From a virus, in the IMG/VR virus record IMGVR_UViG_3300037071_005902, positions 1 to 33,985 of that record: a stretch of 33,985 nucleotides of DNA; one strand, 5' to 3'. The notes beneath the pieces were generated by a model. It was not told where the DNA came from and searched no databases. It saw nothing but the letters and a program-made list of their open reading frames with translations. Below are positions 1-33,985 of the stretch, piece after piece. The position numbers and the translations under genes were made by a program. Every line of letters begins with the position of its first letter. Position 1 is the first letter of the stretch.

Positions 1-2
1 GC

Positions 3-797
3 GGCGGCCAGGTCGGGATGAGCGCCACCCCGCAGGGCGTCGAGGCCCAGCAGGCGATGGTCGACATCACCACGAACAACTACCAGAAGGCGATCGAGGC
101 GTTCTTCAGCCACTACTGCTCCTACGCCCTGACGATCTTCTTCCAGGAGCTGAGGATGGTGAAGGGTGTGGTGCCCACCGCCGAGGCCAGGATCAAGCTC
201 CTGGGTGCCGGGTTCCCCACCGAGGAGATCAAGGACGACGGCAGCATCGAGATCGACTTCGAGGACATGGCGACCGAGTACTTCGTGCGCTGCGTGCCCG
301 GCTCGCTGGTCGAGCTCGAGGACGAGAAGCAGCTGCGGATCCTGAACCAGATGTTCATCCCGCTGTCCCAGGCGATGCCCGCGATGGCGGCCACCCAGGA
401 CCAGTCGATGCTGATGCAGGCGGCCAAGGCCATGCAGTACATCATCGGCAAGCAGATCGAGCTCTCCGGCTCGGCCAGCGCCAAGGACATCGGGCTGCTC
501 TGGAAGTCCGGCGACGTCGAGCAGGTCGACGCACGCGAGGCGCGCATCGCGGAGATCGAGTCCCGGATCTCCGGATTCAGCGAGGCCAACGAGCTCGAGC
601 TCGACATGAACAGCGCAGCAATCCAGCAACTGCAGGAGCAGATGCGGATGATGGCCGAGAACCAGCAGGTACTACTCGAAAAGCTAGGTGTGGTGCAGCC
701 CGCATCCACGAATGGTTCGCCTACTCCCGAGGCAGTTACAGCCGCACCGGGTGAAGTATCGCCCGAACGGCCTAGCGTTTACCCTGCCAGCGCCTGA
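3..797 (+). CDS. Portal protein, C-terminal part (5' end outside window)
   Basis: The frame is open to the left edge, so this is the 3' part of a longer gene; the first ATG at 18 is probably internal. Portal proteins form the dodecameric ring at one capsid vertex through which DNA is packaged and the tail is attached. The visible part starts with a Gly/Thr/Pro-Gln stretch followed by long helices, then a region with VRCVPGSLVELEDEKQL and a Met/Ala/Gln-rich helical segment, which resembles the clip/stem and C-terminal helical part of portals. The last third (from about residue 175 of the visible part) is predicted coiled coil and ends in a Pro/Ser/Ala tail. The capsid gene starts 30 bases downstream, which supports the call. 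No scaffold gene lies between the two. The family call rests on pattern and context, not on a database match. Confidence 0.6.
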   Translation, partial: GGQVGMSATPQGVEAQQAMVDITTNNYQKAIEAFFSHYCSYALTIFFQELRMVKGVVPTAEARIKLLGAGFPTEEIKDDGSIEIDFEDMATEYFVRCVPGSLVELEDEKQLRILNQMFIPLSQAMPAMAATQDQSMLMQAAKAMQYIIGKQIELSGSASAKDIGLLWKSGDVEQVDAREARIAEIESRISGFSEANELELDMNSAAIQQLQEQMRMMAENQQVLLEKLGVVQPASTNGSPTPEAVTAAPGEVSPERPSVYPASA

Positions 798-827
798 TCT
801 CAGGCCAACTACACGAGGAGGGGCGAC

Positions 828-2231
828 ATGGTCGCACCAGTCCAGAAGGACAGCCTGACCGACTACCAGGTCGCTCTGGCCACCTACCTGCGCATCACCT
901 CCCCGGTGGCCGGCATGTTCACCGGTTCGGAGATCAAGCCGAACCCGAACGCCCGGTCCATCAGGGTCCCCGACATCCGGGTCGACGACTACATCGTCGA
1001 CGCCGAGGTCGGCCGCATCGGCTCCGAGCACTACTCCGGCTCCGAGTTCACCGGCGAGTGGAAGAACGGCGTGCCGCCCATCGAGTGGCGCACCTACTCC
1101 ATGAGCCGCCACCGTGCCTTCGGGTTCACGGTGTTCGACGAGCAGCTCCGCTACTCGCCGATCAAGAACATCGTCCAGGAGTACACCGGTCGCAAGATGC
1201 AGACCACGGTCCTCCGCGACCACGACAAGTACTGCCTGCTGGCCGCGATGATGGGCCACATGACGGGCAAGATGGTGCCCCGTACCGCGGCTGACACGCC
1301 CGGTCCGCAGGAGGCCACGGCTGCCAAGATCTCGAACACCGGCAACGCCGCGGACTACAAGTGGATCGCGGAGCCCGGCGAGGACTACGACAACCAGATC
1401 CAGCCGTCGTTCGCGACCATCAAGGGCATGTACCTCGACGACGCGAACCCGCTCAAGACCCTCGACGCGCTGACGCTGCTGTTCAGCGACAACTGGTTCG
1501 ACAGCAACTTCGGCAACAACGAGCGGTTCCTGCTCGTCACCAGCGCCCTCGAGCTCGTCTACATCAACACGCTCATCGACAAGGGCGCCGGCACCGAGTC
1601 GGCCTTCAAGCTCCTGAAGGACGGCGACATCTCGGGCGCCAACGCCGCGGGCTACCTCGGCACCCTCAAGGGCTCGTGGAAGATGGTGAAGATCCACCCG
1701 GAGTTCCTCCCCAAGGTCTTCACCGACACCAACCTGGTCGTCGACCCGATCGCCAACACCTCGACCGGCTCGCGCACCCTGCGCCAGGTGGTCGCGCTCG
1801 CGGCGTACAAGAACTCGATCCAGACCTACGAGCACTTCTCCGAGCGTCGCCAGCAGGACGGCGGCACCCGGTTCAAGGGCACCGAGTACGTGCAGGACTT
1901 CAGTTACGACTGCTGGGTCATCGACCAGCTGAGTGAGGGAGTGGTCCCGCTGTTCCTCCCGGCCTCCGTCACCAACATGCAGGTCGTGTCCGACTCGTTC
2001 ACCAACGTGGCGGCCAAGGTCGCGGCGGCCCGCGCGCAGCTCAGCGTGTACCCCGTCACCTACCCGCTGTCCGGTGCGACGACTCTCAAGTCCCGTCCCG
2101 AGTGGTTCACCGCTCCGTACGAGTCCACCTCCAAGCTCGACGCAGGTCTCACCGTTCAGGAGACCGGCGACGTGGCCCACCGCAACCCGCTCCTCGCAGG
2201 CGACGACACCGTCGACTCGAGCGGCCAGTAG
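828..2231 (+). CDS. Probable major capsid protein
   Basis: A 467-residue protein directly after the portal gene, the usual place for the major capsid protein that builds the icosahedral shell. The start is supported by a strong ribosome binding site (GAGGAGGGG, about 5 bases before the ATG). The protein has no signal peptide or membrane segment, is rich in mixed alpha/beta sequence, and has a long N-terminal part (IRVPDIRVDDYIVDAEVGR) like the N-arm and E-loop region of HK97-fold capsids. The C-terminal region (VVPLFLPASVTNMQVVSD, then AQLSVYPVTYP) is also shell-like. It is followed by a 13-bp perfect hairpin, consistent with a very abundant transcript. The main alternative is another abundant head protein; size and place favour the capsid. 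Confidence 0.7.
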   Translation: MVAPVQKDSLTDYQVALATYLRITSPVAGMFTGSEIKPNPNARSIRVPDIRVDDYIVDAEVGRIGSEHYSGSEFTGEWKNGVPPIEWRTYSMSRHRAFGFTVFDEQLRYSPIKNIVQEYTGRKMQTTVLRDHDKYCLLAAMMGHMTGKMVPRTAADTPGPQEATAAKISNTGNAADYKWIAEPGEDYDNQIQPSFATIKGMYLDDANPLKTLDALTLLFSDNWFDSNFGNNERFLLVTSALELVYINTLIDKGAGTESAFKLLKDGDISGANAAGYLGTLKGSWKMVKIHPEFLPKVFTDTNLVVDPIANTSTGSRTLRQVVALAAYKNSIQTYEHFSERRQQDGGTRFKGTEYVQDFSYDCWVIDQLSEGVVPLFLPASVTNMQVVSDSFTNVAAKVAAARAQLSVYPVTYPLSGATTLKSRPEWFTAPYESTSKLDAGLTVQETGDVAHRNPLLAGDDTVDSSGQ

Positions 2232-2237
2232 TCTCGC

Positions 2238-2271
2238 GCAGCGGGTGGGGTCCTGTTCCCCCACCCGCTGC
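2238..2271 (+). terminator. GC-rich hairpin after the capsid gene (terminator or mRNA stabiliser)
   Basis: A perfect 13-bp inverted repeat, 2238-2250 with 2259-2271 and an 8-base loop, begins 7 bases after the capsid stop codon. No run of T follows, so it is not a textbook intrinsic terminator. It may reduce read-through, or protect the 3' end of the capsid message. Confidence 0.55.
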
Positions 2272-2291
2272 CCTGACAGAAAGGATTCACG

Positions 2292-2516
2292 ATGGACAAG
2301 CTCATCGAGCTGCTCCAGCAGATCCAGGACCTGGCCGGTGTCGCGATCGACGCGCTCAAGGGCGCCGGCGGTGGTGAGGGCGGCGAAGGCCCCGAGGGTG
2401 GCCCCCCGGGCGAGAAGGCCGGTCCGCCCAAGGAGAAGGCTGGTCCGCCTCCCGGCGGCGGTGGTGCACCCGAGGGCGGTCCTCCGCCCGGTGGTCCGCC
2501 ACCCGAGGAGAAGTAG
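2292..2516 (+). CDS. Small Pro/Gly-rich protein with N-terminal helix
   Basis: A 74-residue protein. The first 26 residues (LIELLQQIQDLAGVAIDALK core) form an amphipathic, mainly hydrophobic helix. The rest is low-complexity Gly/Pro/Glu/Lys sequence with a repeated GPP-EKAGPP unit, expected to be disordered. AGAAAGGA precedes the ATG. The gene is isolated between two strong hairpins (2238-2271 and 2528-2563), so its transcript may be metered separately from its neighbours. The position right after the capsid gene suggests a head-associated role such as decoration, assembly helper or head-tail connection, but nothing in the sequence shows a function. Codon use is G/C-biased at third positions as in neighbours, which argues that it is a real gene. 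Confidence 0.65.
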   Translation: MDKLIELLQQIQDLAGVAIDALKGAGGGEGGEGPEGGPPGEKAGPPKEKAGPPPGGGGAPEGGPPPGGPPPEEK

Positions 2517-2527
2517 CCGGACGTGAG

Positions 2528-2563
2528 CGTCGGGGCGGACGGTCTGCTCCGTCCGCCCCGACG
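2528..2563 (+). terminator. 15-bp GC-rich hairpin
   Basis: A perfect 15-bp stem, 2528-2542 with 2549-2563 and a 6-base loop (TCTGCT), lies between the Pro/Gly-rich gene and the first fibre gene. There is no T-run. It is a second insulating or stabilising hairpin of the same kind as the one after the capsid gene. Confidence 0.55.
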
Positions 2564-2590
2564 TACGTCTGAACCACAGGGAGGTGGGAC

Positions 2591-3673
2591 ATGCCGCGAC
2601 AGACGCTGGACGACCGGCTGCTGAACGCCGACCTGTCCAACTCCCCCACGCGCATCCAGATCCGCGTGGAGCAGCGGCACGCCTTCTCGCTGGCGATCTA
2701 CTTCGAGACCGCCGACGAGCACCGGATCAACATCGACGGCTGCTCCATCACGATGGCCGCCTCCTACCCGGTGCACCTGCGCAAGACCGAGCTCGCCATC
2801 TACCAGGTGGCGGAGATCGTCGACTACGAGAACGGGCACGCCCGCTTCGACCTGCAGGCCGTCGACCTCGACCTCCCGGCCGGGAGCTACGAGTTCGACG
2901 TCTCGATCAGGACGAACGAGAACTACTCGAACTCGGTCACCAAGGGCTTCATCGAGGTCGTGGCCAACCCGCACCCCGGCTACGTCGAAGAGGTCTACGA
3001 CATCTTCAACCCGGCGTACTCCCTGACTGCGAAGATCCAGGACAACTACACCGTCGCGGTCGTGGTGAACCACCTGTCCGGGCTGGTGCTCGAGGCCGGG
3101 ACCGTCACCGTGCTGCCGCCGGGCGAGCCGGCCACCGCCCGGATCACCGGCGACTACCCGTTCCAGGTGCTCGAGCTCGGGCTGCCCACGTTCGAGGGGC
3201 CGGGCCCGAAGGGCGAGGACGGCGCGCCCGGTGTGGCCGGAACCCGCTGGGGCAGCACCAACGCCTGGCTGGTGAGCGGGACACTGGCGAACCAGGTGGT
3301 CTCCTTCCCCGACGGCGGCCCGCCCCGGGTGGGCGACCTCGTCACCACGGCCAACGGCTTCGAGCCCGGGGCGGTCTACGCGATCGCAGCCGTGGTCGAC
3401 GCGACGCACGCCGACCTGAAGAAGACGTCGCCGCACCTGAACATCCGCGGACCCAAGGGAGCCGACGGCGCCGGTGGGGCGGGGGCCTACACCCATGTCC
3501 AGGGGACGGCCGCCGCGGTGTGGACGATCGACCACGGCCTGTCCTTCCTCCCCAACGTCGCCGTCGTGGACTCGACGGGACGAGCAGCAGAAGGTGACGT
3601 GGTCTACACGGACGCCGACACCGTCACCATCACCTTCTCCGCCGCCTTCAGCGGCAAGGCGTACCTCTCCTAG
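2591..3673 (+). CDS. Tail fibre/baseplate-type protein with Ig-like N-terminus and collagen-like linker
   Basis: A 360-residue structural protein; GGGAGGTGG before the ATG fixes the start. Residues 1-130 look like the BppU-type N-terminal Ig-like domain that anchors receptor-binding proteins (alternating beta strands, LPAGSYEFDVSIRT). A short collagen-like GPKGEDGAPG motif sits at about residue 209 and a second GPKGADG at about 287. The last 60 residues (YTHVQGTAAAVWTIDHGLSF, ending in FSAAFSGKAYLS) match a beta-rich C-terminal module shared by many phage tail fibres, probably a trimerisation or receptor-binding tip. It is the first of three consecutive fibre genes and likely forms the base to which the others attach. 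The module names come from family knowledge; the exact role is inferred. Confidence 0.7.
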   Translation: MPRQTLDDRLLNADLSNSPTRIQIRVEQRHAFSLAIYFETADEHRINIDGCSITMAASYPVHLRKTELAIYQVAEIVDYENGHARFDLQAVDLDLPAGSYEFDVSIRTNENYSNSVTKGFIEVVANPHPGYVEEVYDIFNPAYSLTAKIQDNYTVAVVVNHLSGLVLEAGTVTVLPPGEPATARITGDYPFQVLELGLPTFEGPGPKGEDGAPGVAGTRWGSTNAWLVSGTLANQVVSFPDGGPPRVGDLVTTANGFEPGAVYAIAAVVDATHADLKKTSPHLNIRGPKGADGAGGAGAYTHVQGTAAAVWTIDHGLSFLPNVAVVDSTGRAAEGDVVYTDADTVTITFSAAFSGKAYLS

Positions 3674-3681
3674 GAGTTCCC

Positions 3682-4992
3682 ATGGCCCGACAGTTCCTCA
3701 CCGCGATCGACCTGGCGAAGAACGAGATCCAGAACGCCGTCGTCCAGAACCTGGCGTCGGCTCCGGGTTCTCCGGTGGAGGGCCTGTTCTACTTCGACGA
3801 CACCGACAAGACCCTCAAGTGGTACGACGGCACCGCGTGGCAGTCGGCCAAGGGCTCGGCGCTCGGTGCGGTGACCGCGCAGACCTCGTTCGGTGCGGCC
3901 TCGAACAACGGCGCCGCGTCCACGGTGTCCCGCTCCGACCACGTCCATGGCACTCCGGCCATGCCCCGGCTCGACCAGGTGGGTCTGCCGACCGCGAACG
4001 TGAGCATGAACGGCTTCAACATCACTGGGCTGCTCTCCCCGAACGCCATCGACGATGCGGCCAACAAGGGCTACGTGGACATCGTCGCGCAGGGTCTCGA
4101 CCCGAAGGGTTCGGTGAAGGCGGCCACCACTGCCAACCTCACCCGCTCTGCTCCTCAGACCGTGGACACGATCGCGCTGATCGCCGGTGACCGGGTGCTG
4201 GTGAAGAACCAGACCGCACCCGCCGAGAACGGCATCTTCGTGGTGGCCGCCGGAGCTTGGACCCGAGCCACCGACATGGACTCGTGGAACGAGGTGCCGG
4301 GTGCTTCCACCTTCGTGGAGCAGGGCACCCAGGCCGCCACCGGGTGGGTGTGCACCTCCAATCAGGGTGGCACCCTGAACACCACCGCGATCACCTGGAC
4401 CCAGAACTCCGGCGCCGGCGAGTACATCGGCGGCAACGGCCTGACCCTGACCGGCAACACCTTCGCCGTCGGTGCCGGGACCGGCGTCTCCGTGGCGGCC
4501 GACACCGTGGGTGTCGTCTTCGCGGGTTCTGGTTCTGTGGACAGCGCGGCTCGCTCCGACCACGGTCACACCGATCTGGTGCCGACCTCTCGTGTCATCA
4601 CCACCGGACCCGGACTGACCATCGGCGGCGGCGCATCCGCCGACCTGAGCGCGAACCGGACGATCAACCTCAGCACCTTCACCTCGGGTGTTCAGGGTGG
4701 AGTTCCGGCCTCGGGTGGTGGCACCTCGAGCTTCCTGCGTGCGGACGGGACGTGGGCGGCGCCGGCGGGCGGCGGCACCGTCAACAAGTACGCGGCCGAC
4801 GTGGGCGGCTCGACGGCTGTGGTCCTCACCCACGGCCTGAGCACCCGCGACGTGACGGTCGAGGTGTACCGGAACTCCACTCCCTGGGACACCATCGAGT
4901 GCGATGTCGAGCGCACCTCGACCACGCAGGTCACGCTGCGGTTCGCGGTGGCTCCCGCTGCGGCTGCCTACCGTGCGGTGGTGACCGCGTGA
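3682..4992 (+). CDS. Tail fibre protein
   Basis: A 436-residue fibre-like protein, 8 bases after the previous gene, with AGGAG before the ATG. It contains a repeated fibre vocabulary: GLFYFDDTDKTLKWYDGTAW near the N-terminus, SRSDHVHG at about residue 83 and ARSDHGHT at about 290, and an NKGYVD motif at about 128. Residues 140-230 (TVDTIALIAGDRVLVKNQT, then AAGAWTRATDMDSWNE) form a module that is repeated in the next gene. The C-terminal 70 residues resemble the beta-sandwich tips of phage fibres. Its job is probably host surface binding together with the next protein. It ends in a GTGA overlap with the next gene, so the two are likely translated together. Confidence 0.75.
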   Translation: MARQFLTAIDLAKNEIQNAVVQNLASAPGSPVEGLFYFDDTDKTLKWYDGTAWQSAKGSALGAVTAQTSFGAASNNGAASTVSRSDHVHGTPAMPRLDQVGLPTANVSMNGFNITGLLSPNAIDDAANKGYVDIVAQGLDPKGSVKAATTANLTRSAPQTVDTIALIAGDRVLVKNQTAPAENGIFVVAAGAWTRATDMDSWNEVPGASTFVEQGTQAATGWVCTSNQGGTLNTTAITWTQNSGAGEYIGGNGLTLTGNTFAVGAGTGVSVAADTVGVVFAGSGSVDSAARSDHGHTDLVPTSRVITTGPGLTIGGGASADLSANRTINLSTFTSGVQGGVPASGGGTSSFLRADGTWAAPAGGGTVNKYAADVGGSTAVVLTHGLSTRDVTVEVYRNSTPWDTIECDVERTSTTQVTLRFAVAPAAAAYRAVVTA

Positions 4993-6989
4993 GGAACTTC
5001 CTCGTCGGGCTTTTCACTCCCGAGGTCCGGACCGCGAAGATCGACTCCGACCCTCCGGGCTCGGCGGACATCCTGATGGGTACCAGCATCAATGCCAACG
5101 GCAAGACGTTCTACGGGTTCCCCACCCCGGTGAACGACGACTGGGCGGCGACCAAGCAGTACGTGGACCGGGACGGGAAGTTCCTGCCTCCGGTGAACGC
5201 GGCCACCAACACCAACATCACCCTGTCCGCCGCCCAGACCGTGGACGGGGTGGCGCTGGTCGCGGGGAACCGGTGTCTGGTGAAGAACCAGACGACAAGT
5301 TCCCAGAACGGCGTCTACGTGGTGGCGGCTGGTGCGTGGACCCGGGCCACCGACGCTGACACCGCCGCCGAACTGACCGAGGGCACTCAGGTCCGCTGCC
5401 TCGATGGCGGTGCGAACAGGGACAAGACCTACACCCTGCTCCGGACGATCACCACGGTCGGCACGGACGCACAGGAGTGGCGGCTGCTGGCCCAACTCGA
5501 CGCGGGGGGTGCCTTCGGCTACCCACTCCCGACCGGGGTCGGGCACCTGTACTACGACGACGACAACAAGGTCATCGCAGTATGGGATGGCGGTACGTGG
5601 GATCGCGCCGGGCACCCGATCATCTGCACCAGTACCACCCGGCCCGCGTTCCCTGCCAACGACCTGTTGATCTACGAGACGGACACCGGGCTGGCCTACA
5701 TCTACTCCGGCGGTGCGTGGGTGTCCTTCGGCGGCGGTCCCGAGGTCTACGAGGAAGGTGTCCCGGTCGTCACCAATGCCCTCGGCCTCAACTTCGTCGG
5801 GGCGGGGGTCACTGCCACCAATGACGGGCTCGGGAACGCCACCGTCACCATTCCCGGCGGCAGTGGTGGTGGCACCACAGCACTCGTCCCGGTCCGGCAG
5901 GTCTTCACCGCGTCCGGGTCGTACGTCAAGCCAGCCGGGCTCGTCTACGCCGAGGTCGAGTGTCAGGGCGGCGGCGGCGGCGGTTCCGGTGTGTCGAACT
6001 CGACCGCGTCCACCGCCGACGCCGGATCAAGCGGTGGCGGTGGCGGGTACAACAAGAAGATATGGCTGGCCTCCGACCTGTCCGCAACCGAGACGGTCAC
6101 GGTAGGCACAGGTGGAACCGGTGGACCCGCAACGGACGCCGGAGGTGGGGCAGGAGTCGCCTCGTCGTTCAAGACCCAGATCGCCAACGGTGGCGGCGGC
6201 GGTGGAGCCACCGGCAACGTCGGTCTGGCTCGCTCTGCTGGTGGCGCGGGCGGCGGCGCATCGGGCGGCGACTTCACGGTCGCGGGCGGTGACGGGCCCA
6301 ACGGCGCGGTGATCGCCAACGGTGGCGGTACGTCCCCCACCGTGCAGGCCATCAACGGTGGGGCGTCGTTCCTCGGCGGCGCGTGTCGTCCGGGCACCAG
6401 CGCCGCCGGTAGCGTCGGTGTCAACGGACAGGCGTACGGCGGCGGCGGAGGTGGCGGCTACTCCCGCGCCGCGTCGGGTGCGTTCGCCGGTGGTGCGGGC
6501 GGCGCAGGCGTCGTCATCGTCACCTCCTACATGCCTGCCCCGGCTGCCGAGCCGCAGGCCCCGGTCGGGTCGATGATGATGTGGCCGACCGCGACCGCAC
6601 CGACCGGGTGGCTGCTCTGCAACGGTTCTGCGATCCCGGCGGGGAACACCGCGTTGATCGCGCTGATCGGCGCGAACACCCCCGACCTGCGGGGCCGGTT
6701 CCCCATCGGTGCGGGCACGTTCGCGGCAGTCGGGGCGGGTGACGCCTCCGCCGAGTCCGCGCGCACCCCGGTCCACGCCCACGGCCTGAACTCCCACACC
6801 CACACCATCTCCGGACAGGCGGGCACTGGCTTCATCGGTGGTGCGACCGGCTCCATCAACATGACGAAGTACGGCGACTACAACGGTCACGCCCACGGCG
6901 GCGACACCGGTGCTGCGAGCGGCAACACCGCCTCCTCCTCCGTCAACGGCATCCCGTATCTCGGTGTGAACTTCATCATCAAGACCTAG
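4989..6989 (+). CDS. Large tail fibre with Gly-rich domain and C-terminal tail-collar domain
   Basis: The GTG at 4989 overlaps the previous stop by 4 bases (GTGA) and is the sensible start; the same frame is open further upstream but only as an antiphase of the previous gene. The 666-residue product has, in order, an N-terminal anchor-like part with KTFYGFPTPVNDD (about residue 38), the VKNQT/AAGAWTRATDAD module shared with the previous fibre (about 70-170), two YYDDDNKV/IYETDTGLAYIYSGG-type segments, a Gly-rich domain from about 324 to 514, and a phage tail-collar domain (GSMMMWP, then APTGWLLCNGSAIP and LRGRFPIGAG, about 518-580) followed by His/Gly-rich repeats (HAHGLNSHTHT). It is probably the distal receptor-binding fibre. 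Confidence 0.8.
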   Translation: MRNFLVGLFTPEVRTAKIDSDPPGSADILMGTSINANGKTFYGFPTPVNDDWAATKQYVDRDGKFLPPVNAATNTNITLSAAQTVDGVALVAGNRCLVKNQTTSSQNGVYVVAAGAWTRATDADTAAELTEGTQVRCLDGGANRDKTYTLLRTITTVGTDAQEWRLLAQLDAGGAFGYPLPTGVGHLYYDDDNKVIAVWDGGTWDRAGHPIICTSTTRPAFPANDLLIYETDTGLAYIYSGGAWVSFGGGPEVYEEGVPVVTNALGLNFVGAGVTATNDGLGNATVTIPGGSGGGTTALVPVRQVFTASGSYVKPAGLVYAEVECQGGGGGGSGVSNSTASTADAGSSGGGGGYNKKIWLASDLSATETVTVGTGGTGGPATDAGGGAGVASSFKTQIANGGGGGGATGNVGLARSAGGAGGGASGGDFTVAGGDGPNGAVIANGGGTSPTVQAINGGASFLGGACRPGTSAAGSVGVNGQAYGGGGGGGYSRAASGAFAGGAGGAGVVIVTSYMPAPAAEPQAPVGSMMMWPTATAPTGWLLCNGSAIPAGNTALIALIGANTPDLRGRFPIGAGTFAAVGAGDASAESARTPVHAHGLNSHTHTISGQAGTGFIGGATGSINMTKYGDYNGHAHGGDTGAASGNTASSSVNGIPYLGVNFIIKT

Positions 6990-7016
6990 GCTCGACCCAA
7001 GAGAAGGAGCATCACC

Positions 7017-7271
7017 ATGACCGATGTCACCACCGCCAACCTGGCCCAGGAGACCGCCGCTGTGAAGGACGCAGTCGGCGCCGCCCTGGTGACGGTGTCG
7101 ACGACCGCCGCACTCGCTGCGGTCGGCAACGCCATCAACACCACCGGCAAGTACAAGGGGAAGCAGGTCTTCAACGAGACCACCGGCATCCTCGTGATCG
7201 CCGCCGACGGTCTCCCCGCCAGCGTCTGGAAGCTCTGCAGCACCGGAGCCACCACGCACACCCCGGTGTAG
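7017..7271 (+). CDS. Small fibre-associated protein, unknown
   Basis: An 84-residue protein with a good AGAAGGAG ribosome binding site 8 bases before the ATG. The first half is Ala/Thr-rich and helical; the second half (TGKYKGKQVFNETTGILVIA) is a short beta-hairpin-rich module of the kind seen at the ends of phage fibre proteins, where it reads like a describe-the-value repeat. It follows the collar fibre gene directly, so it could be a fibre accessory or head-fibre protein. There is no transmembrane segment. Function unknown. Confidence 0.6.
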   Translation: MTDVTTANLAQETAAVKDAVGAALVTVSTTAALAAVGNAINTTGKYKGKQVFNETTGILVIAADGLPASVWKLCSTGATTHTPV

Positions 7272-7273
7272 CC

Positions 7274-7579
7274 GTGAACCCGCTGGGCGTCATCACCGGT
7301 GCGCTGCAGGCGATCCCGCCGAAGGCGCGGCAGTACGTGCTGCTGGCCTACTCGCTGACCGTGGTGGTGCTGACGATCCTCCAGCTCGTCGGTCTCGACT
7401 GGGACTGGGACATGATCTGGCAGGTGCTGGTGCTGCTCGGTGGCTACCTCGGCTTCCAGTCCGCGGCCAACGTCACGCAGGAGGCGGAGGGCGCGCGGAA
7501 GATGGTCGACGACTCGGACACCGAGACCGTCGACTGGATGCACAGTCTCAAGGAACCTGAGGAGGATCCCGATGCGTGA
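7274..7579 (+). CDS. Two-helix membrane protein, candidate holin
   Basis: A 101-residue protein starting at GTG, 2 bases after the previous stop. It has two hydrophobic segments, residues 21-41 (YVLLAYSLTVVVLTILQLVG) and about 49-65 (WQVLVLLGGYLGF), followed by an acidic soluble tail (DDSDTETVDW). Size, two-helix topology and the IPPKARQY start resemble holins of actinobacterial phages, which open the cell membrane for lysis. It lies in the virion module rather than beside the endolysin at 19499, and a second membrane protein of similar size is at 14484, so the assignment between the two is open. Confidence 0.55.
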   Translation: MNPLGVITGALQAIPPKARQYVLLAYSLTVVVLTILQLVGLDWDWDMIWQVLVLLGGYLGFQSAANVTQEAEGARKMVDDSDTETVDWMHSLKEPEEDPDA

Positions 7580-8858
7580 GGATGGAGGTGGCTCCCCGAT
7601 CGCCAACGTCGCGATCGTGGGGGGCCGGGCTGGCGCTCGAGCCGGTGCTCGTGCATCATCTAGCAGCGGTGGTCGGTCGTGGACGGCGCTCACCCAGTGG
7701 CGACCGCCGTCCACGCCGACCACCTCAGCCTTCCGGCAGGCGCAGTCGGTGCTGCAGGCCGGGACGTCCCGACCGCAGACGCCGAACTACTCCTCCTACA
7801 CCGAGCCCGAGGCACGGGTCGTCACCCCGTTCCACCAGACGACGCCGGCGGAGGCCGCGGCGGTGCCGGGCCAGCGCAAGGGCAAGGTCGACCAGGGCGC
7901 ACCCGACATCGAGGACCAGATCGCCAAGGCGCGCAAGGTCTACGACACCGCCCAGCGTGGCGAGCGTGCCGACGTGCTGGGCACCAACAAGGAGAAGCAC
8001 GGCAAGGTCCAGCGGATGACGTGGGAGGAGTACAACAAGCTCACCCCCACGCAGCGGGCGGCCATCGACTTCAACACGATGCTGGTCCGCGCCGTGCGCA
8101 AGGACCTGGAGAACGCCGAGACGTACGAGCCGAACCCCGACCAGCGCAAGGTCTACGACCGCACCGCCGAGAAGATGTTCGGGTCCGAGGACCGGACCTC
8201 GGAGACCTACGCGCCCGAGACGCTGGCCGTGCTGAAGCAGATCAACTACAAGGACACCGCGGGCGACCTCGACGACTTCCTCGGCCTGCGCGCCGCGATC
8301 ACCGCCAAGGACCTGAAGAACCTGCCGCTGCTGCAGTCCACCTCGCCGGACGCGGTGCGCTCCTCCGACCTGACGTCGGGCGAGCTCGAGGCGACCACGC
8401 TCAAGTACGGGCTGGCCACCTCCACCCAGGCGATGGAGCAGAAGCTGGCCGAGGGAGTGCAGCTGCTGGCCAACATGCCCCGCACCGCTGCGCACGAGCG
8501 GCGTGGTGAGGTCGGCCGGCTGGGCGGCATCCTGGAGAAGGAGAACCCGCAGCTCGGGTTCGCCCCAGGGAAGTACTCCGAAACGGGTGCTCCGGTGGAC
8601 GTGAACACCTACTTCCAGGAGGCGTTCGCCAAGCTCTCCGCCGAGGACACCTCGCAGAAGACTGCCGACCTGCTCGGCAGGATCGAGTCCGACCTGTCAC
8701 CCGACGAGTTCATGGCCTTCAAGAGCTACGCCGACATCCGCACCAACAACGCCCAGCGGTTCGGAGTGGACCTCGGCGAGCAGGCCGGGATCAAGTACCG
8801 TTCGCCAGAGGAGTACCGCGATCTCCTGGGCCTCGGAGAGGGGACCCCCAATGGCTAG
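7572..8858 (+). CDS. Probable internal virion protein A (unknown family)
   Basis: The ATG at 7572 overlaps the end of the previous gene by 8 bases and is preceded by GAGGAGG, so it is the likely start of a 428-residue protein. The N-terminal 80 residues are low-complexity and Arg/Ala/Ser/Pro-rich; the rest is hydrophilic and mostly helical, with many Lys/Glu heptads (IEDQIAKARKVYD, DFLGLRAAITAKDLKNLP). There is no membrane segment or enzyme motif. It lies just before a second helical protein, the adaptor and the nozzle, where podoviruses often encode proteins carried inside the head and ejected with DNA. This role is inferred from place and composition only. Confidence 0.6.
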   Translation: MREDGGGSPIANVAIVGGRAGARAGARASSSSGGRSWTALTQWRPPSTPTTSAFRQAQSVLQAGTSRPQTPNYSSYTEPEARVVTPFHQTTPAEAAAVPGQRKGKVDQGAPDIEDQIAKARKVYDTAQRGERADVLGTNKEKHGKVQRMTWEEYNKLTPTQRAAIDFNTMLVRAVRKDLENAETYEPNPDQRKVYDRTAEKMFGSEDRTSETYAPETLAVLKQINYKDTAGDLDDFLGLRAAITAKDLKNLPLLQSTSPDAVRSSDLTSGELEATTLKYGLATSTQAMEQKLAEGVQLLANMPRTAAHERRGEVGRLGGILEKENPQLGFAPGKYSETGAPVDVNTYFQEAFAKLSAEDTSQKTADLLGRIESDLSPDEFMAFKSYADIRTNNAQRFGVDLGEQAGIKYRSPEEYRDLLGLGEGTPNG

Positions 8859-9894
8859 GCCGGACACGATCTACACCACGCCGAAGCCTCCTTCGACCAG
8901 TGGCACCCCACCCCGCAGCAGTGGCGGTGGAGGGGGCGGCGGAGGTGGCTCCACCAGCCGCTCCAGTGGCGGCAGCTCCGGCGGCGGAGGTGGAGGCGGG
9001 AGCAGCAGCGGCATCTCCGGCGCCGAGCGTCGCGCCACCGCACGCGAGAACAAGGCGAAGCGGGATGCGGCCAACCGATTCCTCGAGGACGCGCGCACCC
9101 TGCAGCGGCAGATCAACGCGATGCGGGTGGCGCTCGGTCCGCGTGGGCTGCGCCGTGCGCTGGACACCCAGCTGCGCAACGTCAACGTGGTGTCCCGCCA
9201 GGCCGACACGCTGCTGCGCAAGGACTACCGCGAGCGGGTCGGCAGCCTGCGCGGCACCGCGAAGGACAACGCCAAGGACGCTGCCGACCAGACGTACGCC
9301 AACCTGTCCAACCGCGGCCGCGAGCGGGCGAACGCGCTGAGCGAGGCGACGCTGCAGGGCGCCGGCGAGTCCGACCTGCTGCGCACCCAGGGGATGAGCC
9401 TGCGGAACTGGAACGCCAACCAGCACGAGACGAACCGTGCCTTCTACGACACGCTCCGTTCGGTGAACTCCTCGCTCACCGACCTGACGGTGGACACCCG
9501 GACCGCCCGGGTGAACAACCAGGTGCAGGCGAACGCCGACCGCAACCAGCTCTGGACCGACTACTACGGCAACCGGGCCGAGACGCTGACCCAGATCTCC
9601 AACCTGTACGGGGAGCAGGCGAACCAGTACAGCTCGGCCAACGAGATGGTCGCCTCCGGCAAGACGAAGAAGAAGCGGGGCGGGGCCCGCAACCAGATGG
9701 CCTCCTTCGCCACCAAGGCCTCGACGACCTCGGGCATGGCCTGGAAGAACCCTGGCGTCAAGGCCTCCATCCGGAACTGGGAGGGCGCGGCCGACATCGA
9801 GGGCCACCTCAACAACGACGTGGTCAGCGCCGGTGTCTCCGAGATCCCGGCCAAGAAGCCTGAGGGCGCGACGCTGAGGAGCTGGGCAGGATGA
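8851..9894 (+). CDS. Probable internal virion protein B, Gly/Ser-rich N-terminus and coiled coil
   Basis: A 347-residue protein whose ATG overlaps the previous stop by 8 bases. Residues 20-52 are almost only Gly and Ser, a flexible linker. From residue 58 on the protein is highly charged and helical (ERRATARENKAKRDAANRFL), typical of coiled coils, with an Arg/Asn/Gln-rich middle. There is a Lys/Arg patch near residue 270 (TKKKRGG). No catalytic motif is visible. Together with the preceding gene it may form the internal ejection proteins; an alternative is an assembly protein. It ends in an ATGA overlap with the adaptor gene. Confidence 0.6.
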   Translation: MARPDTIYTTPKPPSTSGTPPRSSGGGGGGGGGSTSRSSGGSSGGGGGGGSSSGISGAERRATARENKAKRDAANRFLEDARTLQRQINAMRVALGPRGLRRALDTQLRNVNVVSRQADTLLRKDYRERVGSLRGTAKDNAKDAADQTYANLSNRGRERANALSEATLQGAGESDLLRTQGMSLRNWNANQHETNRAFYDTLRSVNSSLTDLTVDTRTARVNNQVQANADRNQLWTDYYGNRAETLTQISNLYGEQANQYSSANEMVASGKTKKKRGGARNQMASFATKASTTSGMAWKNPGVKASIRNWEGAADIEGHLNNDVVSAGVSEIPAKKPEGATLRSWAG

Positions 9895-10691
9895 CCGCGA
9901 GTCTCAACCCCGAGCTGGTTTTCACCCTCGACGAAGGGGTGAAGGAGGTGCTCGGCAACCTCACCGGGCTGGACCTCAGCTACATCCCGGAGTACGACAG
10001 GTACTACGCGATCACCCGCCAGCTGAACCGCGCGCTGCGATCGAACGCGCTCGAGCACGAGTGGTCCTACTACACCTCCACCGAGTCCGCCGGAGTGGCC
10101 GTCGAGGGTGACACCGAGGTGTGGCTGCCTGCCGACCTGCGCCCGCGTGTCACCGGTGACGACGCCGTACGCCTGGTCGACGCCGACGGCAACGTCGCCC
10201 GGTGGGCCTACGTGCTGCCGCGTGACGCGCTGAGCAAGTACGTCGGCCGGCGGGCCGGGCTGTGGTGCGCGGTCACCCGGAACACCATCACCTTCTCCCG
10301 TCCGCTCTACCCTTCCGAGGCTGGGCTGAACATCGAGGTCCCGGTGATGCGGGAGCCGGTGATGTTCCGGCTGCCTGCACGGCCCGAGGACCCGAACGAC
10401 CCGATCACCACGGTGGACCCGGCGATCCGGGACCAGCCGATCGACTTCTCCTACCCCGACGTGATCACCGTGCGCGCCTCGTTCTACTACGCGCAGACCG
10501 ACCCGGTGATGCAGCCGCGGGTGCAGACGCTCGAGGCGCAGTACAAGGACCTGATGTACCAGGTCATCGAGCGCGACGACCGGTTCACCGACTCCCCGTA
10601 CCAGAACGAGTTCTTCGTCCCCATCCAGGCGGGGCTCGTCGACCAGGGCTTCTACCACCAGCACCCGCACTCGGACGAGCGACGGAGGTAG
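9891..10691 (+). CDS. Head-tail adaptor-like protein (tail tubular A type)
   Basis: A 266-residue protein that starts in an ATGA overlap. The N-terminus is a helical segment (DEGVKEVLGNLTGLDLSY, YYAITRQLNRALRSNALEHE) followed by beta-rich sequence with WLPADLRPRVTGDD and a C-terminal helix (QTLEAQYKDLMYQVIERDD). This order, a helix bundle, a beta domain and a C-terminal helix, is what podoviral adaptors that sit under the portal look like, and the next gene is nozzle-like, as in T7-type tails (gp11-gp12). The identification rests on layout and neighbourhood, not on a sequence match. Confidence 0.55.
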   Translation: MTASLNPELVFTLDEGVKEVLGNLTGLDLSYIPEYDRYYAITRQLNRALRSNALEHEWSYYTSTESAGVAVEGDTEVWLPADLRPRVTGDDAVRLVDADGNVARWAYVLPRDALSKYVGRRAGLWCAVTRNTITFSRPLYPSEAGLNIEVPVMREPVMFRLPARPEDPNDPITTVDPAIRDQPIDFSYPDVITVRASFYYAQTDPVMQPRVQTLEAQYKDLMYQVIERDDRFTDSPYQNEFFVPIQAGLVDQGFYHQHPHSDERRR

Positions 10692-10694
10692 CCC

Positions 10695-13600
10695 GTGCCC
10701 CCGAAGGCGAAGATCCCGGCACCGATCGACCGGCCGCTGTCTCGCGCCTACCTTCGCGAGTTCAACGGCTGGTCCACGGCGTACCCGCCCGGCCTCTCTG
10801 ATTCGACCTCCCTGCGAATCATGGAGAACGTCATGGTCAACCGTGACAAGTCGGTGCGGGTGCGACCGGGGATGCGCTACCTCAGCTACACCGCGCTGCC
10901 GGACACCGCGCTGAGCCGGCCGATCGTCGGGACGCACGAGCCGTTCTTCCTCAACGACGGCACCAAGGCCTACCTCTTCGCGGTGCGGGAGGTCGACGAG
11001 ACCGTCGGCTTCCGGGTACTGGCGAACACCGCGTCCGGCCAGGTCGTCATCTCGCTGACTGCCGCCGGGTTCTCCATCCCGCAGGGCGAGCCGAACGCTG
11101 CGGGCGGCATCAACTTCAAGGCCACCACCACGTACGTGAAGTACCTGCAGATCGACAACAAGATCTTCGCGCTCTCGGACGCCGGCGAGATGATGCGGCT
11201 GTTCCACGTCGGTACCTCGAAGATCGCGAAGCGGCTCAACGCCATCGAGCGCCCGGAGTGGGCGGTGGCCGACAAGCTCACCGTGGTGCACCCGACGCAG
11301 GCGTGGATCAACGGCCTGCTGCCGACCAGCACCCGCACCAACCTCGCCCCCCACGCCAACATGGAGGACATCACCGGCTGGAACTGGGACGACTCGATCA
11401 CCCACGGCTCCCGCTCGAGCACGGTAGCGGAGCGGGGCACCTACTCGCTGCGCCTGGAGACGCTGCCCGAGCGCACCAACCTGTGCGTCAACCCGCTGAT
11501 GAACCTGCCGACCAGCGGCCTCGCCGGGTGGGTCATCTCCTCCGGGGTCTCCGGTATCGCCGTCTCCGGCTCGTCGCTGCGGGCCACCACCACCTCGAGC
11601 TCCACCCCGGGCCGGTACACCCGGGTCACTCCCTCCACCTTCCCAGTGAAGGTGGGCCAGAAGTACGAGGCCACCTTCGACCTGACCGCCTACTCCGGCA
11701 TCGACGGCATCGGAGTCGGCTTCCGCTGGTACAACTCCGCGGGCACGATGATCGGCTCGGAGTACATCAGCACCAAGTCCGAGTCGGTCGCCCGGCACCT
11801 CTTCCTGTCCAACACCGTGCCCACCGGAGCGGTGACCGGCCGGATCTACATCATCGCCACGACCTCGACGTCCGGGGTGAAGACCTGGGACATCAAGAAC
11901 GTGATGATCAACAAGTCGACCGAGGTGACCAACCAGTTCTCCGGCGACTCCGGTGCGGGCTACTTCTGGACCGGCACGCCGAACAACTCGGCCTCGGTGT
12001 ACCACCCGGCGAAGACGCTGCAGCTGTTCGGCTCCACCTTCATGCCGGTGGTGGCCGGGACGGCGTACGTCGCCTCCGCCTACTTCCGTTCATCCGCGAC
12101 GGCTCGCAACTGCATCGTGAACATCACCTGGTACAACGCCTCCGGCGGTGTCATCTCGCAGACGGCGGGCACCGGGGAGAACGACAGCTCCTCCGCCTGG
12201 AACCGCTGCATGGCCACGGCCACGGCGCCGGCGGGTGCCACGTCCGCCGCCCTGGCCATCTACGTCCAGAGCGTCAACCGCGACGAGTACCACTACGTCG
12301 ACTCCGTGCTGTTCGAGAAGGGCTCGACCGAGCTCGGCTACTTCGACGGCGGCACCACCGACACGACCACGCTCAAGTACGACTGGGCCGGGACCGCCAA
12401 CTCCTCGACGTCGACGGAGAAGACCTTCGCCGGGAGCCCGGCCCCGGCTGCTGCGACGAAGACGACGAACACCCTGATCCACTCGACGCCTGCGACGAAC
12501 ACCTACAACTTCGGGTTCTTCTACACCTTCTCCAACGAGGTCGGTGACACCGCGGCCTCGATGGTGACGGTGGTGAGGACCCAGCGCGGCTGGCCGGCGT
12601 GGCGGTGGGAGACTCCCAACGCGGCGGCCGAGCCTTCGGGAACCGCGACGCTCGACCCGGAGGCCGCCGCCGACCAGCTCGTGGCGATCATCCCTTCCGC
12701 CGTGTTCGCGGCCGCCATCGACCAGGGCGCCGTCCAGTGGAACCTGTTCGCCTTCACCTGGTCGGACCAGGAGCCGGTGCCGGTCACCGCCGTGCGGATC
12801 GGCACGCGGCCGATTGCCCCCGGCGCCGAGTACACCTCGAACTCCTGGCTGCGGATGACGCCGCAGATGGCGGACGCGGGTGACGAGACCGCGGTGCTGC
12901 CCAAGGCGCAGCCCCGGTTCAACTACTCCGACCCGCCGCGCGGTGGGCAGGGGCTGGTGGCCGCCGACCGGATGGTCATTGTCAAGGACTACGTGGACCC
13001 TGCGAAGATCCGGTGGACCTCGAACCAGCAGGGCTCCTACACCGACTTCTCCGCCAGCCGGGGTGGTGGCTACAAGACGCTCACCTCCGGCAACCTCTAC
13101 ATCCCCGCCACCGTGAAGCTCTGGCAGAACCCGCAGTCCGCGGACACCCTGACCATCCTGTGCATGGGCGTCGACGGCCACTCTACCGGCTACTACATGG
13201 CGCCGGCTCAGGTGGCCAGCCAGTCCGAGGCCGTCAACGTGATGGGCTTCGAGGAGACCACGGCGACGCCGGGCACCACCTCGCCCTACGGCTGCGAGAT
13301 CTTCAACAACGCCCTGTACCACCCGCTCGACGACCAGCTGATGAAGTCGACGGCGACGAACTACAACATCAACCACAAGGCGCAGACCGACAAGATCGAG
13401 AACGTCTGGAAGAAGCTGGTCCACAAGGAGTGGATCGTCTCCTCGATGCACGACGGACGGCTCTACTACATCGTGAACAACCCCGACGGCGAACCGCTCG
13501 AGGACGGCTGCAACGGCAACGAGGTCTGGGTCTTCGACGGCGGAGGCGGATCCGCGGAGACAGGCGGCGGGTCCTGGTCGCGCTGGATGATCCAGGCCCA

Positions 13601-14198
13601 CAGCCTGCGCAAGGTGGAGCAGGGCGGCCAGGTGTACATGTCGGTCATCCGGCCCTCCGGTATCTACTACTTCGACGAGACGTACGGTCTCGACGACTAT
13701 GTCGATGCCGGGGTGGTCAAGAACCGCGCCATCACCTGGAAGCTCGAGACCAACACCCAGGGAGCCAACCGGGCGCACGACGCCTGGGCCCACCTGCAGC
13801 AGGTGGGCCTCACGATCGGCAACTTCCAGGGGTCGATGCGCTACGGCGTCCGGTCCTACGACCTGCACGGGAAGCCGGTCGAGTACGCCAAGCTCGTCAC
13901 CGACACCGATGCACCGGGTGATCTCTCCTTCGACCTCGAGGACCACCTGCAGGTGCGGCGCGACCTGAAGGAGTGGTTCTTCTTCGCCGAGTCGATCGAG
14001 GTCGAGGGCGTCCCGCAGCCGACGTTCGGCCAGATCTCCGTGGTGCAGTACCGCTACACCCCGGTGAGCGTGAACGTCGGCTACGAGTACGGCTCGATCG
14101 AGACCTTCGAGTACGGCCGCTCCGAGGCACTCGGCTCTGCCGACACCCTCACCACGAACGGAACACCTCGTCCCTACATCGACACCCGGAGGCCGTGA
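10695..14198 (+). CDS. Tail nozzle-like protein with inserted carbohydrate-binding-like modules
   Basis: A 1167-residue protein, GTG start at 10695 being possible as the codon read here as first residue, just after the adaptor stop. The N-terminal 200 residues (FNGWSTAYPPGLSDSTSLRI, NRDKSVRVRPGMRYLS) look like the start of podoviral tail nozzle (tubular B) proteins, and residues 750-1167 (PPRGGQGLVAADRMVIVKDY, GCEIFNNALYHPLDDQLMK) like their beta-propeller body. Between them, at about 213-580, lie stretches resembling CBM4/9-type jelly rolls, starting TRTNLAPHANMEDITGW and RTNLCVNPLMNLPTSGLAGW and ending with FDGGTTDTTTLKYDWAGTA. These could bind cell-wall polysaccharide. The length is well above that of a usual nozzle, and the inserted modules explain the excess. 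Confidence 0.65.
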   Translation: MPPKAKIPAPIDRPLSRAYLREFNGWSTAYPPGLSDSTSLRIMENVMVNRDKSVRVRPGMRYLSYTALPDTALSRPIVGTHEPFFLNDGTKAYLFAVREVDETVGFRVLANTASGQVVISLTAAGFSIPQGEPNAAGGINFKATTTYVKYLQIDNKIFALSDAGEMMRLFHVGTSKIAKRLNAIERPEWAVADKLTVVHPTQAWINGLLPTSTRTNLAPHANMEDITGWNWDDSITHGSRSSTVAERGTYSLRLETLPERTNLCVNPLMNLPTSGLAGWVISSGVSGIAVSGSSLRATTTSSSTPGRYTRVTPSTFPVKVGQKYEATFDLTAYSGIDGIGVGFRWYNSAGTMIGSEYISTKSESVARHLFLSNTVPTGAVTGRIYIIATTSTSGVKTWDIKNVMINKSTEVTNQFSGDSGAGYFWTGTPNNSASVYHPAKTLQLFGSTFMPVVAGTAYVASAYFRSSATARNCIVNITWYNASGGVISQTAGTGENDSSSAWNRCMATATAPAGATSAALAIYVQSVNRDEYHYVDSVLFEKGSTELGYFDGGTTDTTTLKYDWAGTANSSTSTEKTFAGSPAPAAATKTTNTLIHSTPATNTYNFGFFYTFSNEVGDTAASMVTVVRTQRGWPAWRWETPNAAAEPSGTATLDPEAAADQLVAIIPSAVFAAAIDQGAVQWNLFAFTWSDQEPVPVTAVRIGTRPIAPGAEYTSNSWLRMTPQMADAGDETAVLPKAQPRFNYSDPPRGGQGLVAADRMVIVKDYVDPAKIRWTSNQQGSYTDFSASRGGGYKTLTSGNLYIPATVKLWQNPQSADTLTILCMGVDGHSTGYYMAPAQVASQSEAVNVMGFEETTATPGTTSPYGCEIFNNALYHPLDDQLMKSTATNYNINHKAQTDKIENVWKKLVHKEWIVSSMHDGRLYYIVNNPDGEPLEDGCNGNEVWVFDGGGGSAETGGGSWSRWMIQAHSLRKVEQGGQVYMSVIRPSGIYYFDETYGLDDYVDAGVVKNRAITWKLETNTQGANRAHDAWAHLQQVGLTIGNFQGSMRYGVRSYDLHGKPVEYAKLVTDTDAPGDLSFDLEDHLQVRRDLKEWFFFAESIEVEGVPQPTFGQISVVQYRYTPVSVNVGYEYGSIETFEYGRSEALGSADTLTTNGTPRPYIDTRRP

Positions 14199-14482
14199 TG
14201 GCAGTCCTGAAGACTGAGCAGCGCAACAAGCTGAAGACGGGCACCTTCGCGCTCCCGTCGAAGCGGAAGTACCCGATCCACGACCTGGCCCACGCGAAGG
14301 CCGCGCTTTCCATGGCAGCCAGGTCCGACACCGAGGGCGAGGAGTCGACCGTGCGGGCCGCAGTTCTCAAGAAGTACCCGCAACTGGCCAAGGGCACCTC
14401 GAAGTCGGCCCCGAAGAAGAAGTCCGCGAAGAAGCCAGTTGCGAAGAAGAAGCGGACGAAGCTGCAGAACTGGCAGAAGTAG
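14198..14482 (+). CDS. Small basic protein, DUF6582-like
   Basis: The ATG at 14198 shares its A with the nozzle stop (TGATG). The 94-residue product has an N-terminal part (GTFALPSKRKYPIHDLAHAK) that resembles a motif widespread in phage and actinobacterial proteins (FALPGRRYPI-D--HARNAL), often found attached to or near head proteins, followed by a Lys-rich tail (APKKKSAKKPVAKKKRTK) from about residue 68. The tail could bind DNA or the charged capsid interior. The biochemical role of the family is not established, and a virion role here is inferred from the position. Confidence 0.6.
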   Translation: MAVLKTEQRNKLKTGTFALPSKRKYPIHDLAHAKAALSMAARSDTEGEESTVRAAVLKKYPQLAKGTSKSAPKKKSAKKPVAKKKRTKLQNWQK

Positions 14483-14483
14483 C

Positions 14484-14738
14484 GTGGCGCGGATCCGGGA
14501 CCGCAGCACGGGAGACCTGCTCGTCCTGCTGGTGGCCGGCACGGTGTGCTTCATGGTGCTGTCCACAGGTGCCACGATCATGATCGTCGAGATCATCGAC
14601 TCGAAGACCGACACCACCTCCGCGGTGAGGCAGGTGACCGGGATCGTCAACACGCTCATCGGCCTGCTCGCCGGGTTCCTCGCCGGACGCACCGACTACT
14701 CGCTGCAGAACCGCCCGCCTGACAAGCCTCCGACATGA
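14484..14738 (+). CDS. Two-helix membrane protein, candidate holin
   Basis: GTG start at 14484, one base after the previous stop; 84 residues. Two hydrophobic stretches ([20 protein letters not shown] at about 12-36 and [15 protein letters not shown] at about 55-69) are separated by an acidic, Thr-rich loop, and the tail is polar and Pro-rich. Proteins of this pattern ([13 protein letters not shown], then VVEII, then LLAGFLAGR) are common in actinobacterial phages and are often called holins or membrane proteins. The next gene overlaps by 4 bases and is also membrane-anchored, so the two may work together at the cell membrane during lysis. A structural membrane role cannot be excluded. Confidence 0.6.
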
Positions 14739-15232
14739 TGCAGCGGATCTACTCGAACCCGGTCATCGGCTTCGGCCTGGCGGGGCTGCTGATGATCACC
14801 GCCTTCGTCGGGTCCATCGCCTACGCACGCGCTGACACGACCGAGCTCGAACCCGCGTCACGTTCCGAGCCCGTCGTCGTTACATCGGTGGGGCCACAGG
14901 GACCCGCCGGTCCGCGGGGGAAGTCCGGACCGGCTGGTCCTCGTGGCCCCGCGGGGAGGGACGGCAGGGACGGTGCACCCGGCGCCGACGGTGCGCCCGG
15001 AGCGGGGTCCCCCGGGCCGCAGGGCAGCCCAGGAGCGCCTGGCACGGACGGCCGGGACGGTTCCAAGGGGGACCGGGGTTCGACCGGTCAGACCGGCAAA
15101 CAGGGTCCGCCGGGACCTGACGGGCCAGCGGGCCCCACCTGTCCCGAAGGCTATGAGTCCTCGCTCGTCTCAGTCCATCAGCGCGCGCCCGTCGACCAGG
15201 ACCTCGAGATCCTGGTCTGCGTGCCGCAGTAG
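14735..15232 (+). CDS. Membrane-anchored collagen-like protein
   Basis: A 165-residue protein starting in an ATGA overlap. Residues 8-32 form one hydrophobic segment that could be a membrane anchor or uncleaved signal (ARAD follows), then Gly-X-Y repeats run from Gly53 to about 135 with a single register break near residue 90. The short C-terminus has two Cys (136 and 162), possibly a disulphide. Collagen-like repeats form stiff trimers; with a membrane anchor this could span the envelope (spanin-like), or the protein could be a small fibre. Both are inference. The third positions of the repeat codons are G/C-rich as elsewhere in the window. Confidence 0.65.
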
Positions 15233-15676
15233 CTACAGGACGATGCGGATCTCGCACGAGCGGTAGACGTCGGAGGTGTCACCGATGCAGCGGTCGAAGC
15301 CGCGGCCACCGTTCATCACGTCGCGGTCGCGCCCGATGCCACCGCGCAGCACGTCGTTGCCGCGGCCTCCGTAGAGCCGGTCGGACCCGCGCCGGCCGAG
15401 CAGCCGGTCGTTCCCGCCGAGGCCGAAGATCGCGTCACGCCCGGCGGTGCCCGGCAGCCGGTCGCGGCCGCTGGAGCCGATGATCAGGTTGAAGCCGGTC
15501 GGCGTCGCGGCGGGCGGCGGGGTCGGCGGCTCGACGACCGGCGGGTCGCATTCGTGGTGTCCTCGACCGACGCTCTCGTCACAGTCGTGGCCGTGACCAG
15601 GGCTTGCCTGGGAGGGGACCGAGGTCATGGTGAGAGCGGCAGCAACGGTGGCTGCACCTGCAAGGAGTCGGATCAT
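15233..15676 (-). CDS. Secreted protein with RTX-type Ca-binding repeats
   Basis: The start at 15676 gives a compact signal peptide ([20 protein letters not shown], cleavage near SQA-SP); an in-frame ATG at 15706 would overlap the neighbouring gene by 20 bases and add a Cys/His/Arg-rich extension. The 147-residue product has a His/Asp/Cys-rich section, a Pro-rich linker, and then about four to five GGxGxDxLxG nonapeptides ([20 protein letters not shown]), the Ca-binding parallel beta-roll of RTX proteins, and ends in a Cys-containing cap ([14 protein letters not shown]). Such short RTX proteins are common in actinobacteria but unusual in phages, so it may be an accessory gene acquired from a host. 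Its strand is opposite to the virion genes. Export is predicted, function unknown. Confidence 0.7.
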
Positions 15677-15686
15677 GTGTCGCAGA

Positions 15687-15839
15687 CTACAGTGCCTTGC
15701 CCGCATGGATCAGCGGAACCAGGACCCAGAACAGCAGGCCCAGCGCGACGAAGTGGATCCTGGGGTGAGCGACACTGAAAGCCGCCAAGCCGAAGCAGAT
15801 CGCTGCGAGCAGCAGCAGGATGAAGTAGAGGACCGTCAT
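15687..15839 (-). CDS. Small two-helix membrane protein
   Basis: A 50-residue protein with two hydrophobic helices: [20 protein letters not shown] and [15 protein letters not shown]. The reading has G/C-rich third positions. Proteins of this pattern (a leucine-rich helix with ICF, AAF, then a basic turn and [12 protein letters not shown]) recur in actinobacterial phages and genomes. Its start codon (15837-15839) overlaps by two bases the start codon of a divergent plus-strand gene (15838-15840), leaving no space between them. It lies 10 bases upstream of the RTX gene and is probably co-transcribed with it. A role in lysis or superinfection cannot be told from sequence. Confidence 0.6.
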
Positions 15840-16008
15840 GTCTGCACCGTACCCCGATCCGATCGACGGATTCACCGTGGCGAACAGCGACGACATGGTC
15901 GAGGTGACGCTCTCCAACCGCTACGGCTGGAAGCTGGTCTTCGCCATGCCGAGGGACGACGCCCGAGAGCTCGGGACGGCTCTGATGCACCACGCCCTGA
16001 ATGGATAG
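15838..16008 (+). CDS. Small unknown protein, 56 residues
   Basis: ATG at 15838 with AGAGGA 6 bases upstream. The protein ([20 protein letters not shown] to TALMHHALNG) has a beta-like middle (VEVTLSNRYGWKLVFAMP) and a C-terminal helix (DDARELGTALMHH). Third codon positions are strongly G/C-biased, so it is likely real. No known family is recognised with confidence. The start codon overlaps that of the divergent membrane-protein gene, so the two cannot both have long untranslated leaders without reading through each other. It runs up to the dyad region, 10 bases before the first repeat. Confidence 0.55.
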   Translation: MSAPYPDPIDGFTVANSDDMVEVTLSNRYGWKLVFAMPRDDARELGTALMHHALNG

Positions 16009-16029
16009 CGACGCTTGTGTAGTCACCCT

Positions 16030-16052
16030 GTAGTCACCCCCGGGGTGACTAC
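16030..16052. repeat. Palindromic pair of GTAGTCACCCC elements
   Basis: Eleven-base arms at 16030-16040 and 16042-16052 are exact inverted repeats around a single C. They are the tightest pairing in the dyad region; a second copy of the element in direct orientation lies at 16019-16028. Each arm could be a half-site for a dimeric DNA-binding protein. Confidence 0.8.
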
Positions 16053-16058
16053 GTGTTT

Positions 16059-16190
16059 CCGCAGGTCAGAGGCCCTTTTTCCCCAATGTAGTCAGTAGTC
16101 ACCTGAAACTTTTAGCAGGAGCCCACAACGGTTGGAACCTTGGGGGTGACTACATGACTACACGCTGCCGTGCAGGCCCCTGACCTGCGG
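16059..16190. repeat. Long interrupted inverted repeat enclosing paired elements
   Basis: Arms at 16059-16074 and 16175-16190 match in 15 of 16 positions when one is reversed. Inside them the double element 16088-16103 and the double element 16145-16161 are also inverted copies apart from one extra base. A single strand here could fold into a long hairpin of about 130 bases with two stems; as double-stranded DNA it is a nested operator-like dyad. Confidence 0.75.
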
Positions 16191-16206
16191 TTATTCGCGC
16201 GAAAAC

Positions 16207-16230
16207 GTAGTCACCCCCCTGGGTGACTAC
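16207..16230. repeat. Second palindromic pair of GTAGTCACCC elements
   Basis: Ten-base arms 16207-16216 and 16221-16230 are exact inverted repeats with CCCT between. The pair mirrors the one at 16030-16052 across the region and lies 62 bases before the first gene of the next plus-strand operon, a position where bound protein could block its promoter. Confidence 0.8.
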
Positions 16231-16250
16231 ACCCCGCGGTGCCCTCGCTG

Positions 16251-16256
16251 TACTGT
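16251..16256 (+). promoter_or_regulatory. Possible -10 box (TACTGT) for the second plus-strand operon
   Basis: TACTGT lies about 37 bases before the ATG at 16293, with TGTAC overlapping it upstream. A -35 hexamer is not clear at 17 bases; the nearest TGAC lies within the repeat at 16224-16227, which gives a spacer that is too long. The place, right after the repeats and before a long operon, is where a regulated promoter is expected. Weak evidence. Confidence 0.25.
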
Positions 16257-16292
16257 TCACACATCGGCTTCCCGACCCACCTAGGAACAGAC

Positions 16293-17075
16293 ATGAGCCA
16301 GACTGAGAAGGCGGCGTACTACCAGGCTCTGAAGGAGGGTGGCATCGCCTTCGAGAAGCACTACCGCGACTACTCGACCGACGAGCTGCGCCAGTCCTAC
16401 ATCACCCTGACCGGCAACACCGAGCCGCTGACCCCGGCCCCCGAGCCACCGGCTCCGGAGAAGCACCCGAACCCGCCGTCGCTCCCGCTGCCCTCCGCCG
16501 GCGACGACCTGCCCCCGTCCGACTTTTACGGACTGCGACGCGCAGAGCCCAAGCCGCCACCGGCGCCACCGCTGAACCCGTCCGAGATGGCGGGCGAGCG
16601 GCTGAACTCCACACCGGAGGGCGCGGTGATCCGCGTCGACGAGGGTGGCCGGAAGTGGCTGCAGGAGGAGATCCGGAAGCCCGCCTACCCCAAGCCCCGC
16701 GGCCGCCGGGTGCTGACCTACATGGACTCCGGCACCGAGGAGCAGTCGATCAAGGTCGGCGACTACATCGAGACCTTCGAGGTGGCCGGCTCCGGCCCGG
16801 CCCGCCTCGCAGAGGTGAAGGTGACGCTGCCCTCCTACCAGGTCGGGATCTACATCGACCCGCGCTTCCCGTTCAAGGTCCACGTCTACAACGGTCAGCA
16901 GGGCTTCGACCTGTTCGACATCCAGGACTACTACGGCGGAGCCGAGCTGGTGCCTGCGGAGATCAAGCGGATCTACGTGGAGAACGTGCTGTGCTACGAG
17001 ATCCGGACGGTCGTCCGGGCCATCGAGACCGAATACCGCCAGCTCCAGCTGGCAGGGAAGGTGCCCCATGAGTGA
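16293..17075 (+). CDS. Unknown phage protein with Pro-rich linker
   Basis: The ATG at 16293 (AGGAAC upstream) gives a 260-residue protein and the expected start; an ATG at 16239 in the same frame would place the start only 9 bases after the last repeat. Residues 1-45 are helical and charged (EKAAYYQALKEGGIAFEKHY), 46-105 form a Pro-rich linker, and the rest is a mixed alpha/beta domain (IKVGDYIETFEV, LPSYQVGIYIDPRFPFKVHV, EYRQLQLAGK). No family is recognised. It is the first gene of the operon that runs through the endolysin and terminase, and the next gene overlaps by 8 bases. Confidence 0.6.
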   Translation: MSQTEKAAYYQALKEGGIAFEKHYRDYSTDELRQSYITLTGNTEPLTPAPEPPAPEKHPNPPSLPLPSAGDDLPPSDFYGLRRAEPKPPPAPPLNPSEMAGERLNSTPEGAVIRVDEGGRKWLQEEIRKPAYPKPRGRRVLTYMDSGTEEQSIKVGDYIETFEVAGSGPARLAEVKVTLPSYQVGIYIDPRFPFKVHVYNGQQGFDLFDIQDYYGGAELVPAEIKRIYVENVLCYEIRTVVRAIETEYRQLQLAGKVPHE

Positions 17076-17649
17076 GCGGATCGACTTCAGCGACCAGGAC
17101 CTGGCCGACCTCGAGGAGCTCGGCGTCGGGCCGGGCAACCCGGAGGCCACGTTTCACCCGATCCTGATGATCTGGCGTGAGGTGCTGAAGCCAGCGCGCG
17201 CCGAGCTCACGGCGAAGATCACGCCGCAGTGGGCGACCCGCGTCGTCGGTGCGTACACCGAGATGAGGTACGCCGACATGCCGTACTTCCGGGACTTCTA
17301 CTTCACCAAGCTGCTCCAGCTCGCTGACATCCTCGACATCGAGATCGCCACCGACGACGACTGCCTGACCTACGCCACGCCGGAGGAGGACGCGGTCGAG
17401 AACGCGACCCACTACAAGAACCTGCTGCTGCAGTGGCAGCTGGCCGTCCTGCAGTGGGAGATGGACTGGGAGACCACCGACGAGCACGCCGCTGTCGAGC
17501 TCGCCGCCATCTCCGAGGTGCACAAGATGTTCTTCGGCCAGACGGGGCTCACCGCCTTCCTCGAGAACATCGGGTTCGAGTTCACCGAGGGCGACCAGCA
17601 GGAGCTGGGCGAGGCCCTGGAGGAGTTCCGAGGAGGGGACCGTGAGTGA
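17068..17649 (+). CDS. Unknown acidic helical phage protein
   Basis: 193 residues; the ATG at 17068 overlaps the previous stop by 8 bases. The protein is acidic and largely helical (DFSDQDLADLEELG, FFTEGDQQELGEALEEFRGG at the end), with a Trp-rich middle (LLQWQLAVLQWEMDWE). No enzymatic motif, signal peptide or membrane helix. Its start (ATGAGTGAG) is mirrored by the next gene's start (GTGAGTGAG). Function unknown; its neighbours suggest an assembly or packaging-related role. Confidence 0.6.
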   Translation: MSERIDFSDQDLADLEELGVGPGNPEATFHPILMIWREVLKPARAELTAKITPQWATRVVGAYTEMRYADMPYFRDFYFTKLLQLADILDIEIATDDDCLTYATPEEDAVENATHYKNLLLQWQLAVLQWEMDWETTDEHAAVELAAISEVHKMFFGQTGLTAFLENIGFEFTEGDQQELGEALEEFRGGDRE

Positions 17650-18772
17650 GCAGTCCACAGAACCTGAAGCCATCGAGCTTCCTGTCCACGGCGATGCCGC
17701 GTTTGCGGCTCTCATGGGTGCGCTCGCGCCGGAGGAAGATGGAGCGAAGGCTGGAGCGGGAGAGGCGCCGGCTGGAGCGGCTCAAGGAGATGGGAACGGA
17801 GCAGCTGCTGCTGGTGCACCGGCTGGAGGGGGCGCTGCTCCCGCCCAGGCTGGTGGTCCTGCCGGAGCCGGAGGAGCCCCCGCTGCCGGAGCACCTGGCG
17901 CCGGGAATGTTCTACCCACAGCCGGAGACGGAACCGGAGCCGGGGATCCCGGACCTGGGGGAGCCGCTGATGCTGGTGGAGGTGCACCCGGAACCGGAGG
18001 AGCAGCAGGAGCCACCGGCACAGGAGATCGCCCGGCTGCTTGGACTGCCACCGCGGCCGACTACGTCCCCAAGCTCGGGGAACTCAGCACCCTGATCGAG
18101 GACAAGACGGCCCAGGCCTACCAGGGCGCTGCACTGGAGGAGGTGCAGACCGAGCACGCCGCGTACTTCGAGGCGCTCGAGCAGCACCCCCGAGCCCTGG
18201 TGGGTGCAGAGGTCCCGGTCATCGGCGGCGAGGGCATGGAGACCCTGCGCGACACCGACGACGCCCGCGAGTGGCAGGACGCGGTGAAGAAGGTCCTGGT
18301 CGAGGAGGTCCAGGACCGGGCGAGTCGGGCGATGGAGGAGAACGCGGGCTTCCTCGACACCGTGCACTCCAGTATTGAGCTGTTCCAGAACAACACCGAC
18401 CTGATCCCCGGCACCAAGGAGTTCGACGTCGACCTGGCGAACCGGTTCGCTACGATGGCCACGCCGTACGAACTACGGGTCGAGGGCAAGCTCCAGGGGT
18501 ACTCGATCCCAGTCCAGCCGATCATCGACCAGCTGCGATCCCAGATCGTGGCCGAACGAGCTCGCGGCGCTGAATCCCCCCGATCAGCGCCGGCGGGTGG
18601 GGCAGCCGCGGCTGCCCCAGCGGCAGCGGCAGGGAGCTCCCCGCCTCCTGCCGCTGCTGCACCTGCTGACCCGCCGCAGGCTGGTATCCAGTCGAAGGCC
18701 GGGAACTCGAGCGAGAAGGAAGACTTCTCCACCCTCTTCGGGACCATCGGCCTGCCCAACCTGCAGATCTAG
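17642..18772 (+). CDS. Ala/Gly-rich protein with helical C-terminal domain; scaffold or assembly protein candidate
   Basis: GTG at 17642, five bases after AGGAGG, overlaps the previous stop by 8 bases. The 376-residue product has a short acidic start, a low-complexity Ala/Gly/Pro region (about residues 35-135), a helical, Glu/Asp/Gln-rich domain (about 140-310; LGELSTLIEDKTAQAYQG, WQDAVKKVLVEEVQDRAS) and a Pro/Ala tail before the end (FSTLFGTIGLPNLQI). The layout of flexible ends and a helical acidic core fits a scaffolding protein, which is missing between portal and capsid genes, but there is no match to support it. Over the Ala/Gly region this frame has poor codon usage (about 39% of codons end in G or C by hand count), while the frame starting at 17646 has 92%. 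From about 18055 on this frame is normal. Confidence 0.6.
   Translation: MSEQSTEPEAIELPVHGDAAFAALMGALAPEEDGAKAGAGEAPAGAAQGDGNGAAAAGAPAGGGAAPAQAGGPAGAGGAPAAGAPGAGNVLPTAGDGTGAGDPGPGGAADAGGGAPGTGGAAGATGTGDRPAAWTATAADYVPKLGELSTLIEDKTAQAYQGAALEEVQTEHAAYFEALEQHPRALVGAEVPVIGGEGMETLRDTDDAREWQDAVKKVLVEEVQDRASRAMEENAGFLDTVHSSIELFQNNTDLIPGTKEFDVDLANRFATMATPYELRVEGKLQGYSIPVQPIIDQLRSQIVAERARGAESPRSAPAGGAAAAAPAAAAGSSPPPAAAAPADPPQAGIQSKAGNSSEKEDFSTLFGTIGLPNLQI
17646..18095 (+). CDS. Possible overlapping gene in the second frame of the Ala/Gly-rich gene
   Basis: A 149-residue reading from a second GTG four bases after the first, sharing the AGGAGG site (spacing 9) and giving a GTGA overlap with the previous stop, the overlap most common in this genome. 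The product starts Ser/Leu-rich, has a very basic helix (RRRKMERRLERERRRLERLK) from about residue 28, and then is Leu/Pro/Glu-rich (PEPEEPPLPEHLAPG, EPEEQQEPPAQEIARLL). By hand count over 100 codons from 17739, 92 end in G or C, as in true genes here. Possibilities are a real overlapping gene, a frameshift product joining the later part of the other frame, or a chance effect of a GGA/GCT-rich linker. A basic, proline-rich protein could bind DNA or partners; nothing more can be said. Confidence 0.45.
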   Translation: MSSPQNLKPSSFLSTAMPRLRLSWVRSRRRKMERRLERERRRLERLKEMGTEQLLLVHRLEGALLPPRLVVLPEPEEPPLPEHLAPGMFYPQPETEPEPGIPDLGEPLMLVEVHPEPEEQQEPPAQEIARLLGLPPRPTTSPSSGNSAP

Positions 18773-18780
18773 GAGCACCC

Positions 18781-19497
18781 ATGAAGATCCGGATCGGACA
18801 CATCTCGATGCAGGCGCCCGACCCGGACGCCCAGCAGACCTCGGATGCGAAGAAGGTGTTCGCTCGGGCGCGCTCCCGGAACTACCGGTGGCAGTCCGGC
18901 ACCGAGGCCAACACCACCTCCGACTCCGAGATCTACCGGAAGGCGGCCGGGGCCGAGGACTTCCGCTACGTCCGCGGTGGTGACCTCTGGGTCGCCGTCC
19001 GCCGGCCGATCACCCATGGGCTCGAGCACGAGTTCACCAAGCTGATCGACGGCCAGGCAGGCGTGCACCCGCAGATGGGTGTCTTCCGCGTCACCTTCAA
19101 GGACCTCGAGCTGGGGTGGCTCACCCTGCTGGGCAGCCACTACCAGACGGTGCGGCAGGAGAAGGCCAACCCCGGCGGCAACAAGCTGCTGACCGACGAG
19201 ATCACCCGTCAGGCGAACAAGTACGGAGCAGCCCGTCGCAAGGTCTTCTACTTCGGTGACCAGAACCTCGACGACAAGCATGTCGACACCTTCAAGGGTG
19301 GCCCGCTCACCACCTGCTGGGACGAGCTCAAGTCCTGGCCGGACACCCACGACACCCGGACGATCGACGTGATCGCCTCCTACGACCCGGACACCCGGGT
19401 GAAGTGCGGCTCGGCCCGGGTCCTCACCGACAACCAGTTCCCGCTGCACTCCGATCACTCCCTCATCGAGGCCGAGTACGAGATCAAGGTGGACTGA
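18781..19497 (+). CDS. Endonuclease/exonuclease/phosphatase (EEP)-family-like protein
   Basis: 238 residues; ATG at 18781 with AGGAGC upstream. The core motifs of the DNase I-like EEP fold can be seen: an N-terminal strand (KIRIGHISMQ), a His-containing strand (WLTLLGSHYQT, His120), the GDxN motif (YFGDQN, 159-162), an Asp in the sixth strand (TIDVIASYD, Asp196) and the catalytic SDH (224-226). The usual catalytic Glu of the first third is not obvious, so activity is uncertain. EEP enzymes cut or trim nucleic acid or phosphodiesters; in a phage such a protein may act on host or phage DNA or be carried in the virion. It sits between the helical protein and the endolysin. Confidence 0.65.
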   Translation: MKIRIGHISMQAPDPDAQQTSDAKKVFARARSRNYRWQSGTEANTTSDSEIYRKAAGAEDFRYVRGGDLWVAVRRPITHGLEHEFTKLIDGQAGVHPQMGVFRVTFKDLELGWLTLLGSHYQTVRQEKANPGGNKLLTDEITRQANKYGAARRKVFYFGDQNLDDKHVDTFKGGPLTTCWDELKSWPDTHDTRTIDVIASYDPDTRVKCGSARVLTDNQFPLHSDHSLIEAEYEIKVD

Positions 19498-19498
19498 C

Positions 19499-20038
19499 AT
19501 GGTCAACTCCCAGAACGGCTACCCCGTCCTCGACTCCGACACCTCTGGCCGGCTGCCCCGGCTGCGGAAGTGGCTGGTCCCCGGCACCAAGCGGCACCTG
19601 CTGCTGCGTGACGGGTCAGCAGGGTTCCTGCTGGTGCACATGGCGGTGTGGTTCGACCAGACCATCGAGTCGCTGGACCAGGAGAAGACCTGGGACGACT
19701 GGGGCTGGGCGCCACGCCCGGTCCGGGGCGGCACCACTCCGTCGAACCATGCCAGTGGCACGGCCATGGACCTCAATGCCACAAAGCACCCGATGGGTGT
19801 GGCCACGCTGAAGACCTTCAGCCCCGCCGAGGTGGCGAAGATCCACAAGCGGCTCACCTTCTACAAGGGCTGCATCCGCTGGGGCGGCGACTACAAGAAC
19901 CGTCCCGACGCCATGCACTTCGAGCTCGACCGGACCATGGCCCATGTCGAGGCGCGGGCCAAGACCCTGTCCACCTCACCGCGGGGGAAGTCCATCCTCG
20001 AGGCCAACCCGGGCGCCAAGGCCGTCATCTTCTCCTGA
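19499..20038 (+). CDS. Endolysin, VanY/M15-type D,D- or L,D-peptidase
   Basis: A 179-residue peptidase starting one base after the previous stop. The zinc-site motifs of the M15 family are intact: SNHASGTAMDL (His84, Asp91) and the later WGGDY (128-132) followed by PDAMHFEL (His140, Glu142). The family cleaves peptide bridges of peptidoglycan, so in a phage it is the lysis enzyme. It has no signal peptide and no separate wall-binding domain; the last 35 residues are Lys/Ser/Ala-rich. Release would depend on a holin, for which there are candidates at 7274 and 14484. Confidence 0.85.
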   Translation: MVNSQNGYPVLDSDTSGRLPRLRKWLVPGTKRHLLLRDGSAGFLLVHMAVWFDQTIESLDQEKTWDDWGWAPRPVRGGTTPSNHASGTAMDLNATKHPMGVATLKTFSPAEVAKIHKRLTFYKGCIRWGGDYKNRPDAMHFELDRTMAHVEARAKTLSTSPRGKSILEANPGAKAVIFS

Positions 20039-20042
20039 GCCC

Positions 20043-21503
20043 ATGCCCATCTTCCCGGTCCACTACCGCTCCCGCCCGTACCAGGAGGAGCTCCACCAGA
20101 TGTGGGAGAAGTACCGCATCGGGATCGGGATCCTGCCCCGGCAGGCTGGCAAGGACCTGGGCATGAGCATGGAGATGTGCAAGCGCCGCCTGCAGACGCC
20201 GAAGACCACCGGCGTGTACATCTCGCTCGACCAGCCGATGATCCGCGACATCCTCTGGGACAAGACGTACTACGACCCCGAGTCGTTGCAGTACGTCCAG
20301 GCGCTGCAGGACAACGTGCCTCCCGAGTCCGTCACCTGGCGCGACTCCTACATGGAGGGCAGGTTCAAGAACGGCAGCCGGCTGAAGCTCCAGGGCTACT
20401 TCCAGGCGGGCAAGGGGAAGAACGGTGTCGGCACCTCGTTCCAGGACTACGCCTTCACCGAGCTGTCGCTCTTCTTCCGCGAGGACCCGATGCCCCGGCT
20501 GATGCCGATCCTCTCCAACGAGCAGGAGGAGAAGCGCCTGCTCGTGGCGAGCACCCCGCGTGGCAAGCGGAGGAACCCGCTCTGGCTGCTGATGGAGTCC
20601 TTCAAGGGATCGAAGGACTGCAAGGTCATCGTCAGGACCATTGACGACCTGAACCAGATGATGAAGCGGGTAGGCGGCCCGCCTGTCCGCAGCGAAGCGC
20701 AACTCGAGCAGGACCGGGAGGCCTATCGCCGTCGCTTCGGCAACGACCGGATGTTCGAGCAGGAGTACTACTGCTCGTTCGAGGAGATGGACGCCGCCGC
20801 TGTGTACGGCGAGGCGTACATGAAGATGGTCCACGAGCAGCGGATCTACGACTTCAACCTCAACCAGAACCACCCGGTCTACGTTGCCTTCGACATCGGG
20901 GCCTCAGGCCTGCACTCCGACGCCACGGCGTGGGTCGTCTTCCAATGGATCAACGGACGCATGTGGATCTACGACGCGGGCGAGGGACACGGCAAGTCGC
21001 TGCCCGAGTACGTCGACGTGCTGCGGGAGAAGCACTACTTCCACCAGATCGCGCAGATGATCCTTCCGTGGGACGGGGAGCACCACGAGAAGGCGGTGAA
21101 CACCACACCCGCGGACATGATGCGCGCGAAGTTCCCGAACGTCTCGGTGCTGGCCAAGTCGGGCAAGGTGTGGAAGATCCCGGGCTCACGCTCCGGTGAC
21201 TACGACATCATCACCGACATCCAGCAGGTACGGATGCAGATGTACAACATGATCGTCCATGAGTCGAACTGCAGCTGGTTCACCGAGTGCCTCGAGAACT
21301 ACAAGTACGAGTACAACACCAAGATGCAGGTGTGGACGTCCAAGCCCCTGCACGACAAGCACTCGAACATGATGGACGCCCTGCGCTATTCGGTGCAGGC
21401 CACGAAGGAGCTCGACTTCTTTGGTGGAAAATTTTTCGAGCAGCCCGGGACCGGTGGTTCCGTGGACTACGCAGAAGACTGGACAGGAGTGTGGGCACGA
21501 TGA
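20043..21503 (+). CDS. terL: Terminase, large subunit
   Basis: The ATG at 20043, four bases after the endolysin stop, gives a 486-residue protein of typical length. The ATPase has a Walker A variant (LPRQAGKD, 31-38), a candidate acidic Walker B/catalytic Glu (YAFTELSLF, Glu140) and the coupling motif (ASTPRG, 169-174). The RNase H-like nuclease has its first Asp in YVAFDIGASG (Asp284), with later acidic residues near DKHSNMMDAL (438-446). It packages DNA into the head through the portal and cuts it. The Walker B is less canonical (FTE rather than DE). It is distant from the portal gene, which is at the other end of the virion module. It ends in an ATGA overlap. Confidence 0.9.
   Translation: MPIFPVHYRSRPYQEELHQMWEKYRIGIGILPRQAGKDLGMSMEMCKRRLQTPKTTGVYISLDQPMIRDILWDKTYYDPESLQYVQALQDNVPPESVTWRDSYMEGRFKNGSRLKLQGYFQAGKGKNGVGTSFQDYAFTELSLFFREDPMPRLMPILSNEQEEKRLLVASTPRGKRRNPLWLLMESFKGSKDCKVIVRTIDDLNQMMKRVGGPPVRSEAQLEQDREAYRRRFGNDRMFEQEYYCSFEEMDAAAVYGEAYMKMVHEQRIYDFNLNQNHPVYVAFDIGASGLHSDATAWVVFQWINGRMWIYDAGEGHGKSLPEYVDVLREKHYFHQIAQMILPWDGEHHEKAVNTTPADMMRAKFPNVSVLAKSGKVWKIPGSRSGDYDIITDIQQVRMQMYNMIVHESNCSWFTECLENYKYEYNTKMQVWTSKPLHDKHSNMMDALRYSVQATKELDFFGGKFFEQPGTGGSVDYAEDWTGVWAR
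21427..21437. repeat. AT-rich motif GAAAATTTTTC, copy 1 (in terminase gene)
   Basis: An 11-base A/T block inside the end of the terminase gene, coded by AAA and TTT codons that are rare in this window. Copies 2 and 3 are at 28028-28038 (one base changed) and 32595-32605, all in the same orientation. Confidence 0.6.
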
Positions 21504-21718
21504 GGGCTTTCGTCATGCACCGGAAGGTGGACAGCTCAGGCATCTCGGGGACAGGACTCGTAGCCGAAGGCATCGAGTTCTCCGACGGGAAGGTCGCTCT
21601 CCGTTGGCTCTCGGAGAACGGGTCGACCGTGGTGTGGGACTCGATGGAGGCGGCCCGCGCCATCCACGGCCACAACGGCGACACCGAGTTCATGTTCACC
21701 GAGGAGCTGCGACAGTGA
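21500..21718 (+). CDS. Small conserved phage protein
   Basis: 72 residues; ATG at 21500 in a 4-base overlap with the terminase gene. The sequence (SSGISGTGLVAEGIEFSDGK, then STVVWDSMEAARAIHGHNGD) follows a pattern common in actinobacterial phages: a beta-rich protein with VSGTG, an EFSDG turn and an IHGH motif near the end. It is often found near terminase or early genes. The biological role is not known. Translational coupling to the terminase gene is likely. Confidence 0.7.
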   Translation: MRAFVMHRKVDSSGISGTGLVAEGIEFSDGKVALRWLSENGSTVVWDSMEAARAIHGHNGDTEFMFTEELRQ

Positions 21719-22005
21719 AGCCCGTCACCGTACGCCAGGCACTGCAGCAGGTGGCCGACTACCCGGTACCGCTCGACGACGAGGTCATCCAGACCCCGAT
21801 CTACGAGCTCGTCTCGCGCACCCTGTTCGACATCGCCAACCGTCCGGACGCCTCCGTCCGCGGTTCGATGAACCGGGCGAACCGGGCGAGGAAGATGATC
21901 CTCGACCGGCTCGTCGGCAAGCGCCGCGCCGGCAGCCACCCCGCCACCCGGGTGGAGGTCTCGATCGACTTCATCGACATGACAGGAGGGAACGAGCTGC
22001 CATGA
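21715..22005 (+). CDS. Unknown small helical protein
   Basis: 96 residues; GTG at 21715 in a 4-base overlap. Helical and basic in its second half (RGSMNRANRARKMILDRLVGK). The segment IYELVSRTLFDIANRPDASV is typical of small proteins of actinobacterial phages. Its C-terminus (VEVSIDFIDMTGGNELP) is beta-like. No function can be assigned; a basic protein next to the terminase might bind DNA. Confidence 0.6.
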   Translation: MKPVTVRQALQQVADYPVPLDDEVIQTPIYELVSRTLFDIANRPDASVRGSMNRANRARKMILDRLVGKRRAGSHPATRVEVSIDFIDMTGGNELP

Positions 22006-22142
22006 GGTTCGACCCGATCCAGTGGCTGGTGATGCTCGTCTTCGGCACGCCGGTCGTCCTGGCGCTGGGCTACGTCTGCTGGATCCTGATCTCCGTCGTC
22101 TACCTGGGAGCCTCGTCATGTCCTCCGACAGCGTGCCAGTAG
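22002..22142 (+). CDS. Small single-helix membrane protein
   Basis: 46 residues; ATG at 22002 overlaps the previous stop by 4 bases. Almost the whole protein is hydrophobic (WLVMLVFGTPVVLALGYVCW, then ILISVVYLG), giving one long or two short membrane helices, and it ends with a short Cys-containing tail. The reading has G/C-rich third positions and overlaps the next gene by 25 bases. It could be a minor membrane protein for lysis or exclusion. Confidence 0.55.
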   Translation: MRFDPIQWLVMLVFGTPVVLALGYVCWILISVVYLGASSCPPTACQ

Positions 22143-22402
22143 TCGTCCGGAAGTACCGTCACCGGATCCCCGAGCAGCACCGGGCCAGCCTCGACACCCG
22201 GATCGTGTGGCTGTGGCACCAGCGGTTCGGCACGGTGCAGACGATCTGGAAGGACAGCCCGGACATCCTGGACCACACCGCGGCGACGCTGTTCCTCCAG
22301 GCGATCCTGGCCAAGGACCTCGACTCCATCGAGCAGATCTTCCACCGGCTCGAGGGCGGCCCGCTGCCGGACGAGGACGTGCTCAACCGGATCCGCGTTT
22401 AG
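22118..22402 (+). CDS. Possible small terminase-like protein
   Basis: 94 residues; ATG at 22118 within the end of the membrane-protein gene. The N-terminus is basic (VVVRKYRHRIPEQHRASL). The C-terminal half (AATLFLQAILAKDLDSIEQI, then FHRLEGGPLPDEDVL) resembles the segment of small terminase or related DNA-binding proteins that reads as a helix followed by LDRIEGKP. It lies near the large terminase, which fits, but the DNA-binding helix-turn-helix is not clear, so the call is tentative. It is the last gene of the plus-strand operon and its stop overlaps the opposing gene. Confidence 0.4.
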   Translation: MSSDSVPVVVRKYRHRIPEQHRASLDTRIVWLWHQRFGTVQTIWKDSPDILDHTAATLFLQAILAKDLDSIEQIFHRLEGGPLPDEDVLNRIRV

Positions 22403-22694
22403 CCTGCCTGCGCCACAGAACGGTGGCCTCAGGGCGCCGGCAGACATCGCACCTACAGCTGGCCCGGTGCTCCAGTGTCTCCTCGTCAGGCCGTGTCTCC
22501 GGCATCTCACGGGTCTCGTCGTCGAGGACGGCCAGGGGTACGAACCAGCGCCCGTGGAAGCGGACGGCTCGCGGGTCGTCCGGCTTGCGGCGGGCGTTGG
22601 TCCGGTCCTCATCCGCCATCGGTGTGTACCGGTGGTAGTCGGAGTACACCCGGGTCCCGTCGGCCTCGACCCGGCGGAGCTCGAGGTGGGTCAC
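22383..22694 (-). CDS. Unknown small protein with Cys cluster
   Basis: GTG at 22694 in a GTGA overlap with the upstream gene; 103 residues. The N-terminal half is beta-like with RVYSDYHRYTPM, the C-terminal part is Arg/Glu-rich with three Cys (ASCRCDVCRRPE), a possible zinc site. It is the last gene of the minus-strand operon and its end overlaps the opposing plus-strand gene by 20 bases. No family recognised. Confidence 0.55.
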   Translation of the reverse strand: MTHLELRRVEADGTRVYSDYHRYTPMADEDRTNARRKPDDPRAVRFHGRWFVPLAVLDDETREMPETRPDEETLEHRASCRCDVCRRPEATVLWRRQAKRGSG

Positions 22695-23230
22695 GGGTTC
22701 AGCGTTCCCTCCGCGTACTCCGCCCAGAGCGTCAGCGTCTGTGGCCGGTGCCGCTTGATGTAGTAGCCCGGCCGCACCCGGTAGGCCTTGGCCACCTTGC
22801 GTCCGCAGATGTAGGTCATGTACGGCTTGCCGAAGTAGAAGCGCAGGATCTTGTTGATCTTGATGAGGTCGGCGTGCGCGGAGCCGCCTGCTGCCATCAG
22901 CTCCGCCACCTTGATCCCGGTGGCCCACTCGTAGATCATCACCGCCGCCACCCGGTGCCCGTGCTGGGGCGAGAGGTTGCGGAGGAACTTGCGCACCTCG
23001 CGCTCCCACTGCACCAGGTGCGGGTTCTCCTTGATCAGGTACTTGTCCTTCGTGTGCGGCATCCGGGCCCGCTCCGCGTCGGGCAGGATCAGCGACTCCA
23101 CCCGTGGGCTGACCATCGGATCCTTCGCGGTGCTCGGCACCCGGTGCCTGTTCGCCTCGTCGCGGTCGAACCGCTGCTTCAGCTGCTGCTCCACCTCGGT
23201 GAGAAGTGGCTTGCTCATCTGCTCCGACAT
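22691..23230 (-). CDS. Unknown basic protein of the replication operon
   Basis: A 179-residue protein, basic and mostly helical (KYLIKENPHLVQWEREVRKF, AHADLIKINKILRFYFGKPY), with many Arg, His and Lys. The ATG at 23230 is one option and the Met five codons later another. A classical terminator lies upstream, so it may need its own promoter or read-through. A DNA-binding role is plausible from the charge, but no motif is recognised. Confidence 0.6.
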   Translation of the reverse strand: MSEQMSKPLLTEVEQQLKQRFDRDEANRHRVPSTAKDPMVSPRVESLILPDAERARMPHTKDKYLIKENPHLVQWEREVRKFLRNLSPQHGHRVAAVMIYEWATGIKVAELMAAGGSAHADLIKINKILRFYFGKPYMTYICGRKVAKAYRVRPGYYIKRHRPQTLTLWAEYAEGTLNP

Positions 23231-23248
23231 GCCTCGCAGGATACCCGG

Positions 23249-23286
23249 AAAAAAAGAGAGGAGCCGCGGCCGATGGCCACGACTCC
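23249..23286 (-). terminator. Intrinsic terminator on the minus strand
   Basis: The stem 23275-23286 with 23260-23271 (12 bp with two G-T pairs, GAT/ATC loop) is followed on the minus strand by TCTCTTTTTTT (23249-23259). It is the only classical rho-independent terminator seen in the window and splits the minus-strand operon after the 52-residue zinc protein. Confidence 0.85.
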
Positions 23287-23304
23287 CCTCCCCTTCCTAC
23301 AGGG

Positions 23305-23463
23305 TCACTCTGCCTGAGACTCGTAGTACTGCCTCAGTGTCCTCACCGGGGTGAAGGCTTCCGCCATCGCCTCGTCGATGTGGTCCTTGCAGACGCCCTT
23401 GCCGTTGATCTCGACCACGGCCATCGCTGTGTCAGGAGGGCAGATCACGCACCTCGGCTTCAC
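23305..23463 (-). CDS. 52-residue zinc-ribbon-like protein
   Basis: GTG at 23463 in a GTGA overlap with the previous gene. The protein has CVICPPDTAMAVVEINGKGV followed by CKDH, an arrangement of Cys-x2-Cys and Cys-x2-His that could hold zinc, then a helical end (IDEAMAEAFTPVRTLRQYYE). It is short but has G/C-rich third positions and a clean overlap start, so it is probably real. Function unknown. Confidence 0.6.
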   Translation of the reverse strand: MKPRCVICPPDTAMAVVEINGKGVCKDHIDEAMAEAFTPVRTLRQYYESQAE

Positions 23464-23600
23464 AGCACCTCCTTGATGTAGGTGATCATGTTCTCCAGGA
23501 TGGTGGACTCCTCCTGGTCCGTGCTCTTCCCGAGCTTCTCCTCCAATGCGGCCAGCAGCAGCGTGACCTCGTTGAAGTCGAGCTCGAGCGTGGTCCTCAC
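23460..23600 (-). CDS. Small unknown protein, 46 residues
   Basis: GTG at 23600 in a GTGA overlap with the primase gene. The product starts with RTTLELDFNEVTLLLAALEE, a strand-helix pattern common in small phage proteins, and ends in a second helix (ESTILENMITYIKEVL). It is acidic and soluble. Translational coupling to the primase gene is likely. Role unknown. Confidence 0.55.
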   Translation of the reverse strand: MRTTLELDFNEVTLLLAALEEKLGKSTDQEESTILENMITYIKEVL

Positions 23601-24460
23601 GGGACCACCGGCGAACCGTACCGGTCGATGTTCTCGATCAGGTGGTCGATCTCGTCCTCCGGCAGACCGACCTGGAGACCCCGCTCGGTCAGCTTCTGCT
23701 CCCACTCCGGCACCTGCGCCTGCCGCATCTGGTTGCCCAGCGCGAAGAGCGTCACGTTCCGCTTCCCCTGCGGGATCGGCTTCGCCAGATCCGTGAGGAT
23801 CTCGTCATGCATCATCAGAACCTCCATCTCATCCTGGTTGGCGAGGACCTTGTCGATCCTCTCGTGTGTCGCCGCGGCCCGCTGGTCGCGACGTTGCAGC
23901 AGCTCGACCATGTAGTCCGGCAGCTTCGCCGGGATCCGCTGGTTCCACCGCTGCTGCTTGTGGTGGTAGACGCACCCGGTTCCCCGGATGTCCACCCCCT
24001 GCTCGATGCCCACCCGGTCGTTGAGCAGGCCGTACCCCTTGACGTCGTCCCAACTCTCGTCGGTCCGGTAGAACAGGTGGTACCCGTCACCGGACTTGGA
24101 CGTCTCCGCCATCGTGGGCGGCAGGGCACCGAGCCGCTTCGCGTGCTCGAGCCCGCCGTTCTTCCCGTCGATGTCGATGCACACCAGGTGCACCGAGCGC
24201 ATGATGATGGCGAACGCCCACTTGTCCCGCTCGTAGCCGAACAGGACGCGCCGGCTGTTGAACTCGCCTCGCTGGTAGCGCGGCATGAACCCGTTCTCGG
24301 GCTCGTCCTTCGGACCGATGAAGCCCCAGCCCTTATCCGTGCGCCCATCAGGCCAGACCCTTATCAGGGCGAGGCCCTTGGGCCCAGCCATGATCTCGAG
24401 CTCCCCCGGTACGGGGTCCTTCTCGTCGTAGACGTCAGTCATCCACCACGGCTGTGTCAT
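23597..24460 (-). CDS. Primase-polymerase (archaeo-eukaryotic primase family)
   Basis: The ATG at 24460 is preceded by GGGAGA, 26 bases inside the preceding gene; 287 residues. The catalytic motifs of AEP/prim-pol are visible: CIDIDGK (Asp96 and Asp98), TSKSGDGYHLFY (motif II, SxGxGxH, His128) and GVDIRGTG (Asp157 in motif III). The family makes RNA or DNA primers and may extend them. The C-terminal 100 residues are helical and charged, probably a partner or DNA-binding domain. It is encoded next to the SF3 helicase, as in many phages and plasmids where the two start replication together. Confidence 0.85.
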   Translation of the reverse strand: MTQPWWMTDVYDEKDPVPGELEIMAGPKGLALIRVWPDGRTDKGWGFIGPKDEPENGFMPRYQRGEFNSRRVLFGYERDKWAFAIIMRSVHLVCIDIDGKNGGLEHAKRLGALPPTMAETSKSGDGYHLFYRTDESWDDVKGYGLLNDRVGIEQGVDIRGTGCVYHHKQQRWNQRIPAKLPDYMVELLQRRDQRAAATHERIDKVLANQDEMEVLMMHDEILTDLAKPIPQGKRNVTLFALGNQMRQAQVPEWEQKLTERGLQVGLPEDEIDHLIENIDRYGSPVVP

Positions 24461-25817
24461 CGGTTGCTTCTCCCTTCAGTGATGCGATGTAGGCGGTCGC
24501 CTCCGTTCGGAGTGCGATGACCACCCTGACCTTGCGCGGCTTGCCGTTCACCCGTACCGACTTCCGCTCCGTGATCACGATCGGGCCGAACACCCGCTCC
24601 ACGTCGGGCTCGGCCCAGGTACCCAGGTCGTTCTCCTTGATCCGCCAGGACTGGAACGACTGCACGAGCTCGTGCATCCCGGAGCCCACGATGCCTGCGG
24701 CACCGAGAGCGTCCGACTCCTCGAGGTAGCGCAGGAACTGCAGCCCGATGGAGTTGGCGTACATCTGCTCCAGCTGGAGCTCGAGTCCCTTGGACGTCGG
24801 CGCCAGCGCCGCGGCCACGTCGTCCTCGCCCACGTAGTGGTCGATGACCAGCGACATGAACGCACCGAGTGACTTCTCCGTCAGCATCGACCGGGCGAAC
24901 TTGTGGTTCAGGTCGTAGATGTTGGGGAACTGGAAACGAACCAGCCTCTTCTGCAGGGCGGAGGACTTGTCACCCGTCTTCGGCTCCTGGTTGAGGGATT
25001 CGATGAACAGGGCGTTGGTCTGCACGACCGTGGATGACGACTCGTACAGCTTCCTGATCGACGCGGGTTCGCCGGCGACCAGTGTCTTCTCGATGCCGGA
25101 GTCCTTGACGTACTCCGCCTGCCCGTCGTAGATGATGTTGAGCAGCTTGCCGTTCAGCTCGGTGACCACCGGGGACTTCTCGCTCATCGCCTGCCGCGTG
25201 ACGCTCGAGATGTTCTCGATACCGAACAGGGCCGACAGCATTCGCAGCAGCAGGCCCTTGCCGTTCCTCCCCTCCCCCAGCAGCAGCACGTACTTCACCG
25301 CCGACCACCCTGGCGCCAGGCTGGTGGCCAGGTGCCGGAGCAGGGCGTGCGCCTCCTCCTCCGAGGACAGCCACTCGGACACCACGGAGAAGACCCGGTC
25401 CTTGTCGCCCGTGTCCTCGTTGAGCATGGGCACCAGTGCGTTCGGTCGGAACTCCCCGGTCACCTCGACCAGGGATCCCTGCCCGTCCAGCTCCTTGAGA
25501 CCGGCCGGCGTACGCACCAGCAACGACGTGGCCTGTCCGTCCACCTGGTCGGCGTGTTGCGCCACCATGTAGTCGAACTGGGCGAGCTCGCCATCGCTGA
25601 CGAACAGCGTGCTGAACGTCTCGGCCGCCAGCCGGCGGATCGCCTTGCGATCCTGTGGCAGCCAGATCGTGCGGTCCGCGTCCGGTGGTACGGAGTAGTC
25701 CCGCGTCTCGAAGTCGACCGGCATGTACGTCACCTCGTGGTAGCGCACCAGCTTCTGGCCCTGCGCCAGCTTGAACGCTTCGCTACTGAGCTGGTTCTTG
25801 TTCTTGAGCTCGAGCAC
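24435..25817 (-). CDS. SF3-type (D5-like) replicative helicase
   Basis: A 460-residue protein with a Walker A (GEGRNGKG, 181-188), a Walker B-like strand (NIIYDG, Asp231), and a segment with QTNALFIESLNQEP (266-279) and then KRLVRFQFP, matching motif C and the Arg finger of superfamily 3 helicases. The N-terminal 140 residues are a separate domain. It is paired with the prim-pol gene, a common two-gene replacement of a primase-helicase fusion. The protein should form a ring that unwinds DNA at the origin and fork. A strong hairpin lies just upstream of its start region. Confidence 0.8.
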   Translation of the reverse strand: MLELKNKNQLSSEAFKLAQGQKLVRYHEVTYMPVDFETRDYSVPPDADRTIWLPQDRKAIRRLAAETFSTLFVSDGELAQFDYMVAQHADQVDGQATSLLVRTPAGLKELDGQGSLVEVTGEFRPNALVPMLNEDTGDKDRVFSVVSEWLSSEEEAHALLRHLATSLAPGWSAVKYVLLLGEGRNGKGLLLRMLSALFGIENISSVTRQAMSEKSPVVTELNGKLLNIIYDGQAEYVKDSGIEKTLVAGEPASIRKLYESSSTVVQTNALFIESLNQEPKTGDKSSALQKRLVRFQFPNIYDLNHKFARSMLTEKSLGAFMSLVIDHYVGEDDVAAALAPTSKGLELQLEQMYANSIGLQFLRYLEESDALGAAGIVGSGMHELVQSFQSWRIKENDLGTWAEPDVERVFGPIVITERKSVRVNGKPRKVRVVIALRTEATAYIASLKGEATDDTAVVDD

Positions 25818-25846
25818 AGGTACTCTCCCTTCTTCCTAGTGGCGAG

Positions 25847-25873
25847 CGGGGGCCGGATACGCTCCGGCCCCCG
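25847..25873 (-). terminator. Hairpin between the 40-residue gene and the SF3 helicase gene
   Basis: A perfect 11-bp stem, 25847-25857 with 25863-25873 and a 5-base loop. There is no T-run on the minus strand. It is part of the set of T-less hairpins found between the genes of this phage. Confidence 0.5.
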
Positions 25874-25877
25874 TCCG

Positions 25878-26000
25878 TTATTCCGACCGCTGGTCCTGAA
25901 GGACCTTGATCTTCGCCTTGATCCGTTCGATCTGAGCGGGATCGTCCGACTCCTCGAGCTGGTCCAGCAACCGTTCCATGCGAGCCTCGACATCAGTCAT
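25878..26000 (-). CDS. 40-residue coiled-coil protein
   Basis: ATG at 26000 with a strong AAGGAAGGAG site. The protein (MTDVEARMERLLDQLEESDD, then PAQIERIKAKIKVLQDQRSE) has heptad-like Leu/Ile spacing and many charges, so it is a small coiled coil. The good ribosome site and place between two helicase genes support it as real. A partner-binding role is likely but cannot be shown. Confidence 0.6.
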   Translation of the reverse strand: MTDVEARMERLLDQLEESDDPAQIERIKAKIKVLQDQRSE

Positions 26001-26067
26001 CGGTGCTCCTTCCTTTCCCGTCCCGGCCGAGGTGACCGGTCCCTCCCCCTGGTACGGGAATGGGAAG

Positions 26068-27258
26068 CTACTGCTGGATGACGCGGTATACCTGCTTGCT
26101 GCTGGCATCGGCGTTCTCACCTCTCGGCATGATGCGGCCGATCAGCTGGCGGCGCAGCGCGTCGTCCTCGGTGTCGTCGAGGATGATGAGCCAGTCGCAC
26201 ACCTGGTCCATGCCGTCGGACCCCGTCGCCAGCGACGCGGTACCGATGAGCACAGGGACCCGTCCGAAGTTGAACTCGCGGAAGGTCTCCGCCTTCTTCT
26301 TCGGTGTGGTGCGCCCGGTGATCAGACCGTGCTGCACCCCGTGGTCGTCGAACGTCAGCGCCAGCGCCTCTGCCACCGTGGAGTGGTTGCAGTAGATCAG
26401 CACCGGCGTCGTTGCCTTGTCGATCAGGTCGGTGACCTGCTCGTAGACATGGTCGTAGACCCTGCCCTTGTCGTTGACCAGCGTCAGGAAGACACGGACG
26501 TGCTTCTCCTCGATGATGCTGGCGACGATCTTGTGCTCCCGCTCGTAGTACCCGAAGGTGTCGAGCTCGATCGTCACCGGCTCCGGGATCGGCAGGTCCT
26601 GGACGGCGAACACCAGGTCGTCCGGCAGGTACTCCACGTTCGGCAGGTCCGCCAGGTAGGCGGCTGCGTCCGGGTAGTTGAGGAACCCGGTGACGTTGGG
26701 CATCTCGCCGAAGGCGTTCGGCTCCGTCTCGCAGTGCTGGTAGACGAAGGCGAGGAACCCACCCTTGGTACCGATCGGGTCCAGGATGTGCTCGATGCAG
26801 TACACCCGCTCGGCGTCGTTGTAGTTCGGCGTCGCCGACGCCATGATCAACGGCGCCTGCAGGTGCATCCCGATCTTGTCGAGCTTCTTCCACCCCTTGC
26901 CACCGTGCCCACCGAACAGGTGCATCTCGTCCGCGACGATCGGCACGTTGCGTGACAGCCGGGTGCCCGGCATCCGGAACTTCGCGTGCGACATCAGGTG
27001 CAGCTTGATCCCGAAGATCGCAGCCTGTCGCTCCCACTGGGGATAGGTGATCGGCGGCGTGATGACCACCGCCTCCGTGTGCCCCCAGATGTAGAGCAGG
27101 GCGAGCGCCGTGATGGTCTTGCCGGCGCCCGTCTTGTAGTAGAGGCACAGCCTCTGGTTCGGGCCAGGCAGGCAGCGCCCATGGTTGAGCGCCACCGCCT
27201 GGTAGTCGAAGAACTTGATGCCGGTGTTGACCTCGACGGTCGGGACCGTGGCTCTCAC
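26068..27258 (-). CDS. SF2 DNA/RNA helicase (DExH type)
   Basis: The GTG at 27258 sits in a GTGA overlap with the upstream gene; 396 residues. SF2 motifs are clear: Q-motif-like FFDYQAVAL (16-24), Walker A (KTGAGKT, 42-48), TPPITYPQW (68-76), DEMH (110-113), SATP (141-144) and a second RecA domain with LIYCNHSTVAEAL, LIGTASLATGSDGMD and QLIGRIMPRG, the latter including the Arg finger of motif VI. The protein is like UvsW/recombination-type helicases that remodel forks, and is probably needed for replication or recombination. Confidence 0.85.
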   Translation of the reverse strand: MRATVPTVEVNTGIKFFDYQAVALNHGRCLPGPNQRLCLYYKTGAGKTITALALLYIWGHTEAVVITPPITYPQWERQAAIFGIKLHLMSHAKFRMPGTRLSRNVPIVADEMHLFGGHGGKGWKKLDKIGMHLQAPLIMASATPNYNDAERVYCIEHILDPIGTKGGFLAFVYQHCETEPNAFGEMPNVTGFLNYPDAAAYLADLPNVEYLPDDLVFAVQDLPIPEPVTIELDTFGYYEREHKIVASIIEEKHVRVFLTLVNDKGRVYDHVYEQVTDLIDKATTPVLIYCNHSTVAEALALTFDDHGVQHGLITGRTTPKKKAETFREFNFGRVPVLIGTASLATGSDGMDQVCDWLIILDDTEDDALRRQLIGRIMPRGENADASSKQVYRVIQQ

Positions 27259-27566
27259 GTCTCGATCTCCCTGCACTCGGTGCACACCCCGAAGGTGAAC
27301 ATCAGCTTCGCTCCCTTCCACAGCCGGACCATGTGCCCGGTGTAGAAGTCGAGCCCGGTGCAGTCCTTCCCGCAGTTGTCGCAGGTCCGGTTCCAGATCT
27401 CGAACTCCGCCTGGGTCGCGCCTTCGCGCGGCTCGGTCAGCGGCGTCATGATGAGCGTCTTGTCGTTCGCCAGCGAGGGCAGCTCTCCGGCCATCTCCTC
27501 CATCAGCGCCAGCCGCTGGTCCACCTTGGCGGTGAGCCAGGCGGGGATCACCTCAGTCGGCTTCAT
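27255..27566 (-). CDS. Zinc-binding protein, unknown function
   Basis: A 103-residue protein with four Cys in a zinc-ribbon layout (CDNCGKDC near residue 62, then CTEC near 95) separated by a segment with DFYTGHMVRL, FTFGVC. The pattern is like a small conserved protein of actinobacterial phages. The N-terminus is a helix (VIPAWLTAKVDQRLALMEEM). ATG at 27566, overlapping the previous gene by 14 bases. It may bind DNA or bridge partners; its exact role is unknown. Confidence 0.65.
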   Translation of the reverse strand: MKPTEVIPAWLTAKVDQRLALMEEMAGELPSLANDKTLIMTPLTEPREGATQAEFEIWNRTCDNCGKDCTGLDFYTGHMVRLWKGAKLMFTFGVCTECREIET

Positions 27567-27657
27567 CGCAGCCGCCCCCTTCCTCGAGGTGCTCGGCCAG
27601 AGCGACCGCGTCCTCGAACCGGTAGTGGCAGTGCGGGCACTCGTGCAGCCCGACCAT
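27553..27657 (-). CDS. 34-residue zinc-finger protein
   Basis: ATG at 27657 shares its A with the upstream TGA. The product has CPHCHYRFEDAVALAEHLEE and then GGGC: a C2HC-like zinc finger (Cys-x2-Cys, 12 residues, His, 5 residues, Cys). It is too short for family assignment, but the clean finger and the overlap start make it a likely gene. It may bind nucleic acid. Confidence 0.55.
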   Translation of the reverse strand: MVGLHECPHCHYRFEDAVALAEHLEEGGGCDEAD

Positions 27658-28001
27658 CACTGGTCCGCCCACTTCTTGGCGATGTACTCCTCGACGCTGC
27701 GGGCGTGGACCATGTCCTCCCCCACCACCGTGCGGAAGATGTCGAGGTAGCCCTCGACGTCGTCGCTGTTGTCGGAGTAGTCCGGCGTCACCTGCGCACG
27801 CAGCAGCTTGTAGCCGATGAGCATCAGCGGCACGTCGGCCGCCGTCACCTCGCACCCGAGGATGCCCGACCAGATCTGCGCCACCCGCGGGAACGTGGTG
27901 ACCGGGTCACCGTAGACCTGCTTGCGACGCTCGATGAGAACGTCGATCATGCTGGACTCCTCGATCTCGAACAACGGAGTCTCTTCCAGTCTGTGTGTCA
28001 T
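27657..28001 (-). CDS. DUF6378-like conserved phage protein
   Basis: ATG at 28001 with AAGGAAG; 114 residues. The core (RRKQVYGDPVTTFPRVAQIW, DVPLMLIGYKLLRAQVTPDY, then DNSDDVEGYLDIFR) matches a family found in many phages of actinobacteria and others. The function is not established; the pattern resembles nucleotide-processing all-alpha enzymes, an inference. The gene lies between the RuvC gene and small zinc proteins. Confidence 0.7.
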   Translation of the reverse strand: MTHRLEETPLFEIEESSMIDVLIERRKQVYGDPVTTFPRVAQIWSGILGCEVTAADVPLMLIGYKLLRAQVTPDYSDNSDDVEGYLDIFRTVVGEDMVHARSVEEYIAKKWADQ

Positions 28002-28027
28002 GGTTGCTTCCTTCGCTGTGGAGTTGC

Positions 28028-28038
28028 GGAAATTTTTC
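28028..28038. repeat. AT-rich motif, copy 2 (GGAAATTTTTC)
   Basis: It lies between the RuvC stop and the DUF6378-like gene, 27-37 bases upstream of that gene's ATG on the minus strand. It differs from copy 1 by one base. Confidence 0.6.
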
Positions 28039-28533
28039 CTAGCTGTGCACGTACCAGGTGTTGCCGTGCAGGTGGTCCCGCACGACGTCGGCCAGCAGCT
28101 CGTTGAGCCCCGGGTTCTTGAGCATCCCGAGCAGGGCGATGCGCGCTGCTGCACGCAGGTCCTGGTGGTGCGACGGGGTGGTGAAGGTCCAGCACCCCAC
28201 GAGCTGCATCAGCTCGCGGTGCACCACCTTCTTCACCCCGGTGTTGGACAGCACCTTGCCGCCTGTCACCTTGCGCATCTCGTTGACGGCCACGATCATC
28301 TCCGGGTCGGACCCGTAGTGATGGCGTGGCTGGTACCCCTCGATGAACACGATCGGCTGCACCCCGATGCCACGGGTGTCGAACGCCCAGTCTCGTACGA
28401 CCGGGGCCTTGGGTCCAGTCACCAGGTGGTGGCTGATCGTGACGCCCCTGTTGCTGGGCCTGAACACCAGGCGGACTACGCCTGTGTGCACCAGACCAGG
28501 GTCCACGCCGACGACGTGTGTCACACTGTTCAC
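28039..28533 (-). CDS. RuvC-like Holliday junction resolvase
   Basis: A 164-residue protein with RNase H-fold catalytic residues: VVGVDPGLVHTG (Asp11 near the N-terminus), VFIEGYQPRHH (Glu at about 65) and HHQDLRAAARIAL (about 122-134), which matches the last acidic/His motif of RuvC. AAAGGAG precedes the ATG at 28533. Phage resolvases trim branched DNA before packaging. An AT-rich block follows the stop, and a 13-bp hairpin separates it from the polymerase gene. Confidence 0.75.
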   Translation of the reverse strand: MNSVTHVVGVDPGLVHTGVVRLVFRPSNRGVTISHHLVTGPKAPVVRDWAFDTRGIGVQPIVFIEGYQPRHHYGSDPEMIVAVNEMRKVTGGKVLSNTGVKKVVHRELMQLVGCWTFTTPSHHQDLRAAARIALLGMLKNPGLNELLADVVRDHLHGNTWYVHS

Positions 28534-28552
28534 GGTTGCTCCTTTCAGGAGT

Positions 28553-28587
28553 GAGGCCCCGGTCCACCTGCTGCGGACCGGGGCCTC
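28553..28587 (-). terminator. 13-bp hairpin between polymerase and resolvase genes
   Basis: A perfect 13-bp stem, 28553-28565 with 28575-28587 and a 9-base loop, lies right after the DNA polymerase stop. No T-run. It may reduce read-through into the resolvase gene or protect the polymerase message. Confidence 0.55.
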
Positions 28588-28590
28588 GTG

Positions 28591-30708
28591 CTACTTGACG
28601 TACCGGTAGGCGGACTTGATGTCCGCCCCTAGCGGGAAGCCGTGCATCGAGCCAGCATCCGACATGATCCGCTCGAGCGCAGCCTTTGCTGTCGCCAGGC
28701 CTAGAGCACCTGGCTTCCAGTCCACCACGATCTCGTCGTGGAACTGGCCGACCAGCCCGAGCTGCCCGCTGTACTGCTGGACGAACGCCTTCACCTGCAC
28801 CAGCACGCGGAAGAAGATCTCCCGGCAGAACGACTGGGTCAGGATCCCTGCCAGCTTCCCACCGTAGAGCTCGTAGTCCCGCCACCGTCCCGTCTTCGGG
28901 TCGGTGTAGCCGGACTTCCACAGGTCGCCCGTCTTCCTCTCGCTGGGCTTGTAGTAGCAGATGTTCCTGCCCTTCGAGTAGCACCCGTGGAAGTACCGCA
29001 TCAGGACGATGCGCCCGTTGCTGTCGTACAGCTCCATCGAGATGGACTGCACGTTCGGGTCCTGACCCAGCAGGGACAGCGGTGTCTCGATCCGCTTCAT
29101 CTCCAGGCGCAGGCCGTTGGCCAGGGCGATCCTCTCGAAGGACGAGACCAGGACCACCGACTGCAGCATCTCGTTGAGCCTGGCCCAGAGCAGCACCGTC
29201 ATCGGGTCCGCCTGGCGCCAGTCCCACACCAGCTTGGTCGCCTCGCCCTCGCTCATCTCCACGCCCATGTTGGCAGCGAATGCCTGAACTGCCTCGCCGC
29301 CGGCGCCGTAGCCACAGGCGAGCTCGCCCACCTTGCCGGTCTGCCGCTCCTTCGGCAGCACCATGTCGTAGTCCATGACGTAGATCTTGGACGCGAGCTC
29401 GGAGTACACGTCGCGCCCGTCACGGTAGGCCTGGAGCTTCCACTCCTCACCTGCCATGTAGGCCAGACCCCGGGACTCCACCGACTTGAAGTCGCCGACG
29501 ATCAGCCGGCCACCCTTGTCGCTGGAAGTGAACACCTGACGGATGTTCTCCGCCAGCTTGCCGTTGTCCCACTGGACATAGGTGTCCTCAAGCAGCTCGG
29601 CCATGTCTGCGACCACGCCCATCTGCTTCAGGTTCTGCATCTGCGTCGAGCGTCCCGTGGTACGCAGCGTCTGCCCCGCACCGCAGTGCAGGTACTGGTC
29701 CTTCAGCCGATAGGAACCCGGCCCGTCCCATGGCCACTCGACCGCAGTGTCGAGGATGACCTTCAGCTTCTTCAGGCTGGAGCCACCGAGCACCTGCTTG
29801 GTCTCGAGCAGGTCCACCACCTCGGAGTAGTTCTTGATCTTCTCCTCCGAGAGGGTGAGCTCCTCGAGCTTCTTGTTCAGGCGCTTGAGCAGGGAGGTCA
29901 CATGCTTCTCGTCGAACGAGGTGGCCTTGATCCCACGGTGAGCACACCACTCCTTCATCTGCTTCAGGCTGTTGAGGTTGAGGTCGACTGCGTCGTGCCT
30001 CAGCCGGAACTCGAACAGCGCCGTCTCCTGGTTCTCCAGGTACCGGCGCTGCATCTCCTCCACCATGGCGATGTCGACGGGCCAGCCCAGTCGGTTCATC
30101 TCCATGGTGATGGCCTGGTACTCCCGCTCCGCCGACGTGCACCTGTGCAGGTACTCGTCCACGATGCGGAGCCCGAGCTCGGCATCGACGTCGCAGTAGT
30201 CCCCGTACTCCAACCACTTGTCGAGGTTGTCGTCGATCACCTGCGGGTCGAACAGCGGTGACCCGCTCTTCTCCTGGTACTCACCCGGGATGGAGAACAG
30301 CCGCATCAGGTCCTTGCCCGCGGCCACCTTGTCCACGTTCAGCAGCTGTGGAGCAGCAGCCTCCAGTCGTGGGCCTGCGCCTGCGGCACGGGCCACTACT
30401 GCGGAGTCGATGAACCTCGAGGCCGGGTAGTCCAGCCCCATCCACGACAGCACCATCTCCTCGAACGGTGCGTTATGCGCCACGATCTGATGCGAACCGA
30501 TGAGGTCCATCAGCTCGCGCCGTGCCTGGCCCACCGACATGGAGGTCAGGTCCAGCCGGTGGCGCAGGATGCCCCCGGTGGTGCCCATCCACGCACAGCT
30601 GGCGATCAGCGGCATGAACGACTTGTCGCTCACGTACCGGTGGAGCCCGTGCTCGGGCAGTGACACTGCACCGTAGGTCTCGAAGTCGAGACCGGTCAGA
30701 CCAGCCAT
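28591..30708 (-). CDS. polA: DNA polymerase, family A
   Basis: A 705-residue polymerase with a 3'-5' exonuclease: Exo I Asp8/Glu10 (LDFETYG), Exo II near Asn79 (AHNAPFEEM), Exo III Tyr171/Asp175 (YCDVD). The polymerase motifs are A (GDFKSVESR, Asp406), B (RQTGKVGELACGYG, 455-468; Lys459, Tyr467) and C (FHDEIVVD, His657-Asp658-Glu659). Residue 463, aligned with E. coli Phe762, is Leu. No 5'-3' exonuclease domain is present, as usual in phages. AAGGAGG precedes the ATG. It is the replicative polymerase of this module. Part of motif A (DFKSVESR) differs from the usual DYSQIELR. Confidence 0.95.
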   Translation of the reverse strand: MAGLTGLDFETYGAVSLPEHGLHRYVSDKSFMPLIASCAWMGTTGGILRHRLDLTSMSVGQARRELMDLIGSHQIVAHNAPFEEMVLSWMGLDYPASRFIDSAVVARAAGAGPRLEAAAPQLLNVDKVAAGKDLMRLFSIPGEYQEKSGSPLFDPQVIDDNLDKWLEYGDYCDVDAELGLRIVDEYLHRCTSAEREYQAITMEMNRLGWPVDIAMVEEMQRRYLENQETALFEFRLRHDAVDLNLNSLKQMKEWCAHRGIKATSFDEKHVTSLLKRLNKKLEELTLSEEKIKNYSEVVDLLETKQVLGGSSLKKLKVILDTAVEWPWDGPGSYRLKDQYLHCGAGQTLRTTGRSTQMQNLKQMGVVADMAELLEDTYVQWDNGKLAENIRQVFTSSDKGGRLIVGDFKSVESRGLAYMAGEEWKLQAYRDGRDVYSELASKIYVMDYDMVLPKERQTGKVGELACGYGAGGEAVQAFAANMGVEMSEGEATKLVWDWRQADPMTVLLWARLNEMLQSVVLVSSFERIALANGLRLEMKRIETPLSLLGQDPNVQSISMELYDSNGRIVLMRYFHGCYSKGRNICYYKPSERKTGDLWKSGYTDPKTGRWRDYELYGGKLAGILTQSFCREIFFRVLVQVKAFVQQYSGQLGLVGQFHDEIVVDWKPGALGLATAKAALERIMSDAGSMHGFPLGADIKSAYRYVK

Positions 30709-30718
30709 GGTCCCTCCT

Positions 30719-31432
30719 TCATAGTCCGAGGATCTCGTCCTCGTTGACGGCCGGCGGATACAGGATCCGCATGGTGGCAGGGCACATCTGTGTGCCCTTC
30801 CTTCCGCGTGAGTGCGGGTATGCAGGACAGAAGGTGCAGTGGTCGGACGGACCGAAGCTCACGTCGCCCGCCTCGATCGCAGCCTCGGCTGCCTGCGCCT
30901 CGTCCATGAACTTCTTCAGCTCGGTGGTGCTGACGAACCACGACTCGATGTTGTCGGCCCACGGCTGCAGCACATGCAGCGTGACACCCTTGGCACGGGG
31001 TGCCAGGTGTGCGAAGCAGGCTGCGTAGTAGAGCAGCTGCTCGTTGCCGACCACCTCGACCTGGATCTTCCCGGTCTTCAGGTCGATCACATGGAGCTCG
31101 TCCTGGGTGAACAGCACCAGGTCCACCTGGGTGTCCGGCTCGTTGACCAGCCACGTCGCCTTGATGCTCTGCTCCACCAGCACCTTGAAGGTGCGGGTGG
31201 CACGGAGGTCGGCGATGTAGAGCAGGGCCTCGGCCATCTTCCTGATGTCCACGCGCCCGAGCATCATCACCTTGGCGAAGATCTCGTGCATGTTGGTGCC
31301 ACGGTTGGCGGCGTTGTCCGCTGCCCGGTCCTCGACCGGTGCCTCGTAGCCGATGATCGCCTTCTCCAGGTTGGCACTCGCGTGACACGCGATGTGCCTG
31401 CCGGCCACGCTGGCGCTGAACCGCTCAGCCAT
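30719..31432 (-). CDS. PD-(D/E)XK nuclease, DUF2800/RecB-like, with possible Fe-S cluster
   Basis: The ATG at 31432 (8-base overlap with the upstream stop) gives 237 residues. The nuclease core is visible: HVIDLKTGKIQVEV (Asp and Lys of the D-x-K motif), preceded by an acidic strand (VDLVLF) and followed by QLLYYAACF. One Cys lies near the N-terminus (GRHIACHASANLE, about residue 17) and three near the C-terminus (HCTFC, then MC), the pattern of Fe-S-cluster nucleases such as AddB and Cas4. DUF2800-like proteins are often beside DUF2815 and a polymerase in phages. It likely processes DNA ends in recombination. Confidence 0.75.
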   Translation of the reverse strand: MAERFSASVAGRHIACHASANLEKAIIGYEAPVEDRAADNAANRGTNMHEIFAKVMMLGRVDIRKMAEALLYIADLRATRTFKVLVEQSIKATWLVNEPDTQVDLVLFTQDELHVIDLKTGKIQVEVVGNEQLLYYAACFAHLAPRAKGVTLHVLQPWADNIESWFVSTTELKKFMDEAQAAEAAIEAGDVSFGPSDHCTFCPAYPHSRGRKGTQMCPATMRILYPPAVNEDEILGL

Positions 31433-31817
31433 CGGAGATCCCGAGCTCGAGCTTGCGCACCTGGAACACGTTGAGATCCTCACGCCTGGTCAGCACGAAC
31501 GGAAACTCACCCCGAGGGATGTGCTTGTTCTGTGCGGTGAGCATGAACAGCGGGAAGGTGTCGGCCGCCACCTCCACCATCGTGTCGTTGCGGTCGATGA
31601 TCACGAGGATGTCGACGATGGGCTGTGCCTTGCGCAGCGTGTTGATGAGGCAGCCCTCGAAGAACACGCCCGGCTTGGAGATCACCTCGTAGGTGGATCC
31701 ATCGGTGAAGCTGATGCCCACCGTGGGGACCGGCGTGTTGTCGTAGTGGTGTGCCCGGATGGCGAGCAGGGTCTTGCCCTTGAGCTCGTCGAGCCAGTCG
31801 TTCTCGATCTGTTCCAT
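31425..31817 (-). CDS. Unknown protein of the replication operon
   Basis: 130 residues; AGAAGGAGAGG precedes the ATG at 31817. The sequence is mixed alpha/beta (TLLAIRAHHYDNTPVPTVGI, VDILVIIDRNDTMVEVA) with no Cys cluster, membrane helix or nucleotide-binding motif. It is encoded between an ssDNA-binding protein and a nuclease, so a replication-linked role is expected. No family recognised. Confidence 0.6.
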   Translation of the reverse strand: MEQIENDWLDELKGKTLLAIRAHHYDNTPVPTVGISFTDGSTYEVISKPGVFFEGCLINTLRKAQPIVDILVIIDRNDTMVEVAADTFPLFMLTAQNKHIPRGEFPFVLTRREDLNVFQVRKLELGISDG

Positions 31818-31842
31818 GAACCTCTCCTTCTACGAATGGTGG

Positions 31843-31883
31843 ACCCGGTGCCCGCGGACTCATCGTCAGCACGGGCACCGGGT
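31843..31883 (-). terminator. 12-bp hairpin after the ssDNA-binding protein gene
   Basis: A perfect 12-bp stem, 31843-31854 with 31872-31883. It starts 8 bases past the stop of the SSB-like gene. No T-run. With the hairpin at 32618-32641 it brackets the SSB-like gene. Confidence 0.5.
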
Positions 31884-31890
31884 GGTACTG

Positions 31891-32565
31891 CTAGTCGAGG
31901 AAGATCTCGTCCTCGTCGACTGCGACGCCGCCGCCGAGGCGGTCGCCGTCCGCCTTGAACACAGCGGTCGAGGCCGAGGCACTGAAGCCCGGCAGCGCAC
32001 CGCTGATGAAGGCGTACAGGTTGAGCGTGCACGCCACGTACGCACCGGCGTACATGGTGTGGACCGACTGACCGATCGGCTTGATGACGGGCCACGTCAG
32101 CTGGTCCGGGTCCGGAACCAGCAGCTCGTCCTCGGTGTTGACGATGGCCTTGAGCTCCACGTCCACACCCTTGTTGCCGTTGACCTTGATGCTGGCCACG
32201 CACTCCGGGGCCAGCGTCTTGGTCTTGTCACCGATCTCCTTGATCGGGATGTACGGCGGCTGGCTCTCCCAGTCGGCGGCGTTGATCAGCTTCATCAGCT
32301 TGTCCACCTCCTTCTTGTTGAGCGCGTCCCGCTTCTCACCCTTGGTGCTCTGGTCCAGGCAGTAGGGCAGGAACTCGGTGGTGATGTGAGCGATCAGCTT
32401 GTCCAGCTGTGCCTGCTCGACGAGCAGGTTGAAGTCCGGCGTCACTTCCTCCGGCGGCTTCGGGAACTTGGACTTCTGGTTGCGCACCACCGCCGCGGCG
32501 TACACGAAGTTCGGGAACGACAGCCGTCCGTAGATGGTCACCGTCTTCGGGTTCTTCTGTGCCAT
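31891..32565 (-). CDS. ssDNA-binding protein-like, DUF2815 family
   Basis: The ATG at 32565 with AGAAAGAGGT upstream; 224 residues. The N-terminal part (KTVTIYGRLSFPNFVYAAAV) matches the DUF2815 pattern, a T7 gp2.5-like ssDNA-binding fold often found next to a DUF2800-type nuclease and a DNA polymerase. The C-terminal end is acidic with an aromatic (VAVDEDEIFLD), like the tails of ssDNA-binding proteins that contact partners. It coats single strands in replication and recombination. Hairpins on both sides suggest separate control of message level. Confidence 0.75.
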   Translation of the reverse strand: MAQKNPKTVTIYGRLSFPNFVYAAAVVRNQKSKFPKPPEEVTPDFNLLVEQAQLDKLIAHITTEFLPYCLDQSTKGEKRDALNKKEVDKLMKLINAADWESQPPYIPIKEIGDKTKTLAPECVASIKVNGNKGVDVELKAIVNTEDELLVPDPDQLTWPVIKPIGQSVHTMYAGAYVACTLNLYAFISGALPGFSASASTAVFKADGDRLGGGVAVDEDEIFLD

Positions 32566-32594
32566 GAGGCACCTCTTTCTGTTGAGGACTGCAC

Positions 32595-32605
32595 GAAAAT
32601 TTTTC
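32595..32605. repeat. AT-rich motif GAAAATTTTTC, copy 3
   Basis: Identical to copy 1. It is 30-40 bases upstream of the start of the SSB-like gene on the minus strand, almost the same distance as copy 2 from its gene. Confidence 0.6.
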
Positions 32606-32617
32606 TGCTGAGCCAGC

Positions 32618-32641
32618 CCCTGCCCACCCACATGGGCAGGG
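32618..32641 (-). terminator. 9-bp hairpin before the ssDNA-binding protein gene
   Basis: The stem 32618-32626 with 32633-32641 lies between the vWA gene and the SSB-like gene. An AT-rich motif (32595-32605) lies 12 bases further on, too far from the stem for a textbook terminator. Confidence 0.45.
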
Positions 32642-32650
32642 ACTGGAGTC

Positions 32651-33613
32651 TCAGCTGGACAGCACGTTGTAGCTGCTGGCCATGAGGATCGGACGAACCT
32701 CGTCGGCCAGCTGACCCACCACCTCGGCGAGGTAGGTGGGCTGCGACACCAGCGACACGTCCAGCACCAGGTCGATGTGACCGTTGCAGTGCGTGTCGAT
32801 GTGGTGCTTTGCCGACTGCGACGAGTCGTAGTCAGCGATGGTGATCACCGTGCCCCAGTCACGGTCGAACAGCGGAGCCAGCTCCTCGTAGTGGGTGCCG
32901 GCGTACTCCGCCTTGTCGAGCACGTCCTGCACGGAGTACGAACCCGGCGCCCAGTAGAAGCACCGGTTCGAGACGATCGCCATGTGCGCGTTCGCCGTGT
33001 AGGACAGGGCCACCACGTCCTCGATGATGCGGCTGATGGTGCCTGCCGTCACCGAACCCGACACGTCCAGGATCAGGAGGTTCTCCTTCACCCGCTCGTG
33101 GTGGATGGACGCCTGGTGCACGCCCAACGTGGGCCGCTGCTTGTTCATCTTCAGCATGGTGCTGAAGACCATGGCACCCTGCTTGCCGGGCAGCATGGAC
33201 ACCACGCCCTCGAGCTTGGCGGCCACCTCCTTCAGAGACTTGGCCACGTCCACCTCGAGCGACTCCCACATCTGCGGGAGGATCTCGCCCTGGGGCGGAG
33301 CCTCACCCCAGGTGACCTCGCCCAGCTCCACGCCGGCCACATCGCAGATGTCCACGATGTAGCCCTGCAACTCGTGGCTGTGGACCATGTCCTCCCCGAA
33401 CAGGGCGGTGGCCAGGTCCGAGTGCACCAGCTTGTACAGCAGGGCACTGACCTGGTGGTAGTCCAGGTCGTAGACCTTGCCGAAGAACAGCATGGTCTCC
33501 ACGTCGGGCAGCAACTGCTCGAGCATGGCCACGCTGAACCGGACCCCCGGCTTGACCTCGAAGATGTCGAGGCTAGAACGGAGGCTCGGAGTAGTCGACG
33601 AGCTCGTCATCAT
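32651..33613 (-). CDS. vWA-domain protein
   Basis: 320 residues; ATG at 33613 with AGAAGGG, overlapping the upstream gene by 41 bases. The C-terminal half has a von Willebrand A fold with a metal site: LLILDVSGSVT (DxSxS, 183-187), a Thr at about 240 (YAGTHYEEL) and Asp261 (ITIADYDSS). The N-terminal half is helical (HQVSALLYKLVHSDLATALF). The metal site suggests regulated binding to a partner, as in vWA proteins that work with AAA+ ATPases; no such ATPase is in the window, though one could lie to the right. The role in phage replication is unknown. Confidence 0.7.
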   Translation of the reverse strand: MMTSSSTTPSLRSSLDIFEVKPGVRFSVAMLEQLLPDVETMLFFGKVYDLDYHQVSALLYKLVHSDLATALFGEDMVHSHELQGYIVDICDVAGVELGEVTWGEAPPQGEILPQMWESLEVDVAKSLKEVAAKLEGVVSMLPGKQGAMVFSTMLKMNKQRPTLGVHQASIHHERVKENLLILDVSGSVTAGTISRIIEDVVALSYTANAHMAIVSNRCFYWAPGSYSVQDVLDKAEYAGTHYEELAPLFDRDWGTVITIADYDSSQSAKHHIDTHCNGHIDLVLDVSLVSQPTYLAEVVGQLADEVRPILMASSYNVLSS

Positions 33614-33983
33614 CTGTTCCCTTCTCTAGACGAATGGACTCCATCTCGATGAGCTGGAGGTTGAGACTGACGTTCAACTGCTGCACGCGCGTGAGCTTCG
33701 GGTTGCCGTTGAGAACGACGGCCTTGCTCGGATAGGTGGGATCCACCTTCTTGCCCGTGGTGAGGAACACGTACTGCGCCTTGCCCTGCGACATGGCCTT
33801 GGTGTTGTTGATCTGGATCACCTCAGCCAGTGCGGTGCTGTGCACCTCACGCAGCTGGGCCTGACCGATCAGGTGCCGGACACTGCACCCCTTGGTGCTG
33901 GCCGGCGACTGCGTCTTGTTCTTGAGCGAGTCGAGGATCTCGTACATCGGGAGCACCTCGGTGTCGAGCAACGCCTGCATCTC
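33573..33983 (-). CDS. Unknown protein with SSB-like C-terminal tip (5' end uncertain)
   Basis: The frame is open to the right edge, so an ATG at 33980 may be internal; at least 135 residues. The body is helical (LLDTEVLPMYEILDSLKNKT) with basic stretches (ARLTRVQQLNV-like, LEVHSTALAEVIQ-like) and the end is acidic, finishing DDDELVDYSEPPF. This tail resembles the tip of bacterial single-strand binding proteins (acidic run, then PPF-like end), which recruits replication and repair proteins. It may thus bind the same partners. No family is recognised. Confidence 0.55.
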   Translation of the reverse strand, partial: EMQALLDTEVLPMYEILDSLKNKTQSPASTKGCSVRHLIGQAQLREVHSTALAEVIQINNTKAMSQGKAQYVFLTTGKKVDPTYPSKAVVLNGNPKLTRVQQLNVSLNLQLIEMESIRLEKGTDDDELVDYSEPPF

Positions 33984-33985
33984 AT

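Follow-up and report, generated by a model that had tools for sequence, protein, structure and literature searches.

The window analysed here, the whole stretch of 33,985 nt that makes up IMG/VR virus record IMGVR_UViG_3300037071_005902, closes on a minus-strand frame whose product ends in an acidic run followed by EPPF. The first-pass annotation had read this end as an imitation of the bacterial single-stranded DNA-binding protein (SSB) tip, carried by a protein of unknown type. The locus hence raises three questions: which protein bears the tail, whether the tail is selected or merely falls out of an overlap with the next gene, and whether it copies the tip of the host SSB or that of the phage.

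The ATPase gene and its neighbours

The frame that carries the tail terminates in IRLEKGTDDDELVDYSEPPF, directly followed by the stop codon at 33573-33575. The rest of the gene was obtained from IMG/VR contig L001, which shows identity with the window over 6410 bp and supplies the 5' part and the start (Table 1). The resulting 317-residue protein scores above the Pfam cut-offs of AAA_5, AAA and bpMoxR, and positions G26, P27, G29, K32, S33, D95, E96 and N132 are invariant in all 36 aligned rows; Pfam and alignment together place in it an AAA+ domain with Walker A and Walker B. The bacterial SSB OB-fold (PF00436) is absent among its Pfam families at E up to 0.1. The predicted structure has a mean pLDDT of 89.2, and the top five Foldseek rows are all NorQ chains (best 9qh4_A, E 9.3e-10, TM-score 0.43 by query length), with RuvB and other AAA+ rows close behind. 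What had been called a protein of unknown type is, judging from its sequence and predicted fold, a MoxR-type (NorQ/CbbQ-like) AAA+ ATPase paired with a VWA gene, and would presumably form a hexamer. ATPases of this broad kind are common in phages: with an E cut-off of 1e-5, an N4-type query found matches in 783 of 50,697 phage records. A plasmid search returned 14 distant records, all of them spanning less than 80% of the query. We know of no established role for phage MoxR-VWA pairs.

Relatives were collected by pattern-based, non-exhaustive searches, which gave 42 loci with the ATPase stop visible in 40. The VWA gene was matched in 40 and the phage SSB gene in 37 of the 42, the non-matching loci ending near or at the gene concerned, and the order ATPase-VWA-SSB is found in every locus long enough to show it. 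All 35 aligned rows of the VWA protein share, without variation, the MIDAS residues (DxSxS-T-D; D183, S185, S187, T240 and D261). Its residues 172-314 align with VWA/I-domain structures at middling Z values of 7.2-8.1, and Foldseek returned nothing for its model at E of 0.001 or below. The VWA gene of Microbacterium phage DoTi (gene 15; L007, 6392-7354) is annotated as 'ssDNA binding protein', probably a misannotation because the homologue of the phage SSB lies one gene further on.

The adjoining VWA gene and the NorQ match recall the NorQ/NorD and CbbQ/CbbO pairs, but here the ATPase lies in a phage DNA-replication module and carries an SSB-like tail. The same module also encodes helicase and primase genes, and the true ssDNA-binding candidate was rightly recognised in the first-pass annotation as having a different acidic tail, AVDEDEIFLD. 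Concerning the host, named relatives infect Microbacterium and Arthrobacter, and one further relative lies inside a genome bin titled Propionibacterium; the window phage probably has an actinobacterial host.

Table 1. Position of the features discussed; window coordinates except where a contig is named.
Feature	Position	Strand	Basis or remark
C-terminal 136 codons of the MoxR-type AAA+ ATPase gene	33573..33983	-	5' end cut by window end
Whole ATPase gene, 317 aa	L001/L009 3518-4471		
Acidic, predicted disordered tail TDDDELVDYSEPPF	33576..33617	-	Sequence; pLDDT; EPPF at 33576-33587
Probable ribosome-binding site of VWA gene, GAGAAGGGA (ATPase codons EKG)	33618..33626	-	Sequence; start by simple consensus rule
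VWA-domain protein, complete MIDAS	32651..33613	-	First 41 nt (33573-33613) overlap ATPase tail
Phage ssDNA-binding protein, Enc34/gp2.5 type	31891..32565	-	Conserved tip DEDEIFLD at 31894-31917
Cas4/RecB-like exonuclease	30719..31438	-	C-terminus NEDEILGL (30722-30745), phage-SSB-tip-like
Family A polymerase	28591-30708		

The tail in relatives and in the overlap with the VWA gene

The ATPase ends in DDDELVDYSEPPF, with Phe as last residue and acidic residues before it, as in an SSB tip; that of E. coli SSB is MDFDDDIPF. Residues 308-315 have a pLDDT below 50 in the predicted structure, which makes a disordered tail probable; the model shows no fold that buries it, as would have spoken against an SSB-like function. 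Such ends fall on this gene more often than by chance. Among 1642 distinct open reading frames of at least 100 codons in the 42 loci (taken from stop to stop in six frames, many of them surely non-genes), four end in PF and all four are the ATPase gene, while a single one, the ATPase of the window, ends in EPPF; with at least 80 codons the PF ends are 5 in 2226, four of them again the ATPase gene. Sorted by gene among conserved plus-strand frames with high GC3, an acidic end with Phe is present in 13 of 33 ATPases, in 30 of 30 phage SSBs and in 4 of 157 others.

The first-pass annotation had proposed to look for conservation of the last residues, and here the exact tip and its general character behave differently. 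EPPF itself is not conserved in the orthologues: it is found in 1 of the 40 ATPases, a PF end in 4 (EPPF, DQPF, PDPF and DGPF) and a motif of acidic residues with Phe in 16, being absent from the remaining 24. Four of these 16 tails end in PF and four in another terminal Phe, and in eight the motif lies a few residues short of the C-terminus (e.g. DDDVFS, DDDIFAGLSD). The nearest relatives of the window ATPase end in VNEAF and DDDVFS. In the related Microbacterium phages Burro and Arete the tips are DDDDEF and DDDEF. In a tree of 38 of the 42 ATPases, built without the last 18 residues (left out were the near-copy L032, the partial L048, and L013 and L039, whose contigs end before the stop), the PF ends require four changes, of which well-supported branches force three or more, and a Phe tail is missing from a group of 12 rows (support 90/73). 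This pattern indicates that the exact tip is labile and the acidic-Phe character recurrent; it is this character that stands, and that appears to be selected.

The motif follows the overlap of the two genes, being present in 16 of the 21 loci whose ATPase stop lies at least 14 nt inside the VWA gene and in none of the other 19, of which 17 overlap by 4-11 nt and two not at all. In these assignments VWA starts were chosen by a simple ribosome-site rule, with no such site in L015, L044 and L045, and the 65-nt overlap of L011 may be overstated. It should be noted that VWA proteins without a long overlap start mostly close to the conserved part, and that the leaders of the overlap class are rich in Ser and Thr. 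The confinement of the motif to this class is what would be seen if the tail were a functionless by-product of the ribosome-binding site, the starts and the Ser/Thr-rich leader of the VWA gene, and GATGATGAC indeed yields DDD in the ATPase frame and the start codons ATG ATG in the VWA frame at once.

In order to separate the two frames, the VWA peptides of the 21 loci were held fixed and synonymous codons redrawn 2000 times from the usage of each locus. The ATPase frame contains 85 Asp and Glu residues (60.8 +/- 4.1 expected), 19 Phe (3.3 +/- 1.6 expected) and 16 acid-Phe motifs (2.4 +/- 1.4 expected), and none of the 2000 draws was as high in any of the three, related loci being not fully independent. 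N-terminal codon usage gave again 0/2000 for all three; uniform usage gave 0/2000 for Asp plus Glu and for the motif, and 53/2000 for Phe alone. The set includes the close relatives L031/L032 and L040/L043/L046/L007, and thinning the latter to leave 17 loci gave concordant results (motif in 14 of 17, 2.1 expected, 0/2000). In the mirror test, with the ATPase tail held fixed, the VWA leaders contain 103 Ser and Thr residues for 97.3 +/- 3.7 expected, a value reached in 153 of 2000 draws; hence their composition follows from the tail. Codons in the overlap are somewhat unusual in the ATPase frame (mean log-likelihood -0.87 for -0.56 expected), which fits a by-product, but the VWA frame is odder (-1.80 for -1.03 expected), and TCT encodes 22 of 62 VWA serines there as against 4% elsewhere. 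An AT bias around the start codon was rejected as the cause, since it is ACG that rises (38 of 56 Thr) and not ACA or ACT, and since N-terminal usage gives the same result.

The window locus by itself is a weak test, a PF end being not rare there: it arises in 1575 of 20000 redrawn sequences (8%), a figure compatible with a by-product, and in 88 of 3000 (3%) when the stop is also kept. The simulations reject the by-product at the level of the family, though not for this locus alone, and overall we consider it improbable. Family simulation and mirror test together indicate that selection acts on the ATPase tail, from which the VWA leader arises as a by-product. We conclude, as far as comparison of the two frames can tell, that the acidic-Phe character is selected in the ATPase frame across the relatives, and that the tail is a real tag resembling an SSB tip, borne by an enzyme of a known kind.

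Host-type and phage-type tips

The SSB genes of the presumed host class end in EPPF in 29 of the 29 readable cases, from 30 loci (in L072 the gene was unrecognised), with ends such as YSDEPPF, YSEEPPF and DYSNEPPF; this class is that of the one genome bin holding a relative and may not be that of the window phage's host. The ATPase tail thus has the tip of that class, which bears out the SSB-like end seen in the first-pass annotation. A bacterial-type SSB (PF00436) was found in none of 13 phage records, a set that includes several fragments, hence a phage-borne bacterial SSB was rejected as the source of the host-type tip. With the bacterial SSB C-terminus the tail shares the acidic residues before a final Pro-Phe, the disorder (predicted here) and the last four residues of the presumed host class; it differs in sitting on an AAA+ ATPase instead of an OB-fold SSB, in not being kept residue by residue, and in that its binding is putative.

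A comparable arrangement of an ATPase followed by a VWA-like gene is known from the phage N4 gp24/gp25 type (Schitoviridae), but this type is distant in sequence (34.7% over 139 residues). In Roseobacter phage RD-1410W1-01 the N4 gp24-type ATPase has the C-terminus DSDPDNIPF. Eight related viral contigs were found, seven of them close (63-100% identical) with PF after a flexible linker in six, while the eighth (36%) ends in EIF; the roseophage-type loci are L087-L093. Judged by these C-termini, the roseophage type provides a second example of a phage MoxR-type ATPase that ends in PF, in most cases with no acidic run before it, and its IPF end presumably matches the SSB form of its host. Such a tail is absent from N4 gp24, from four other members read, and from phiFa, ort11 and S-TIM5, hence it was rejected as a general trait of N4-type ATPases.

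The phage's own SSB offers another model. Of the 37 loci read, 36 conserve a tip like DEDEIFLD. Only in L020 are the tip and the body of this SSB encoded in different frames (around 7423-7512), seemingly through a frameshift that may be a sequencing error. Many ATPase tails are similar to this tip, namely DEDIF (L045), DADDEVIFD (L013, before any visible stop), DDDIF and DDDVF, and so are exonuclease C-termini (DEDELFAD in L008 and L047, DEAEIFSL in L011). The tag might hence copy the phage SSB tip instead of the host's, and dock on a phage replication enzyme as in T7, where the tails of the gp4 helicase and of the gp2.5 SSB end in Phe. T7 and the present phage share an acidic C-terminal tail on a ring ATPase and on the phage SSB, but here the ATPase is of MoxR type, not a replicative helicase, and its tail is host-like. 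The gp4 tails contact T7 polymerase (PMC8472574), and the tail of gp2.5 has been linked to contacts with the polymerase and with the primase-helicase (PMC5686142). However, the window tail has PPF with a free Phe, the same as the host-class form and unlike IF[LMA]D, and of 36 exonuclease ends (28 matched by the exonuclease pattern) only two passed the pattern with Phe, the others showing Leu or other residues. A copy of the phage tip seems somewhat less likely than the host-type reading.

The exonuclease and phage SSB ends look alike, as if one C-terminal tag were common to several proteins of the module. The gene upstream of the ATPase ends in EDDPFA (L027) or GEDPFA (L028), whereas the homologues from other loci lack such an end.

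The acidic residues could also serve within the pair itself, as a ligand for the MIDAS of the VWA partner that acts as an assembly tether or pseudo-substrate, the phage SSB tip being the true target of the machine. The invariant MIDAS and the constant gene order agree with this, and the NorQD MIDAS has been proposed to grip acidic residues of its target (PMC9976466, PMC13036017), so that the machine here might act on the phage SSB tip. On the other hand, NorD MIDAS mutants still co-purified with NorQ (PMC9976466), and a MIDAS ligand needs an acidic residue and not the Phe that the simulations find most strongly selected. This role for the tail seems very improbable.

A possible docking function

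The ATPase tail looks, from its sequence, like a selected docking tag. Our preferred reading, held tentatively and with a little less than even confidence, is that it is a disordered C-terminal tag that would work like an SSB tip and steer an AAA-VWA machine. Its acidic residues and terminal Phe would fit the hydrophobic, basic-rimmed pockets that receive SSB tips, and the MoxR-type ATPase would act together with the VWA/MIDAS protein encoded next to it. As a six-membered ring, the ATPase could display up to six tips, which may direct the remodelling machine towards proteins located at single-stranded DNA or, alternatively, take those proteins away from host SSB. That the tail binds, which proteins it would bind and how the phage would benefit are all parts that we infer.

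Concerning the pockets, SSB-tip pockets hold the Phe side chain together with its carboxylate (PMC10238739). The Phe is internal in 8 of the 16 acid-Phe tails, which makes these a poor match to such pockets. Host pockets would suit the free EPPF end of the window and phage pockets the relatives with an internal Phe; for the window's EPPF, host pockets are slightly favoured over phage ones, and across these possibilities the partners of the phage's own SSB would be about as good a target as host SSB partners. A candidate partner is suggested by mycobacterial ClpX, whose activation by the SSB C-terminus depends on the terminal Phe (PMC7847540).

A broader proposal, which we regard as unlikely at present, would be that phages repeatedly evolve the SSB tip of their host lineage on a MoxR-type ATPase (EPPF in the actinophage, IPF in the roseophage), overprinted on the VWA start in actinophages. 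The ring with up to six tips would then hijack or block the SSB-centred repair hub, e.g. recombination mediators or ClpX, to the advantage of phage DNA.

No description of an SSB-like tail on a phage MoxR-type ATPase was found in a search of open-licence PMC papers. The tip of this ATPase offers a direct handle on what phage MoxR-VWA pairs touch. Should the tail bind the partners of host SSB, a non-SSB protein would here copy the hub signal of bacterial SSB, and phage control of host repair could be tested by means of a single peptide.
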